Part shown: positions 1-64,000 of the stretch, piece by piece
Layout of the letters: each line of letters begins with the position of its first letter
How positions within the stretch are numbered: position 1 is the stretch's first letter
Source of the DNA: Frankiales bacterium
GTDB taxonomy: Bacteria > Actinomycetota > Actinomycetes > S36-B12 > CAIYMF01
Reading direction: 5' to 3'
Length of the DNA: 64,000 nt
Assembly (NCBI GenBank): GCA_016125335.1
Contig: WGLY01000017.1
Span: 124,001-188,000, forward strand
Notes under the pieces: generated by a model
Seen by the model: only the letters and a program-made list of their open reading frames with translations
Told to the model about the DNA's origin: nothing
Database searches by the model: none
Position numbers and translations under genes: made by a program

Positions 1-721
1 CACGGGAAGCCGACGTGCTCGAGGCCCGGGACCTCGCGGAAGAACGCGTAGTTGCCGCCGGTGGCCTGCGCCCCGCACTCGATGACGTGACCGGCGACGA
101 CGGCGCCGGCGAGGCGGTCGAGCTGCGCGGGGTCGTCGTAGTCCCAGCCGTGCCACCACGCGGCCGGACCCACCACGAGCGCGGCGTCGGTGACCCGGCC
201 GGTGATGACGACGTCGGCCCCGGCGGCGAGCGCCGCGGTGATGCCGCGGCCGCCGAGGTAGGCGTTGGCGGTGAGCGGCGGGGCGCCGAGCGCCTCGAGC
301 GGCTCCCCCGTCGCGAGGTTGGCGAACGGCTCGCCGGCCGCTCGCAGCCCGTCGAGGCGCGGGAGCAGGTCGTCGCCCTCCACCCACGCGACCCGCACGC
401 GCCCGAGGCCGAGCTCGTCGGCGGCGGCGCGCACGGCCGCCGCCGCGCCCGCCGGGTCGAGGCCGCCGGCGTTGGAGACCACCTTGATGCCGTCCTCGAG
501 GCACGTGCCGAGCACCTCGCGCAGCTGGGTGAGGAACGTGCGGGCCCAGCCGCTGCCGGGCCCGTGCTTGAGCCGCTGCCTCGCCAGGATCAGCATCGTG
601 AGCTCGGCGAGCCAGTCGCCGGTGAGCACGTCGATCGGGCCGCCCTCGACCATCTCGCGCGCGGCCGAGAGCCGGTCGCCGAAGAACCCGCTGCAGTTCG
701 CGATGCGCACCGGCCGCTCGC

Positions 722-725
<4 letters not shown>
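1..725 (-). CDS. AtuA-like acyclic terpene utilisation family protein (DUF1446), partial
   Basis: The first 241 codons of a leftward gene are present; the rest lies beyond the left edge. The N-terminus (MSERPVRIANCSGFFGDR) and the later stretches NAGGLDP, ITGRVTDAALV and AGHVIECGAQATGGNY are the hallmarks of the DUF1446/AtuA family. AtuA is linked to catabolism of acyclic terpenes and branched acyl-CoAs in pseudomonads, but its biochemical role is not settled. The ATG overlaps the stop of the carboxylase alpha gene as ATGA, so translation is probably coupled, and the pair belongs to one operon with the beta subunit. I infer a role in branched-chain or isoprenoid acyl-CoA breakdown; the family call is firm, the substrate is not. 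Confidence 0.85.
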
Positions 726-2842
<2,117 letters not shown>

Positions 2843-2846
2843 CGCG

Positions 2847-4469
2847 TCACATCCGGAAGACGCCGTAGGTGTTGGAGCCGCGCACCGGGCCGGAGTGCAC
2901 GGCGGCGAGCGCCAGCGAGAGCACCCGCCGGGTGTCGCGCGGGTCGATGACGCCGTCGTCCCACAGCCGCCCCGTGGCGTAGAGCGCCGTGGACTGCGAC
3001 TCCACCTGGGCCTCGAACGCCTCGCGCGCCGGGGCGAACGCCGCGGCGTCGAACGGCTGGCCGGCGGCCTCGGTGCGCTGGCGCGCCACGATCTCGAGCA
3101 CGCCGCCGAGCTGGCGCGGCCCCATCACGGCGATGCGGTGCTGCGGCCAGGTGAAGACGAAGCGCGGGTCGTAGGCGCGGCCGCTCATCGCGTAGTTGCC
3201 GGCGCCGTAGGACGCCCCGACCATCAGCGTGAGGTGCGGCACGGTGGAGTTGGACACCGCGTTGATGAGCTTGGCGCCGTCCTTGATGATGCCGCCCTGC
3301 TCGTACCGGGTGCCGACCATGAAGCCGGTGATGTTCTGCACGAACAGGATCGGCACGTCGTGGCGCTCGCACAGCTGGATGAACTGCGCGCCCTTCTCCG
3401 CCTCCTCGCTGAACAGCACGCCGTTGTTGGCGAGCACGCCGATCCGGAAGCCGTCGAGGTGGCCCCACCCGGTGACCAGCGTGGTGCCGTAGAGCGGCTT
3501 GAACTCCTCGAGCTCGCTGCCGTCGAGCACGCGGGCGAGCACCTCGCGCACCTCGAACGGCACGCGGACGTCGACGGGCGCGGCGCCGAGCAGCTCGTCG
3601 ACGTCGTACGCCGGCGGCACGGCCGCGCGCGAGCGCCCGGGCCCGAGCTCGCGCCAGTTGAGGTGGGCCACGATCTCGCGGCCGATGCGCAGCGCGTCGG
3701 GCTCGTCGGCGGCGAGGTGGTCGGCCAGGCCGCTCACCCGCGCGTGCATCGCGGCACCGCCGAGCGACTCCTCGTCGGCGTCCTCGTCGATCGCCATCTT
3801 CACCAGCGGCGGGCCGCCGAGGTACACGCGCGCGGCGTCCTGCTGGAGCACGACGTAGTCGCTCATGCCCGGCACGTAGGCGCCGCCCGCGGTGGAGGAC
3901 CCGAACACGAGGGTGACCGTCGGGATCCCGGCCGCCGAGAGCCGGGTGAGGTTCTTGAACGACGCCCCGCCCGGCACGAAGATCTCCGCCTGCCGCGGCA
4001 GGTCGGCGCCGGCCGACTCGGTGAGCGACACCAGCGGGAGCCGGTTGGCCCGGGCGACCTCCATGGCGCGCAGCCCCTTGGCCACGCTCGTGGGCCCTTG
4101 GGCGCCGCCCTTGACCGTGGGGTCGTTCGCGCTCACCACGCAGCGCACGCCGCTGACGGTGCCGACGCCGGTCACCAGGCCGCCGCCGAGCGGGTCGTCG
4201 GTGCCCCAGCCGGCCAGCGGGGAGAGCTCGAGAAAGTCGGACCCGCGGTCGAGCAGCAGGGCGATGCGCTCGCGCGGCAGCAGCTTGCCGCGACGGCGCA
4301 GCCGCGCCACGGCGGCCGCGTCCTTGGCCGGGTCGGCGCCGCCCGAGCCGCCGCCGCCCACGACCGCGGCCTGGAGGCGGGCGATCTCCTCGAGCGCCTC
4401 GAGCAGGGCCGCGCGCGTGGCGGCGTGCTCGGGCGAGCGCGGGTCGAGGCGGGTGGCCAGCCGGGCCAT
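2847..4469 (-). CDS. Acyl-CoA carboxylase beta (carboxyltransferase) subunit
   Basis: A 540-residue carboxyltransferase that moves the carboxyl group from carboxybiotin to an acyl-CoA. Crotonase-like N and C halves are visible: GSDFLELSPLAGWG and GGARF-region equivalents early, FVQNITGFMVGTRYEQGG and GASYGAGNYAMSGRAYDPR later. The GAGNYAMSGRAY stretch is closest to methylcrotonyl- and geranyl-CoA carboxylase beta chains. I start at the ATG at 4469 because a strong ribosome site (GGGAGG) sits just upstream; an in-frame start 14 codons earlier lacks one. First gene of a leftward operon with the alpha subunit and AtuA-like protein; a 31-bp dyad lies about 70 bases ahead. Substrate is inferred, not shown. 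Confidence 0.92.
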   Translation of the reverse strand: MARLATRLDPRSPEHAATRAALLEALEEIARLQAAVVGGGGSGGADPAKDAAAVARLRRRGKLLPRERIALLLDRGSDFLELSPLAGWGTDDPLGGGLVTGVGTVSGVRCVVSANDPTVKGGAQGPTSVAKGLRAMEVARANRLPLVSLTESAGADLPRQAEIFVPGGASFKNLTRLSAAGIPTVTLVFGSSTAGGAYVPGMSDYVVLQQDAARVYLGGPPLVKMAIDEDADEESLGGAAMHARVSGLADHLAADEPDALRIGREIVAHLNWRELGPGRSRAAVPPAYDVDELLGAAPVDVRVPFEVREVLARVLDGSELEEFKPLYGTTLVTGWGHLDGFRIGVLANNGVLFSEEAEKGAQFIQLCERHDVPILFVQNITGFMVGTRYEQGGIIKDGAKLINAVSNSTVPHLTLMVGASYGAGNYAMSGRAYDPRFVFTWPQHRIAVMGPRQLGGVLEIVARQRTEAAGQPFDAAAFAPAREAFEAQVESQSTALYATGRLWDDGVIDPRDTRRVLSLALAAVHSGPVRGSNTYGVFRM

Positions 4470-4537
4470 GGCGCCTCCCTGCGGACGGGGACGGGAGCGG
4501 TGCGCCGCCACCGGAGGGCGGCGCCGTCGAGCCGACC

Positions 4538-4568
4538 TGACGCTACTGTCAACTTGATACCGGCGTCA
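4538..4568. promoter_or_regulatory. 31-bp imperfect inverted repeat, probable operator of the carboxylase operon
   Basis: Arms TGACGCTACTGTCAA and TTGATACCGGCGTCA flank a single central C and pair at 11 of 15 positions. It is the most AT-rich stretch in the gap between the divergent carboxylase and moeA genes, and on the minus strand contains TTGACA (4552-4547). Long dyads of this form are typical of TetR- or MerR-type repressors of acyl-CoA catabolic operons. No regulator gene is adjacent in the window, so the binding protein is unknown. Confidence 0.5.
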
Positions 4569-4657
4569 ACGAGTCGGGCGCCGGTCCCCCCGGCCCCGGC
4601 GGCTCGGCCCGGCGGGTCGGCCCCGGCCCGCGCCCGCGGCGGGGGGAGGATGCCGGG

Positions 4658-5878
4658 GTGAGCGCTGCGACGTCGTGGAGCGTGGCCCGGCGGGCCGCGC
4701 GCGAGGCGGCCTCCGCGCTGCCCGTCGTCGAGGTGCCGCTGCCCGACGCCGTCGGGTCGGTCCTGGCGCACCCGCTCGTCGCGGCCACGGCGCTGCCGCC
4801 GTTCGACTCCGCGTCGATGGACGGCTGGGCCGTCTCGGGCCCGGGTCCCTGGACCGTGGTCGGCCGGCTGCTCGCCGGCGACCGCCTCGACAGCGTGGCC
4901 GACGGCACGGCCCTGGTGGTGTCCACCGGGGCCGCGCTGCCCATCGGGGTGGACGCCGTGCTGCGCCGCGAGCGCGGGCTCACCCGCGAGAGCGCGCACG
5001 GCACCGAGCTGGTCGTGGGCGACCCGGTACGCGGCCTGCCCGCGCCCCACCCGGGCTACGTCGAGCCGGGCAGCGACATCCGACCGCGCGGCGGCGAGTG
5101 CGCCGCCGGGGACGCCCTGCTCGAGGCCGGCGGCGTCGTCACGCCCGCCGTGGTCGGCATGGCGGCGGCCGCCGGCTACGACGCCCTGCACGTGGTGCGC
5201 CCGCCCGACGTCGCGCTGCTCGTGCTGGGCGACGAGCTGCTCGAGCGCGGCCCCTCGCGCGACGGCCGCGTCCGCGACGCCCTGGGCCCGATGCTGCCGG
5301 GCTGGGTCGCGTGGACCGGGGGGCGCGCGTTCCCGCCGGTGCGCGTGCCCGACTCCCTCGACGCCCTGCTCGAGGAGCTCGAGGACGCCAACGCCGACGT
5401 CGTGATCACCACCGGATCCACCGCGGCCGGCCCGGCCGACCACCTGCACGCCGCGCTGCGCCGGCTGGGCGCGCACTGGGTCGTCGACGGCGTCTCGGTG
5501 CGCCCGGGCTCGCCGATGTGCCTGGCCCGCCTGCCCGACGGGCGCTTCGTCATCGGCCTGCCCGGCAACCCGCTCGCGGCGGTGTCGGCCCTGCTCACGC
5601 TGGCGGTGCCGCTGGTCGCCGCACTGCGCGGCGAGGTGGGCGCCGACGAGACCCAGGTGGGCACGGCGGTGCTGGCCGCCGACGTGCGCCCGCACCCCAC
5701 CGACGTGCGGCTCATCCCCGTGGTGCGCCGTCACGTCGAGGGCGAGGACGTCGCGACGCCCACGCTGCACGACGGGCCGGCCATGCTGCGCGGGCTGACC
5801 CTCGCCGACGGCATGGCCGTCGTGCCGGCCGGCGACGGTGCGCGCGGGTCGACCGTGCAGGTACTGCCGCTGCCCTGA
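4658..5878 (+). CDS. moeA: MoeA-like molybdopterin molybdenumtransferase
   Basis: A 406-residue protein of the MoeA family, which inserts molybdate into adenylylated molybdopterin in the last step of molybdenum cofactor synthesis. Family marks are FDSASMDGWAV (residues 49-59), LVLGDEL and GLPGNPLAAV near the C-terminal part. The usual TTGGVSVGD motif reads TTGSTAAGPADH and the loop GKPv reads RPGSPM, so it is a diverged member. GTG start with GGGGGGAGGA eight bases upstream. It stands alone, without other moa/moe genes; the next gene is an ion channel 17 bases on. It may act in molybdenum cofactor synthesis or be a stand-alone paralogue. Confidence 0.8.
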   Translation: MSAATSWSVARRAAREAASALPVVEVPLPDAVGSVLAHPLVAATALPPFDSASMDGWAVSGPGPWTVVGRLLAGDRLDSVADGTALVVSTGAALPIGVDAVLRRERGLTRESAHGTELVVGDPVRGLPAPHPGYVEPGSDIRPRGGECAAGDALLEAGGVVTPAVVGMAAAAGYDALHVVRPPDVALLVLGDELLERGPSRDGRVRDALGPMLPGWVAWTGGRAFPPVRVPDSLDALLEELEDANADVVITTGSTAAGPADHLHAALRRLGAHWVVDGVSVRPGSPMCLARLPDGRFVIGLPGNPLAAVSALLTLAVPLVAALRGEVGADETQVGTAVLAADVRPHPTDVRLIPVVRRHVEGEDVATPTLHDGPAMLRGLTLADGMAVVPAGDGARGSTVQVLPLP

Positions 5879-5895
5879 GGCGCTACGGTCGGCGC

Positions 5896-6915
5896 ATGGC
5901 AGGCCAGGAGAAGCTGCGGCTGCCCGCGCGCCGTTACGGCCCGCTCGGCTCGTTCCTCATCCGCGTCGGCATCGCGGTCGCCTGCCTGGTCGTCACCACC
6001 GTGCTGGTGTACGTCGAGAGGTCCGGCTACAAGGACGCGAACGGCCTGCCGATCACACCCCTCGACGCGCTCTACTACGCGACCGTCACGCTGTCGACCA
6101 CCGGCTACGGCGACATCGTCCCGGTCACCGAGGCCGCGCGCCTGACCAACGTGCTGGTCATCACGCCGCTGCGCTTCGTCTTCCTCATCACGCTCGTCGG
6201 CACCACCGTGGAGGTGCTCACGCGGCGCAGCCGCGACGAGTTCCGGGCCCGCCGCTGGAGGAGCTCCGTGAAGGACCACACCGTCGTCATCGGATACGGC
6301 GTCAAGGGCCGCAGCGCCGTGCAGGCGCTCGTCGACCAGGGCACGCCGGCCGACCGCATCGTCGTCGTGTCGCCGTCGCGCGCCGAGATCGAGGAGGCGA
6401 CCGCGAAGGGGTCGCTGGGCATCGTGGGCGACGGCACCCGCGAGCAGGTGCTGCGCGACGCCGCCGTGCCGGCCGCGGCCCGGGTCGTGGTGGCCACCGA
6501 CCGCGACGACACCTCGGTGCTCGTCACGCTGACCGCCCGGCGGCTGTCGCCCGCGGCCACGCTCGTGGCGTCTGCGCGGGAGGCGCAGAACATCCCCGTG
6601 CTCAAGCAGAGCGGCGCCGACGTCGTCATCCCCACGGCCGAGTCGGCCGGCCGGCTGCTCGGGCTCTCGCTCATCTCGCCGGTCGCGGGCGGCCTCGTCG
6701 AGGACCTGCTCGAGCCCAACCTGGGCCTGGAGATCGTCGAGCGCGACATCACCGCGGAGGAGCTGGGCGTGCCGCCGGAGTCACTGCAGAAGGACCGCAA
6801 CCTCGTGCTCGCCGTCGTGCGCGACGGCGCCCCGCACCGCTTCGACGAGGGCGCGGTCAAGCTGCTCCAGCTCGGCGACCGCGTGGTCGTCGTCCGGCCG
6901 GCGGCGAGGGCCTGA
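5896..6915 (+). CDS. Potassium channel with RCK (TrkA-N) domain
   Basis: A 339-residue channel: one N-terminal membrane helix (about 20-40), a pore loop with the K+ filter TTGYGD (68-73), a second helix (about 85-105), then a cytoplasmic RCK domain with the nucleotide-binding turn GYGVKG (133-138) and a TrkA-C-like tail. The architecture matches two-helix MthK-type channels, gated by ligands bound to the RCK ring. The ATG is 17 bases behind the moeA stop, so cotranscription is likely. The GTG start of the following oxidoreductase comes one base after this stop. Gating ligand cannot be read from the sequence. Confidence 0.92.
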   Translation: MAGQEKLRLPARRYGPLGSFLIRVGIAVACLVVTTVLVYVERSGYKDANGLPITPLDALYYATVTLSTTGYGDIVPVTEAARLTNVLVITPLRFVFLITLVGTTVEVLTRRSRDEFRARRWRSSVKDHTVVIGYGVKGRSAVQALVDQGTPADRIVVVSPSRAEIEEATAKGSLGIVGDGTREQVLRDAAVPAAARVVVATDRDDTSVLVTLTARRLSPAATLVASAREAQNIPVLKQSGADVVIPTAESAGRLLGLSLISPVAGGLVEDLLEPNLGLEIVERDITAEELGVPPESLQKDRNLVLAVVRDGAPHRFDEGAVKLLQLGDRVVVVRPAARA

Positions 6916-6916
6916 C

Positions 6917-7897
6917 GTGCGCGCGGTGACCCAGACCGGCCACGGCGGCCCGGAGACCCTGGGGTGGACCGAGGTCCCGGACGCCGTCGCCGGCCCGGGC
7001 GAGGTGCTCGTGCGCGTGGCGGCTGCCGGCGTCAACCGCGCGGACCTGCTGCAGCGCCAGGGCTTCTACCCGCCGCCGCCCGGCGCGTCCGACGTCCTCG
7101 GCCTCGAGTGCAGCGGCACCGTGGCCGCGGTCGGCGACGGCGTCACCGGGTGGTCGGTGGGCGACGCGTGCACCGCCCTGCTCTCGGGCGGCGGCTACGC
7201 GGAGCTGGTCGCCGTGCCGGCCGGACAGGTCATGCCGGTGCCCGACGGCGTCAGCCTGGTCGACGCGGCCGCGCTGCCGGAGGTCGCGTGCACGGTGTGG
7301 TCGAACGTCGTCCTCGTCGCCGGCCTGCGCGCCGGCGAGGTGCTCCTCGTGCACGGGGGCGGGGGCGGCATCGGCACCTTCGCGGTGCAGGCCGGCGTCG
7401 CCCTCGGGGCCCGCGTGGCCGTCACGGCCGGCTCGGCGGAGAAGCTGGCACGCTGCCGCGACCTCGGGGCCGAGATCCTCGTGGACCACACGCGGGAGGA
7501 CTTCGTCGCGCTGGTGCGCGAGGCCACCGGCGGGCACGGCGCGGACGTCGTGCTCGACGTCATCGGCGCGGCCTACCTGGGCCGCAACGTCGAGGTGCTC
7601 GCCACGGGCGGGCGCCTGGTGGTCATCGGCATGCAGGGCGGGGCCCGCGGCGAGCTGGACCTGGGCCGGCTCATGTTCCGGCGCGCCTCGATCCACGCGA
7701 CGACGCTGCGCGCGCGGCCGGTGGAGGAGAAGGCGCAGATCTGCGCGGCCGTGGTCGAGCAGGCGTGGCCGCTCGTCGCGTCCCGCCGCATCGTGCCGGT
7801 GGTCGACCGCGTGCTGCCGATGAGCGAGGCGGCGCAGGCGCACCGCGCCCTCGAGGCCGGCGCGCACATCGGCAAGGTGCTGCTCACCCCCGGGTGA
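6917..7897 (+). CDS. NAD(P)H:quinone oxidoreductase, zinc-independent MDR family (PIG3/QOR type)
   Basis: A 326-residue medium-chain dehydrogenase/reductase. The GroES-like N half carries GVNRADLLQRQGFYPPPPG (residues 36-54), typical of the TP53I3/quinone oxidoreductase subfamily, and the Rossmann half has GGGGGIGTFAVQ. No structural-zinc cysteine cluster is seen. It should reduce quinones with NADPH in the cytosol. The GTG start follows the channel stop after a single base, so the two are translationally linked. A functional tie to the K+ channel is not obvious; cotranscription is all the context shows. Confidence 0.88.
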   Translation: MRAVTQTGHGGPETLGWTEVPDAVAGPGEVLVRVAAAGVNRADLLQRQGFYPPPPGASDVLGLECSGTVAAVGDGVTGWSVGDACTALLSGGGYAELVAVPAGQVMPVPDGVSLVDAAALPEVACTVWSNVVLVAGLRAGEVLLVHGGGGGIGTFAVQAGVALGARVAVTAGSAEKLARCRDLGAEILVDHTREDFVALVREATGGHGADVVLDVIGAAYLGRNVEVLATGGRLVVIGMQGGARGELDLGRLMFRRASIHATTLRARPVEEKAQICAAVVEQAWPLVASRRIVPVVDRVLPMSEAAQAHRALEAGAHIGKVLLTPG

Positions 7898-7911
7898 GCG
7901 CGGCGTCCGAC

Positions 7912-8901
7912 TCAGTCGAGCTCGCGGGCGAAGGCGTCGATGACCCGGGCCGCGGTCATGCCGACGCGCTCGTAGAGCCGCTGCGCACCGGTCGGGCTGG
8001 TGCTGTCGACCGAGAGGGCCACGAACGAGCGGCCCTCCTCGCGCGAGCGGACGAACGCGCGGCGCAGCAGCAGCGCGGCCAGGCCGCGGCCACGGAACTC
8101 GCGGCGCACGCCGAGGATCGGGACGTAGCCGCCGCCGAGGTCGGCGCGGGTCTCGTCGAGCATGAGCACGGCCGCGTCCTCGCCGTCCACCTGGAGCAGC
8201 CACGACCCGTCCTCCGACAGCCCACGCTCGGCGAAGTGGCGGCTCCACTCCTCCCACGACCGGGGCACGAAGTCCCAGTGGTCGGCGAAGGCGGCCTGCT
8301 GCACCGCATGGGCCCGCCGGAGCTCGTCCTCGCTGCGGGCGACCACCAGCGTCACGCCGTCGGGCAGCTCCGGCATCGTGGCGGGGACGGCGGGCGAGTC
8401 GGTGTCGATGCGCATGCGCCAGAACCGGCGCACCTGCGCGAGGCCGGCCCTGGCGATCGCGGCGCGCAGCCGCTCGTCCTGCGCGAAGGCGCCGGTGCGC
8501 AGGGTCCACGACGTCGCGCCCTCGCGGTCTCGGTGCGCGGTCGCGGCGGCGAGACCGAGGGCGAAGCCGTGGTCGTAGAGCGCGTCGGCCGCCGCGGGGG
8601 GAGTGCCCGGGCGCACGTAGACGTCGCACCACGAGTCGCCCGCGGTGGGGTCGCGCTCGATCCACACGAACCCGCGCAGGGCGCCGGAGGCGTCCTCGAC
8701 CAGCACGGTGCGCTCGCGGTCGTTGGACTCCCCGGCGAGCATGCCCCGCAGGTCGTCGCGGCCGGTGTCGGGCTCGCCCACCACCGCGACGTCGCAGGCG
8801 GTCACCAGCTCGAGCACGTCCTCGAGCTCGGCGACGCCGTCCTCGACGTAGGTGGGCGTCCGGACGACGAGACCCGCCGGCAGCGCGGCCCCGGCGCTCA
8901 C
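7912..8901 (-). CDS. Tandem GNAT-domain N-acetyltransferase, paralogue A
   Basis: A 329-residue protein whose C-terminal half has a clear GNAT acetyl-CoA site (GVRREFRGRGLAALLLRRAF), while the N half looks like a degenerate GNAT fold. This two-domain layout, with DHWDF before the core, resembles mycothiol synthase MshD, but the match is only general. The GTG start overlaps the stop of the next upstream gene (GTGA), and the two proteins are clearly paralogous (FWRMRID / FHRMRID, DHWDF, VDGEDAA, FRGRGLA, LLLRRAFVR). A tandem duplication kept in one operon is the simplest reading. Substrate unknown. Confidence 0.85.
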   Translation of the reverse strand: MSAGAALPAGLVVRTPTYVEDGVAELEDVLELVTACDVAVVGEPDTGRDDLRGMLAGESNDRERTVLVEDASGALRGFVWIERDPTAGDSWCDVYVRPGTPPAAADALYDHGFALGLAAATAHRDREGATSWTLRTGAFAQDERLRAAIARAGLAQVRRFWRMRIDTDSPAVPATMPELPDGVTLVVARSEDELRRAHAVQQAAFADHWDFVPRSWEEWSRHFAERGLSEDGSWLLQVDGEDAAVLMLDETRADLGGGYVPILGVRREFRGRGLAALLLRRAFVRSREEGRSFVALSVDSTSPTGAQRLYERVGMTAARVIDAFARELD

Positions 8902-9881
8902 GCGAGGTCCCGTGCGTAGGACTGGAACGTGCGGACCGGCCGCATCCCCACACCCTCGTACAGCGCCACCGCGCCCGTGAGGTTCTCGGCGTCGACGCCG
9001 AGCTGCGTCCCGTTGCGGCCGAGGTCGCGGTAGCGCACGAACGCCCGCCGGAGCAGCAGCCGGGCCAGCCCACGGCCCCGGAACGGACGGCGCACGCCGA
9101 GGAGCGCGACGAAGCCGTCCCCCATGTCGGCGAGGCTGTCGTCGAGCAGGCAGATCGCCGCGTCCTCCCCGTCGACGGTCAGCAGCCACCACCCCTCGGG
9201 GTCGCGGGTGCGCGAGGTCTCCCACAACGCCCACCACTCGTCCCACGGGCGTGGAGTGAAGTCCCAGTGGTCGCGGAAGGCGTCGTTGTCGACGTCGCAG
9301 ATGCGCCGGCGGGTGGCCTCGTCGTCGGAGACGACGAGCTCGACGCCCTCGGGCAGCGGCGGAGCCTGCGCGGGGATCTCGGGCGAGGACGAGTCGATGC
9401 GCATGCGGTGGAACCGGCGCACCGGGGTGAACCCCGCCTCGGTCAGCACCGCGCCGAGCTCGGCGTCCTGCACCCATCCCCCGGCCCGCGCGGACCACTC
9501 GCCCCCGCCGGCCGCGTCGCGGTGACGCCGGGCAGCCGCGAGCCCGTGCGCGACGCCGACGCGGTGGGCCTCGGCGCGCGCGGGCCCGTGCGGCGCGACC
9601 ACCTCGGTGAAGGAGTGTCGTGCGGTCGCGTCGTTCTCCACGAACACGTAGGCCACCGGCCGCTCGCCGTCGAGGATCAGCGCCGTGGCCTCGCGGTCGA
9701 CCGTCGGCATCCCCAGCATCCACGCGACGTCCGAGGGGCCGCCGTCGCGCTCGCCCAGGACGTCGAGGTCGCGGCGGGCGACCAGGCCCACCACCGTCTC
9801 GAGGTCGACCGGGTCGAGGCCGTCCGCGCCGTAGCGCAGCGGCCGCACGGTGAGCGGGCCCCCCGCGGCGGGATCGGTCAT
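8898..9881 (-). CDS. Tandem GNAT-domain N-acetyltransferase, paralogue B
   Basis: A 327-residue sister of the neighbouring GNAT protein, with the same layout: weak N-terminal domain, then FHRMRID, DHWDFTPRPWDEW and an acetyl-CoA loop GVRRPFRGRGLARLLLRRAF in the C half. I start at the ATG at 9881; longer frames run into unrelated sequence. It is the first gene of the pair and overlaps the second by four bases. Both copies keep the binding loop, so both may be active, perhaps on different amines. Mycothiol synthase itself would be an alternative call, but the similarity I can see is structural only. Confidence 0.83.
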   Translation of the reverse strand: MTDPAAGGPLTVRPLRYGADGLDPVDLETVVGLVARRDLDVLGERDGGPSDVAWMLGMPTVDREATALILDGERPVAYVFVENDATARHSFTEVVAPHGPARAEAHRVGVAHGLAAARRHRDAAGGGEWSARAGGWVQDAELGAVLTEAGFTPVRRFHRMRIDSSSPEIPAQAPPLPEGVELVVSDDEATRRRICDVDNDAFRDHWDFTPRPWDEWWALWETSRTRDPEGWWLLTVDGEDAAICLLDDSLADMGDGFVALLGVRRPFRGRGLARLLLRRAFVRYRDLGRNGTQLGVDAENLTGAVALYEGVGMRPVRTFQSYARDLA

Positions 9882-9960
9882 GCCACCGAGGATGGCGGGA
9901 GCGCCCGCCGGTGTCGTGAGGTTTTCCGGAGCCCGGCGTGGACGGCGTCGCCGCCGGGGC

Positions 9961-10467
9961 TCAGGTGGCGGCCGGCAGGGCGGCGATCCGGCGGGCGAGG
10001 TAGGGCGAGAACCACCCGGCGTACTTGGCCTGGATCTCCGGCCGGGTCCAGTCCAGCCCGGTGACGACGCCGCGGCAGGTGGGCTCCCCGCACAGGCACT
10101 CGAACTCGTCGTAGTCGCTGGAGTCGCACGTGGCGTAGTCGAAGGTGAGCTCCTCGCCCACCTCGATGTCGCGCAGGGCCACGAGCACCGTCGCCCCGAC
10201 CAGCCCGCAGGAGGGCTCGCACGAGTGGTTGAGCATGTCGCCGGGCTCGGGCGTCTCGTCGGAGACGAGGTAGAGGCCCTCGTCGATCTGGATGGAGCGG
10301 CCCTGCCGGTCCTCGCTGAAGGTCGCAAGGGTCTCGTGGGTGACGACCCACCCGCCGAAGGCGGCGACCGTGGTTCCCGCTGGGATCCGCTCGGTGGCGA
10401 AGGAGCCCCAGCCCTTGGCACCGACCGGTCGGGCCTGCGCCCCGGGGAACAGCCAGTTGTAGTCCAC
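9961..10467 (-). CDS. SET-domain protein-lysine methyltransferase
   Basis: A compact 168-residue protein that is almost entirely a SET domain. GWGSFATERIPAGTTV (residues 20-35) is the S-adenosylmethionine-binding start of the domain. DMLNHSCEPSC is the NHS motif of the active site, and GEELTFDYA ends the core. A cysteine-rich post-SET segment follows (CLCGEPTCRG). SET enzymes methylate lysines of proteins in eukaryotes; bacterial members are scattered and mostly uncharacterised. GTG start with AGGAG seven bases upstream. It is monocistronic, about 80 bases ahead of the GNAT pair. Candidate targets include nucleoid proteins or translation factors, but nothing here identifies one. Confidence 0.88.
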   Translation of the reverse strand: MDYNWLFPGAQARPVGAKGWGSFATERIPAGTTVAAFGGWVVTHETLATFSEDRQGRSIQIDEGLYLVSDETPEPGDMLNHSCEPSCGLVGATVLVALRDIEVGEELTFDYATCDSSDYDEFECLCGEPTCRGVVTGLDWTRPEIQAKYAGWFSPYLARRIAALPAAT

Positions 10468-10631
10468 GTGTCGTCTCCTTCAGCGACGATCGCGCGGCCC
10501 GGTGCCCCTCGGGTCCGGTGCCCTCACCCCTCACGATGAGCGCGCGGACGGGCCCGTTGCCCGCCCCAGGACGGAATGGAAGCACACGCGGGTGAACGAC
10601 GACGAATCCGGAAACCTCGTGCGGCCCAACG

Positions 10632-10647
10632 CTGAACGGCGGTTCAG
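10632..10647. repeat. Short perfect inverted repeat between divergent genes
   Basis: CTGAAC - GGCG - GTTCAG forms a perfect 6-bp hairpin 70 bases before the bpa gene, in a gap between divergent SET and bpa genes that is poorer in GC than its surroundings. No U-run follows, so it is more likely a protein-binding dyad than a terminator. Nothing else is evident in this 249-base gap. Confidence 0.3.
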
Positions 10648-10716
10648 GACCCTCGGGACCGGACGCAGCCGGCGCGACCGCGCGACCGGCCCGCGCGGCG
10701 GTGGTTGGATGGGCGC

Positions 10717-11295
10717 ATGACCGACAGGCAGGACGACGCGACCGTCGACGCGGGCCCCGCGCAGGACGACGAGCAGCCCCGCATCGTCATCGTGGGCGCG
10801 GACGGTCAGCCCGTGGCCACGGTGCCGGTCTCCGGCTCCGAGGAGGAGCGCGAGGGCTCGGTGGCCGACCTCGTCGAGCAGCCGGCCAAGGTCATGCGCA
10901 TCGGCAGCATGATCAAGCAGCTCCTCGAGGAGGTGCGCACCGCGCCGCTCGACGAGGCCTCGCGCAGCCGGCTCAAGGAGATCCACCGCCGCTCGATCGC
11001 CGAGCTCGAGGACGGCCTCGCGCCCGAGCTGGTCGAGGAGCTCGAGCGCCTCTCGCTGCCGTTCACCGAGGAGTCGACCCCGAGCGACGCCGAGCTGCGG
11101 ATCGCGCAGGCGCAGCTCGTCGGCTGGCTCGAGGGCCTCTTCCACGGGATCCAGACCGCGCTGTTCGCCCAGCAGATGGCCGCGCAGGCCCAGTTCGAGC
11201 AGATGCGCCGTCGGGCCATCGCCGGACCCGGCCGCGGCGACTCCGGCGTCCCGGGGGTGCCGGCGCCCAACGAGGGCAACGGCCTCTACCTCTGA
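10717..11295 (+). CDS. bpa: Bacterial proteasome activator Bpa/PafE
   Basis: A 192-residue homologue of mycobacterial Bpa (PafE), an ATP-independent ring that opens the 20S proteasome and feeds it unfolded proteins such as HspR. The helical core is recognisable from [20 protein letters not shown] through [20 protein letters not shown]. The protein ends in NGLYL, matching the C-terminal GQYL-type motif that docks into the proteasome, with Leu for Gln at the second position. I take the ATG at 10717 over an in-frame TTG four codons earlier. Its presence implies that the organism has a 20S proteasome, whose genes are not in this window. Confidence 0.9.
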
Positions 11296-11351
11296 CCCGC
11301 GCGCCCGGGCTGCGCCGGAACACGCGCGACACGGACCCGTACGCTCGTCCC

Positions 11352-12665
11352 GTGATCGATCTCAAGGTGATCCGGGACGACCCCGACCAGGTGCGCGCCT
11401 CGCAGCGCGCCCGCGGCGAGGACGAGACCGTCGTCGACCGCCTCCTCGCCGCCGACGAGCAGCGCCGCGCGGCCGAGGTGTCCTACGGCGCCCTGCGCGC
11501 CGAGCAGAAGGAGCTCGGCCGCCGCATCGGGCCCGTCCAGGGCGCGCTGAAGAAGGCGGACGACGACGCGCGCGCCGCGCTCACCGCCGAGCTCGACGGG
11601 CTCATGGCCGGCGCCGCGGAGCTCGCCGACCGCGTCAAGGCGGCCGAGGCCGAGCGCGACGACGCCGACGCCCGCACGCAGGAGCTGCTCGCGCTGCTGT
11701 CCAACCTCGTCGACCCGGCGGCGCCGGTGGGCGGCGAGGCCGACTTCACCGTCCTCGAGCACGTCGGCACGCCGCGCGACTTCGCCGCCGAGGGCTTCGC
11801 CCCGCGCGACCACGTCGAGATCGGCGAGCTGCTCGGCGCCATCGACGTCGAGCGCGGCGCCAAGGTGTCCGGCTCGCGCTTCTACTACCTCACCGGCGTG
11901 GGCGCCCTGCTCGAGCTCGCCCTCATCAACCACGCGGTGGCGCTGGCCACCGGCAACGGGTTCGTGCCCGTCATCCCGCCGGCGCTGGTCAAGCCGCCCG
12001 CGATGGAGGGCACCGGCTTCCTCGGCCAGGCCGCCGAGAACGTCTACCGGCTCGAGGCCGACGACATGTACCTCGTCGGCACCGCCGAGGTGCCGCTGGC
12101 GGCGTACCACTCCGACGAGATCCTCGACGCCGCGAGCCTGCCGCGCCGCTACGTCGGCTGGTCGCCGAGCTACCGGCGCGAGGCCGGCTCGGGCGGGCGC
12201 GACACCCGCGGCATCTGGCGCGTGCACTGGTTCGACAAGGTCGAGATGTTCACCTACTGCGAGCCGCAGGACGCCGTCGCCGAGCACGCGCGGCTGCTCG
12301 CGTTCGAGCGCGAGTTCCTCGACAGCCTCGAGCTGCCCTACCGCGTCATCGACGTCGCCTCGGGCGACCTCGGCGCGTCGGCGGCCCGCAAGTTCGACAT
12401 CGAGGCATGGGTGCCGTCCTACGGCGACTACCGCGAGGTGACCTCCACCTCGAACTGCACGCAGTTCCAGGCCCGCCGGCTGCGCATCCGCCTGCGCGAC
12501 GGCGAGGGCGTGAGGCCCCTCGCCACGCTGAACGGGACGCTCGTGGCGGTCACGCGGACCATCGTGGCGCTGCTGGAGAACCACCAGCTCGCCGACGGCT
12601 CCGTGCGGGTGCCGGCCGCCCTGCGCCCCTACCTCGGCGGCCGCGAGGTGCTCGCGCCGCAGTGA
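11352..12665 (+). CDS. serS: Seryl-tRNA synthetase
   Basis: A 437-residue class II synthetase that charges tRNA-Ser. It begins [20 protein letters not shown] with the long N-terminal helical arm (to about residue 110) that grips the extra arm of tRNA-Ser. Catalytic motifs follow: motif 2 around [20 protein letters not shown] and motif 3 near [20 protein letters not shown] start, 56 bases after bpa, and CGTGATCGAT is the only start that gives the standard N-terminus. Length fits the family. Confidence 0.97.
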
Positions 12666-12686
12666 CGCCCGGCGTCCCGGCCGCGG

Positions 12687-13748
12687 TCAGGACGCCGTGT
12701 CGCGCAGGACGACGGAGTCGACGGCCACGCGCTGGGGCGCGCCGGCCGTGCTGGCCACCACGAGCCCGCCCAGCCAGCCGTCCGCGGGCGCGGGACGGGT
12801 CGAGGTGACCGAGCGCACCTTGTGCCCGTTGACGAACAGCGTGAGCGCTGTGGCCTTGCCGTCCGGCCGGGTGACGCAGGTGCCGGTCACCGTGAGGCGT
12901 CCCCGGGGCGCCGACGTCGTGCCCTGCGCCAGCACCCGCGGCGTGCTGCCGGTGGCGATGGAGCCCCGCACCTGCTCGATGAACCACCGGTGCCCGGGGA
13001 AGACGACGAACTCGTAGAGCAGCGCCTGCGCGCCGCTGCCCTGGTCGCACGTGACGCCGACGCCGGACTGCCCGGACGCGGACGGGTCCAGGACGTAGTG
13101 AGCGGTCACGCTCATGTGGACGACCGGGTCCTGGTAGGGCGCGTAGGCGTAGTGGTGCAGCGCCCCCTTGGCGACCACGACGTAGCGGCCGTGCTGGTAG
13201 GCGAAGGTCGTGCCCGAGGGCAGCGTGCGGGTGGGCCAGCCCGACCCGGCGGAGGAGAAGTCGTCCGAGAACACCACCGTGCCCTGCGTGGCGCTCGTGA
13301 CGGCGGTGCCCCGGTGCCCGCCGGTCGGTGACGCGCTCGCCGACGGTGCCGTCGGGTCGCCGGCACCCGGCACCGCGGCCGGGGGCGTGGTGGTGGTGGG
13401 CAGCGACGCCGTGGCCGGCGTGCTGCCGCCGCCGCGCAGCAGCCCCACGGCCACCACGGCGAGCGCCACGAGGGCCAGGCCGCCGAGCACGAGCAGGACG
13501 ACCGCGCCGCTGCGCGGGCCGCGCCGGGCGTCCGACCGGGCCGGCGCGTCCTGCGGGGCCGCGGGCCAGGCGGTCGCGGCCGGGTCCTCGGTCCAGGCCG
13601 ATCCGCCCCAGGTCGCGGGCGGGCTGACGGCGGGTCCGCCGCCGGCCGGGGCCACATGGTCGGTCCAGGAGACGCCGTCCCACCAGCGGGTCGCGCCGGC
13701 GGCGTCGACGTACCACCCCGGCGGCGCCGGGGTGCCCTCGTCCGTCAC
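12687..13748 (-). CDS. DUF2510 membrane-anchored protein with C-terminal lectin-like domain
   Basis: A 353-residue protein of unknown function. It opens with a DUF2510 module (PPGWYVDAAGATRWWDGVSW, residues 8-27), a short Trp-rich motif common in actinobacterial membrane proteins. One transmembrane helix follows (about 90-112, VVLLVLGGLALVALAVVAVG), then a Thr/Pro/Ala-rich linker. The C-terminal region (about 165-353) starts FSDDFSSAGSGW and has the pattern of a concanavalin/LamG-like beta-sandwich with two cysteines. The C half should lie outside the cell. GTG start at 13748. Monocistronic and convergent with serS. Confidence 0.7.
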   Translation of the reverse strand: MTDEGTPAPPGWYVDAAGATRWWDGVSWTDHVAPAGGGPAVSPPATWGGSAWTEDPAATAWPAAPQDAPARSDARRGPRSGAVVLLVLGGLALVALAVVAVGLLRGGGSTPATASLPTTTTPPAAVPGAGDPTAPSASASPTGGHRGTAVTSATQGTVVFSDDFSSAGSGWPTRTLPSGTTFAYQHGRYVVVAKGALHHYAYAPYQDPVVHMSVTAHYVLDPSASGQSGVGVTCDQGSGAQALLYEFVVFPGHRWFIEQVRGSIATGSTPRVLAQGTTSAPRGRLTVTGTCVTRPDGKATALTLFVNGHKVRSVTSTRPAPADGWLGGLVVASTAGAPQRVAVDSVVLRDTAS

Positions 13749-13880
13749 GTGTCGCCGCCCCCTGTCGCCCTCGCCCGTCCGGTGGTCGCCCGACGACCGT
13801 AACCCAGGGGCGATGGCGCGCGGGCCACCCGTCCGGGGGGACGGGTGGCCGGGTCGGCCGGGTCGAGGGGCGCCGGCGGC

Positions 13881-14174
13881 TCAGCGCGAGGAGTCGAAGA
13901 CCCGCGCGGCCACGGCGCGGATGACGGCGGCCGGCTGCTCGTCGAGGGGTGCGCCGGGGAGCACGGAGCCGAGGTCGGTGAGGTCGACGAGGGCGCCGGC
14001 CGGGGCCTGCGACCCGGAGCGGACCCGGCGGGCGCGGGCCCGGCGGCGCAGGGACCGGCCGCCTCCGCGCACGAGGTTGGCGACCACGAGCGCCCACAGC
14101 ACGAGCGGGACGCCCACCACGGCTCCGAGGAGCATGCCCAGCAGCATCCTCGTGACCAGCTCGCCTGCGCTCAT
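13881..14174 (-). CDS. Small membrane protein of unknown function
   Basis: A 97-residue protein with one or two membrane helices at the N-terminus (MLLGMLLGAVVGVPLVLWAL, residues 10-29), then a basic stretch [13 protein letters not shown] and an acidic-to-neutral tail. The ATG at 14174 has a strong ribosome site (AAGGAGA) at good spacing, which is why I call it despite the lack of a recognised family. The positive-inside rule puts the tail in the cytoplasm. No function is suggested by its neighbours. Confidence 0.6.
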   Translation of the reverse strand: MSAGELVTRMLLGMLLGAVVGVPLVLWALVVANLVRGGGRSLRRRARARRVRSGSQAPAGALVDLTDLGSVLPGAPLDEQPAAVIRAVAARVFDSSR

Positions 14175-14282
14175 GGCGGGTCTCCTTCCGGCTCGGGATC
14201 GACGGTACGCCCGGTCCGCGCAACCCGCCGCGCGCAGGCGCGACACGTGCACGGAGCGTGAGCAGGGCGCGAGGATGCCCCC

Positions 14283-14852
14283 GTGACGACCGCCGAACCC
14301 CCCTCGCCCGCACCGCTCCCGGACGTGCTGTCCGGGCCGCGGCTCGACCTCGTGCTCGTCCCGGTCGACACGCTCCTGGCCCGCGCCGCGGCGGACGACC
14401 CGGTGCCCCTCGGGTTCACCGACCCCGAGGACGTGCTCTCCCCCGACGACTCGCCGCTGCGCTACCGCGTGGCGCAGGTGCGGGCCGACCCGTCGGTCAA
14501 CCCGTGGCTGATCCGGGTCGCGGTGCTGCGCGAGACCGGCGAGGTGGTGGGGCTGGCGAACTTCCACGGGCCCCCGGACGAGGCCGGGATGGTGGAGATC
14601 GGGTACCGGGTGCGCCCGGCGCACCGACGGCAGGGCTACGCCCGCGAGATGGCGCTCACCCTGTGGCGCGCGGCCGCCGCGCGCCCGGACGTGCGGGTGC
14701 TGCGCGCCACCGTCTCGCCCGGGAACACGGCGTCGATCCGGCTGATCGAGGGGGCGGGCCTGCGCCACGTCGGCGAGCAGGACGACCCGGAGGACGGGCT
14801 GGAGCTCGTCTACGAGATCGGGGCGCAGGAGTTCCTCGCCCGCCACCCCTGA
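14283..14852 (+). CDS. GNAT family N-acetyltransferase
   Basis: A 189-residue GNAT protein of the RimJ/RimL-like group. The acetyl-CoA site is seen in YRVRPAHRRQGYAREMALTL (about residues 107-126), followed by TVSPGNTASIRLIEGAGLRHVGE, the usual ribosomal-protein-acetyltransferase-like C-terminal pattern. GTG start; single gene divergent from the small membrane protein. Substrate cannot be assigned. Confidence 0.88.
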   Translation: MTTAEPPSPAPLPDVLSGPRLDLVLVPVDTLLARAAADDPVPLGFTDPEDVLSPDDSPLRYRVAQVRADPSVNPWLIRVAVLRETGEVVGLANFHGPPDEAGMVEIGYRVRPAHRRQGYAREMALTLWRAAAARPDVRVLRATVSPGNTASIRLIEGAGLRHVGEQDDPEDGLELVYEIGAQEFLARHP

Positions 14853-14921
14853 GACCGCGTCGCGGCACCGTCCCGACGGCACGGGGTGGCGGCACCGCGC
14901 CCGTGCTGGGAGTCTCCGCAC

Positions 14922-16409
14922 GTGACCACCGACCCGCACCCCGCCACGGCGGGGCTGGCCGCCACCTCCGCCGCCGACCTCGCCGCGGACCTCGCCGCCG
15001 GGCGCACCACCTCGGTCGAGGTCGTCCGCGCGCTGCGCGAGCGCATCGCCGCCGTGGACGACGCCGGGCCCCAGCTGCGCAGCGTGCTGGCCCTGGCCGC
15101 CGACGCCGAGGAGCAGGCCGCGGCGCTCGACGCCGAGCGCGCCGCGGGGCAGGTGCGCGGCCCGCTGCACGGCGTGCCGGTGCTCATCAAGGACAACATC
15201 GAGGCGCTCGGGCTGCCCGGGTCGGCCGGCTCGCTGGCGCTGGCCGGGCGGCCGGTGGAGCGCGACGCGGACCTCGTCGCCTCGATGCGCGCAGCCGGTC
15301 TCGTCGTGCTCGGCGCCACCAACCTGTCGGAGTGGGCCAACATGCGCTCGCCGCACTCCACCAGCGGCTGGTCGGCGGTGGGCGGCCTCACCGGCAACCC
15401 CTGGCGCCTGGACCGCAGCGCCGGGGGGTCGTCGTCAGGCTCGGGCGCCGCGGTCGCGGCCGGGCTGGCCCCGCTGGCCGTGGGCACGGAGACCGACGGC
15501 TCGATCACCTGCCCGAGCTCGCTCAACGGCTGCGTGGGGCTCAAGCCCGGCGTGGGCCTCGTGCCCACCACCGGCGTCGTGCCGCTCGCGGCCAGCCAGG
15601 ACGCGCCGGGCCCGATGGCGCGCACCGTCGCCGACGCCGCCCTGCTTCTCTCGGCCATGACCGGCGACGCCTCCTACGCCGGCGCCCCGGGCACGCTCGC
15701 CGTCGACGGCCTGCGCCTCGGCGCCGGCTCCGGCTGGCTGTCGGGCCACCCCGGCACCGACGCGCTGTTCGCCGACGTCGTCGAGCGCCTGCGCGCCGCC
15801 GGCGCGCAGGTGGGCGAGGCCGACGTGACGCCGGTGGCCGGCACGGGCGCGGCCGAGCTGACCGTGCTGGTGTGCGAGCTGCGCGAGGACCTCGACGTCT
15901 ACCTCGCCTCCCGCGGCGGCCCCGGCCCCGCCTCGGTCGAGGAGCTCATCGCCTTCAACCGCGAGCACGCCGAGCACGAGCTCGCGCACTTCGGCCAGGA
16001 GTTCCTCGAGATGGCGGCGTCCTCCCAGGGCCGCGAGGACCCGGCGTACGCCGAGGCCCGCACCCGGTGCCTGGCGTGGGCGATCGACGAGAACCTCGGC
16101 CCGGCCCTCGAGGGGCCGGACGCGCCGGAGTTCCTGGTGGCACCGGCGTACGCGCCGGCCTGGAAGAGCGACCTGCTCGCCGGCGACCACTTCCTCGGCG
16201 GCGGGCTGGCCAGCGCCGCCCCCTCGATCGCGGGCTGGCCGGTGCTGTGCGTGCCCATGGGGCTCGTCGCCGGGCTGCCCGTGGGCCTCGTGCTCGTGGG
16301 ACGGCCGGGCAGCGAGGCCCGGCTGCTCGCCGCGGGCCACGCCGTGGAGGGCCTGCTCGCGCTGGGCGCGGCCCTGCGGCCCGCCTGGGCCGCCCCCTCG
16401 CGGGGGTGA
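14922..16409 (+). CDS. Amidase (amidase signature family)
   Basis: A 495-residue amide hydrolase. The Ser-cisSer-Lys triad is in place: Lys in VLIKDN (about residue 89) and the glycine/serine loop GGSSSGSGAAVAAGLAPLAV leading to GTETDGSITCPSS, with the nucleophile Ser in the last segment. I use the GTG at 14922, 69 bases after the GNAT stop; an in-frame GTG 12 codons earlier adds an atypical N-terminus. The protein has no signal peptide. It resembles amidases acting on aliphatic or peptide amides more than GatA, as there are no gatB/gatC genes nearby; substrate unknown. Confidence 0.88.
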   Translation: MTTDPHPATAGLAATSAADLAADLAAGRTTSVEVVRALRERIAAVDDAGPQLRSVLALAADAEEQAAALDAERAAGQVRGPLHGVPVLIKDNIEALGLPGSAGSLALAGRPVERDADLVASMRAAGLVVLGATNLSEWANMRSPHSTSGWSAVGGLTGNPWRLDRSAGGSSSGSGAAVAAGLAPLAVGTETDGSITCPSSLNGCVGLKPGVGLVPTTGVVPLAASQDAPGPMARTVADAALLLSAMTGDASYAGAPGTLAVDGLRLGAGSGWLSGHPGTDALFADVVERLRAAGAQVGEADVTPVAGTGAAELTVLVCELREDLDVYLASRGGPGPASVEELIAFNREHAEHELAHFGQEFLEMAASSQGREDPAYAEARTRCLAWAIDENLGPALEGPDAPEFLVAPAYAPAWKSDLLAGDHFLGGGLASAAPSIAGWPVLCVPMGLVAGLPVGLVLVGRPGSEARLLAAGHAVEGLLALGAALRPAWAAPSRG

Positions 16410-16473
16410 CCCGCCCCCTGGGCCGTCCGCTCCCGCCGCGGGCGCGCGAGCGGTGCTGGGGGAGGATGGCGCG

Positions 16474-17370
16474 GTGACCGGAGCGGCGAGCGGGACCGAG
16501 CGCGCGGGCACCTCGTGGCAGGCGCTGGCCGCCGGCGTCCGGCTGCTGGCCACCGACCTCGACGGCACCCTGCTGCGCCCGGACGGCTCGGTCTCGGCCA
16601 CGACGGTGGAGGTCTTCGCCCGGGCCCGCGCGGCCGGCTTCCCCCTCGTGTTCGTCACGGGCCGGCCGCCGCGCTGGCTGCCCGTCGTCGCGGCGGCCAC
16701 CGGGCACGGCGGCGCGGCGATCTGCGCCAACGGCGGCGTGGTGCTCGACCTCGAGACCCACGAGATCCTGCGCAGCCACCCGATCGACCCCGAGGTGATC
16801 GACGAGGTCGTGCGCACCCTGCGCGCGCAGCTGCCCGGCGTCGGCTTCGCGGCGGAGTGGGTGGAGGAGGGCAGCGGGGCGGTCGCCCGCGACACCGACT
16901 TCGCGCACGAGACCGCCTACGTGCCCCGCGTGACCGCGGCCGGCGCGGTGGTCGGCGCGGACATCCGTGCGGTGACCGCCGGGCACCGCGTGGTGAAGCT
17001 GCTCGCCCGGGCCGCCGGCACCGGCCACGACGCCGACAGCCTGCTCGACCACGCGCTCGAGCACGTCGAGCACCTCGTCGCGGTCACCCACTCCAACTCC
17101 GCCGACGTGCTGCTGGAGATGAGCGCGCTCGGCGTCGACAAGGGCGCCGCCCTGGCCGAGCACGCCGCGGGCCTGGGCCTGGCCGCGGCTGACGTCGCCG
17201 CCGCCGGGGACATGCCCAACGACGTCCCCATGCTGCGCTGGGCCGGGGTGGGGCTGGGGGTCGCGGGCGCGCACCCGCGCGTGCTCGAGGTGGCCGACGC
17301 CGTGCTCCCCGGCCCGTCCGACGACGGCGTCGCGCAGTTCCTCGACGCCGTGCTCGCCGCCCGCGGCTGA
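16474..17370 (+). CDS. HAD-superfamily phosphatase, Cof/YidA type
   Basis: A 298-residue HAD IIB hydrolase. Motif I is DLDGTLL (residues 29-35 region, with the nucleophile Asp), motif II FVTGRPP, motif III near VDKGAAL, and motif IV GDMPNDVPML. The large cap between motifs II and III fits the Cof subfamily, which dephosphorylates sugar phosphates and cofactors such as PLP or FMN. GTG start at 16474 with GGGGGAGGA about eight bases upstream. Stands alone 64 bases after the amidase. Confidence 0.9.
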   Translation: MTGAASGTERAGTSWQALAAGVRLLATDLDGTLLRPDGSVSATTVEVFARARAAGFPLVFVTGRPPRWLPVVAAATGHGGAAICANGGVVLDLETHEILRSHPIDPEVIDEVVRTLRAQLPGVGFAAEWVEEGSGAVARDTDFAHETAYVPRVTAAGAVVGADIRAVTAGHRVVKLLARAAGTGHDADSLLDHALEHVEHLVAVTHSNSADVLLEMSALGVDKGAALAEHAAGLGLAAADVAAAGDMPNDVPMLRWAGVGLGVAGAHPRVLEVADAVLPGPSDDGVAQFLDAVLAARG

Positions 17371-17445
17371 CCGGCGGCCCCCGTGCGCGGGGGGTGTGAG
17401 CCGCGCCACATCCGCCCGCGAGCCGTCCCCTGAGCGGACGTCCGA

Positions 17446-17459
17446 TGTGACCGGTTACA
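17446..17459. promoter_or_regulatory. Near-palindromic operator candidate upstream of the riboswitch
   Basis: TGTGACCGGTTACA is a 14-bp palindrome with one mismatch, placed in the -35 region of a promoter whose likely -10 is TACCGT (17472-17477). The half-site GTAACC resembles hexamers reported for the actinobacterial cell-wall response regulator MtrA, although those are usually direct repeats. It would add a protein-level control to the riboswitch downstream. Confidence 0.35.
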
Positions 17460-17517
17460 GGGGGTCCTGCCTACCGTCCTGCGTCGCTCGCGTCCGCACG
17501 GGACCGCCGTGCACGGG

Positions 17518-17646
17518 CGACGCGCTCAATCGCGGGGCCGTCAGGCGCCGCGAGCCGGGGACCCACTCTCCTGGGGCGAATCGCCGCACCCGTGCGGCGT
17601 AGGGCACCTCTTGGCCCGAGCCCGTCAGCTCACCCGGTCGGCGTTG
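17518..17646 (+). ncRNA. Cyclic di-AMP riboswitch (ydaO/yuaA type)
   Basis: The leader of the NlpC/P60 gene carries the conserved pieces of this class in order: CGCTCAATC, GAGCCGGGGACCCA (about 17552-17565), TGGGGCGAATC, TAGGGC, and CCCGAGCCCGTCAGCTCACC (about 17615-17635). The outer stem closes with CGACGC (17518-17523) against GCGTTG (17641-17646). The ribosome site AGAGGAG follows directly. In actinobacteria this element controls cell-wall hydrolase and resuscitation-factor genes and is normally turned off by c-di-AMP. No obvious intrinsic terminator lies between aptamer and start, so the switch could act on ribosome access; this is inference. Confidence 0.9.
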
Positions 17647-17661
17647 AGAGGAGTCCGTTTC

Positions 17662-18282
17662 GTGCTGCCCGCAACCCGACGCCGGGTCCTCCCGGCCTCG
17701 TTGCTGCTGACCGGCGCCCTCGGCGCCGGCATCCTCGGGACCTCGGTCCCCGCCCAGGCCGCCACCATCGCGCCCGCGTCGGTCACGACCGCCGTGAGCA
17801 CCACCACCGCGGCCACGACCACCACGACGTCCGCCAAGGCCGCCGCTGCCGCCGCCCTGCGCGCGCGGATCACCGCCAACCGCGCCCGGATGCGCGCGGC
17901 CGCCGCGCACCGTGCCGCGGTGCGCGGCAAGGCCGTGCACATCGCCCGCACGCGGCTCGGCATGCGCTACGTCGCCGGCGCCGCCGGCCCCACGCGCTTC
18001 GACTGCTCGGGCCTCGCGATGTACGTCGTGAAGCACACCACCGGCCGTTCGCTGCCCCACTACTCGCGGGCCCAGTACGGCGTCATGCGGCACGTCTCGC
18101 GCCGCAACCTGCACCCCGGCGACCTCGTGTTCTTCTTCCGCCACGGGGCGCACCACGTGGGCATCTACATCGGCCACGGCCGGATGATCAGCGCCACCAA
18201 CCCGCGCACCGGCGTCAAGATCGACCGCGTGTTCTCGGGCTGGTACGGCTCGCGCTACAGCGGTGCCGGCCGCCTGGTCTGA
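17662..18282 (+). CDS. Secreted NlpC/P60 peptidoglycan hydrolase
   Basis: A 206-residue exported endopeptidase expected to cleave stem peptides of peptidoglycan. A signal peptide (TRRRVLPASLLLTGAL, then cleavage after VPAQA at about residue 33) leads into a Thr/Ala-rich, probably coiled segment and the NlpC/P60 domain from about residue 90. The catalytic Cys is in RFDCSGLA and the His in HHVGIYIG; the third polar residue is probably in ISATNP. The GTG start is set by AGAGGAG at 17647-17653. The leader holds a c-di-AMP riboswitch, so output should fall when c-di-AMP is high. A strong terminator follows. Confidence 0.93.
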   Translation: MLPATRRRVLPASLLLTGALGAGILGTSVPAQAATIAPASVTTAVSTTTAATTTTTSAKAAAAAALRARITANRARMRAAAAHRAAVRGKAVHIARTRLGMRYVAGAAGPTRFDCSGLAMYVVKHTTGRSLPHYSRAQYGVMRHVSRRNLHPGDLVFFFRHGAHHVGIYIGHGRMISATNPRTGVKIDRVFSGWYGSRYSGAGRLV

Positions 18283-18295
18283 CCTCGCGCCACCC

Positions 18296-18328
18296 GGAGC
18301 CCGGCCCCCCTCGTGGGGGCCGGGCTCC
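18296..18328 (+). terminator. Strong intrinsic terminator-like hairpin after the NlpC/P60 gene
   Basis: A perfect 14-bp stem (GGAGCCCGGCCCCC with its complement) and a five-base loop CTCGT, 13 bases after the stop codon. No U-run follows, as is common for terminators in high-GC actinobacteria. It separates the hydrolase from the copper operon. Confidence 0.75.
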
Positions 18329-18368
18329 GTCGCGTCCCGCCACGGCGGTGGGCGTGAGCGACGTCACG

Positions 18369-18397
18369 TCGACACCCGTACCCCCTAGGGGTACCTT
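18369..18397 (+). promoter_or_regulatory. Promoter and CsoR operator of the copper operon
   Basis: A -35 box TCGACA (18369-18374) and a -10 box TACCTT (18392-18397) are 17 bases apart. The 17-bp palindrome GTACCCCCTAGGGGTAC (18378-18394) fills the spacer and the edge of the -10. It has the G-tract form known for CsoR operators of actinobacteria. Apo-CsoR bound here would block RNA polymerase; Cu(I) would release it. Confidence 0.85.
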
Positions 18398-18434
18398 GGC
18401 AGGCGTCAGGACGACACCTCACCCAGGAGCAGCC

Positions 18435-18719
18435 ATGAGCCACGGCTACAGCGCCGACAAGGACGCCGTCCTCGCCCGTCTGCGCCGCATCGAGGGGCAG
18501 GTGCGCGGCATCGCGCGCATGGTGGACGAGGACACCTACTGCATCGACGTGCTCACCCAGGTGTCCGCGGCGACCCGCGCGCTGGAGAACGTCGCGCTGC
18601 TGCTGCTCGAGGACCACCTCGACCACTGCGTCCGCGATGCCGCGGCCAAGGGCGGCCCGGAGGCCGACGAGAAGCTCGCCGAGGCCTCGGCCGCGATCGC
18701 GCGGCTCGTCCGCTCCTGA
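18435..18719 (+). CDS. csoR: Copper-sensing repressor CsoR
   Basis: A 94-residue helical repressor of the CsoR/RcnR family. The Cu(I) ligands Cys36 (TYCIDVLTQ), His61 and Cys65 (DHLDHCVRD) sit at exactly the positions known for the mycobacterial protein, so it is a copper rather than nickel or sulfur sensor. ATG start with GGAG six bases upstream. It is the first gene of csoR-copZ-copA and its own promoter carries the operator, so it represses itself. Confidence 0.95.
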   Translation: MSHGYSADKDAVLARLRRIEGQVRGIARMVDEDTYCIDVLTQVSAATRALENVALLLLEDHLDHCVRDAAAKGGPEADEKLAEASAAIARLVRS

Positions 18720-18765
18720 CCGCCCGCCACACCGAGAACCGGATCACCGCACGAGGAGAGCGAGC

Positions 18766-18975
18766 ATGACCACCACCGTCTGGACCGTCCAGGGCATGAC
18801 CTGCGGCCACTGCGTGCACGCCGTCACCGAGGAGGTGTCGGCCATCCCCGGCGTCTCCGGCGTGGAGGTCGACCTCGAGTCCGGCCGGGTCACCGTCGAG
18901 TCGGCCGAGGCCCCGTCCGAGGACGCCGTGCGCGCGGCCGTCGACGAGGCCGGCTACACCCTCGTCACCGCCTGA
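18766..18975 (+). CDS. copZ: Copper chaperone CopZ (HMA domain)
   Basis: A 69-residue heavy-metal-associated domain with the Cu(I) site GMTCGHC (residues 10-16) and the ferredoxin-like beta-alpha-beta pattern ending GYTLVTA. It should shuttle Cu(I) in the cytosol to CopA and possibly to CsoR. The ATG at 18766 has GAGGAGAG upstream and lies 46 bases behind csoR. Confidence 0.93.
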   Translation: MTTTVWTVQGMTCGHCVHAVTEEVSAIPGVSGVEVDLESGRVTVESAEAPSEDAVRAAVDEAGYTLVTA

Positions 18976-19025
18976 CCCGCCCGCACGGCGCGACGCCTTG
19001 CCGCCGCGCGACCCGAGGGAGCACC

Positions 19026-21212
19026 ATGCGCACCGCCTTCACCCCCGTCGCCACCCCGATCGACCTCCAGGTCACGGGGATGACGTGCGCGTCGTGCGCC
19101 GCCCGCATCGAGAAGAAGCTCAACAAGGTGCCCGGCGTCGTCGCGACGGTGAACTACGCCACCGAGACGGCGCACGTGCAGGCGCCCGAGGGGGTCGACC
19201 TCACCGAGCTCGTCGCCGTGGTCGAGGCCGCGGGCTACGGCGTACGGCCGCCGGACGCCGAGGACGAGGACGACGACCCCGACCGGCTCGGCCTGCGCTG
19301 GCGCGTCGGCCTCGCGCTGACCGTGCCCGTGGTGCTGCTGTCCATGGTCCCGGCGCTCCAGGTGACCGGCTGGCAGTGGCTGGCCTTCGCGCTGTCCACG
19401 GTCGTGGTGGTGTGGGGCGGGGCACCGTTCCACCGCGCCGCGTGGACCAACGCCCGGCACGGCACCACCACGATGGACACCCTGGTCTCGCTCGGCGTCT
19501 CCGCCGCGTACCTGTGGTCGGCCGTGGCGGTGCTGTTCACCAGCGCCGGCGAGCTCGGCGCCACGATGCAGTTCTCGTGGCTGCCCATGGCGGACGCCGC
19601 CACCGGCGGCCGGCCGGACCTGTACTTCGAGTCGGCCTCGGTCGTCGTCACGTTCCTGCTGCTCGGGCGCTGGCTCGAGCACCGGGCCAAGCGCCGCTCG
19701 GGCGCCGCGCTGCGCGCCCTGCTCGACCTCGCGCCCCGCACCGCCCGGGTGCGCCGCGACGGCGTCGAGACCGAGATCCCGGCCGGCCACGTCGCCGTCG
19801 ACGACCTCGTGGTCGTGCGCCCCGGCGAGCGCATCGCGGCGGACGGCGTCGTCGTCGAGGGGGCCTCGGCCGTCGACGCGAGCATGCTCACCGGCGAGTC
19901 CGTCCCGGTGGAGGTCGCCCCCGGCTCCGAGGTGTCCGGCGGCACCGTGGTGCAGGACGGCCTGCTCGTGGTGCGCGCCACCCGGGTGGGCGCGGACACC
20001 GCCCTGGCCCGCATCGCCGCCCTCGTCGCCGCGGCCCAGAGCGGCAAGGCGCCCGTGCAGCGGCTGGCCGACCGGGTGTCCGCGGTGTTCGTGCCCGTGG
20101 TGATCGGCCTGGCGCTGCTGACCCTGCTCGGGTGGGGGCTCACCACCGGCTGGCAGCAGGGCTTCACGGCGGCCGTCGCCGTCCTGGTCATCGCCTGCCC
20201 GTGCGCCCTGGGCCTGGCCACGCCCACGGCGCTGCTCGTCGGCACCGGCCGGGGCGCCGGGCTGGGCATCCTGGTGCGCGGTCCCGAGGTGCTCGAGTCG
20301 ACCCGCCGCGTCGATACCGTCGTGCTGGACAAGACCGGCACCCTCACCAGCGGCGTCATGACCGTGGTCGAGCGGCTCGGCGACGACGACGCCGTGCGCC
20401 TGGCCGGCGCCCTCGAGTCGTTCTCCACGCACCCCGTCGCCCGCGCCGTGGCCGACCACGCCGCCGCGCTCGGGCCCGCGCCGCAGGTCGCGTCGCACGA
20501 CGCGGTGCGCGGCTCGGGCGTGGTGGGCCGGGTCGAGGGGCACGAGGTGCGCGTGGGCCGGCCGTCCTGGGCCGGGCTGCGCGGCGAGCTCGGCGCGGCG
20601 GCGGACCGCTGGACCCAGCAGGGCCGCACCGTGGTGGCCGTCGTCGTCGACGGCGCCCCGCGCGCGGTGCTCGCGGTGGCCGACGAGGTGCGACCCACGA
20701 GCCGCGAGGCCGTGGCCGCCCTGCGCGCGCTGGGCCTCGAGCCCGTGATGGTGACGGGTGACGCCGAGCCCGTGGCGCTCGCGGTGGCGGGCGCCGTGGG
20801 CATCGAGCGCGTGCTCGCCGACGCCCGGCCCGAGGACAAGGTGGCCGAGGTGGCCCGCCTGCGCGGGTCCGGGCGCACCGTCGCGGTGGTGGGCGACGGC
20901 ATCAACGACGCCGCCGCGCTGGCCGGGGCCGACCTCGGGATCGCCATGGGCGGCGGCACCGACGTCGCCATCGAGGCGGCCGACATCACGCTGCTGCGCG
21001 ACGACCTGCGCACCGCCGGCGACGCCGTGCGCCTCTCGCGCGCCACGCTGCGCACGATCAAGCAGAACCTCGGCTGGGCCTTCGGCTACAACGTCGCCGC
21101 GATCCCGCTCGCGGCCGCCGGCCTGCTCACCCCGATGGTCGCCGGCATCGCGATGGCGATGTCGAGCGTGTGCGTGGTGGGCAACAGCCTGCGGCTGCGC
21201 CGCTTCCGCTGA
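19026..21212 (+). CDS. copA: Cu(I)-exporting P1B-type ATPase CopA
   Basis: A 728-residue copper efflux pump of the inner membrane. One N-terminal metal-binding domain has GMTCASC (Cys21 and Cys24). Eight membrane helices are expected; the sixth holds the CPC transport site (IACPCALGLATPTALL, about residues 388-403). The phosphorylation site DKTGTLTS is near residue 436, TGES is in the actuator domain, and GDGINDAAAL is the hinge. The usual SEHP motif reads STHP, keeping the essential His-Pro. Last gene of the CsoR-controlled operon, 50 bases after copZ; convergent with pheA 12 bases on. Confidence 0.96.
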   Translation: MRTAFTPVATPIDLQVTGMTCASCAARIEKKLNKVPGVVATVNYATETAHVQAPEGVDLTELVAVVEAAGYGVRPPDAEDEDDDPDRLGLRWRVGLALTVPVVLLSMVPALQVTGWQWLAFALSTVVVVWGGAPFHRAAWTNARHGTTTMDTLVSLGVSAAYLWSAVAVLFTSAGELGATMQFSWLPMADAATGGRPDLYFESASVVVTFLLLGRWLEHRAKRRSGAALRALLDLAPRTARVRRDGVETEIPAGHVAVDDLVVVRPGERIAADGVVVEGASAVDASMLTGESVPVEVAPGSEVSGGTVVQDGLLVVRATRVGADTALARIAALVAAAQSGKAPVQRLADRVSAVFVPVVIGLALLTLLGWGLTTGWQQGFTAAVAVLVIACPCALGLATPTALLVGTGRGAGLGILVRGPEVLESTRRVDTVVLDKTGTLTSGVMTVVERLGDDDAVRLAGALESFSTHPVARAVADHAAALGPAPQVASHDAVRGSGVVGRVEGHEVRVGRPSWAGLRGELGAAADRWTQQGRTVVAVVVDGAPRAVLAVADEVRPTSREAVAALRALGLEPVMVTGDAEPVALAVAGAVGIERVLADARPEDKVAEVARLRGSGRTVAVVGDGINDAAALAGADLGIAMGGGTDVAIEAADITLLRDDLRTAGDAVRLSRATLRTIKQNLGWAFGYNVAAIPLAAAGLLTPMVAGIAMAMSSVCVVGNSLRLRRFR

Positions 21213-21224
21213 CCTGGCGACCGG

Positions 21225-22142
21225 TCAGGCGCGGCCGCGGATCGACGCGAGCCAGGCCAGCGCCTCGGCGTAGTCGTCGTCGGTGACGCCGGGGCGCACG
21301 AGCGGCGCCTTGCCGTCGTGGCGCGGGTAGCTGCCGAGGAACCGCACGTGCGCGCACACGCGGTGCAGCCCGGCGAGCGCCTCGCCCACCCGGGCGTCGG
21401 CCACGTGCCCCTCGCAGTCGACCGAGAAGTAATAGTCGCCGAGCGCCTTGCGCGTGGGCCGCGACTCGATCCGGGTCAGGTTGACCCCGCGCACGGAGAA
21501 CTCCGTGAGGATCTCCATGAGGGCGCCCGGGTGGTCCTCGCGCATGAAGAGGTAGAGCGTGGTCTTGTCCGCGCCCGTGGGCGCGGGCAGCGCGCCCGGG
21601 CGGGCGAGCAGCACGAACCGCGTCCACGCCTCGTCGTTGTCGCCCACGTCGGCGGCGAGCACCTCGAGCCCGTAGACGTCCGCGGCCAGCGCCGGGGCGA
21701 TCGCGGCGTCGTACGTGCCGGCCGCCACCGCCGCGGCGCCCGCGGCGTTCGACGCCTCCGGCAGCACCTCGGCGCCCGGCAGGTGGGCGGCCACCCACGC
21801 CCGGCACTGCGCCGCGGCGACCGGGTGCGTGGCGACCCGGCGTACGGACGCGAGGTCCGTGCCCGGCCGCGCCATGAGGGCGAAGCGCACGCGCAGGACG
21901 ACCTCGTCCACGATCACCAGCGGCTCGCCGGCCGCGAGCTCGTCGAGCGTGCCGGTGACGCCCCCCTCGACCGAGTTCTCGATCGCAACGAGCGCGAGGT
22001 CGACGTCGCCGTCGCGCACGGCGTCGAGCACCGACGACGCGCTCGGCAGCGGGCGCAGGTCGGCGTCGGCGCTGACCGGCATCGAGCGCAGCGCCTCCTC
22101 GGTGAAGGTCCCGCGCGGGCCGAGGTAGGCGATCGTCATCAC
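21225..22142 (-). CDS. pheA: Prephenate dehydratase
   Basis: A 305-residue enzyme that turns prephenate into phenylpyruvate in phenylalanine synthesis. The catalytic domain has MTIAYLGPRGTFTEEA at the start and ENSVEGGVTGTLD in the middle; THPVAAAQC follows. A C-terminal ACT domain (LYLFMREDHPGALMEIL and LTRIESRP, about residues 200-280) gives feedback control by phenylalanine. The start is either the GTG at 22142, which overlaps the upstream stop by four bases, or the ATG at 22139, which overlaps it by one (TGATG). In either case it is coupled to the DUF4446 gene. Confidence 0.94.
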   Translation of the reverse strand: MMTIAYLGPRGTFTEEALRSMPVSADADLRPLPSASSVLDAVRDGDVDLALVAIENSVEGGVTGTLDELAAGEPLVIVDEVVLRVRFALMARPGTDLASVRRVATHPVAAAQCRAWVAAHLPGAEVLPEASNAAGAAAVAAGTYDAAIAPALAADVYGLEVLAADVGDNDEAWTRFVLLARPGALPAPTGADKTTLYLFMREDHPGALMEILTEFSVRGVNLTRIESRPTRKALGDYYFSVDCEGHVADARVGEALAGLHRVCAHVRFLGSYPRHDGKAPLVRPGVTDDDYAEALAWLASIRGRA

Positions 22143-22633
22143 GAGGCGACCCCGCGCATCGCGTAGGCGACCGCCTGCTGCTCCTCGGGCGAGAGGGACG
22201 ACTCGCTGCTGCCGCCCTTGACGCCCTTGATGTAGGACCGGGTCTCCGACCGCCCGTGGATCGCGGTGAGCACGAGCCCGTCGCCGCCGTCGTCGAGCAT
22301 CGCGGCCGAGAACGACAGCCGGCCTCCCATGTCGCCGAAGGCGTCGTAGCGCACGACGCTCACGTGGCGCAGCGCATCGGACAGCTCGGTGCGCGTGCGC
22401 GCCAGCAGGGCGGCGAGGTCGTCGACCTCGGCCCGCAGCGCGCGCACCTGCTCGGACTTGCGGGCGACCGCCGCGACGAAGGTGGGCGCGTCCCCGTCGG
22501 CCTGAAGGATCGTCAGGTCGCGCCGAGTCCGGCGCTGGGAGAGCAGCGCCACCAGGGCGAGCACGAACGCGAGCACGGAGACGCCGGTGGCGACGAGCAC
22601 GAGCACGTCGCGCACGGAGGGGTCGAGGGACAC
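22139..22633 (-). CDS. DUF4446 family membrane-anchored protein
   Basis: A 164-residue protein with one N-terminal helix (about 10-32, VLVLVATGVSVLAFVLALVAL), a coiled-coil-like segment VRALRAEVDDLAALLARTRTEL, then the DUF4446 core RYDAFGDMGGRLSFSAAMLDD and the end SPEEQQAVAYAMRG. Its function is unknown; in actinobacteria and firmicutes it is a conserved neighbour of housekeeping genes. The GTG at 22633 lies about seven bases behind a TAACCT box, so the mRNA may be leaderless. Overlaps the pheA start. Confidence 0.85.
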   Translation of the reverse strand: MSLDPSVRDVLVLVATGVSVLAFVLALVALLSQRRTRRDLTILQADGDAPTFVAAVARKSEQVRALRAEVDDLAALLARTRTELSDALRHVSVVRYDAFGDMGGRLSFSAAMLDDGGDGLVLTAIHGRSETRSYIKGVKGGSSESSLSPEEQQAVAYAMRGVAS

Positions 22634-22708
22634 GCGGGACAGGTTAGTGGCCGTTAGTGTGCGACTCGTGCGCACTGGTCCCCGGCCCCGCCGACACCGG
22701 GCGACCCG

Positions 22709-23839
22709 GTGAGCACGTCCCTCCCCGTCTCGCTGCTGTGCTTCCTCGGCGGGCTTGTGATCGTGCTCGCGGTGGGGTCCTCGATCCTGCGGACGCTGGT
22801 GGTGCCGCGGGGGGTGCCCAGCAAGCTCTCGGCGCTCGTGCTGCGCGCGACGCTGGGGGCGTTCCGTACCGTCGCCCGGCGCACGCCGTCCTACGAGAGC
22901 CGAGACGCGGTGCTCGCCTACGCCGCCCCCACGTCCCTGGTGCTCATGCTGGCGACCTGGCTCCTGCTGCTGCTCGTCGGCTACGCCGTGCTGCTCTTCT
23001 CGTTCTCGCCGCTGGACTGGGCGGCGTCCTTCCGCGAGGCGGGCTCGAGCCTGTTCACGCTCGGCTTCGCCAGCACCGACCGCGGCCAGCTGACCGCGGT
23101 CGACTTCCTGGCCGCGGCCACCGGGCCGGTCGTCGTCGGCCTGCTGGTCGGCTACCTGCCCAGCCTGTACGCCTCCTACAACCGCCGCGAGGTCGACGTC
23201 GCGCTGCTGCACTCGCGCTCGGGCGAGCCCAACTGGGGCCCGGAGATCATCGGGCGGCACGCGATCATCAACTCGATCGACGAGATGTCCACGCTGTTCC
23301 GCGGCTGGGAGAGATGGGCGGCCGACGTCGCCGAGAGCCACGTCAACTACCCCGTCCTCATCCACGTGCGCTCGGCCCAGCCGATGCGCAACTGGCTGGT
23401 CGCGCTGCTCTCGGTGATGGACGCGGCCGCGTGGCAGATGTCCACCAACCCCCAGCTGCCGCAAGGCACGGCGCGCGTGGCCGTGCGCCAGGGCTTCGTC
23501 GCGGTGCGCGACATCGCCCGCGCGGAGGGCATCGTCGTCGACGAGGACCCGGACCCGGACACCCCCATCGCCGTGAGCCTGGAGGAGTTCACCGCGGTCT
23601 ACGACTCGCTCGTCGAGCTCGGCTACCCCATGCAGCGCACCGCTGCGGAGGCCTACCCGCACTTCCGCGGCTGGCGGGTCAACTACGAGCGGGCGGCGTA
23701 CGCCCTCGCCGAGCGCATCGACGCCGTCCCGGCCGAGTGGAGCGGTCCGCGCACGCCGCCGCTGCCGGTGATCACGCCCTCGCGACCGGTCAACCGGATG
23801 CCCGGCGGCCGCACCGGCCGCCCGTCGGTGGGGGAGTGA
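22709..23839 (+). CDS. Membrane protein with ion-channel-like pore loop, function unknown
   Basis: A 376-residue protein I cannot name. It has an N-terminal helix (about 8-30), a second at about 74-98, a short re-entrant stretch SSLFTLGFAST (113-123) and a third helix at about 130-152 (AATGPVVVGLLVGYLPSLYA). This helix-pore-helix order is that of two-helix cation channels, and TLGFAST sits where TVGYG would be, but the K+ filter is absent. The cytoplasmic C half (about 155-376) is soluble and helical, ending in a Pro/Arg-rich tail. GTG start. The GDT1 exporter starts five bases after the stop, so the two form an operon. Confidence 0.6.
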   Translation: MSTSLPVSLLCFLGGLVIVLAVGSSILRTLVVPRGVPSKLSALVLRATLGAFRTVARRTPSYESRDAVLAYAAPTSLVLMLATWLLLLLVGYAVLLFSFSPLDWAASFREAGSSLFTLGFASTDRGQLTAVDFLAAATGPVVVGLLVGYLPSLYASYNRREVDVALLHSRSGEPNWGPEIIGRHAIINSIDEMSTLFRGWERWAADVAESHVNYPVLIHVRSAQPMRNWLVALLSVMDAAAWQMSTNPQLPQGTARVAVRQGFVAVRDIARAEGIVVDEDPDPDTPIAVSLEEFTAVYDSLVELGYPMQRTAAEAYPHFRGWRVNYERAAYALAERIDAVPAEWSGPRTPPLPVITPSRPVNRMPGGRTGRPSVGE

Positions 23840-23843
23840 GCCG

Positions 23844-24473
23844 GTGAACCTCGCCCTCGACCTCGGCGTGCTCGTGGCCACGTTCCTGGTGATCTTCCCG
23901 GCCGAGCTGCCGGACAAGTCCTTCATCGCCACGCTGGTGCTGGCCACCCGCTACCCGCGGATGTGGGTGTGGTTCGGCGCCACGCTCGCGTTCGCCGTGC
24001 AGATGGTGATCGCGGTCGCGGCCGGCCAGGTGCTCTCGCTGCTGCCGCGCACGGTGGTGCTCGGCGTCACCGCCGCGCTGTTCGCCGCGGGGTCCGTGCT
24101 GCTGCTGCGCGGGGGGATGCAGGCGCGCGAGGAGGAGGAGGCCGAGGAGGCCGAGGAGGAGGCCGAGGTGTCCGCCCGGGCGGTCTCCGGCCGGCACGGC
24201 CTCGCGGCCCTGGCCACGACGTTCGTGGTGATCTTCACCGCCGAGTGGGGCGACCTGACCCAGCTGATCGCCGCCGGCCAGGCCGCCCGCACGGACTCGC
24301 CGCTGTCGGTCTTCCTCGGGGCCTGGCTGGCCGAGTCGTCCGTGGCCGCGATCGGGGTGCTCGCCGGCGCGTGGCTGCAGCAGCGTGTGCCGCTGTGGCG
24401 CGTGCGGCTCATCTCGGGGGCGCTGCTGGCCCTGCTCGCGGTGCTCACCGTGGTGGAGCTCGTCCGCGGCTGA
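23844..24473 (+). CDS. TMEM165/GDT1 (UPF0016) family cation exporter
   Basis: A 209-residue membrane protein of the family that includes the Mn2+ exporter MneA and yeast Gdt1. Six helices in two repeats each carry the signature acidic motif: PAELPDKSF (residues 19-27) and TAEWGDLTQ (about 132-140). The first motif has Pro where ExGD(K/R) normally has Gly. A Glu-rich linker (REEEEAEEAEEEAE, about 94-107) joins the halves. It likely exports Mn2+ or Ca2+ in exchange for H+. Translationally close to the upstream pore-loop gene. A strong hairpin follows. Confidence 0.88.
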   Translation: MNLALDLGVLVATFLVIFPAELPDKSFIATLVLATRYPRMWVWFGATLAFAVQMVIAVAAGQVLSLLPRTVVLGVTAALFAAGSVLLLRGGMQAREEEEAEEAEEEAEVSARAVSGRHGLAALATTFVVIFTAEWGDLTQLIAAGQAARTDSPLSVFLGAWLAESSVAAIGVLAGAWLQQRVPLWRVRLISGALLALLAVLTVVELVRG

Positions 24474-24502
24474 GCGCGACGTGCGGGCCCCGGCCCGGAC
24501 GC

Positions 24503-24538
24503 CGACAGGCCCGCCACCGGGGGGTGGAGGGCCTGTCG
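24503..24538. terminator. Terminator-like hairpin after the GDT1 gene
   Basis: CGACAGGCCC pairs with GGGCCTGTCG, then after one mismatch CCACC pairs with GGTGG around a GGGG loop. It lies 29 bases behind the stop of the exporter. Being symmetrical, it could also end a leftward transcript from the promoter at 24822-24850. Confidence 0.65.
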
Positions 24539-24815
24539 TAGCGGATCGGTCCGCGTCCGCGACACCGAGTGGCGGGGTCGCGGGCGAGTCGGGCGACACC
24601 CCCGCGGACTCCCGACCGGCGCAGTCGGGCGTGTACCCGGCGTCCGGCCGGTCCACACGGTGCCACGCGAGGAGGGGCTGTGGCGTCCACCACGCGCAAG
24701 TGTGACCAGCTCGTCATCGCCGGCGGGGGGGCGCGACCGCGGCGGTCCACGGGCTCACGGGCCCGGACATGAGTGATCGGACGCCACCGACGGGGGATGC
24801 AGCGGCGTCCGATCA
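24503..24815 (-). ncRNA. Candidate small RNA in the gene-free interval between GDT1 and the SEC-C gene
   Basis: No convincing reading frame exists in this interval on either strand. A leftward promoter (separate entry) predicts a start near 24815, which is exactly where a perfect 12-bp stem begins (24804-24815 with 24774-24785). Its 18-base loop contains CCCCC on the transcribed strand. About 40 bases on, a second weak stem GUCGC/GCGAU exposes a run of seven C (complement of 24725-24731). Two hairpins with C-rich loops recall the actinobacterial 6C RNA family, but the usual gene neighbours of 6C are not here. The 3-prime end is uncertain and could be well before 24503. Confidence 0.35.
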
Positions 24816-24821
24816 GGTATG

Positions 24822-24850
24822 ACGCTAGGGCCTCTGTAGCGATCGCTCAA
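24822..24850 (-). promoter_or_regulatory. Well-formed leftward promoter with no gene behind it
   Basis: On the minus strand TTGAGC (24850-24845) and TAGCGT (24827-24822) are separated by exactly 17 bases. The perfect palindrome AGCGATCGCT (24838-24847) overlaps the -35. The predicted start, seven bases past the -10, falls on the first base of a 12-bp hairpin. Confidence 0.5.
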
Positions 24851-24872
24851 CCGGGACCGGCGGATTGCCCGG

Positions 24873-24891
24873 ATTCTTGAGACATTCTTGA
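24873..24891. repeat. Direct repeat with 11-base period
   Basis: ATTCTTGA occurs twice (24873-24880 and 24884-24891), starts 11 bases apart, upstream of the leftward promoter at 24822-24850. One-turn direct repeats of this kind are the usual targets of OmpR/PhoP-class response regulators. The rest of 24892-24990 shows nothing recognisable. Confidence 0.35.
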
Positions 24892-24990
24892 CGACGCCTC
24901 CGTCGGCCGGGCACGCAGCGCGGTGACGCCGTCACCATGCGTGCTGCCGGGGCGGACCGGCCTCCGCCGGGACGACGGCTCGCCGCCGGG

Positions 24991-25947
24991 TCAGCGCAGC
25001 GTCACCTGGCGGTTGGCCAGCCCGGCGCGGGCGCGCCGGGCCGCCTCGTCGAGCGGGCCGGTCTCGGCCAGCGCCTGCTCGAGCCGGGCCGCGAACTCCA
25101 CCGCCGGCTCCTCGACCTGCGGCGCCTCGGTGCCGGGCGCGAGGTCCCACACCGGCACGAGCAGACCGTGCGCGCGGAAGGTGCCGATGAGCCGGGTCCC
25201 CTCGCCGAGGGCGTCCTCGCCACGCGCGTGCAGCCGGGCCAGGGCGTCGAGCACGGCCTCCTCGTCCTGCGGCAGGGTCCAGCGCAGGTGCTCCTTGGTG
25301 CCGATGCGGCACCAGTAGGCCGCCTCGACGCCGGACAGGCGCGCGGTCGGCACGACCGAGGCGTTGGCCCGCTCGAGCGAGGCGGCGACCTCGTCGGAGG
25401 CCTCGGCGCCGCTGCCCTCGAGCCAGAAGTCGAACCCCTCGTGCACCGTCACCTCGAGCGGGGCGGCGGTGTCGAGCACGTCCTGCAGCCGCGGCCCGGG
25501 GCCGGGGCGCCCGGGCGGCACCGGGGTGCCGGGCTCGGTGTCCAGCGCCCGCAGCAGCGCGTCGGCGATGTCGCGGCTGGTGTCGCCGGTGCTCGTGGCG
25601 GTCTGGAGCCCCACGAAGATCCGCCCGTCGGTGCGCACGAGGCCCGGCCACGCCAGCGGCAGCACCGTGGCGAGCACGACGTCGCGCCCGTCGAGCCGGG
25701 CCGCGAGCTCCGGCGCAAGGGTGAGCGGCGCGGTGGCCGACGGCACGATCTCGCGCAGCGCCACCCAGTCGGTCTCGCCCGCGAGGCCCTCGAACGAGCG
25801 GCGCCGGACCTCCGGGGCCGCCGCGGCCCGGCCGTGGCACGCCTTGTAGCGCCGGCCGCTGCCGCACGGGCAGGGCTCGCGCATGCCGACGACGGGGACC
25901 TCGGCGTCGTCGACCGCCGGACGGGGGGACCTGGGGTGCTTCGCCAC
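24991..25947 (-). CDS. SEC-C motif protein (DUF5926 family)
   Basis: A 318-residue cytoplasmic protein of unknown role. Near its N-terminus is the zinc-binding SEC-C motif CPCGSGRRYKACHG (about residues 26-39), the element at the C-terminus of SecA that contacts SecB and ribosomes. The rest is an actinobacterial domain rich in Ala/Leu with no catalytic motif that I recognise. GTG start at 25947. It is followed at a distance of 25 bases upstream by the end of the GDPD gene, so both may share a transcript. A role in protein quality control or export is possible but not shown. Confidence 0.82.
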   Translation of the reverse strand: MAKHPRSPRPAVDDAEVPVVGMREPCPCGSGRRYKACHGRAAAAPEVRRRSFEGLAGETDWVALREIVPSATAPLTLAPELAARLDGRDVVLATVLPLAWPGLVRTDGRIFVGLQTATSTGDTSRDIADALLRALDTEPGTPVPPGRPGPGPRLQDVLDTAAPLEVTVHEGFDFWLEGSGAEASDEVAASLERANASVVPTARLSGVEAAYWCRIGTKEHLRWTLPQDEEAVLDALARLHARGEDALGEGTRLIGTFRAHGLLVPVWDLAPGTEAPQVEEPAVEFAARLEQALAETGPLDEAARRARAGLANRQVTLR

Positions 25948-25972
25948 GGTCGCGCAGCGTACGCGAGCGGGC

Positions 25973-26818
25973 TCAGCCCGGGGCGGCCGCCCGCTGCGGG
26001 GCGGACGGCAGCCGGCCGAGGTGCCCGAGCACCTCGCGCGGGCGGTTGGTGATGATCGCGTCGACGCCGAGCTCGAGGCACAGGTCGACGTCGGCCGGCT
26101 CGTCGACGGTCCACACGTGCACTGCGTGGCCGCGGCGGTGCAGGCGCTCGACGTAGGAGGGGTGCGCCCGCACGATCTGGATCGAGGGCCCGGCCACCAC
26201 GGCGCCGAACGGCAGCGAGCCGTCGCGCAGCCGCAGGGCGACGCGGTCCATGAGGAACACCGTGGGCAGGCCGGGCGCCAGGGCGCGCAGCCGGCGCACG
26301 GACAGCTGCGAGAAGCTCATCACCCGCACCCGGCGGTCCGCCTCGGCGCGGGGCCGGGCCAGGCCGAACCGGCGCAGCAGCTCGACCGTGCGCTCCTCGA
26401 CCAGCCCGGCGTAGCGGGTCGGGTGCTTGGTCTCGATCGCCAGCCCGACCTCGCGCTCGGAGTCCACGACGAGCTCGAGCAGCCGCTCGAGGGTGAGCAC
26501 GCGACGCCGGTCCTCGTCGTAGACGACGGGGTCGTCGAGGCCCGGGCCGGCGGTGCTCGGACGGGCCTGGCCCGGCTCACGCCAGCGGCCGAAGTCGACC
26601 CGCGAGAGGTCCTCGAGGGTCATCACGGACACGACGCCGCGCATGTCGCCGGTGCGGTCGATGCGCCGGTCGTGCACGCACACGAGGTGGCCGTCGGCGG
26701 TGAGCCGCACGTCGCACTCGAGGGCGTCGGCGCCCTCGGCGATGGCCCGGACGTACGCGCCGAGGGTGTGCTCGGGCTCGTCGGCGCTCGAGCCCCGGTG
26801 CGCGACGACCTCGGTCAC
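25973..26818 (-). CDS. Glycerophosphodiester phosphodiesterase
   Basis: A 281-residue GDPD-family enzyme, which splits glycerophosphodiesters into glycerol 3-phosphate and an alcohol. The catalytic and metal residues are in VVAHRGSSADEPEHTL (residues 4-19), ALECDVRLT and VCVHDRRIDRT, and the TIM barrel ends with HVWTVDEPADVDLCLELG and GVDAIITNRP. No signal peptide, so it acts in the cytosol. GTG start. Upstream of the SEC-C gene with 25 bases between. Confidence 0.93.
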   Translation of the reverse strand: MTEVVAHRGSSADEPEHTLGAYVRAIAEGADALECDVRLTADGHLVCVHDRRIDRTGDMRGVVSVMTLEDLSRVDFGRWREPGQARPSTAGPGLDDPVVYDEDRRRVLTLERLLELVVDSEREVGLAIETKHPTRYAGLVEERTVELLRRFGLARPRAEADRRVRVMSFSQLSVRRLRALAPGLPTVFLMDRVALRLRDGSLPFGAVVAGPSIQIVRAHPSYVERLHRRGHAVHVWTVDEPADVDLCLELGVDAIITNRPREVLGHLGRLPSAPQRAAAPG

Positions 26819-26912
26819 CGCACCATGGTGTCACCGACGCCCCCGCCCGCCACCGCGTGCGGGCGACGACACGAGGTACGCGAAGCGAACTCTCAGCGAC
26901 GTCCCACGCGCG

Positions 26913-28286
26913 TCAGGCCAGCAGGGCGCCGGGGTTGAACAGCCCGTGCGGGTCGAACGCGGACTTCACCGCGCGCATCGCCGCGATCTCCTGCGGCGAG
27001 CGGGTGAGGTGCAGGTACGGCGCCTTCGCCCGGCCGACCCCGTGCTCGGCCGAGATCGAGCCGCCGTGGTCGGCCACCGTGCGCAGCACGACGGCGTCGG
27101 ACCGCTCGTCCTCCGGGTCCGGGCCGAGCACCTCGACGTGCAGGTTGCCGTCGGCGAGGTGGCCGAACACGAGCACCTCCGCGACGTCGTCCACCGACGC
27201 GAGGCGCTGCTTCATGTCCGCCACGAACGCGTCCCAGCCGCCGAGCGGCACGGACACGTCGAACCGGTGCGGCACGCCGAGCGCGGAGGCGGCCTCGGCC
27301 GCGCGCTCGCGGTAGGACCACAGCCGGGCCCGGTCCACGGCGTCCACGGCGACGATCGCGTCGCGGTCGTCGGGCAGGTTCAGCGCCACCTCGCCCCGCT
27401 CGGCCGACTCGGTCTCGACGAGCAGCACGTGGGCCGCGTCGTCGGCCACCGGCATCGGCAGGCCGGACACCTCGACCACGTGGCGCAGCATGGCGGCGTC
27501 GAGGATCTCCGCGGCCAGCAGCCGCACCCCGGTGGGCACGGCGCGGTCGACGAGGGCCAGGGCGTCGTCGGCGTCGCGCACGGCCACCAGCGCGACCGAC
27601 GACGCGAGCGGCGGGCGCACCAGCGCCAGGCGGGCGGCGGTGACGACGCCGAGGGTGCCCTCGCTGCCGACGAGCAGGCCGACGAGGTCGTAGCCGGTGT
27701 TGTCCTTGGGCAGGCCGGCGAGGTGCTCGACGACGGACCCGTCCGGCAGCACGGCCTCGATGCCGACGACCTGGCGTCGCGTCATGCCGTAGCAGCACAC
27801 GCGGATGCCGCCGGCGTTCGTGCCGATCGTGCCGCCGATGGTGGCGCTGTCGCGGGCGGCGAGGTCGACGCCGTACTCCCATCCGGCGGCGCGGGCGTGC
27901 CGTTGCACGTCGGCGAGCAGCACCCCGGCGCCGACGGTCACCTGCCCCTGGAGCGCGTCGACCGGGTCGAGGCGGGTGAGGCGGCGGGTGGACACGATCA
28001 CCGGCGCGGGCCCGTCCGGCCCGGGCACGGAGCCGCCGACCAGCCCGGTGTTGCCGCCCTGGGGCAGCAGCGGCACGCGGTCGCGGGCGCAGCGGCGCAC
28101 GACGGCGGCCACCTGCGCGGTGTCGGCCGGCCGCACCACGGCCAGCGCCGGGCCGCCGAAGCGGCGGGACCAGTCGACGACGTGGGGGGCCACGAGGCCG
28201 GGGTCGGTGAGGACGTGCTCCTCGCCCACGACGGCGGCGAGGTCGGCGCGCAGCGCGGCGTCGAGGACGGCCGGGGTCGGGGTCAC
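26913..28286 (-). CDS. FAD-binding oxidoreductase of the D-2-hydroxyacid/glycolate dehydrogenase (GlcD) family
   Basis: A 457-residue flavoprotein. The PCMH-type FAD domain has LPQGGNTGLVGGSVP (about 75-89) and GIRVCCYGMTRRQV, and the C-terminal domain ends EHGVGRAKAPYL and FNPGALL, as in glycolate oxidase GlcD and D-lactate or D-2-hydroxyglutarate dehydrogenases. It oxidises a D-2-hydroxyacid and passes electrons to an unknown acceptor. No glcE/glcF partners lie nearby, so a single-subunit enzyme is likely. GTG start. Confidence 0.9.
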   Translation of the reverse strand: MTPTPAVLDAALRADLAAVVGEEHVLTDPGLVAPHVVDWSRRFGGPALAVVRPADTAQVAAVVRRCARDRVPLLPQGGNTGLVGGSVPGPDGPAPVIVSTRRLTRLDPVDALQGQVTVGAGVLLADVQRHARAAGWEYGVDLAARDSATIGGTIGTNAGGIRVCCYGMTRRQVVGIEAVLPDGSVVEHLAGLPKDNTGYDLVGLLVGSEGTLGVVTAARLALVRPPLASSVALVAVRDADDALALVDRAVPTGVRLLAAEILDAAMLRHVVEVSGLPMPVADDAAHVLLVETESAERGEVALNLPDDRDAIVAVDAVDRARLWSYRERAAEAASALGVPHRFDVSVPLGGWDAFVADMKQRLASVDDVAEVLVFGHLADGNLHVEVLGPDPEDERSDAVVLRTVADHGGSISAEHGVGRAKAPYLHLTRSPQEIAAMRAVKSAFDPHGLFNPGALLA

Positions 28287-28329
28287 GCGCGCGACGCTAC
28301 CGCCGCGCCCTCCGGCCCCACCCGCCGCG

Positions 28330-29223
28330 TCACTTGAGGAACTTGGAGAACCGCCGGTCGGCCAGCGGCTTGCCGTCGGTCTGGCAGGTGGCGCAGTACT
28401 GGAGCGAGGAGTCGGCGAAGCTCACCTCGCGGATGACGTCGCCGCACACCGGGCACGGCTCGCCGGTGCGCCCGTGCACCCGCATCCCCAGCTTCTTCTC
28501 CGCCTTGAGATCGGCGGCGCCGAGGCCCTCCGAGCGGCGCACGGCGTCGGTGAGGACGTCGTGGATCGCCGCGTGCAGGGTGGCGACCTCGTCCGGGGAG
28601 AGCCGGTTCGCCGGCCTGAACGGGCTCATCCGCGCGGCGTGCAGGATGTCGTCGCTATAGGCGTTGCCGATCCCCGCGATGGTCGACTGGTCGCGCAGCA
28701 CGCCCTTGAGCTGCTTGCCGCCGGCGTCCTCGAGGATGCGGGCCAGCGCGTCCACGGTGAACGCGTCGTCGAGCGGCTCCGGCCCCAGCCTGGCCACGCC
28801 CTCGATCTCGTCGCGGTCGCGCACCACGTAGACCGCCAGCCGCTTGCGCGTGCCGGCCTCGGTGAGGTCGAAGGCGCCCGCGGGGACGCCGTCGTCGTCG
28901 ACGAGCACCACGCGGAACGCCAGCGGGCCCTTGCCCGCGCGCGGGGGTGCCGCGCTGACCTCCTGCCGCCAGTGCAGCCAGCCGGCGCGGGCGAGGTGCG
29001 TGACGAGGTGGAGCATCTCGCCGTCGTCGTCGACGAGGGCGAGGTCGAGGAACTTGCCGCGGCGCGAGGCGTCGACGACGCGGGTGCCCACGAGGTCGGT
29101 CACCGGCGGGTCGAAGGTCTTCAGCGCGCTGATCGCGGCCAGCTCCACCCGGGCGATGCGCAGGCCGGTCGCCGTGGCGCGCAGGTACGCGGCCAGCGAC
29201 TCCACCTCGGGCAGCTCGGGCAC
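28330..29223 (-). CDS. Fpg/Nei family DNA glycosylase
   Basis: A 297-residue base-excision repair enzyme for oxidised bases with AP-lyase activity. It starts (M)PELPEVESL, giving the catalytic Pro2 and Glu3 after Met removal. The helix-two-turn-helix segment includes AGIGNAYSDDILHAARM, where the Asn and Tyr-Ser follow the family, and the C-terminal zinc finger is CPVCGDVI ... YCATCQTDG. Whether it is Fpg (8-oxoG) or Nei-like cannot be settled by eye; the finger and PELPEVE start favour Fpg. GTG start. A 55-bp palindrome stands 30 bases upstream. Confidence 0.92.
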   Translation of the reverse strand: MPELPEVESLAAYLRATATGLRIARVELAAISALKTFDPPVTDLVGTRVVDASRRGKFLDLALVDDDGEMLHLVTHLARAGWLHWRQEVSAAPPRAGKGPLAFRVVLVDDDGVPAGAFDLTEAGTRKRLAVYVVRDRDEIEGVARLGPEPLDDAFTVDALARILEDAGGKQLKGVLRDQSTIAGIGNAYSDDILHAARMSPFRPANRLSPDEVATLHAAIHDVLTDAVRRSEGLGAADLKAEKKLGMRVHGRTGEPCPVCGDVIREVSFADSSLQYCATCQTDGKPLADRRFSKFLK

Positions 29224-29252
29224 GGACCGAGCCTGCCACGCCCCCTCCGCAC

Positions 29253-29307
29253 GTCACTGGTGAAACGGTCGCTTCCCGGTCCGGGATACGACCGTTTCAC
29301 CAGTGAC
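29253..29307. repeat. 55-bp near-perfect palindrome between divergent genes
   Basis: The arm GTCACTGGTGAAACGGTCG (29253-29271) is matched without error by its complement at 29289-29307. The 17 bases between are themselves palindromic (TCCCGG-T-CCGGGA, 29274-29286). Overall 25 of 27 base pairs match around base 29280. It sits between the Fpg/Nei gene (leftward) and the monooxygenase-like gene (rightward), not as a terminator because both genes point away. It may be a REP-like dispersed element, a cruciform or a large operator. Confidence 0.85.
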
Positions 29308-29328
29308 ATCGGGGCGGGGGGAGGGGGC

Positions 29329-29715
29329 ATGGGCCACACTGTCCCGGTGGAGGTACCCGAGGCACCGGCTCTGGACGCCGTGCTCCCCGGCCGGATCGGC
29401 CTTCTCGTGCGCATGCCCGTGCAGCCCGGGCTGCGCGCCGCGGCCCTCGACGTCCTCAACCGCTACGTCGACGACCTCGACGAGGAGCCGGGCACCGAGG
29501 CGTTCTTCCTGTGCGTGGACCCCGACGACGCCGACGTGATCTGGCTCTACGAGTGGTTCCGCGACGAGGCCGCGCTCGAGGCGCACCGCAGCGCCCCGCT
29601 GTTCGGGCGGCTCATGGCCGAGCTGCCCGGCCTCGTGGTGGACGGCACCGGCATCATGCGCCTGGACCCGCTGCGCCTGCGCATGTCGCCGGCCGTCACC
29701 GTCCACCGGCTCTAG
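29329..29715 (+). CDS. Antibiotic biosynthesis monooxygenase (ABM/YgiN-like) domain protein
   Basis: A 128-residue dimeric alpha/beta-barrel-type protein. The core reads IGLLVRMPVQPGLRAAALDV, then EPGTEAFFLCVDPDDADVIW and LYEWFRDEAALEAHRSAP, the order of strands and the His near the active cleft found in quinol monooxygenases and small-molecule detoxifying enzymes of this fold. The ATG at 29329 has a G/A-rich ribosome site just ahead; a GTG six codons later is the alternative. Divergent from the Fpg/Nei gene across the palindrome. Confidence 0.8.
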   Translation: MGHTVPVEVPEAPALDAVLPGRIGLLVRMPVQPGLRAAALDVLNRYVDDLDEEPGTEAFFLCVDPDDADVIWLYEWFRDEAALEAHRSAPLFGRLMAELPGLVVDGTGIMRLDPLRLRMSPAVTVHRL

Positions 29716-29770
29716 GCGTCCGCCGCCTCGGTCCGTGCGGCCGTGGGAGCCCGCGGCGATACTCACGCTC

Positions 29771-30364
29771 GTGGCCGAGACCCCGGAGCTGCTCGTCGAC
29801 GACGCCGGCGCCTGGCGCGGCTGGCTGGCCGAGCACCACACCGACCCCACGGGCGTGCGGCTGGTGCTGGCGCGCAAGGGCGTGACCGCGCCCACCCGGC
29901 TCACCTACGACGACGCGCTGCCCGAGGCGCTGTGCTTCGGCTGGATCGACGGCCAGCTCACCCGCCGCGACGCGAGCACCTACTGCGTGCGGTTCACCCC
30001 GCGGCGGGCCCGCAGCCCGTGGTCGCGCCGCAACGTCGAGCTCGCCGAGCAGCTGGTCGCGCAGGGGCGGATGCAGCCCGCCGGCCTGGCCGAGATGGAG
30101 CGGGCGCGGGCCGACGGGCGGTGGGACCGCGCCTACGGCGGCTCGGCGTCCATCGAGGCGCCCGACGACCTGCTCGCGGCCCTCGCGGCCTCGCCGCGGG
30201 CCCAGGCGATGTGGGACGTGCTCACCCGCACCAACCGGTTCGCCGTGCTCTACCGGGTGCACGAGGCGAAGCGGCCGGACACGCGCGCGCGCCGGATCGG
30301 CCAGTACGTCGAGATGCTCGCGAGGGGCGAGACGCCCTACCCGCAGAGGCGCCGCCCCGAGTAG
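29771..30364 (+). CDS. YdeI/OmpD-associated family protein
   Basis: A 197-residue protein of the YdeI family. The conserved core LTYDDALPEALCFGWIDGQ (about residues 44-62) is the family signature, followed by RFTPRRARSPWSRRN and the C-terminal helical part with Ala/Arg-rich turns. Some members affect resistance to cationic peptides and polymyxin in enterobacteria; the molecular function is unknown. I use the GTG at 29771; the ATACTC stretch six bases upstream suggests a leaderless transcript. A longer start 12 codons upstream lacks support. Confidence 0.82.
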   Translation: MAETPELLVDDAGAWRGWLAEHHTDPTGVRLVLARKGVTAPTRLTYDDALPEALCFGWIDGQLTRRDASTYCVRFTPRRARSPWSRRNVELAEQLVAQGRMQPAGLAEMERARADGRWDRAYGGSASIEAPDDLLAALAASPRAQAMWDVLTRTNRFAVLYRVHEAKRPDTRARRIGQYVEMLARGETPYPQRRRPE

Positions 30365-30368
30365 CCCG

Positions 30369-30398
30369 GCGACGCCGCAGGCCGGCCGTCGGCGTCGC
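30369..30398. terminator. Bidirectional terminator-like hairpin between convergent genes
   Basis: GCGACGCCG (30369-30377) pairs perfectly with CGGCGTCGC (30390-30398) around a 12-base loop that contains GGCCGGCC. It fills the gap between the YdeI-like gene and the convergent flavoprotein. Confidence 0.6.
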
Positions 30399-31805
30399 TC
30401 AGCCCGAGCCGGGCAGCTGCGCCAGCACCGCCTCGATGCCGCGGTGCAGGGTCGGGTAGGCCCACACCTGGCGGCGCAGGTCGGCCACCGGGATCCGGGC
30501 CTGCACCGCCACGGACAGTGCCCCGAGCACCTCCCCGCCGCCGGGCCCGGCGCTCGTGGCGCCGACCAGCACGCCGTCGTGGGCCACCACGGTGAGGAAG
30601 CCGTCGTTGCCGGGGCCGTGGATCCAGCCGCGGGTCGCCGCCGACTCCAGGCTCGCGTGCGCCACCTGCACGTCGAGCCCGCGGTCGCGGGCCTGCTGCT
30701 CCGTGAGCCCCACCGCCCCGATCTCCGGATCGGTGAAGGTGACCCGGGGCAGGGCGTGGATCGGGTTGCTCGCGTCCGTCGGCGTCCCGGTGCGCAGCGC
30801 CGCCACGATGACCCGGGCGTGGTGGACGGCGACGTGGGTGAACGCGCCCTGGCCGACCAGGTCGCCGAGCGCGTAGACGCCGTCGATCGCGCCGTCCGGC
30901 CCGAGCACGCGCAGCCGGTCGTCCACGGAGAGCGTGCGGGCCGAGTCGTCCACGCCCAGGCTGGCCACGCCCAGCCCCGCCAGGTCCACCCGGCGCCCGG
31001 CCGCCACCAGCAGCCGCTCCGCCGTGACGGCCGAGCCGTCCGACAGGGTCACGGTGAAGCCGTCGTCGTCGTGCCCCACCCGGGCCGCGCCGACGCCGGT
31101 GCGCACGGTGATGCCCTCGCGGGAGAACACGTCGGCCAGCAGCTCGCCGGCGGCCGGCTCCTCGAGCCCGAGCAGCCGGGGCGAGGGCTCCACCACCGTG
31201 ACCCGCACGCCGAAGCGCGCCATCACCTGCGCCAGCTCGCAGCCGATGGCGCCGCCGCCCAGCACGACGCAGGAGCGCGGCAGCACCGGGCTCTCCACGA
31301 ACTCGTGGTTGGTCCAGTACGGCGTGCCGGCCAGCCCCTCGATCGGCGGGCGGGCCGGGGCCGAGCCGGTGCCCAGCACCACGGCCGTCGTCGCGGTGAC
31401 GACGACGTCCTCGCCCTCCGGGGTGCTGACCACCACGGTGCGCGGGCCGTCGAGCCGGCCGCGACCGCGCACGAACGTCGCGCCCTTGCCCTCGAGCCGC
31501 TCCACGGCGACCCGGTCGTCCCAGTGGTCGGTCGCGACGTCGGCGATCCAGGCGTGCACGGGCGCCCAGTCCGGCACCACGGTGGCCGTGCCGGCCAGCC
31601 CGTCAACCCGGCGCGCCTCGGCCAGCGCGCCAGCGGCACGCACCATCCGCTTGCTCGGGACGCAGCCCCAGTAGGGGCACTCCCCGCCCACCAGGCCGTC
31701 GTCGACGGCGACCACCGGGACGCCGGCGGCGGCGAGGTCCTCGGCCACCTGCCCGCCACCCGGTCCGAGCCCGACGACCACGACGGAGGTGCTCAGAGTC
31801 CGCAT
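30399..31805 (-). CDS. Pyridine nucleotide-disulfide oxidoreductase (dihydrolipoyl dehydrogenase-like)
   Basis: A 468-residue flavoprotein with FAD motif VVVGLGPGGGQVAEDLAAAG (residues 9-28) and a redox-active cysteine pair in GGECPYWGCVPSK (about 40-52). A second Rossmann fold (VVLGGGAIGCELAQVMARFG) binds NAD(P)H, and a dimerisation domain follows. The C-terminal HPT motif that carries the catalytic His in lipoamide, glutathione and mercuric reductases reads WAYPTLHRG here, with Tyr for His. It may therefore act as a quinone or small-disulfide reductase rather than a true lipoamide dehydrogenase. ATG start; single gene. Confidence 0.87.
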   Translation of the reverse strand: MRTLSTSVVVVGLGPGGGQVAEDLAAAGVPVVAVDDGLVGGECPYWGCVPSKRMVRAAGALAEARRVDGLAGTATVVPDWAPVHAWIADVATDHWDDRVAVERLEGKGATFVRGRGRLDGPRTVVVSTPEGEDVVVTATTAVVLGTGSAPARPPIEGLAGTPYWTNHEFVESPVLPRSCVVLGGGAIGCELAQVMARFGVRVTVVEPSPRLLGLEEPAAGELLADVFSREGITVRTGVGAARVGHDDDGFTVTLSDGSAVTAERLLVAAGRRVDLAGLGVASLGVDDSARTLSVDDRLRVLGPDGAIDGVYALGDLVGQGAFTHVAVHHARVIVAALRTGTPTDASNPIHALPRVTFTDPEIGAVGLTEQQARDRGLDVQVAHASLESAATRGWIHGPGNDGFLTVVAHDGVLVGATSAGPGGGEVLGALSVAVQARIPVADLRRQVWAYPTLHRGIEAVLAQLPGSG

Positions 31806-31878
31806 GCCCCCACCCTGGGGTGCGCGGGGCCGGCGCGCCAGACGCCGGCGACGCGCGTTCGCAGTCCGGTGACCCGGC

Positions 31879-32343
31879 TCAGCGGGGGGCGCGGGCCCGG
31901 GTGGTCCACAGGAAGCGCAGGCCGAGCACCGGCAGCACCAGCGGCACGAAGAGGTAGTCGAGCCCGTACCAGTACCAGACGCTGTGCACGCCCTTGCCCG
32001 TGACGGTGTCGACGAAGGTCTCCGGGTGCACCAGGCTCCACGTGCCCACGACCAGGACGCCGGCCAGCTCGACGAGCATCCCGACGAGAGCGACGCGCCG
32101 CCACGCGGGGGTGTCGCGCACGAGCGCCACCGTGATCACGCAGTAGACGACGGCGGCGAAGGCCGAGAGCAGGTAGGGCACCGGCGCCTGGCCGAACTTG
32201 GTGAGCAGCTCGTAGAGCGAGCGCGCCGTGGCGGCCACGGCGAGCACGGCGTAGACGACGATGAGCGCCCGGCCGGGGCCGTGCCGGGTGGAGCCCGGCG
32301 TGCCCTCCTCGACCGGGGCCGCGCCGTCGACGGGCTCAGCCAC
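31879..32343 (-). CDS. Four-helix membrane protein of unknown function
   Basis: A 154-residue protein with four predicted membrane helices (about 26-44, 55-73, 83-102 and 126-145) and a hydrophilic, acidic N-terminus. It has no motif I recognise; conserved-looking features are VRDTPAWRRVAL between helices 2 and 3 and the Trp/Tyr-rich HSVWYWYGLDYLF before helix 4. The GTG start overlaps the end of the next upstream membrane gene by eight bases, so the two are coupled. Confidence 0.7.
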   Translation of the reverse strand: MAEPVDGAAPVEEGTPGSTRHGPGRALIVVYAVLAVAATARSLYELLTKFGQAPVPYLLSAFAAVVYCVITVALVRDTPAWRRVALVGMLVELAGVLVVGTWSLVHPETFVDTVTGKGVHSVWYWYGLDYLFVPLVLPVLGLRFLWTTRARAPR

Positions 32344-32746
32344 CGCCCACCCCCGGGGTCCCGGTCCAGACCTGCTCGAGGCGCAGCACGAGCACGGGCA
32401 CCACGAGCGCGGCCACCGCCACGACGCCCCCGCCCCAGCGGCCGGGCTCGGCGGCCCCCCACCAGGCGGCGCCGGGCGCCGCGGCGAGGGTCACCGCGAG
32501 GTAGGCGAGGAACACGACCGGGTCGGCGGGCGCGGTGCCGCCGGCCCAGGCGACGGCGCAGGCCACCGTGAGCCACACGACCGCCACCTCGACGACGCCG
32601 ACCAGCGCGTAGACCCACACGGGCAGCCGGCGCGAGAGCGCGGCGTAGACCGCGGCCACGAGGGCGAGCACGAGCGCCAGCACGATCACGACGTTGCCGG
32701 GCAGCGACGCCGGCCAGTCGGAGGCGGCCAGCGCGGACGACGTCAC
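32336..32746 (-). CDS. Membrane protein of unknown function
   Basis: A 136-residue protein with four hydrophobic helices (about 16-36, 42-62, 70-90 and 106-124) and no recognised family. The GTG at 32746 lies seven bases behind GACAAT on the minus strand, a good -10 box, so the transcript is probably leaderless. The gene ends inside the start of the following four-helix membrane gene, forming a two-gene unit of small membrane proteins that may work together. Confidence 0.65.
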   Translation of the reverse strand: MTSSALAASDWPASLPGNVVIVLALVLALVAAVYAALSRRLPVWVYALVGVVEVAVVWLTVACAVAWAGGTAPADPVVFLAYLAVTLAAAPGAAWWGAAEPGRWGGGVVAVAALVVPVLVLRLEQVWTGTPGVGGG

Positions 32747-32817
32747 GGCGCGATTGTCCACCGCGGCGCCGGCGCCGGCGCGACCGCCCCCTGCCGGCCG
32801 GCCGGTCGTCGTCCGGC

Positions 32818-33678
32818 TCAGCCGAGGGCCAGCAGGGCCCCGGCCACGATCGCGGTGGCCATCCCGACCTTCTGGAGCGGGTGCAGCCGCTCGGCCAGCA
32901 CGTAGCGCGCCAGCAGCACGGTCGCCGCCGGGTAGAGCGAGCCGAGCACCGCCACCACCGAGAGCAGGCCGGTCTGGGTCGCCACCAGGTAGAGGGCGTT
33001 GGCCCCGACGTCGAGCGTCCCGGCGGCGATCGCCTGGATGCGCACGGTGCGCCCCGCGGGCAGGAACGGGCCGCCACGGCGCGCCACCACCACCAGCCCC
33101 ATGAGCGCGAGCAGCACGGTGGAGACCGCGCGCGAGAACACCACCGGCCACAGCCCCGCGTCCGAGGGCGCCTGCGCGATGACGGCGAAGAACACCCCGA
33201 TGCCCACGCCCGCGCCGACGGCGAGCAGCAGGGCGCGCGGGGTCAGCCGCTGGTGGCGGGCGTCGTCGGTGGGCGCGGGCGGCTCGAGCCCCACCGTCAC
33301 GATCGCGACCACGGCCAGCGCCATCCCGACGTAGGCGGCCGCGCCCGGTCGCTCGCCGTGCACGAGCCCCACGAGCACGGGGATCGCCGCGCCGAGCACG
33401 GCGGAGACCGGCGACACCACGCCCATCGGCCCGAGCGTGAGCGCGGCGTAGAGCAGCAGGATCCCGAGCGAGCCGGTCACCCCGGACACCACGCCCGGCA
33501 GGACGGACCCGGACACGCTCCCGCCCACGAGGAGCGCCACCGGCAGCACGACGACGAGGCCCGCGGGGGTGGTGAGCGCCAGCGTGCGCAGGGGCGTGGA
33601 CCGCCGCGACGCCAGCCCGCCGGTGAAGTCCGCGACGCCCCACACGGCGGCGGACAGCAGGGCGAGGAGGGCGGGCAC
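32818..33678 (-). CDS. EamA/DMT-family transporter
   Basis: A 286-residue inner membrane protein with ten hydrophobic helices in two EamA repeats. The start ALLALLSAAVWGVADFTGGL and the middle PVSAVLGAAIPVLVGLVHGE are typical of the drug/metabolite transporter superfamily, which exports amino acids, metabolites or drugs. GTG start at 33678. It is 72 bases upstream of the small membrane gene pair. Substrate unknown. The 203 bases to nhaA hold no gene. Confidence 0.88.
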   Translation of the reverse strand: MPALLALLSAAVWGVADFTGGLASRRSTPLRTLALTTPAGLVVVLPVALLVGGSVSGSVLPGVVSGVTGSLGILLLYAALTLGPMGVVSPVSAVLGAAIPVLVGLVHGERPGAAAYVGMALAVVAIVTVGLEPPAPTDDARHQRLTPRALLLAVGAGVGIGVFFAVIAQAPSDAGLWPVVFSRAVSTVLLALMGLVVVARRGGPFLPAGRTVRIQAIAAGTLDVGANALYLVATQTGLLSVVAVLGSLYPAATVLLARYVLAERLHPLQKVGMATAIVAGALLALG

Positions 33679-33881
33679 GGCGCCAGTCCAGCACAGCGCC
33701 CGGCGGCCGTGACCGGCCCGGGCGGCGCGCGCCGTCCCGCCCGCGCGCCGGTCCGGCGGGGCCGGGGCGGACGGCGCGGAGCGGGCGCGGGGAATGTTCC
33801 GGCCGGACCGGCTGCTGGGACCGGTGCGGCACCGGCAGACTGCGCACCACGGCGGAGCACCGGCGGCACCGGGGAGGTCGG

Positions 33882-35765
33882 ATGGCGCAGACCGACGGCG
33901 GGGCCGCCTGGCGCACCCGCTGGGTGCGCGGGCACGACACCCCGCTGCGCCGGTTCCTGCGCACCGAGAGCGGCGGCGCGGCGGTGCTGCTCGGCGCCAC
34001 CGTCCTCGCGCTCGTGTGGGCCAACGCGGCCCCCGACGGCTACGCGTCGTTCTGGGGCACCGAGGTGTCGGTCGAGGTCGGTGGCCACGGCATCGCGATG
34101 TCCGCGCGCGAGTGGGTCAACAGCGGGCTCATGACGTTCTTCTTCTTCGTCGTCGGCCTCGAGGCCCGGCGCGAGCTCGACGTCGGCGAGCTGCGCGAGC
34201 GGCGGCGCGTGCTGCTCCCGGTCGCCGCCGGCCTCGGCGGCATGCTCGCCGCGGTGCTGGTCTACCTCGCGGTGGGCGCGGGCAGCGGCGTGGCGCACGG
34301 CTGGGGCGTCGCGATGTCGACCGACACGGCGTTCGCGCTCGGCATGCTCGCGCTGGTGGGGCCGCGCTTCCCCGAGGCGCTGCGCACCTTCCTGCTCACC
34401 GTCGTCGTGGTGGACGACGTGCTCTCGCTCGTGGTCATCGCCACGGTGTACACGACCGACATCGAGGGCCTGCCGCTGCTCGTGGCCGCGCTGCTGTTCT
34501 CCCTCGTGATCGCGCTGCTGCGGCTGCGGGTGCGGTCCGGGCTGGTCTACCTCGTGCTCGGCGTGGCCACGTGGGTGGCGCTGCACAACAGCGGCGTCGA
34601 CCCCGTGGTGGTGGGCCTGGCCATGGGGCTGCTCACCTACGCCGGGCCGGCGGCGCGGACCAGCCTCGAGACCGCCACCGACCTGTTCCGCGACTTCCGC
34701 GAGCAGCCCACACCGGAGCTCGCGCGCACCGCGCGCGCCGGGATGGACGCCGCCCTCTCGCCCAACGAGCGCCTCCAGGTGGCCTTCCACCCCTGGACGA
34801 GCTACGTCGTGGTGCCGCTGTTCGCGGTCGCCAACACCGGCATCCCCGTGCGTCCGGACTTCCTGGCCGAGGCCTACCGGTCTCCGCTCACGTGGGCCGT
34901 CGTCGTGGCCTACGTCGTCGGCAAGCCGCTGGGCGTGTTCTCGGTGTCGTGGCTGGTGACCCGGCTCTCCCGCGGGCGGGTCGCCCCGCCGGTGGGCTGG
35001 GTCGCGGTGCTCGGCGGCGGCGCCATCGCGGGCATCGGCTTCACCGTGAGCCTGCTCATCGCCACCCTCGCCTTCGACGGTGCCGCCCTCGACGAGGCCA
35101 AGCTCGGGATCCTCACCGCCGCGACCGCAGCGGCGGCGGTCACGTGGCTGATCTTCCGGGTCGCCGCCGCGCTGCCGGCCGCGCGCAGCGCACGGCTGCT
35201 GCTGGGCTCCGCGGACTCCATCGTCGACCTGCTCGACCCGGTGGACCCGCAGCGCGACCACGTCCGCGGGCCGGAGGAGTCGCCGGTGACCGTGGTGGAG
35301 TACGGCGACTTCGAGTGCCCCTATTGCGGGCAGGCCGAGCCGGTGGTGCGCGAGCTGCTCGCCGGGCACGGCGACATCCGGTACGTGTGGCGCCACCTGC
35401 CCCTCCACGACGTGCACCCCCACGCGCAGCTCGCCGCCGAGGCCTCCGAGGCGGCCGCGCGCCAGGGCGCGTTCTGGGAGATGCACGACCGCCTCCTCGC
35501 CCACCAGGACCGGCTGCGCCTCGACGACCTCATCGAGCACGCCCGCGTGCTCGGGCTCGACACCGGCCGCTTCGCCGAGGACCTGCTCGCCCACGTCGAC
35601 GAGGCCCGCGTGGCCGAGGACCTCGACAGCGCGGACGCCAGCGGCGTCGCCGGGACGCCGACGTTCTTCATCAACGGCCGGCGCCACCACGGCGCCTTCG
35701 ACATCGAGACGCTCTCCGAGGCGGTCCGCCTGGCCAAGGCGCGGGCGCTGGCCGGGGCCCGCTGA
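33882..35765 (+). CDS. nhaA: NhaA Na+/H+ antiporter fused to a DsbA-like thioredoxin domain
   Basis: A 627-residue fusion. Residues about 20-440 form an NhaA antiporter: FFFFVVGLEARRELDVGEL, STDTAFALGML and the paired aspartates of VVDDVLSLVVIA, which bind Na+ or H+ in the known structure, are present. After a short linker, residues about 465-620 form a thioredoxin/DsbA-type domain with the redox pair in YGDFECPYCGQAEP and the cis-Pro loop GVAGTPTFFING. The ATG at 33882 has GGGGAGG upstream. This architecture is known in actinobacteria. The thioredoxin part should be cytoplasmic by the usual topology; its role is unclear. Confidence 0.95.
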   Translation: MAQTDGGAAWRTRWVRGHDTPLRRFLRTESGGAAVLLGATVLALVWANAAPDGYASFWGTEVSVEVGGHGIAMSAREWVNSGLMTFFFFVVGLEARRELDVGELRERRRVLLPVAAGLGGMLAAVLVYLAVGAGSGVAHGWGVAMSTDTAFALGMLALVGPRFPEALRTFLLTVVVVDDVLSLVVIATVYTTDIEGLPLLVAALLFSLVIALLRLRVRSGLVYLVLGVATWVALHNSGVDPVVVGLAMGLLTYAGPAARTSLETATDLFRDFREQPTPELARTARAGMDAALSPNERLQVAFHPWTSYVVVPLFAVANTGIPVRPDFLAEAYRSPLTWAVVVAYVVGKPLGVFSVSWLVTRLSRGRVAPPVGWVAVLGGGAIAGIGFTVSLLIATLAFDGAALDEAKLGILTAATAAAAVTWLIFRVAAALPAARSARLLLGSADSIVDLLDPVDPQRDHVRGPEESPVTVVEYGDFECPYCGQAEPVVRELLAGHGDIRYVWRHLPLHDVHPHAQLAAEASEAAARQGAFWEMHDRLLAHQDRLRLDDLIEHARVLGLDTGRFAEDLLAHVDEARVAEDLDSADASGVAGTPTFFINGRRHHGAFDIETLSEAVRLAKARALAGAR

Positions 35766-35945
35766 GCACCCGCGGCGAGCGCCGGCCGTGACCGTGCCGA
35801 CGCGATGGGTGACGTGGCGATCCTCACGGCCGCAGGCGGTTCCGGGCCCACCGCCGGCCGCGCGTCCGGACGCGGCCGCGGCGTAGCGTCGTGGGTGGCG
35901 GAGTCGGCTCCGACCCCGCCCGGCGTCCCGTCGGAGGGGGCAGCC

Positions 35946-36377
35946 ATGACGACCACAGCGGAGCGCACCCGGGCCACGACCCGGCCCGCCTTCCGCCTCA
36001 CCTTCGCCCTCGTCGAGAGCTTCGTGCTCGTCGGCGCCGTCGTGGGCGTGCTGCAGCTGTGGACCGGGAGCTTCGCGCCCCCGGTGTCGGACCTGCAGCC
36101 GCTCGGCCTGCACGACTGGAAGCTGCCGGCGGCGTGGCTGTTCTTCTCGGTCGCGATCCCGTCGTCGATGGCCGTGTCCGCGGCACTCGTGCGGCTGCCC
36201 CGGACCCCGGAGATCGTCCTCGTGGCGAGCGCGCTGCTGCTCGTCGAGGTCACCGTGCAGATCCCGTTCGTCGGCCCGAGCGTGCTCCAGGCCGTGATGG
36301 GGTCCATCGCGATCCTGCTCGGAACCCTGGCCTGGCTCGCGCGCCGCGGCGGCACCTGGCGCGCCCAGCTCGACTAG
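35946..36377 (+). CDS. Four-helix membrane protein of unknown function
   Basis: A 143-residue protein with four membrane helices (about 20-40, 57-77, 85-103 and 113-132) separated by short loops. I recognise no family. The ATG at 35946 follows GGAGGGGG; a frame extended 47 codons upstream has an Arg/Gly-rich non-membrane leader that looks untranslated. Its stop codon overlaps that of the convergent MFS gene (the shared tetramer CTAG). Confidence 0.65.
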   Translation: MTTTAERTRATTRPAFRLTFALVESFVLVGAVVGVLQLWTGSFAPPVSDLQPLGLHDWKLPAAWLFFSVAIPSSMAVSAALVRLPRTPEIVLVASALLLVEVTVQIPFVGPSVLQAVMGSIAILLGTLAWLARRGGTWRAQLD

Positions 36378-37627
36378 GCCGTCTCCACGACGCCTGCCGG
36401 CTCCGCGTCCGCGCGCGGCGACGCGTGGTCGTCGAGGTCGCGCAGGGACCGGACCTGCGAGCGCAGCAGGATCGCCGGCCCGAGCCAGGCCACCACCGCC
36501 GCCGCCCAGAGGGCCCCGCGCGCGCCGACGACGCCTGCGGCCAGACCGGCCGTCACCGAGCCCACGGGGATCGCACCCCAGGAGACGAAGCGGACGGTGG
36601 CCATCACCCGCGGGAGCAGCTCGGGCGGCGTCGCGGTCATCCGGTAGGTGCGCGTGCTGATGCTCACGAGCGCCACGCTCGCGGCGAACCCGATGTTGCC
36701 GAGCGCGAACAGCACGAGCGCCGCGAGCCCGGCCCCTGCAGGGATCACGAGGGCGAAGACGGCGGTGCCCACGGAGGCCAGCACGCTGGCGCGGGCCGTG
36801 CCGAGGGCGCCGGTGATGCGGGGCGTCGCCGCGGCGCCCAGCAGCGCGCCGACGCCCTCCGCGGCGAGCAGGACGCCGACCAGCACGGGCGGCGCGTCCT
36901 GCACGCGCAGCAGGTACACGGCGAACAGCGCCATCTGCGCACCGCACACGAAGTTGATGACCGTGGCGTCCCACATGAACGGCGCCATCACGGGGTGGCG
37001 GCTCACGAAGTGCCAGCCCTCGCGGATCATCTGCCGCACCGGCGGCCAGACCGGCGGTGCGGCGACCTCCCGGGCCGGCAGGCTGCGCAGCAGCGCCGCC
37101 GAGATCAGGTAGCTCACGGCGTCCGCGCCGAGGGCCGCCGCCGCACCGGTCAGCTGCACCAGCAGTCCTCCGAGCGCGGGGCCGCCGAGCGACGACGCCG
37201 CGTGCGTGCCGGACATCAGGCTGTTGCGGCGCTGCATCTCCTCCTTCGGCACGATGCTCGGAAGGAAGGTCGAGTTGCTGACGTCGAACAGCACGGTCGC
37301 GAAGCTGACCACGAGGGCCGTGACGACGAGGTGGGCGAAGGTGAGGTGGCCGGCCCACCACGCGAGCGGCACGGAGGCGAGCGCTGCCGCGCGCAGCAGG
37401 TCCATCGCGACCTGCGTCCCCCTCAGCGGCAGCCGCTGGGCGAGCACGCCGGCCGGGAGGCCGATGACGAGCCAGGCGACGAATCCGGCGGCCGTGAGCA
37501 GCCCCACCTGCTGGGGGCTCGCCTGGAGCAGGGTGAGGGCCGCGATGGGGAGGGCGACGACGGTGACCGCCGACCCGGTCGCGCTGATGGTCCCCGCCGC
37601 CCAGTACGTCCAGAACACCCGGTGCAC
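36374..37627 (-). CDS. MFS transporter (EntS/drug-efflux type)
   Basis: A 417-residue major facilitator with about 12 helices. It opens MHRVFWTYWAAGTISATGSA and has the loop 2-3 style AGVLAQRLPLRG and the SNSTFLPSIVPKEEMQRRNS segment typical of the EntS/MFS_3 group, which exports siderophores, macrolides and other drugs. GTG start. It is divergent from an HxlR-peroxiredoxin fusion, with 89 bases between that hold an AT-rich quasi-palindrome; control by that protein is a natural guess. Confidence 0.9.
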   Translation of the reverse strand: MHRVFWTYWAAGTISATGSAVTVVALPIAALTLLQASPQQVGLLTAAGFVAWLVIGLPAGVLAQRLPLRGTQVAMDLLRAAALASVPLAWWAGHLTFAHLVVTALVVSFATVLFDVSNSTFLPSIVPKEEMQRRNSLMSGTHAASSLGGPALGGLLVQLTGAAAALGADAVSYLISAALLRSLPAREVAAPPVWPPVRQMIREGWHFVSRHPVMAPFMWDATVINFVCGAQMALFAVYLLRVQDAPPVLVGVLLAAEGVGALLGAAATPRITGALGTARASVLASVGTAVFALVIPAGAGLAALVLFALGNIGFAASVALVSISTRTYRMTATPPELLPRVMATVRFVSWGAIPVGSVTAGLAAGVVGARGALWAAAVVAWLGPAILLRSQVRSLRDLDDHASPRADAEPAGVVETA

Positions 37628-37643
37628 GTCGCGCCCCCCGTCC

Positions 37644-37658
37644 GTTTACAATCTGAAC
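37644..37658. promoter_or_regulatory. AT-rich quasi-palindrome between divergent MFS and HxlR-peroxiredoxin genes
   Basis: GTTTACAATCTGAAC pairs at five of seven positions about its centre and is by far the most AT-rich stretch nearby. It lies where the two divergent promoters must overlap and is the best candidate site for the HxlR domain encoded next door. Confidence 0.4.
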
Positions 37659-37716
37659 TGACCCTAGCGGGGTCCGATCCCTGGCGGAAGGACCTCCCAC
37701 CTGCTGAGGTGACCCG

Positions 37717-38598
37717 GTGAAGTACACGGACCTGGCCGACGCCGACTGCGGCATCGCCCAGGCGCTCGGCGTGGTGGGCGACTGGTGGACCCTGCTCGTG
37801 GTCCGCGACGTCGCCGGCGGCGTCACCCGCTTCGACGCCCTCCAGCGCGAGCTCGGGGTGAGCCGCAAGACGCTGACGGACCGCCTCGCCGCCCTGGTGG
37901 CCGCCGGCGTACTGCGGCGCGAGGCCTACTCCGAGCATCCGCCGCGCTACGACTACCGGCTCACGGCTGCGGGCGAGGGGCTGCTCCCCGTGCTCATCGC
38001 CCTGCAGGACTGGGGCGACCGGTACGTGCTCGGCGACGGCAGCCTCACCGCGAGCGGCGCGCCGACCTCGGCCGACGCGCGCCGGGCGCAGGCGCTGGTC
38101 GGGCAGGAGGTGCCGGCCGTGAGCCTGACGGGTCACGACGCCCGCGCCACCGACCCGTGCCCGGAAGGCGCATGGACCGTCCTGTACTGCTTCCCCGGCG
38201 CGTTCGCGCCCGGCTCCGACGGCTACCCGCCGGGCTGGAGCACGATCCCCGGCACCACGGGGTGCACGCTCGAGTCGAGGACCTACGCGCGCCGCCACGC
38301 GGCGTTCGCGCGGCGCGGCGTCGCGGTCGTCGGCGTCAGCACCCAGCGCCCCGACCAGCTCGCCGCGTTCGTCGCGAGCGAGGAGCTGCCCTTCCCGCTG
38401 CTGTCCGACGCCGACCTCCGCCTGACCGCGGCGCTGCGCCTGCCCTCGTTCCGGGCCTCAGGGGTGGAACGGCTCAAGCGGCTCACCCTGCTGGTGGACC
38501 CGGGCCGCGTCGTGCGGCACGTGCAGTACCCGATCACCGACCCCGCAGGGTCCGTCGCCGAGATGCTCGACGTCGCGACCACGCTCGCCTCGGCCTAG
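37717..38598 (+). CDS. HxlR-type winged-helix regulator fused to a peroxiredoxin (PrxQ-like) domain
   Basis: A 293-residue fusion. Residues about 8-105 are an HxlR winged helix (GDWWTLLVVRDVAGGVTRFD, then LGVSRKTLTDRLAALV). They keep a cysteine, Cys11, at the site used for redox sensing in HxlR relatives such as YodB and HypR. Residues about 130-293 are a peroxiredoxin: LYCFPGAFAPG, then the probable peroxidatic Cys183 in PGTTGCTLES. The resolving Cys of PrxQ proteins, five residues later, is Arg here, so it looks like a one-Cys enzyme. GTG start. Divergent from an MFS exporter. I infer a peroxide- or electrophile-responsive repressor. Confidence 0.85.
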   Translation: MKYTDLADADCGIAQALGVVGDWWTLLVVRDVAGGVTRFDALQRELGVSRKTLTDRLAALVAAGVLRREAYSEHPPRYDYRLTAAGEGLLPVLIALQDWGDRYVLGDGSLTASGAPTSADARRAQALVGQEVPAVSLTGHDARATDPCPEGAWTVLYCFPGAFAPGSDGYPPGWSTIPGTTGCTLESRTYARRHAAFARRGVAVVGVSTQRPDQLAAFVASEELPFPLLSDADLRLTAALRLPSFRASGVERLKRLTLLVDPGRVVRHVQYPITDPAGSVAEMLDVATTLASA

Positions 38599-38627
38599 CG
38601 CGCCGGCTCGGAGGGCCGGTACGACGA

Positions 38628-38649
38628 AGGGCGGCCCGTGGGCCGCCCT
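38628..38649. terminator. Bidirectional terminator-like hairpin
   Basis: AGGGCGGCC (38628-38636) pairs with GGCCGCCCT (38641-38649) around CGTG. It lies between the end of the HxlR-peroxiredoxin gene and the 3-prime end of the convergent tRNA-Leu. Confidence 0.65.
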
Positions 38650-38660
38650 GTCGGTGAGTG

Positions 38661-38744
38661 TGCGCGAGGGGGGAGTTGAACCCCCACACCCTTTCGGGTA
38701 CACGGACCTGAACCGTGCGCGTCTGCCTATTCCGCCACTCGCGC
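38661..38744 (-). tRNA. tRNA-Leu (anticodon CAG)
   Basis: The minus strand folds as an 84-base class II tRNA. The acceptor stem is GCGCGAG paired with CTCGCGC, the discriminator is A, the anticodon stem is CACGG/CCGTG around TTCAGGT, with CAG at 38710-38708. A long variable arm (TACCCGAAAGGGTG) and the T loop GTTCAACTC complete it. CCA is not encoded. A TAGCCT -10 box at 38760-38755 is well placed for its promoter. Confidence 0.97.
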
Positions 38745-38850
38745 GCGCCGGAGAAGGCTAACACGCGGGAAGGGCCTGTTTCGCCGGGCGTTCCCGCAGG
38801 TCACCGCCCGCCCCGGCGTCGCGACGGCGGGCCGGGGCGCCGCTCCCGGT

Positions 38851-38856
38851 TACGAT
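38851..38856 (+). promoter_or_regulatory. Likely -10 box of the fhaA-fhaB-pstP-rodA-pbpA-pknB cluster
   Basis: TACGAT sits 48 bases ahead of the fhaA start in a short AT-richer patch (GGTTACGATCATCG). No clear -35 is seen 17 bases upstream, so the call rests on the -10 alone. All six genes that follow are rightward with gaps from minus four to about 50 bases. Confidence 0.4.
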
Positions 38857-38903
38857 CATCGTGCCGTGCGCCATACGCCGCGGCACCGGACGAGGGAGGC
38901 AGC

Positions 38904-39605
38904 GTGGGTCTGCTCGACCGCTTCGAGCAGCGGCTCGACCGCATGGTCAACGGTGCCTTCGCGCGCGCCTTCAAGGCGGAGGTCCAGCCCGTCGAGATCG
39001 CCTCGGCGATGCAGCGCGAGATGGACGAGCGCGCGGCCGTGGTCAGCCGCGGTCGCACCGTCGTCCCGAACGCCTTCGTCATCGAGCTCAGCCCGCACGA
39101 CCACGAGCGCCTCTCCGTCTACGCCTCCACCCTCACCGACGAGCTCGCCGGCATGGTGCGGGAGTACGCCGAGGAGCAGCGCTACACCTTCGTGGGCGGT
39201 CCCGTGGTCGAGCTCGGCCTCGACCCCGAGCTCGAGACCGGCCTGTTCCGGGTGCACAGCGAGGCCAAGGCGGAGGTCGCGTCCGTGCCGCCCCCCGCGC
39301 GCCCCGCGGCCGCGGCGGCGCCGCAGGTCGGCCAGCCGCGCCTCGTGGCCTCCGACGACCTGGCCCACCCGCTCACCCGGGCGGTCACCCGGCTCGGGCG
39401 CGGCACCGACGTCGACATCCGGGTCGACGACCCTGGTGTCTCGCGCCACCACGCCGAGATCCTGCTCGGCCGCGAGGTCGTCCTGCGCGACCTCGACTCC
39501 ACCAACGGCACCTACGTCGACGGCGTGCAGGTCGGGGAGACCGTGCTGCACGACGGCTCGGTCGTCCAGCTCGGGGGCACCCGGCTGACGTTCCGGGCGG
39601 GGTGA
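38904..39605 (+). CDS. fhaA: FhaA-like protein: DUF3662 plus FHA domain
   Basis: A 233-residue adaptor. The N-terminal DUF3662 domain (about 1-125; MGLLDRFEQRLDRMVNGAFA) is followed by an Ala/Pro linker and an FHA phosphothreonine-binding domain (about 150-232) with RLGRGTDVDIRVDD, VSRHHAEI and DSTNGTYVDG. In mycobacteria FhaA is phosphorylated by PknB and binds the flippase-like MurJ to tune cell-wall synthesis. The GTG at 38904 has GAGGGAGG upstream. First gene of the signalling cluster. Confidence 0.92.
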   Translation: MGLLDRFEQRLDRMVNGAFARAFKAEVQPVEIASAMQREMDERAAVVSRGRTVVPNAFVIELSPHDHERLSVYASTLTDELAGMVREYAEEQRYTFVGGPVVELGLDPELETGLFRVHSEAKAEVASVPPPARPAAAAAPQVGQPRLVASDDLAHPLTRAVTRLGRGTDVDIRVDDPGVSRHHAEILLGREVVLRDLDSTNGTYVDGVQVGETVLHDGSVVQLGGTRLTFRAG

Positions 39606-39612
39606 GCCCGGG

Positions 39613-40113
39613 GTGTCCGAGCTCGTCCTGACCCTGCTGCGCCTGGGCTTCCTGGTGCTGCTGTGGTCGCTCGTGCTCGTGACCGTCGTCGTCCTGCGCC
39701 GCGACCTGCGCGCCCCCCGCGACGCCCGGCCGCTCGTCGCCGCGCCCGTGCCGCGCACCTCCGGCCGTCCGGCCAAGGCCGCCAAGCCCCGCACGGAGAA
39801 GCCGGCGAAGCCCTCGCGCACCGGGCCGCGCTCCCTCGTCGTCGTCGAGGGCCCGCTGGCGGGCACGGTGATCCCGCTCGGCACCGCCGACGTCACCCTC
39901 GGCCGGGCGCCCGACTCCACCCTCGTGCTCGACGACGACTACGCCAGCAACAACCACTCGCGGATCAGCCAGGTCAACGGCAGCTGGGTGGTGACCGACC
40001 TCGGCAGCACCAACGGCACCTGGGTCGACCGCGCGCGGATATCCACCCCCACGCCGCTGGCCGTGGGCCAGCAGCTCAAGGTGGGCCGCACCGTCCTCGA
40101 GCTGCGGCGCTGA
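39613..40113 (+). CDS. fhaB: FhaB/FipA-like protein: membrane anchor plus FHA domain
   Basis: A 166-residue protein with an N-terminal membrane helix (about 4-27, LTLLRLGFLVLLWSLVLVTV), a basic Pro/Lys linker (about 40-75) and an FHA domain with TLGRAPDSTLVLDDDYASNN, HSRI and LGSTNGTWVDRAR. FipA/FhaB in mycobacteria links FtsQ and FtsZ under oxidative stress and is a substrate of the PknA/PknB kinases. GTG start, seven bases after fhaA; the phosphatase gene begins one base after its stop. Confidence 0.92.
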   Translation: MSELVLTLLRLGFLVLLWSLVLVTVVVLRRDLRAPRDARPLVAAPVPRTSGRPAKAAKPRTEKPAKPSRTGPRSLVVVEGPLAGTVIPLGTADVTLGRAPDSTLVLDDDYASNNHSRISQVNGSWVVTDLGSTNGTWVDRARISTPTPLAVGQQLKVGRTVLELRR

Positions 40114-40114
40114 C

Positions 40115-41482
40115 ATGTCCCTCATGCTGCGCTCCGCCGCGCGCTCCGACGTCGGGCTCGTCCGCGCGGGCAACGAGGACTCCGGCTACGCCGGCGACTC
40201 GCTGCTCGTCGTCGCCGACGGCATGGGCGGGCACGCCGCCGGCGAGCTCGCCTCGGCCACGGCCATCGCCACGATGTCCGAGATGGAGACCGCGGGCCTC
40301 GACGACTCGGCCGCGCTCGAGCGGCTCTCCGAGGCCGTGGTCACCACCAGCGAGCGCATCGCCGACGTCGTCGCCGCCCACCCCGAGTTCGCCGGCATGG
40401 GCACCACCCTCACCGCCCTGGCCTGGCTCGGCGGCGACCCGGCCCGCGTCGCGGTGCTCCACGTCGGCGACTCGCGCGCCTACCTGCTGCGCGACGGCGT
40501 CCTCACCCAGGTGACCCGCGACCACACCTACGTGCAGACCCTCATCGACTCCGGCCGCATCGCGCCGGAGGAGGCGCACACGCACCCGCGGCGCAATCTG
40601 CTCATGCGCGCCATCGACGGCGTCCACCCGGCCGAGCCGGACGTGTCCGTGCGCGAGGCGCGCGAGGGCGACCGCTACCTGGTGTGCAGCGACGGGCTCT
40701 CCGGCTTCGTCGACGACGCGCACATGCACGACCTGCTGGGCCTCGCCGACCCGGTCGCCGCCGTCACGGCGCTCGTCGACGCCGCCCTCGAGGCCGGGGC
40801 CCCGGACAACGTCACCTGCGTGGTGGCCGACGTCGTCTCCGGCGAGGACGACGGCGAGGCCGAGGCGCCGGTGGTCGTGGGGGCGGCGGGGGAGCCGCGC
40901 AACCGCGAGCGCCTGCCGGGGCTGGAGTTCCCGGCCGACGCCCAGCCCGACCCGCGCACCGTGCTGCGCCTGGGCACCTCCTCGGCCGGCGGCGACGACT
41001 CGGTGGCGGGGCTCGCGGAGGTCTACCGCGAGGAGCAGCGCGCCCCCCGGCGCGTGCGCTGGGGCGTGGTCGCGGCGGTCGTCGCGGTGCTCGTCGTCCT
41101 CGCCGCCGTCGTGGCCGTCACCCGCACCTGGGCCGGCAACCAGTTCTACGTCGGCACCGACAGCGGCTACGTCGCGATCTTCCGCGGCGTGCCCGGCGAC
41201 CTCGGGCCCGTCAGCCTGCACTCGGTCGAGGAGCGCACCACCCTCACCGTGGACTCGCTGCCGGACTTCGAGGCCTCGCAGGTGCAGGGCACCATCGCCG
41301 CGGACTCGCTGGCCTCCGCCCAGCAGATCGTCCAGCGCCTGTCCGAGCGGGCCGCGCAGTGCGCGGCGACCCCCTCGACGCCGGGCTGCCCGGACACCGC
41401 CGGCTCCACCGACTCCACCGCGCCGCCGCTGACCTCCTCGGCCCCGGCGTCCCCGTCGCCGACCGGCTCGGCGTCGCCGTGA
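40115..41482 (+). CDS. pstP: PP2C-type Ser/Thr phosphatase PstP
   Basis: A 455-residue membrane phosphatase that reverses PknB phosphorylation. The catalytic domain (about 1-245) holds the metal-binding motifs: RAGNEDSGYAGD, VADGMGGHAAGEL, HVGDSRAYLLRDG, CSDGLSGFV and PDNVTCVVADV. A membrane helix follows at about 312-333 (WGVVAAVVAVLVVLAAVVAV), then an extracytoplasmic domain of about 120 residues with a Ser/Thr/Pro tail. ATG start one base after fhaB; its stop overlaps the GTG of the next gene. Confidence 0.95.
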   Translation: MSLMLRSAARSDVGLVRAGNEDSGYAGDSLLVVADGMGGHAAGELASATAIATMSEMETAGLDDSAALERLSEAVVTTSERIADVVAAHPEFAGMGTTLTALAWLGGDPARVAVLHVGDSRAYLLRDGVLTQVTRDHTYVQTLIDSGRIAPEEAHTHPRRNLLMRAIDGVHPAEPDVSVREAREGDRYLVCSDGLSGFVDDAHMHDLLGLADPVAAVTALVDAALEAGAPDNVTCVVADVVSGEDDGEAEAPVVVGAAGEPRNRERLPGLEFPADAQPDPRTVLRLGTSSAGGDDSVAGLAEVYREEQRAPRRVRWGVVAAVVAVLVVLAAVVAVTRTWAGNQFYVGTDSGYVAIFRGVPGDLGPVSLHSVEERTTLTVDSLPDFEASQVQGTIAADSLASAQQIVQRLSERAAQCAATPSTPGCPDTAGSTDSTAPPLTSSAPASPSPTGSASP

Positions 41483-42894
41483 GCACCGCCACCGCACCGG
41501 CCCGCGCCGACGTCCCCCGCTACCGCCAGCCCACGCGCCGCTGGGCGGAGGCGGGGCTGCTGGTGGGCGCCTTCGTCGTGGGGGCCGCGGCCTACGTGCA
41601 GGTCGACCTCGCGATCCTCGGCGAGCTCGCCTCCGACACCGTCCCCGTGCTGTGCGCGATCGCCGCCCTGCTGCTCGTGGTGCACGTGGCGATCCGCTAT
41701 CTCGCGCCCTACGCGGACCCGATCATCGTCCCCGCGGTGGCGACGCTGAACATCCTCGGCCTCACGATGATCCACCGGCTCGACCTCGCGGACCTCCAGC
41801 GCGCGCAGCGCAACGGCGACCCCGCGCCCTCGCCCGACGTCTACACCCAGCTCACCTGGACGGCGCTGGGCATCCTGCTCGCGATCGCCGTGCTCGTGGT
41901 GCTGCGCGACCACCGGATCCTCCAGCGCTACACCTACACCGCGATGTTCGCCGGCCTCGTGCTGCTGCTGCTCCCCCTCGCGCCGCTCATCGGCGCCACG
42001 GTCAACGGGGCCACGCTGTGGATCCGCGTGGCCGGGCTCAGCTTCCAGCCCGGCGAGCTGGCCAAGATCCTGCTCACGATCTTCTTCGCCGGCTACCTCA
42101 CCGTCACGCGGGACTCCCTCGCCCTCGTGCGCACGAAGGTGCTCGGCGTCGGGCTGCCGCGCGGGCGCGATCTCGGCCCGCTGTTCGTCGCGTGGTTCAT
42201 CTCCCTCGGCGTGCTCGTCTTCGAGCGCGACCTCGGCACCTCGCTGCTGTTCTTCGGGCTGTTCGTCGCGCTGCTCTACGTCGCCACCCAGCGGCGCAGC
42301 TGGCTGGTGCTGGGCGCCGTGCTGTTCATCGTCGGCGCCGTGGCCGCCTACTTCGCCTTCGGCCACGTGCGCCTGCGCGTCGACGTCTGGCTGCACCCGT
42401 TCGCCGACGAGGCCGACACCAGCTACCAGATCGCGCAGTCGCTCTACGGCTTCGCCAGCGGCGGCATGTTCGGCTCCGGCCTCGGCCAGGGCTACCCGCA
42501 GCTCGTGCCCTACGCCAAGAGCGACTTCATCGTGTCGGCCTTCGGCGAGGAGCTCGGACTCATCGGCCTGGTCGCGATGCTCGTGCTCTACGGCGTCATC
42601 GTCGAGCGCGGGCTGCGCACCGCCATCGCCTGCCGCGACGTGTTCGGCTCGCTGCTCGCCGCCGGCCTCTCGATCTCTCTAGGGCTCCAGGTGTTCGTGG
42701 TGGTCGGCGGCGTGAGCCGGCTGATCCCGCTCACCGGCCTCACCACCCCGTTCCTCGCGCAGGGCGGCTCTTCGCTCGTGGCCAACTGGATCGCCATCGG
42801 CCTGCTGATGCGCATCAGCGACACCGCCCGGCGCCCGGACGAGGCGGAGGCGGTCGCGCTCACCGACGCCCCCACGCAGGTGGTGGGCCGGTGA
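41479..42894 (+). CDS. rodA: SEDS-family peptidoglycan glycosyltransferase (FtsW/RodA)
   Basis: A 471-residue protein with about 12 membrane helices of the SEDS family, which polymerises lipid II. GATLWIRVAGLSFQPGELAK and ERDLGTSLLFF carry the conserved residues, including the catalytic Asp of the latter, and the last part holds GVSRLIPLTGLTTPFLAQGG. In this gene order the actinobacterial protein is RodA, paired with PbpA for elongation; FtsW is normally in the dcw cluster. GTG start overlaps pstP by four bases and its stop overlaps pbpA. Confidence 0.94.
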   Translation: MSTATAPARADVPRYRQPTRRWAEAGLLVGAFVVGAAAYVQVDLAILGELASDTVPVLCAIAALLLVVHVAIRYLAPYADPIIVPAVATLNILGLTMIHRLDLADLQRAQRNGDPAPSPDVYTQLTWTALGILLAIAVLVVLRDHRILQRYTYTAMFAGLVLLLLPLAPLIGATVNGATLWIRVAGLSFQPGELAKILLTIFFAGYLTVTRDSLALVRTKVLGVGLPRGRDLGPLFVAWFISLGVLVFERDLGTSLLFFGLFVALLYVATQRRSWLVLGAVLFIVGAVAAYFAFGHVRLRVDVWLHPFADEADTSYQIAQSLYGFASGGMFGSGLGQGYPQLVPYAKSDFIVSAFGEELGLIGLVAMLVLYGVIVERGLRTAIACRDVFGSLLAAGLSISLGLQVFVVVGGVSRLIPLTGLTTPFLAQGGSSLVANWIAIGLLMRISDTARRPDEAEAVALTDAPTQVVGR

Positions 42895-44348
42895 TCCGCT
42901 CATTGCGCCGCCTCTCGCTGGTGCTCGGCGTGCTCCTCGTCGCGCTCCTGGCCAACCTGACCTACCTCCAGTACTTCGCGGCCGCCGACATCCGCGCGCA
43001 GAGCGGCAACAGCCGCGTGCTGCTCGAGGAGTACTCGCGCGAGCGCGGCCCGATCCTGCTGGGCTCCACCGCGATCGCGTCGTCGATCCCCACCAAGGAC
43101 CAGCTCAAGTACCTGCGGCAGTACTCCAACGGCGCGCTCTACGCGCCGGCCACGGGCTTCTACTCGGTGGTCTACGGCGCGACCGGCATCGAGCGCACCG
43201 AGGACGCCGTGCTCGCCGGCTCCGACGACCGCTTCTTCGTCGACCGCGTGCAGCAGCTGTTCGCCGGGCGCGGCGTGCGCGGCGGCGCCGTGCGGCTCAC
43301 GCTCGACCCGGCCGCGCAGAAGGCCGCCTACGACGGGCTCGCCGGGCGCACCGGCGCGGTCGCCGCGATCGACCCCCGCACCGGCGCGATCCTCGCGCTG
43401 GTGTCCTCGCCGTCGTTCGACCCCAACAAGCTGTCCAGCCACGACGTCGCCGGCATCCGCACGGCCTACAACGCCTACCTCAAGGACCCCGGCCAGCCGA
43501 TGCTCAACCGGCCGCTGGTCATGACCCTGCCGCCGGGGTCCACCTTCAAGCTCGTCACCGCCGCGGCCGCGCTCGAGTCCGGCCGCTACACGCCGAGCAC
43601 CGTGGTGCCGGGCCCGGCCAAGCTGAAGCTGCCGGACACCACGCGCGAGCTCAACAACTGGTCCGGCACGGCGTGCGGCCCGGGCAACAAGACCACGCTG
43701 GCCAACGCCCTGGCGATCTCGTGCAACACCGCGTTCGCCTCGATCGGGCTCGACCTCGGTGCCGACGCGATCCGCACGCAGGCGGAGAAGTTCGGCTTCG
43801 GCACCTCCTTCGAGGTTCCGCTGCGCGCGGCGGCGTCGCGCTTCCCCGCCGACCCGGACCTGCCGCAGACGGCGATGAGCGCCATCGGGCAGTACGACGT
43901 CGCGGCCACCGCGCTCCAGATGGCGATGGTGGGCGCCGGCATCGCCGACAACGGCCAGGTGATGTCGCCCTACCTCGTCTCGCAGACCCTCTCGCCGGAC
44001 CTCGCGGTGCTCGCCAACGCCGAGCCCACGCCGTTCGCGCAGGCGATGTCGCCGGCCAACGCCTCCGCCCTGCTCGGGATGATGGTCGGCGTCGTCGACC
44101 ACGGCACGGGATCCAACGCCCGCATCCCCGGCGTGGTCGTCGGCGGTAAGACCGGCACCGCGCAGCAGGCGCCCGGGCAGCCGCCGCACGCGTGGTTCGT
44201 GGGAGTGGCGCCCGCGGACCGTCCCGGCGCCGCGCAGGTCGCGGTCGCGGTCGTCCTGCAGAACGGCGGCGGCGCGGCGGAGGTCAGCGGCAACAAGCTC
44301 GCCGCGCCGATCGCGCGGGCTGTGATGGAAGCGATCCTGACGTCATGA
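42891..44348 (+). CDS. pbpA: Class B penicillin-binding protein PbpA
   Basis: A 485-residue transpeptidase anchored by one N-terminal helix (about 7-26). The catalytic domain has the nucleophile motif PGSTFK (about residue 215), SCNTAF (SxN box, about 279) and KTGTA (about 420). In actinobacteria PbpA works with RodA and is required for septation or elongation and for spacing of growth. The GTG start overlaps the rodA stop as GTGA, which fits a fixed stoichiometry of the two partners. The kinase gene follows after 49 bases. Confidence 0.95.
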   Translation: MIRSLRRLSLVLGVLLVALLANLTYLQYFAAADIRAQSGNSRVLLEEYSRERGPILLGSTAIASSIPTKDQLKYLRQYSNGALYAPATGFYSVVYGATGIERTEDAVLAGSDDRFFVDRVQQLFAGRGVRGGAVRLTLDPAAQKAAYDGLAGRTGAVAAIDPRTGAILALVSSPSFDPNKLSSHDVAGIRTAYNAYLKDPGQPMLNRPLVMTLPPGSTFKLVTAAAALESGRYTPSTVVPGPAKLKLPDTTRELNNWSGTACGPGNKTTLANALAISCNTAFASIGLDLGADAIRTQAEKFGFGTSFEVPLRAAASRFPADPDLPQTAMSAIGQYDVAATALQMAMVGAGIADNGQVMSPYLVSQTLSPDLAVLANAEPTPFAQAMSPANASALLGMMVGVVDHGTGSNARIPGVVVGGKTGTAQQAPGQPPHAWFVGVAPADRPGAAQVAVAVVLQNGGGAAEVSGNKLAAPIARAVMEAILTS

Positions 44349-44397
44349 TGGGCCAGCACCACGAGCCGGCAGCACCGTCGGCGCGCGAGGAGGAACG

Positions 44398-46146
44398 GTG
44401 AGCGAGGACATCCGCCGGCTCGGCGACCGCTACGAGCTCGGCGAGGTGATCGGGCGCGGCGGCATGGCCGAGGTGTTCGAGGGGCGCGACCTGCGCCTCG
44501 GGCGGCGCGTCGCCGTGAAGATCCTGCGCCCCGACCTCGCCCGCGACCCCAGCTTCCAGGCCCGGTTCCGCCGCGAGGCGCAGAGCGCCGCGTCGCTCAA
44601 CCACCCCAACGTCGTGGCCGTCTACGACACCGGCGAGGACGTGCTCGCCGACGCCGAGGGCGCCACCGGCGAGGTCGTGCCCTACATCGTCATGGAGTAC
44701 GTCGACGGCATGACGCTGCGCCAGCTCATGGCCAGCGGCCGCCGGCTGCTGCCCGAGCGGGCGCTGGAGATCGCCTCCGGCACCCTGGCCGCGCTCGACT
44801 ACAGCCACCGCCACGGCATCGTGCACCGCGACATCAAGCCGGCCAACGTGATGCTCACCCGCGGCGGCGACGTCAAGGTGATGGACTTCGGGATCGCCCG
44901 CGCGCTCGCCGACTCCGGCCAGACCATGACCCAGCAGTCGGCCGTGCTCGGCACCGCGCACTACCTGTCCCCCGAGCAGGCGCGCGGCGAGGTGGTCGAC
45001 AGCCGCAGCGACCTGTACTCCACCGGCTGCCTGCTCTACGAGCTGCTCACCAGCCGGCCCCCGTTCACCGGCGAGTCGCCGGTCTCGATCGCCTACCAGC
45101 ACGTGAGCGAGGCAGCCGTGCCGCCCTCGCAGCTCGACCCCGGCATCACGCCGGAGATCGACACGATCGTGCTCACCGCCCTCGCCAAGAACCCGGCCGA
45201 CCGCTACCAGACCGCGGCCGAGATGCGCGCGGACGTCGAGCGCGCGATGGCCGGGATGCCGGTCACCGCGGCGATCGCGCCGATCGCGCCGCAGGAGACC
45301 GCGGTGCTCGCGCCGGTGGCCGGGCCCCTCCCGGTGGGCTCCGCCGAGCGGCCGGCGAAGAACCGCAGCCCGTGGTTCTGGATCCTGCTCACGGTGGGCG
45401 TCATCGCGGTGCTCGTCGGCGCGCTGCTCGTGGGCCGGGCCATCTTCGGCACCCCGGCCGTGCAGCAGGTGCAGGTGCCCGACCTGCGCGGCCTCACCAT
45501 CGACCAGGCGCAGACGGCGCTCTCGCAGCAGGGCCTGCTGCTCGGCCAGCAGACGCCGCAGACCTCGCCGGACCGACCCAAGGACACGATCATCTCCCAG
45601 GACCCGCTCGACGGTCAGACCGTCGACCAGGGCAGGCGGGTCGACGTCGTGGTGTCCACGGGCAAGGAGCAGGCCACGGTGCCGCAGCTCGTCGGCCTCA
45701 CCTCGCAGGACGACGCGCGCGCGGCGCTGGTGGCCAACGGGCTGCTGCTCGGCAAGGTGACGCAGGTGTCCTCCGACCAGCCGGCCGGCGCGGTCGTGGC
45801 GCAGTCCGTGCCGCCCAACTCCCAGGTGGACGCCGGGTCGTCGGTGGACATCTCGGTGTCCGACGGCAAGACCACGGTGCCCAGCGTGGTCGGCGAGACC
45901 GAGGCGCAGGCGCGCAGCGACCTCATCAACGCCGGCTTCGAGCCCAACGTCACCACCCAGGAGACCTCGAGCGCCGCGCCCGGCACGGTGCTGGCCCAGT
46001 CGCCCCAGGGCGGCACCCAGGCGGTGAAGGGCACGCTGGTGACCATCACCGTGGCCAAGGCACCCCCGACGCCGACGCCGACCCCCACGCCCACCCCGAC
46101 GCCCACCGACACCGTTACCCCGGCCGCCAGCCCGACGACGACCTGA
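44398..46146 (+). CDS. pknB: PASTA-domain Ser/Thr kinase PknB
   Basis: A 582-residue transmembrane kinase. The cytoplasmic kinase domain has the glycine loop VIGRGGMAEVFEG (residues 17-29), the invariant Lys in VAVKIL, HRDIKPANVM (about 143-152), DFG at about 164 and the APE-like SPEQARG. A membrane helix (about 327-349, WFWILLTVGVIAVLVGALLV) leads to three PASTA domains (starting near 360, 428 and 497), which sense muropeptides or lipid II, then a Pro-Thr tail. GTG start with GAGGAGGAA. Unlike in mycobacteria and many relatives there is no separate pknA in this cluster. Confidence 0.96.
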   Translation: MSEDIRRLGDRYELGEVIGRGGMAEVFEGRDLRLGRRVAVKILRPDLARDPSFQARFRREAQSAASLNHPNVVAVYDTGEDVLADAEGATGEVVPYIVMEYVDGMTLRQLMASGRRLLPERALEIASGTLAALDYSHRHGIVHRDIKPANVMLTRGGDVKVMDFGIARALADSGQTMTQQSAVLGTAHYLSPEQARGEVVDSRSDLYSTGCLLYELLTSRPPFTGESPVSIAYQHVSEAAVPPSQLDPGITPEIDTIVLTALAKNPADRYQTAAEMRADVERAMAGMPVTAAIAPIAPQETAVLAPVAGPLPVGSAERPAKNRSPWFWILLTVGVIAVLVGALLVGRAIFGTPAVQQVQVPDLRGLTIDQAQTALSQQGLLLGQQTPQTSPDRPKDTIISQDPLDGQTVDQGRRVDVVVSTGKEQATVPQLVGLTSQDDARAALVANGLLLGKVTQVSSDQPAGAVVAQSVPPNSQVDAGSSVDISVSDGKTTVPSVVGETEAQARSDLINAGFEPNVTTQETSSAAPGTVLAQSPQGGTQAVKGTLVTITVAKAPPTPTPTPTPTPTPTDTVTPAASPTTT

Positions 46147-46147
46147 C

Positions 46148-46162
46148 CGGGGCACGGCCCCG
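46148..46162. terminator. Weak hairpin between convergent pknB and the amidotransferase gene
   Basis: CGGGGC and GCCCCG form a six-bp stem around ACG directly after the pknB stop. It is short but is the only hairpin in the 39-base gap between convergent genes. Confidence 0.35.
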
Positions 46163-46185
46163 CCGATGCGGCGCGGGCCGCGGAG

Positions 46186-46818
46186 TCAGCGGCCGACGAC
46201 CGGGGCCAGGCCCGCGCTGCGGGCGACGGCCTCGGCGTCGCCGCAGGCACCGAGCCAGTTGGCGAGCATGCGGTGCCCGCCCTCGGTGAGCACGCTCTCG
46301 GGGTGGAACTGCACGCCCTCGACGGCGTGCGTGCGGTGGCGCAGGCCCATCATGACGCCGGAGTCGGTGCGGGCGGTCACCTCGAGCTCGGCCGGCACGG
46401 TCGCGGGCTCGACCGCCAGCGAGTGGTAGCGGGTCGCCGTGAACGGGTCCGGCAGTCCGGCGAAGACGCCGAGGCCGTCGTGGTGCACCAGGCTGGTCTT
46501 GCCGTGCAGCAGCTCGGGGGCGCGGCCCACCGTCGCGCCGTACGCCTCGGCGATCGCCTGGTGCCCGAGGCAGACGCCGAACAGCGGCACCTGCCCGGCC
46601 AGCTCGCGGACCATCGCCAGGCACACGCCCGCCTGCGCCGGGGTGCCGGGGCCGGGGGAGAGCAGCACGCCGTCGTAGGCGCGCCCCTCGTCGGGTGTCA
46701 CCGCGTCGTTGCGCCGCACGTCCACCTGCGCGCCGAGCTGGCCGAGGTACTGCACGAGGTTGAAGACGAACGAGTCGTAGTTGTCGACGACGAGGATGCG
46801 GGCGCTCACACCGTGCAT
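46186..46818 (-). CDS. pabA: Aminodeoxychorismate/anthranilate synthase component II (glutamine amidotransferase)
   Basis: A 210-residue class I glutamine amidotransferase that supplies ammonia to chorismate-using partners for folate (PabA) or tryptophan (TrpG). VVDNYDSFVFNLVQYL opens the domain, the nucleophile Cys is in GVCLGHQAI, and the His/Glu of the triad are in GVQFHPESVLTE. Either the ATG at 46818 or the GTG at 46809 could be the start; the GGGGGA ahead is better spaced for the GTG. This position next to pknB and crgA is standard in actinobacteria. Whether it serves folate or tryptophan cannot be told here. Confidence 0.92.
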   Translation of the reverse strand: MHGVSARILVVDNYDSFVFNLVQYLGQLGAQVDVRRNDAVTPDEGRAYDGVLLSPGPGTPAQAGVCLAMVRELAGQVPLFGVCLGHQAIAEAYGATVGRAPELLHGKTSLVHHDGLGVFAGLPDPFTATRYHSLAVEPATVPAELEVTARTDSGVMMGLRHRTHAVEGVQFHPESVLTEGGHRMLANWLGACGDAEAVARSAGLAPVVGR

Positions 46819-46882
46819 GATCCCCCACCACGGGGCCCCCGCTCGACCGGGATCTCCCCGCCCGCGTCCGGGGCCGGCGGCG

Positions 46883-47080
46883 TCAGGGCGCGCTGCCTGG
46901 CGTCGCCGGCGCGCCGGCCGGCGCCTGGTCGACGGTGACGTCGTTGAACGGCAGCCGGGGCTCGAGCCAGGGGAACACCACGGTGAACAGCAGGGCCACC
47001 ACGGCGAGCAGCAGCACGACGGCCTCGAGCACGCGCACCGGGGTGGGGCCGGGCAGCCGGCGCCACAGCCACGCGTACAT
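46883..47080 (-). CDS. Small membrane protein next to the sortase
   Basis: A 65-residue protein with a basic, aromatic N-terminus (MYAWLWRRLPG), one membrane helix (about 19-40, VLEAVVLLLAVVALLFTVVF) and a short extracytoplasmic tail rich in Ala/Pro. The ATG at 47080 has a strong AGGAGGAGG site. Small proteins like this are common between the sortase and PabA genes of actinobacteria; no function is known to me. Confidence 0.75.
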   Translation of the reverse strand: MYAWLWRRLPGPTPVRVLEAVVLLLAVVALLFTVVFPWLEPRLPFNDVTVDQAPAGAPATPGSAP

Positions 47081-47154
47081 GCGGTGCCTCCTCCTCTGCG
47101 TGCTGCCGTGGTGCTGGTCGCGGTCGGTCGTGCGGTGCCGGGCGGGTCGCCGGC

Positions 47155-47946
47155 TCAGGCCGCCGGGTCGATCCCGTCCGGGGGTGGCTGGTCGGTCGGG
47201 CTGGTGGCGCTCAGCGTGCCCCACCAGGCCCAGCGCCCGGTGGACCCGTAGCGCGGGGTGCAGGTGGTCATCGTGAGGAGCCGCTCCGTCGGGGTGGCCC
47301 CGGGCTTGCCCGGCACCGGGTCGACCACCCACACGTCGCTGGGCGAGAGCCCCGGGTCGTCGTGGGTGAGCGTGTAGACGTACCACGTGGTGCGGGTCTG
47401 CACGTAGACCTTGTCGCCGGCGCGCAGGTCCGGGAAGTTCGCGAACGGCTCGTCGTGCGTCGAGCGGTGCGCCGCGATGGCGAAGTTGCCCACCTGCCCG
47501 GGCATCGAGGTCACCGTGTAGTGGCCGGCGCCCTGCGCGAGCACGTCGCGGCCGGTGCCCTGCAGGATTGGCAGGCCCCACACCTTGTCGTGCAGCCGGG
47601 GGATGTAGAGCAGGGCGAACCCGGTGCCGATCACCGGGGGCGTCACCGCTGACGGATCGGGGGAGGCGGAGGAGGCGGGGGCCGGGGCGTGCCCGGCCTG
47701 CCGCCAGCCCGCGGTGATCTGGTCGCGCGCGACCGCGATCGCCTGCGCGCTGGTGACGTTGGTCCACCACAGCTGGTACACGACGAGGAGCAGCAGCAGC
47801 ACCCCGACGGTGATGAGCACCTCGCCGAGCCCGCGCACCACGGCGCGGCCGCGCGAGGACGGCGCCCCGGGCCCGCTCGCCCCGTCCGCGTCGGACGCCG
47901 GCACGCCGGTGGCCGGGGCGTCCGGGTCGACGGCGGGATCGTGCAC
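47155..47946 (-). CDS. Class E sortase
   Basis: A 263-residue membrane-bound transpeptidase. After an acidic Pro/Ala N-terminus and one helix (about 42-62), the sortase fold carries the catalytic His in FAIAAHRSTH and the Cys in LTMTTCTPRYGSTGRW, with the essential Arg in the same stretch. Class E sortases attach proteins with LAxTG-type signals in actinobacteria. I use the GTG at 47946: a TACCGT box lies six bases upstream, fitting a leaderless mRNA. A longer frame to 48063 would run into the crgA promoter region. Confidence 0.9.
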   Translation of the reverse strand: MHDPAVDPDAPATGVPASDADGASGPGAPSSRGRAVVRGLGEVLITVGVLLLLLVVYQLWWTNVTSAQAIAVARDQITAGWRQAGHAPAPASSASPDPSAVTPPVIGTGFALLYIPRLHDKVWGLPILQGTGRDVLAQGAGHYTVTSMPGQVGNFAIAAHRSTHDEPFANFPDLRAGDKVYVQTRTTWYVYTLTHDDPGLSPSDVWVVDPVPGKPGATPTERLLTMTTCTPRYGSTGRWAWWGTLSATSPTDQPPPDGIDPAA

Positions 47947-48080
47947 GTGACCACGGTACGGGGCCGACGCCGGCCGCCGGGCCGGGGGACGGGCCGGCGA
48001 CGGGTACCCTGGTCGGGACGAACCGCCGCGAGAGCCGGCGCGACCCCGGGTCCGCCGCGACATCCCCCGAGAGGTGCCCC

Positions 48081-48332
48081 GTGCCCGAGTCCCGGGTCCG
48101 ACGCAAGAAGAACTACACCCCGCCCTCCACCGCGCCCGCGCCGCAGAGGTTCGGCTCGGCGTCCTGGTGGGCCCCGGTCATGGTCACGTTCTTCGTCCTG
48201 GGCCTGGCCTGGATCGTCGTCTACTACATCGCCCCGGACCTGCCGCCGTGGAGCCTGCTCGGCTGGTGGAACGTCGTCGTCGGCTTCGCGCTCATCATCG
48301 TGGGCTTCGCGATGTCGACCCGCTGGCGCTGA
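48081..48332 (+). CDS. crgA: Cell division protein CrgA
   Basis: An 83-residue protein with a basic N-terminus (MPESRVRRKKNYTPP) and two membrane helices (about 31-51 and 60-79), the exact form of CrgA. CrgA binds FtsZ, FtsQ, FtsI and the Wag31/CwsA system and coordinates septum formation in actinobacteria. GTG start with a TACCCT box at 48005-48010 as a possible -10. Divergent from the sortase; a strong terminator follows. Confidence 0.95.
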   Translation: MPESRVRRKKNYTPPSTAPAPQRFGSASWWAPVMVTFFVLGLAWIVVYYIAPDLPPWSLLGWWNVVVGFALIIVGFAMSTRWR

Positions 48333-48365
48333 GCCCGCCGGCTCACGCCGGCACCGATCGCACCC

Positions 48366-48393
48366 ACGGCCCCCTCCTGCGGGAGGGGGCCGT
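48366..48393. terminator. Strong bidirectional terminator
   Basis: ACGGCCCCCTCC pairs perfectly with GGAGGGGGCCGT around a TGCG tetraloop, 34 bases after the crgA stop and before the end of the convergent thiolase gene. Confidence 0.75.
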
Positions 48394-48465
48394 CGCACGT
48401 CCGGGCGGCATGTCGGCGGCGGCACGAGCCTGCGCCGACTTACACGGCTGTCATTCGTCCCCAGC

Positions 48466-48486
48466 TGTGGACACGCCTGTGGACAA
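48466..48486. promoter_or_regulatory. Pair of DnaA-box-like sites outside oriC
   Basis: TGTGGACAC (48466-48474) and TGTGGACAA (48478-48486) are head-to-tail, starts 12 bases apart. The second is a perfect match to the reverse complement of TTGTCCACA, the high-GC DnaA box, and the first differs at one base. They lie in the convergent gap between crgA and the thiolase, some 14 kb from the main origin. Confidence 0.45.
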
Positions 48487-48525
48487 CTCAAGGCGCCGTG
48501 CGGGGACCCGCTGTGGGCAGCCGGC

Positions 48526-49671
48526 TCAGAGCAGCTCGAGGATCGTCGCGTTGGCCATCCCGCCGCCCTCGCACATGGTCTGCAGGCCGTAGCGGATGCC
48601 GTCCTGGCGCATGCGGTGCACCAGGGTCGTCATGAGCCGGGCGCCGGAGCCGCCGAGCGGGTGCCCGAGCGCGATGGCGCCGCCGCGGGCGTTGGTGAGC
48701 TTGGGGTCCGCGCCGGTCTCGGCGTACCACGCGGCCAGCACCGAGGCGAAGGCCTCGTTGACCTCGAACGCGCCGATGTCGGACAGCGCGAGGCCGGAGC
48801 GCTCGAGCGCCTTGGCCGTGGCCGGGATGGGGCCGGTGAGCATGATCACCGGGTCGACGCCGGCGAGCACCGCGGTGTGGATGCGGGCGATCGGCGTGAG
48901 GCCGAGCTCGCGGGCGCGCTCGGAGGTCATGAGCAGCAGCGCGGCCGAGCCGTCGGAGATCTGCGAGGAGTTCCCGGCGGTCACCACGCCGTCCTCGCGG
49001 AAGGCCGGGCGCAGCGAGGCCAGCTTCTCCAGCGAGGTCTCCCGGCGGATCCCCTCGTCGGCGGCGACCTCGCCGACGGGCACGATCTCGTCGGCGAACA
49101 GCCCGCCGTCGGTGGCCGCGGCCGCGCGCTCGTGGGAGGCGAGGGCGATCTCGTCGAGCTCCTGGCGCGAGAGCGACCAGCGCTCGGCGATCATCTCGGC
49201 CGAGATTCCCTGCGGCACCAGGGTGTCGCCGTAGCGCGCCAGCATCCGCGACGGGAACGGCCCGTCGCCGCCGACCATGTTGGAGAACATGGGCACGCGC
49301 GACATCGACTCGACCCCGCCGGCCACCACCACGTCGTACTGCCCGGCGACGAGCCCGGCCGCGGCGAAGTGCACGGCCTGCTGGCTCGAGCCGCACTGCC
49401 GGTCCAGCGTGGTGCCGGGCACGGACTCCGGGAAGCCGGCCGCGAGCACCGAGTTGCGCGCGATGTTCGCGCCCTGCTCGCCCACCTGCGACACCGCGCC
49501 CCAGATGACGTCGTCGACCAGCGCGGGGTCGACCCCGGCCCGCTCCACGAGGTGGGAGAGCACGTGGGCGGACAGGTCGCCCGGGTGCACCCCCGAGAGT
49601 GACTTGCCGGGCTTGCCGACGCCGACCGGCGTGCGGACTGCCTCGACGATGACGGCGTCGCGCTGGCTCAT
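48526..49671 (-). CDS. Acetyl-CoA acetyltransferase / 3-ketoacyl-CoA thiolase
   Basis: A 381-residue thiolase that cleaves or forms 3-ketoacyl-CoA. The first active cysteine is in DRQCGSSQQAVHFAA (about residue 89), NEAF and GHPLGGSGAR hold the second set of residues, and the general-base Cys is in MCEGGGM near the C-terminus. ATG start; no beta-oxidation partner is adjacent, so the direction and chain length are open. A TAGCGT box at 49720-49715 may be its -10. Confidence 0.93.
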   Translation of the reverse strand: MSQRDAVIVEAVRTPVGVGKPGKSLSGVHPGDLSAHVLSHLVERAGVDPALVDDVIWGAVSQVGEQGANIARNSVLAAGFPESVPGTTLDRQCGSSQQAVHFAAAGLVAGQYDVVVAGGVESMSRVPMFSNMVGGDGPFPSRMLARYGDTLVPQGISAEMIAERWSLSRQELDEIALASHERAAAATDGGLFADEIVPVGEVAADEGIRRETSLEKLASLRPAFREDGVVTAGNSSQISDGSAALLLMTSERARELGLTPIARIHTAVLAGVDPVIMLTGPIPATAKALERSGLALSDIGAFEVNEAFASVLAAWYAETGADPKLTNARGGAIALGHPLGGSGARLMTTLVHRMRQDGIRYGLQTMCEGGGMANATILELL

Positions 49672-49793
49672 AGGGGCCTCCCGAGGACGGCGGGCGCACC
49701 CGCGGCGTTCTCGCACGCTAACCCCGGCCGCCCCCCGTCGCCCACCCGGGTGCCGGACGCGCCGCGTGCGCTCGGACGCCGGTCGGGACCCGG

Positions 49794-50696
49794 TCAGGGG
49801 CCGGTCACGCCGCCGAGGATCCCGGCGAACTGCGCGGTGATCGCGGCGTCGCGCTGCAGCGTGGCGACGACGAGCAGCGCCAGCACGAGCGCGACGCCTG
49901 CCACCTGCACCGGCACGCGGATGCGCGCGGGCGCGTAGGCGAACAGGCCGCCGAGCACGGCCCCGGTCACCAGGCCGCCGAGGTGGGCGCGCCAGTCGAT
50001 GCTCGGCAGCACGAACCCGATGACGACGTTGAGCACGATGATCCACAGGAACGGGCGCAGGTCGAGGTCGAGCTTGCGCGCCACGACGACGGCCGCGCCC
50101 ATGAGGCCGAAGATCGCCCCGCTGGCGCCCACGCCCACGATGTTGGGCGGCGAGAACCAGAACGAGGCCACCGAGCCGCCGAGGCCGGCGACGAGGTAGA
50201 GCACGCCGTAGCGCACGTGGCCGAGCAGCAGCTCGAGCTGAGGACCGATGATCCACAGCGCCAGCATGTTGAAGGCGATGTGGGTGAGGCTGCCGTGCAG
50301 GAACATCGCCGTCAGCAGCCGGTAGTACTGGTCGTAGAGGGCGACGCCGAAGGGCCACAGCGAGTAGTCGGCCGTGGCGGTGTCCAGGCCGGTCGAGGGG
50401 TCGGTGGGCGCGGCCAGGGTGAGCGCGTAGACGGCGACGTTGAGCGCGATGAGCGTGAAGGTGACGTAGGGCCGGGCCACCGCGCGCGCGCCGAGCCGGG
50501 TGACGACTGGGCGCACCTCGGCCCGGCCCTCGGCCACGCACTCCGGGCACTGGAAGCCCACGGAGGCGCTGATCATGCAGTCCGGGCAGATCGGCCGCTC
50601 GCAGCGGGTGCACCGGATGTAGGTCTCGCGCCCCGGGTGCCGGTAGCAGACCGGGACGGGCGTGTCCGCGGGGCCGGTCGGCTCAGGCGTCGACAC
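49794..50696 (-). CDS. Rhomboid family intramembrane serine protease with N-terminal zinc-binding segment
   Basis: A 300-residue membrane protease. Residues about 12-52 form a Cys/His-rich B-box-like segment ([19 protein letters not shown], then CPDC and CPEC). Seven helices follow, with the family motifs [10 protein letters not shown], the catalytic Ser in [12 protein letters not shown] and the His in DWRAHLGG. The GTG start at 50696 lies inside the end of the cyclophilin gene (14-base overlap), so expression is coupled. The ppiA-rhomboid-crgA order is common in actinobacteria. Substrates unknown. Confidence 0.93.
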
Positions 50697-51207
50697 TCTC
50701 GACCGTGACGCTCGAGATGACCACCGGCTCCTTGGGCCGGTCCATCGCACCGGTGGGCACCGCGGCGATCGCGTCGACGACGGCCCGGCTCGGGGCGTCG
50801 GCCACCTCGCCGAAGATCGTGTGCTTGCGGTTGAGGTGCGGCGTGGGCACCACGGTGATGAAGAACTGCGAGCCGTTGGTGCCCGGCCCGGCGTTGGCCA
50901 TCGCGAGCAGGTAGGGCCGGTCGAACTGGAGCTCGGGGTGGATCTCGTCGGCGAAGGTGTAGCCCGGGCCGCCGGTGCCGGTGCCGAGCGGGTCGCCGCC
51001 CTGGATCATGAAGCCGGAGATCACCCGGTGGAAGACCACGCCGTCGTAGAGCGGGGCGGTGGACGCCGCGCCGGTGCGCGGGTCGCGCCACTCCTGCGAG
51101 CCGTCGGCGAGACCGACGAAGTTGCGCACCGTCTTGGGCGCGTGGTTCGGGAACAGCTCGAGTCGGATGTCGCCGTGGTTGGTGTGCAGCGTCGCGTAGG
51201 TGGTCAC
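50683..51207 (-). CDS. ppiA: Peptidyl-prolyl cis-trans isomerase, cyclophilin type
   Basis: A 174-residue cytoplasmic cyclophilin. The active-site Arg is in [15 protein letters not shown], followed by [20 protein letters not shown] and HTIFGEV, all as in the family. GTG start with GGAGGATG upstream. No signal peptide, so it is the cytosolic form near the origin, as in mycobacteria. Overlaps the rhomboid gene. Confidence 0.96.
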
Positions 51208-51280
51208 CTCGGCATCCTCCCATGCGGGCCCCGCTGCGCGAACCGACAGTGGGCCGCAGCGGCGTCCCGGGCCCGGCGGG

Positions 51281-52915
51281 TCAGTCGCGCGCGAGCAGCC
51301 CGGCGAGCTCCTCGGCGAGGACGTCGAGCACCTGCGGGCGCAGCCACACGCGGGTCATGCTGTGGTCGACGCCGGGCACCTCGCGCACGCGCAGCGAGCC
51401 GCGCGCCTCGAGCAGCGCGGTGCGCCGGCCGAGCCGGTCGCGCAGGTACTCCACGCCGTCGTCGCCCTCGGCGAAGACCAGGCTGACCGGCACGCGCCGC
51501 TCGGCGAGCTCGTCGAGCCAGACCCCGGCCGGCGGCCGCTGCCCGGCCTCGTCGGCGCGGTCCCACTCCCCAGCCGCGCAGCGGCGCCGGATGTCGGCGA
51601 TCTCGTCGCGACGCCGCTCGCGCGTCGTGGACATGAGGGCCTCGATCGGGTCGCCGCGCTGCCAGTACAGCTGCGCGTTGAGCGCCAGCACGGCGTCCGT
51701 GGGCTCGCGGCGGGCCACGTCGAGCGAGACCCAGGCGCCGGCGCACAGGCCGGAGAGCACCACCCGCTCGTAGCCCGCCCGGCGCAGCGCCGCGGCCGCC
51801 TCCCGGGCGTCCTCGCCGTGGTGCTCGTCGTAGGGGCGGCCGCTGGCGGCATCGAGGTGCGGGCTCTCGCCCCACCCGCGGAAGTCCACCCGGACGACGT
51901 CCTGCCCGCGCAGCGCGAGCTCGCGGGCGAACTCCACCCAGGCGCGACCCGGGCCGTGGCGCGGGTCGGACCCGCTGTCGAGCAGCAGGAGCACGTCGCG
52001 CGAGCGGGCCGGCCCGTGGGTGAGCACAGCGGCCAGCCGGTGCTCGCCCAGCGCCACGGCCTCCTCGACCACCTCGCCGCCTGCCCACGGGATCCGCGCC
52101 ACGGGCTCGCCGGGCGGCTCGACGCCGGGGTCGGCGGGCACCGCGGGCTCCGCCCGGGCGAACCAGGCCAGGATCGCGTCCACCGCCTCGACGCCCACCT
52201 CGGCGTCCTCGCTCGGCCGGTCGAGGAACCGGTCGTGCCCGGGGGTCGCCCGGTGCTCGACGTCGGCGCCGGTGGCGCGCAGCGCGTCGGCGAGCGCGTC
52301 CTGCGGGTGGACGTCGTCGCGGTCGAGCACGAGGGCGTGCGCGACGCCGGCGGGCGCGAGCGCGGCGAGGTCCAGGGCGGCCAGCCCCTCGAGCATCGGG
52401 GCGGGGAAGGTCCAGCCGCCCACCACCACCGAGCCCTCGGGCAGGCCGACGCCGTCGGGCACCGGGGTGCCGATGAGCGACAGCTCGCGCCGGTAGCGGC
52501 GACCGGCCGCGGCCGCCCAGAGCACGAGGGCGTCCACCGGCTCGCGACCCGCGGCGAGCTCCGCGATCGCGGCGCCCGCGCGCAGCCCCACGAGCGAGAG
52601 CCGCTCGGCCCCGGCCGCCCGCAGGGCGGCGAGCACCTCGGCCAGGGCGGCGGCGAGCTGCTCGGGGGTGGCGCGTCCGGTCTCCCCGCCGGCGTCGCCG
52701 GTGCCCGGGAGGTCGACGCGCACCGCGAGGTGCCCGGCCTCGGCCAGGCCCTCGGCCAGCGCGCGCAGCGTGCGGTGCGACGTCGAGGACTCGTAGCCCA
52801 GCGCGGGCACGAGCACCGCCACCGAGCCGGTGGGCACTGCCGGCACGGACACCTGGAGCGCCACGACGCCGAGCGACGTGCTCGCCCACAGGGCCACGGG
52901 CTCGCGGGTCGGCAT
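51281..52915 (-). CDS. Protein with two tandem alpha/beta-hydrolase domains
   Basis: A 544-residue protein made of two alpha/beta-hydrolase units. The first (about 1-260) has [24 protein letters not shown] and an elbow LVGLRAGAA whose nucleophile place (residue 112) is Arg, so it is probably inactive. The second (about 290-540) has [10 protein letters not shown], the elbow LSGLCAGAW with Cys391 in the nucleophile place, an Asp in [12 protein letters not shown] and a His in VPGVDHSMT. It resembles hydrolases found with exopolysaccharide systems, but that is weak. ATG start at 52915 after GGGAG; a GTG three codons earlier is possible. Substrate unknown. Confidence 0.8.
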
Positions 52916-53007
52916 GACTCCCACCCTAGGCAGCGCGCGAGCGGGACGCCTCGGTCGAGCGGCCGGTCGGGCCGCGACGGACGCACGGCCCGGGACGGGT
53001 GGAGGGG

Positions 53008-53080
53008 TGGAGGCTAGGGGACTCGAACCCCTGACTTCTGCCTTGCAAAGGCAGCGCTCTACCAGCTGAGCTAAGCCCCC
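53008..53080 (-). tRNA. tRNA-Ala (anticodon TGC)
   Basis: The minus strand gives a 73-base tRNA: acceptor GGGGGCT paired with AGCCTCC, with the G3:U70 pair that identifies tRNA-Ala. The D arm is AGCTCAGCTGGTAGAGC, the anticodon stem-loop is CTGCCTTTGCAAGGCAG with TGC at 53047-53045, and the T loop is GTTCGAACC. Discriminator A; CCA not encoded. Confidence 0.98.
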
Positions 53081-53099
53081 CGGCGCGGGCGCGGGGCGC

Positions 53100-53225
53100 T
53101 CAGCGCAGGTCGGGTGCGGAGGTCGCCTCGGTCCAGAGGTCCTGCTCGGCCTGCGAGGCCGCGACCTGGCGGTAGATCACGTAGCCCGCGGCGGCGAGCG
53201 CGGCGAGCACGAGGAGCTTCTTCAC
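53100..53225 (-). CDS. DLW-39 family small protein
   Basis: A 41-residue protein that begins MKKLLVLAALAAAGYVIYRQ, a single hydrophobic helix, and ends EQDLWTEATSAPDLR, containing the DLW triplet after which the actinobacterial family is named. Length and position, between the tRNA-Ile and tRNA-Ala genes near gyrA, match. GTG start with GGGAGG nine bases upstream. Function unknown. Confidence 0.92.
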   Translation of the reverse strand: MKKLLVLAALAAAGYVIYRQVAASQAEQDLWTEATSAPDLR

Positions 53226-53273
53226 GGTTCCTGCCTCCCGGCGTCACGCGGGTGCTGGGCCTGGATCGGACGG

Positions 53274-53348
53274 TGGGCCTAGATGGACTTGAACCATCGA
53301 CCTCTTCCTTATCAGGGAAGCGCTCTAACCGAGCTGAGCTATAGGCCC
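53274..53348 (-). tRNA. tRNA-Ile (anticodon GAT)
   Basis: A 75-base tRNA on the minus strand: acceptor GGGCCTA paired with TAGGCCC, D arm AGCTCAGCTCGGTTAGAGC, anticodon stem-loop CTTCCCTGATAAGGAAG with GAT at 53313-53311, T loop GTTCAAGTC, discriminator A. CCA not encoded. It heads the tRNA-Ile, DLW-39, tRNA-Ala group downstream of gyrA. Confidence 0.98.
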
Positions 53349-53451
53349 GTGGTGCCGGAGCAGGGTACCCCAGGGCCGCCGACCCGCCCAAACCGTCCCC
53401 CGGCGTCCGCACCGGGGCACCGGACGGAGTCCGGGGCCGTGACCTGCGGGG

Positions 53452-54240
53452 TCAGGCGTCCTCGGAGAGGGTCACCTCGACCCCGCCGGTGAGCCCGACG
53501 GAGAGGTTGTAGAGGAACGCGAAGAGCGTCGCGAGCGCGGACCACAGCACGATCTCGATCGCCGTGAGCACCAGCGCCACGCCCATCACGCGGCTGAAGC
53601 CCACGAGCGCGAGGAAGTCGAACGACGTGGTGCCCGAGCCGGCGATGTCGTTGACGGTGCGCCCGATGGTGGAGAACACCTGGGTGACGTCGAGGGTCCA
53701 CCACAGCAGCGCCGTGGCGACGAGCAGCACGATGCCGATGGACACCGAGAGCATGAACGCGGTCTTCATGACCGACCACGGGTCGAGCCGCGTGACCAGC
53801 AGGCGGGCCCGGCGCGGGCCGCTCGGCCGGGCGGCCGGGGCGGCCACCGTGGCGGCGGCGGCGCCCGAGCCGGAGCGGGCGTCGGCGACGGCCGCGGGGC
53901 GCGCGGCCGGGGGCACGCTCACCGGGTCGACGGTGCGCGCGGCCGGGGGCCGGCCGGCGGCGGGCTCGGGCGGGGCCGCGGGCCGGGCCGGCGCCGAGGC
54001 GCCGTCGGTCGTCGGCGTGGCACCGGGCTTGGCCGGCTTGGCCTGCGCCGGCTTGGGCCCGGCGGGCTTGGCGGCAGCGGGCTTGGCCGGGGACGGTGCG
54101 GCCGGGCGCTCGTCGTCGGGCGCGGTCACCACGGGGTGCTCGCGGGTCTCGTCGGGCGCGTCCGTCGTCGACGTCGCACCCGACCCGCCGCCGGCGGGTC
54201 CGGTCCCCGTCGGGCGCGACACGTTCGGTTCGGTGGCCAC
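53452..54240 (-). CDS. DUF3566 transmembrane protein
   Basis: A 262-residue protein: a long Pro/Ala/Lys-rich disordered N-terminus (about 1-140, with repeats like KPAxAKPA), then the DUF3566 domain (about 145-262) with RLLVTRLDPWSVMKTAFMLS and two membrane helices (about 161-183 and 215-240). It always follows gyrA in actinobacteria (CwsA-neighbour region); in mycobacteria it is annotated only as a membrane protein. GTG start 12 bases after the gyrA stop, so cotranscription is very likely. Role unknown. Confidence 0.93.
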   Translation of the reverse strand: MATEPNVSRPTGTGPAGGGSGATSTTDAPDETREHPVVTAPDDERPAAPSPAKPAAAKPAGPKPAQAKPAKPGATPTTDGASAPARPAAPPEPAAGRPPAARTVDPVSVPPAARPAAVADARSGSGAAAATVAAPAARPSGPRRARLLVTRLDPWSVMKTAFMLSVSIGIVLLVATALLWWTLDVTQVFSTIGRTVNDIAGSGTTSFDFLALVGFSRVMGVALVLTAIEIVLWSALATLFAFLYNLSVGLTGGVEVTLSEDA

Positions 54241-54252
54241 CGATGCCGCTCC

Positions 54253-56910
<2,658 letters not shown>

Positions 56911-56961
56911 GCTCGTCCTTCGTCGTACGTCGGAAGCTCGGACCGCTCGGCGTACGAGCCG

Positions 56962-58938
<1,977 letters not shown>

Positions 58939-59350
58939 GCAGTGACCCCTGTCGTCGTGCGCGCGCCGCACGGGCGCGCTGCCAGCCGTGCCGTCCGGGC
59001 CCCGAGGGGCCGGTCGCCGGGAGGACCCGGGACGTGCGACCGGCCGGGGCGCAGGCATGCGACGCGGCGGCGGTGCGGACCGCGACCGTGGGGGTCGCGC
59101 GACCGGACCGGAACCGCCTGCCGGAGCCCCGGAGAACCGGCCCTCATCCTACCGTGAGCGGCGCCCTGGGCCGCTCCGGACACCCTCCGTGAGTGGGGAT
59201 ATGTCGGCGGGGTCCCGGCGCCTGTGGGCGGGGCGGGTGCGGCGTCCAGCACGGGTCGGCCCGGCGGTGACGCTCCCGGCGGGGCGAGCCTAGCCGGGGA
59301 GGGCCCCACCCGGGTGCGGGTTGCGGCGGCCGGGGGTCGGACGGGAGGCG
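58939..59350 (-). promoter_or_regulatory. gyrB upstream region (412 bases, no gene)
   Basis: I see no gene here. The best -10 box on the minus strand is TAGGAT (59151-59146), which would give a leader of about 200 bases. Just upstream of it GAGCGGC and GCCGCTC (59156-59176) form a seven-bp dyad over the spacer, and in the leader CGCGACC and GGTCGCG (59081-59099) can form a hairpin. Gyrase promoters are usually controlled by supercoiling; whether these dyads matter is unknown. No clear -35 is seen. Confidence 0.4.
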
Positions 59351-59947
59351 TCAGCCGTAGGTGTCGCGCGGGCCCCGGCCCTTCACGTGCAGCCGCCCGT
59401 GCCGCCAGGAGGGCGCCGCCGGGCCGAGCACGCTGATGTCGCGCACCGCGCCGGCGCCGAGCTCGGCGTCGATGCGGGTGCGCAGCGTGGGGAGCATGTA
59501 CTGCAGCGTGGTGGCCCAGGCGCTGGAGTCCGCGCGCAGCACGAGCAGCAGCCCGCGCCCGTCGGGCGCGGGCTCGAAGGTCTCCACCCGCACGTGCTCG
59601 GCGACGTCCGGCCCCACGATCTCCGCCCAGCGGCCGGTGAGGCCCCCGGCCGCGGTCGGCTGCTCCCAGCCGCGCTCGCGCAGCAGCCGCTGCACCGAGT
59701 CGCCGAGGGTGAGCGGGTCGCGCCCGTCCGGCCGGGCGCCGCTGCGCTGCTCGCGGTCCTCGGGACGACGCCGGGCCCCCGGGCGCGCGGCGGCACCGGC
59801 GGCGCGGCTGGCCGCCCGGGCCCGCGCCAGCGCCTCCTTCGCCGCGTCCGCACCGGTGGGGCCCGCCGTGTCCGCGCCGTCCGTGCCGGTCGCGGCGTCG
59901 GTGGCGTCCGCGGCGTCCGTGCCGGAAGGTTCCTCGCGCTCAGTCAC
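59351..59947 (-). CDS. dciA: DciA family protein (DUF721), replicative helicase loader
   Basis: A 198-residue protein. A disordered Ala/Asp/Thr-rich N-terminus (about 1-75) precedes the DUF721 domain (about 78-190) with [37 protein letters not shown] and the C-terminal [20 protein letters not shown], as in DciA proteins that help load DnaB at the origin. The GTG start overlaps the recF stop by eight bases. Position after recF and before gyrB is the standard actinobacterial one. Confidence 0.94.
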
Positions 59948-61103
59948 GGCGCACCGTGCCCTCGGCCACCGTCACCCGGTCGCCGTCCAGCGCGGCGGGC
60001 ACGTCGGCCTCGACCGCCGCGGTCACCAGCACCTGCTCGGCGGAGGACACCAGCGCGGCGAGCCGGTCTCGGCGCCCGGCGTCGAGCTCGGAGAAGACGT
60101 CGTCGAGCACGAGCACCGGCTCGGCCGACTCCGAGCCGTCGCTGCGCAGCAGCTCGTACGACGCGAGCCGCAGGGCGAGGGCGAACGACCACGACTCCCC
60201 ATGGGAGGCATAGCCTTTCGCCGGCCGGGGGCCGAGCGCCAGCACGAGGTCGTCGCGGTGCGGGCCCACGAGCGAGACCCCGCGGTCGAGCTCGTCGCGG
60301 CGGCGCTCCTCGATCCGGGCGGCCATCACCTCTGCGAGCACCGCACGGTCCGGCGGCAGCGCTGAGACGCCGTCCGGGGCGGCGGGACCGGCGCCCAGCG
60401 ACGAGGAGTACTCGAGGCCGGCCGGCCCGGCCCCCGCGCTCACCGCGTCGTAGGCGGATGCGACGAGCGGGCCGAGGGCGCCCACGAGCTCGATCCGGGC
60501 CGCGAGCAGCTCGGCCCCGGCTGCCACGAGGTGGGAGTCCCACACCTCGAGGGTGTGCATCACCTCGGCCGCCGACGATCCGCCCCGGCGCGCGCCGTAG
60601 GCGGTCTTGAGCAGGGCGTTGCGCTGCTTGAGGACGCGCTCGTAGTCCGCGCGCACCCCGGCCATGCGCGGTGCGCGGGCCACCACGAGGTCGTCGAGGA
60701 ACCGGCGCCGCTCGGACGGGTCGCCCTTCACCAGGGCGAGGTCCTCGGGGGCGAAGAGGACCGTGCGCAGCAGGCCGAGCACCTCGCGCGGGCGCGGCAC
60801 GGGAGAGCGGTTGATGCGCGCGCGGTTGGCCCGGCCGGGGTTGATCTCGATCTCCACCAGCGCCGAGCGCACGTCGCGCGTGATCGCGGCGCGCACGACG
60901 GCGCGCTCGGCGCCGGTGCGCACCAGCGGGGCGTCGGTGGCGACCCGGTGGCTGCCCAGCGTGGCGACGTAGCCGAGGGCCTCGACCAGGTTCGTCTTGC
61001 CCTGGCCGTTACGGCCGAGGAACGAGGTGACGCCGGGCCGCAGCTCGAGGTCGACCTGGGCGTAGCTGCGGAAGTCGGTGAGCGAGAGGGCGGTGACGTG
61101 CAC
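59940..61103 (-). CDS. recF: DNA replication/repair protein RecF
   Basis: A 387-residue SMC-like ATPase that helps load RecA at gaps. [20 protein letters not shown] is the canonical start, Walker A is GRNGQGKT (residues 30-37), the signature motif lies near [20 protein letters not shown], and Walker B is [15 protein letters not shown] at 61103 gives the family N-terminus; the longer open frame upstream is the shadow of dnaN. It is 29 bases behind dnaN, with no gnd gene between as found in Streptomyces. Confidence 0.96.
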
Positions 61104-61132
61104 GTGGTCGGCAGGCTCGGGTGGCTGGCGCG

Positions 61133-62251
61133 TCAGCCCGAGAGGCGGACCGGCATGAGCAGGTAGCGGTAGGTGGAGCCCGAGTCGCCGCCGGGCGTGA
61201 GCACCGCCGGGCGGGTGGAGGAGGTGAACGACAGACGGGTGGAGGCGTCGTCGAGCGCCCCGAGCCCGTCGAGCAGGTACTGCGGGTTGAACGCGATCTC
61301 GATCGGGTCGCCGTCGATCGAGCACTCCACCGCCTCGCTGGCCTGGGCCTCGTCGCCGGCGCCCGCGCGCAGCTCGACCTCGCCGTCGGAGAACGCCAGG
61401 CGCACCGGGGTGTTGCGCTCGGCCACCAGGGCGACGCGCTTGACGGCGTCGACGAGGGACGCGGTCTCGACGATGGCCACGGACGCCGACTCGCTGGGCA
61501 GCAGCGCGCGGTACTTGGGGAACTCGCCGTCGAGCAGGCGCGAGGTGGTGCGCCGGCCGTCGCCCTCGAACCCCATGAGCCCGTCGCCCGCGCCGGAGCT
61601 GGCCAGCGCGAGGTGGACGGAGTCGCAGTGGCCGAGCGACTTCGCGGTCTCGGCGAGGGTGCGGGCCGGGATGAGCGCGGTGGCGTCGAGGCCGGCGTGC
61701 TCGGGGCTCCAGGTGAACTCGCGCACGGCGAGCCGGTAGCGGTCGGTGGCGGCCAGCGTGATCGTGGAGTCGGCGATCTCGACGCGGATGCCGGTGAGCG
61801 TGGGCAGCGTGTCGTCGCGCCCGGCGGCCACGGCCACCTGGGCCACGGCCGCCGCGAACACCGAGCCCTCGACCGAGCCCGAGGAGCCCGGCATGTCCGG
61901 CAGCGTGGGGTAGTCCTCGACCGGCAGCGTGGGGAGCGTGAACGACGAGCGGCCGCAGCGCACCTCGACCCGGCTGCCCTCCGAGGTGAGCGTGACCGGG
62001 GCCGCCGGCAGGGCGCGGGCGATGTCGGCGAGCAGCCGGCCGGACACCAGCACCCGCCCCGGCTCGTCGACGTCGGCCGGCACCGCCACGCGGGCGGACA
62101 CCTCGTAGTCGAAGCTCGAGAGCGTGAGGCCGCCGGGGGCGGCGTCGACCAGGAGCCCGGCCAGCATCGGCATCGACGGGCGCGAGGGCAGGGTGCGCGC
62201 CGCCCACGCCACGGCTTCGGCGAGGACGTCGCGCTCGAGCCGGAACTTCAC
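61133..62251 (-). CDS. dnaN: DNA polymerase III sliding clamp (beta subunit)
   Basis: A 372-residue clamp with three topologically similar domains (about 1-120, 125-250 and 252-372). The start [20 protein letters not shown] and the end [14 protein letters not shown], with the LMPVRL motif that forms part of the protein-binding pocket, are typical. GTG start preceded by AGGAGAG. It lies right behind oriC and before recF. Confidence 0.98.
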
Positions 62252-62611
62252 GTCGGGTCTCTCCTGTCGGTGACGGGACCTGCGGGCCGTGCGAGGACCC
62301 GGACTCGCGCGCGGGCGCGTCGTGCCGGTCGTCGTACGCGGGGGTCATGCTTCCACGCACCACCCACCCGCGGACAGACGGCACCCCGAGGCGGTGGGCG
62401 CGTCGGCGGGAACCGGGGGCGCGGGCACCACCGCGGGAGGACGCCGCACGCCCGCGACCGGGACGCCCGAGCCGGGTCCGGCGGTGCCGCTGGGCCGGGT
62501 GGGTGAGGCGACGACGCCGGTGGGCGAGGGCGACCACGCAGGGTGTCGGGGGAGCCGGGTCGGGCGGTGGACCGGTGCCCGCGCGGGGCTCCGCCCCCAG
62601 GCCGGCACCGC

Positions 62612-62910
62612 CGGTCCACAGGTCGGGGCGGGGTGGAGGCTCGTGGAGGAACTCCTGGTGTTCTTACTCCCGTGGTCGTCATAGGGGCTGGGGATCCTGT
62701 GGACAACCCGCGTCGGCGCAGGTCGCACGGCGCGTCGTCGTCCCGGCCGGGCTGTGGACCGCCGTGGGGACACCCGGGGGCGACGGGGGACGGCGGCCCG
62801 CACGGGCGGCCGGTCCGGCGTGCGTCCCCGGTCGTCCACGGCGTCGCCCGCAGGTTGTCCACGGCGTCGTCCCCAGCCGACCCTCGAGGTCGTCCCCAGG
62901 GTTATCCACA
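62612..62910. other. Chromosomal replication origin oriC
   Basis: The 782-base gap between dnaA and dnaN has no gene. It holds a cluster of DnaA boxes. Two are perfect: TGTGGACAA at 62698-62706 (reverse of TTGTCCACA) and TTATCCACA at 62902-62910. One is 8/9: TTGTCCACG at 62855-62863. Weaker 7/9 sites are CGGTCCACA at 62612-62620, its reverse at 62753-62761, TCGTCCACG at 62832-62840 and TCGTCCCCA at 62867-62875 and 62890-62898. The least GC-rich stretch, about 62648-62698 (with TTCTTACTCC), is the best candidate for the unwinding element. Bounds are approximate. Confidence 0.9.
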
Positions 62911-63033
62911 GGTTGTGAACGCAGCCGGTGACGACCGGCCGGGGGGCGGTGACGGCGTGTGTCCGGCCGCGGACCGCGCGGGACGTCGCGCCCGGGACCT
63001 GCGGAGCCGGGGCGGATCGGTGCGGGACGGGGG

Positions 63034-64000
63034 TCAGGCCTGGCGCGCGGTGCTCTTGATGCGCGCGGTGAGGTCGGTGACCTGGTTGTAGAGCGAGCGA
63101 CGCTCGGCCATGAGCTGGCGGATCTTGCGGTCGGCGTGCATCACGGTGGTGTGGTCGCGGCCGCCGAAGGCCTGGCCGATCTTGGGCAGCGAGAGGTCGG
63201 TGAGCTCCCGGCACAGGTACATCGCGATCTGGCGCGCCGTGACGAGCACCCGCGAGCGCGAGGAGCCGCAGAGGTCGTCGACCGAGACGCCGAAGTAGGC
63301 GGCCGTCTGCATCATGATGATCGACGAGGTGATCTCGGGGCCGGCCTGGTCGGTGATGAGGTCCTTGAGCACGACCTCGGCGAGGGGGAGGTCGACCGGC
63401 TGGCGGTTGAGGCTCGCGAACGCGGTGACGCGGATGAGGGCGCCCTCGAGCTCGCGGATGTTGGTCGAGATCTTCGAGGCGATGAACTCGAGGACCTCAG
63501 GCGGGGCGGAGAGCCGCTCCTGCGCGGACTTCTTGCGCAGGATGGCGATGCGGGTCTCGAGGTCGGGCGGCTGCACGTCGGTGATGAGGCCCCACTCGAA
63601 CCGCGAGCGCATGCGGTCCTCGAAGTCCTGCAGCTGCTTGGGCGGCAGGTCGCTGGTGACCACGATCTGCTTGTTCGCGTTGTGCAGCGTGTTGAACGTG
63701 TGGAAGAACTCCTCCTGCGTCTGCACCTTGCCCGACAGGAACTGGATGTCGTCGACGAGCAGGACGTCGACGTCGCGGTAGCGGCGCTGGAACGCCGCGG
63801 CCTTGTCGTCGCGGATGGAGTTGATGAACTCGTTGGTGAACTCCTCGGAGCTCACGTAGCGCACCCTCGACCCCGCGTAGAGGGTGCGGGCGTAGTGGCC
63901 GATGGCGTGCAGCAGGTGGGTCTTGCCGAGGCCGGACTCCCCGTAGACGAACAGCGGGTTGTAGGCCTTCGCCGGCTGCTCGGCCACCGCGACGGCGGCC
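63034..64000 (-). CDS. dnaA: Chromosomal replication initiator DnaA, partial
   Basis: The C-terminal 322 residues or so are present; the N-terminal part lies past the right edge. The AAA+ domain shows Walker [10 protein letters not shown] and Walker [11 protein letters not shown], then RSRFEWGL (arginine finger region). Domain IV, which reads the DnaA box, has [20 protein letters not shown] and [12 protein letters not shown]. All residues needed for ATP and DNA binding in this part are conserved. It is followed directly by oriC and dnaN, all leftward. Confidence 0.98.

Follow-up and report, generated by a model that had tools for sequence, protein, structure and literature searches.

We describe a family of actinobacterial transcription factors in which an HxlR-type (MarR/DUF24) winged-helix domain and a PrxQ-like peroxiredoxin (Prx) are joined in a single polypeptide. 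The family was recognized in a 64,000-nucleotide stretch of DNA (the window, meaning the whole stretch analyzed) and is conserved and widespread, being found in Micromonosporaceae, Streptosporangiaceae, Streptomyces and other actinobacteria. We propose, with roughly even confidence, that the fusion is a one-component thiol redox repressor with a relay from the Prx to the N-terminal Cys11, which would derepress an exporter. No description of an HxlR-Prx fusion, or of the MerR-Prx fusions considered below, was found in the open literature searched (subscription journals and preprints lay outside this scope). HxlR regulators, PrxQ proteins and peroxidase relays are already known; their union in one bacterial transcription factor is apparently undescribed.

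The HxlR-peroxiredoxin fusion protein and its distribution

The fusion gene occupies positions 37717..38598 of the forward strand, begins with a GTG start codon and encodes 293 amino acids, as judged from the open reading frame, Pfam and the homologue alignment. The HxlR domain covers residues 19-104 (37771..38028, forward strand; PF01638, 3.5e-22, 78.5 bits against a curated cut-off of 20.8), and its relatives in PDB include HxlR (7bze) and HypR/YybR (4a5m). The Prx domain extends over about residues 125-291 (38089..38589, forward strand) and is identified by an AhpC-TSA match (PF00578, residues 180-268, 2e-17), an AlphaFold2 model and Foldseek, the best matches of which are BCP/PrxQ proteins, with 5enu, 3hjp and 5epf as the nearest solved folds. 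The AlphaFold2 monomer has a mean pLDDT of 74.5; its Prx part is good, whereas residues 1-21 and the linker between the domains (94-114) are modelled with too little confidence to judge the distance from Cys11 to Cys183. Base composition around the fusion is unremarkable for this 75% GC stretch.

One scan of approximately 85,000 bacterial and archaeal species genomes identified 21 fusions in Micromonosporaceae and Streptosporangiaceae that align over most of the chain with 61-69% identity, as well as a 22nd homologue (L052) that has lost its N-terminus. Because these 21 homologues belong to other genera, sequence comparison excludes an annotation or assembly accident as the source of the fusion, and the single chain read in the initial annotation is confirmed. 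Plasmid records contributed Streptomyces fusions and a second Nonomuraea type, and about 16 further fusions came from 394 sampled genomes of the class, most of them in one large-genome genus. Another candidate relative (L074) was rejected, as a false upstream start makes a standalone Prx look like a fusion. Where seen, the public annotation of the fusion genes is just 'winged helix-turn-helix transcriptional regulator'. No NCBIfam model covers the HxlR-Prx fusion, and scores stay below the cut-offs of the RrpA and RrpB models (RrpB, 61 of 175 bits).

The candidate operator between the divergent genes

The fusion gene is divergently transcribed from a gene for an MFS exporter (36374..37627, reverse strand), the probable regulated gene, which is of the MFS_3/TIGR00900 H+ antiporter type (MFS_3, 7.8e-29; TIGR00900, 3.7e-55, under the curated cut-off of the latter model). 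The AT-rich quasi-palindrome that the initial annotation had noticed between the two genes corresponds to a predicted operator dyad, GTCCGTTTACAATCTGAACTGAC (GTCcGTT-N9-AACtGAC), at positions 37640..37662 (no strand assigned), separated from the MFS start by 12 nt and from the fusion start by 54 nt. When the window was scanned with a weight matrix built from 21 homologous operators, the two strands of this dyad gave the two best matches of the 64 kb (14.8 and 9.9 bits), followed by a match of 1.9 bits. When the 89-nt intergenic stretch was shuffled 5000 times, just 2 of the shuffles reached 9.9 bits. The exact pattern is matched nowhere else in its own genome. Matrix, shuffles and spacing together make a strong case that the dyad is a genuine operator.

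The window operator is diverged, with 5 of the 12 core positions (GTTCCA/TGGAAC) differing and a degenerate -10 box at the fusion gene; for this reason it was missed by the strict consensus with up to three mismatches and was not singled out by a plain inverted-repeat search of the intergenic region, which returned only GTGCAC. Among the close homologues, a 23-bp dyad near GTGAGTTCCA-N3-TGGAACGCAC directly precedes the fusion gene in 20 of 21 cases, and L046 has a slightly weaker copy. In most homologues a TATACT or TATAGT box (TATA(C/G)T-type -10) directly adjoins the operator, and in 18 of the 21 the distance from the end of the operator to the start codon is 12-15 nt. This arrangement suggests a leaderless transcript for the fusion gene, and the position of the operator would be suited to autorepression.

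With up to three mismatches allowed, 18 of the 19 fusion-bearing genomes (4-14 Mb) have the consensus at what is essentially a single locus, and the reversed-pattern control gave one match over all 19. A consensus that can be written GTnAGTTCC-N5-GGAACnnAC precedes nearly all fusion genes. Most Streptomyces fusions carry this form, doubled in one clade, and matrix scores are poor for two loci (L102 of Nonomuraea gerenzanensis and L146). Tandem-doubled operators were observed before the Streptomyces-group fusions L154, L155, L156 and L161; the first two of these face an ABC-2 exporter operon.

Of 296 genomes of the class, just 6 contain a perfect copy of the family consensus (none does so for the reversed control), the sites being HxlR-Prx, HxlR-only or ex-fusion loci and one unlinked gene; a large regulon is therefore unlikely. 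The unlinked gene (L195; operator at G134:C1:4628338-4628360), with a protein start of about VQQTWTAVDAYFNDLL, lies in a genome in which the fusion is without its divergent exporter, and it is a possible second regulon member.

Probable target exporters and genomic setting

The initial annotation had suggested a search for the domain pair and its neighbours across actinobacteria. A divergent MFS gene of the window's type (56-63% identity) is present in 21 of 22 fusion loci, and no other conserved neighbour was seen across these 22 loci. In Couchioplanes, the fusion gene lies on one contig and an MFS gene with 60% identity to that of the window on another, each behind an operator, and these two operators are the only matches in 7.6 Mb. 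Since both genes keep their own operator though unlinked, autoregulation together with control of the exporter via one shared site is very probable; the initial annotation had named the MFS gene as a likely target. Streptomyces relatives differ in their divergent partner, which is the window MFS type, a different MFS type or an operon for an ABC-2 exporter, and some of these relatives have no exporter left. This variation of partners supports export as the output and does not support one fixed substrate.

The module adjoins a tRNA-Leu (CAG) gene at 38660-38744. Two genomes of the same genus (G002, G005) have an EamA-type transporter gene directly at the conserved tRNA-Leu/FhaA site or one gene off; the window instead has about 5 kb with four genes between, namely an NhaA Na+/H+ antiporter with a C-terminal DsbA/thioredoxin-like domain (33882-35765, next to the module and within the same inserted segment), a small protein, the MFS exporter and the HxlR-Prx fusion. 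The fusion was not found in any other searched genome of this genus, and the gene order suggests that the module was likely acquired at tRNA-Leu. Gene content beside tRNA-Leu also varies among genomes of the genus, which suggests an insertion hot spot.

Relatives with other domain architectures

A MerR-type HTH joined to the same Prx subfamily was found in seven sampled genomes (L131, L135, L137, L138, L139, L141, L145), the domain make-up being checked with Pfam on two of the seven. Because the MerR-Prx proteins fall on a different branch from the HxlR-Prx proteins, DNA-binding domains were probably recruited by this Prx subfamily at least twice. In L135, the stop of the MerR-Prx gene and the start of a thioredoxin gene (1998-2330) overlap.

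Several HxlR-only relatives have the GTT-N9-AAC spacing in common with the fusions, and the exact family consensus is present at two HxlR-only genes. A shared operator of this kind suggests that the DNA-reading part is probably older than the fusion and that the sensing part was swapped. Where the fusions have the Prx, the HxlR-only proteins L053-L067, many of them with a related operator, have three clustered C-terminal cysteines (about C118, C128 and C131), a possible metal site. In a Streptomyces-group genome (G363), a Prx gene without an HxlR part (L122/L162/L198) groups with the fusions and still faces an MFS gene behind a perfect operator; L122 appears to have lost its HxlR part.

Conserved cysteines and the proposed mechanism

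Cysteines were counted in the 41 aligned fusions with an intact N-terminus; L052, which is without the HxlR N-terminus, was left out. The initial annotation had built its mechanism on Cys11 and Cys183 and had named a lack of their conservation as the finding that would count against it. Both are present in all 41 fusions and are the only invariant cysteines, none other being invariant within residues 1-110. Cys11 (codon 37747..37749, forward strand) is the conserved N-terminal DUF24 cysteine and corresponds in the alignment to the cysteine conserved in HxlR (7bze). Cys183 (codon 38263..38265, forward strand) is the peroxidatic cysteine (C_P) in 'GCTLES' and sits near the start of helix 180-192 of the AlphaFold2 model. 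The window protein has two further, non-invariant cysteines (148 and 158), and besides Cys183 several Arg residues are invariant in the fusions.

The PrxQ resolving cysteine (C_P+5) was initially described as lost, which holds for the window protein, where Arg188 (codon 38278..38280, forward strand) takes its place, and for 34 of the 41 fusions, with Arg, Leu, Thr, Met, Ile or Ser at this position. It is kept in the other seven, so that its loss is not obligatory. Of 23 Prx domains that belong to this subfamily but are standalone or MerR-fused, 22 have Cys at this position. The HxlR-fused domains and L122 form one group in the Prx tree (support 100/100), and the resolving-Cys state needs at least five changes on this tree, a pattern that looks as if the residue had been removed repeatedly after fusion. 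The PxxxTxxC motif of peroxiredoxins is absent, the corresponding sequence being PGTTGC in the window protein and PGAxGC in most fusions, with an insertion of about 15 residues before GCT relative to PrxQ. The canonical active-site Thr is out of place in fused and standalone subfamily members alike; peroxidase activity therefore cannot be assumed, and peroxide reactivity is uncertain.

In the proposed mechanism, the HxlR domain would bind the dyad at 37640-37662 as a dimer and repress both the MFS gene and its own gene. Some DUF24 proteins, such as HypR and HxlR, are activators; we infer repression of both genes here from the location of the operator between the two divergent starts. The fused PrxQ-like domain would be the sensing part, Cys183 being converted to sulfenic acid by peroxide, the presumed signal, or by another oxidant. 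With no resolving Cys at hand, the oxidation would pass to Cys11 of the same or the partner chain, the only other invariant cysteine, which belongs to the N-terminal helix where the two DUF24 subunits meet. The resulting disulfide would alter the spacing of the DNA-reading helices, so that DNA is released and the exporter is made; the exported compound would probably be a redox-active or electrophilic toxin. The relay from Cys183 to Cys11 with release of DNA is a plausible step, for and against which the chances are about equal.

The main rival, possible if somewhat doubtful, is that Cys11 alone senses electrophiles by S-alkylation, S-mycothiolation or a Cys11-Cys11' disulfide, as in YodB and CatR, and that the Prx is an attached detoxifier or thiol regenerator. 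Cys11 occupies the established sensor position of DUF24 proteins, where the N-terminal Cys responds to electrophiles, oxidants or formaldehyde (PMC7835342, PMC10458429). The 21 HxlR-only relatives examined all have Cys11 as well, and some of them share the same operator; conservation of this residue alone is thus not diagnostic, being expected of the DUF24 family, and Cys11 need not be a relay partner. An exporter as divergent partner is likewise typical of electrophile or drug responses. However, direct sensing by Cys11 would leave unexplained why the Prx is kept fused, why Cys183 is invariant across several families and why most fusions have lost the resolving Cys on which normal turnover depends, and an enzyme at the abundance of a repressor would detoxify little.

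Alternatively, the Prx could be a 1-Cys sensor without a Cys183-Cys11 bond, Cys183-SOH being resolved by mycothiol or thioredoxin, or a shift in Prx assembly altering the HxlR dimer. Prx oxidation commonly changes assembly and mycothiol is used by Actinobacteria, the seven fusions with a resolving Cys would still function in this way, and the thioredoxin gene downstream of one MerR-Prx gene overlaps it. With such a sensor, however, the conservation of Cys11 would be family history only; we regard this alternative as unlikely. An ordinary ligand-responsive drug-efflux repressor, with the Prx fold as a binding or scaffold domain devoid of a redox role, would agree with the missing PxxxTxxC Thr and with exporter partners that differ between clades, but it is very improbable given the invariance of Cys183 and several Arg, since a relic would be expected to lose its peroxidatic Cys at least once in 41 proteins.

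Returning to the relay from the Prx to Cys11, its broader form is a natural single-chain Prx-to-transcription-factor relay, with the resolving Cys repeatedly removed after fusion and the Prx subfamily separately recruited by MerR-type regulators; we hold it tentatively, rating it a little short of an even chance. With two invariant cysteines, a defined predicted operator and a target, a pair of point mutants and a single gel shift would make the relay idea accessible to test. In addition, the operator provides a handle on the compounds expelled by these exporters in antibiotic-producing actinobacteria.

Comparison with known systems

The fusion resembles the MarR/DUF24 regulators (HxlR, HypR, YodB, CatR, RrpA/RrpB) in its winged helix, N-terminal Cys11 and putative dyad operator at a divergent promoter, and differs from them by about 180 extra residues that constitute the peroxiredoxin. 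HypR has a second Cys in its HxlR domain, whereas the fusions are without a second invariant Cys in this part. The oxidant- and electrophile-sensing C6 of YodB stands at the position of Cys11 (PMC10458429). In HxlR, Lys13 serves the formaldehyde bridge (PMC7835342); a crosslink of this type was rejected for the window fusion, as its residue 13 is Ile.

Compared with PrxQ/BCP proteins, especially the standalone subfamily with YP-x-T-G...GWDxIPGARGCTPxSC, the fusion is alike in fold and in the peroxidatic Cys in GCT. However, its Prx is C-terminal to a DNA-binding domain and mostly without the resolving Cys, which standalone members keep. The MerR-Prx fusions of Actinobacteria have the same Prx subfamily C-terminal to an HTH, but their DNA-binding domain is unrelated, their Prx belongs to another branch of the tree and the resolving Cys is kept in 7/7.

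Relays from a peroxidase to a transcription factor (PMC7481202), such as Orp1-Yap1 and Prx2-STAT3, would resemble the fusion in the proposed logic, with the peroxidase Cys oxidized first and the target thiol next. The roGFP2-Tsa2 delta-CR probes, in which a Prx without its resolving Cys is fused to its target (PMC7662651), are engineered and share with the fusion the design in which the resolving Cys is dropped. Relays of this kind are known as eukaryotic two-protein systems, such as Orp1-Yap1 and Prx2-STAT3, and as engineered fusions, such as roGFP2-Orp1, whereas the family described here consists of one natural bacterial chain with a predicted relay and would thus be a natural candidate for a built-in peroxide-to-gene relay.
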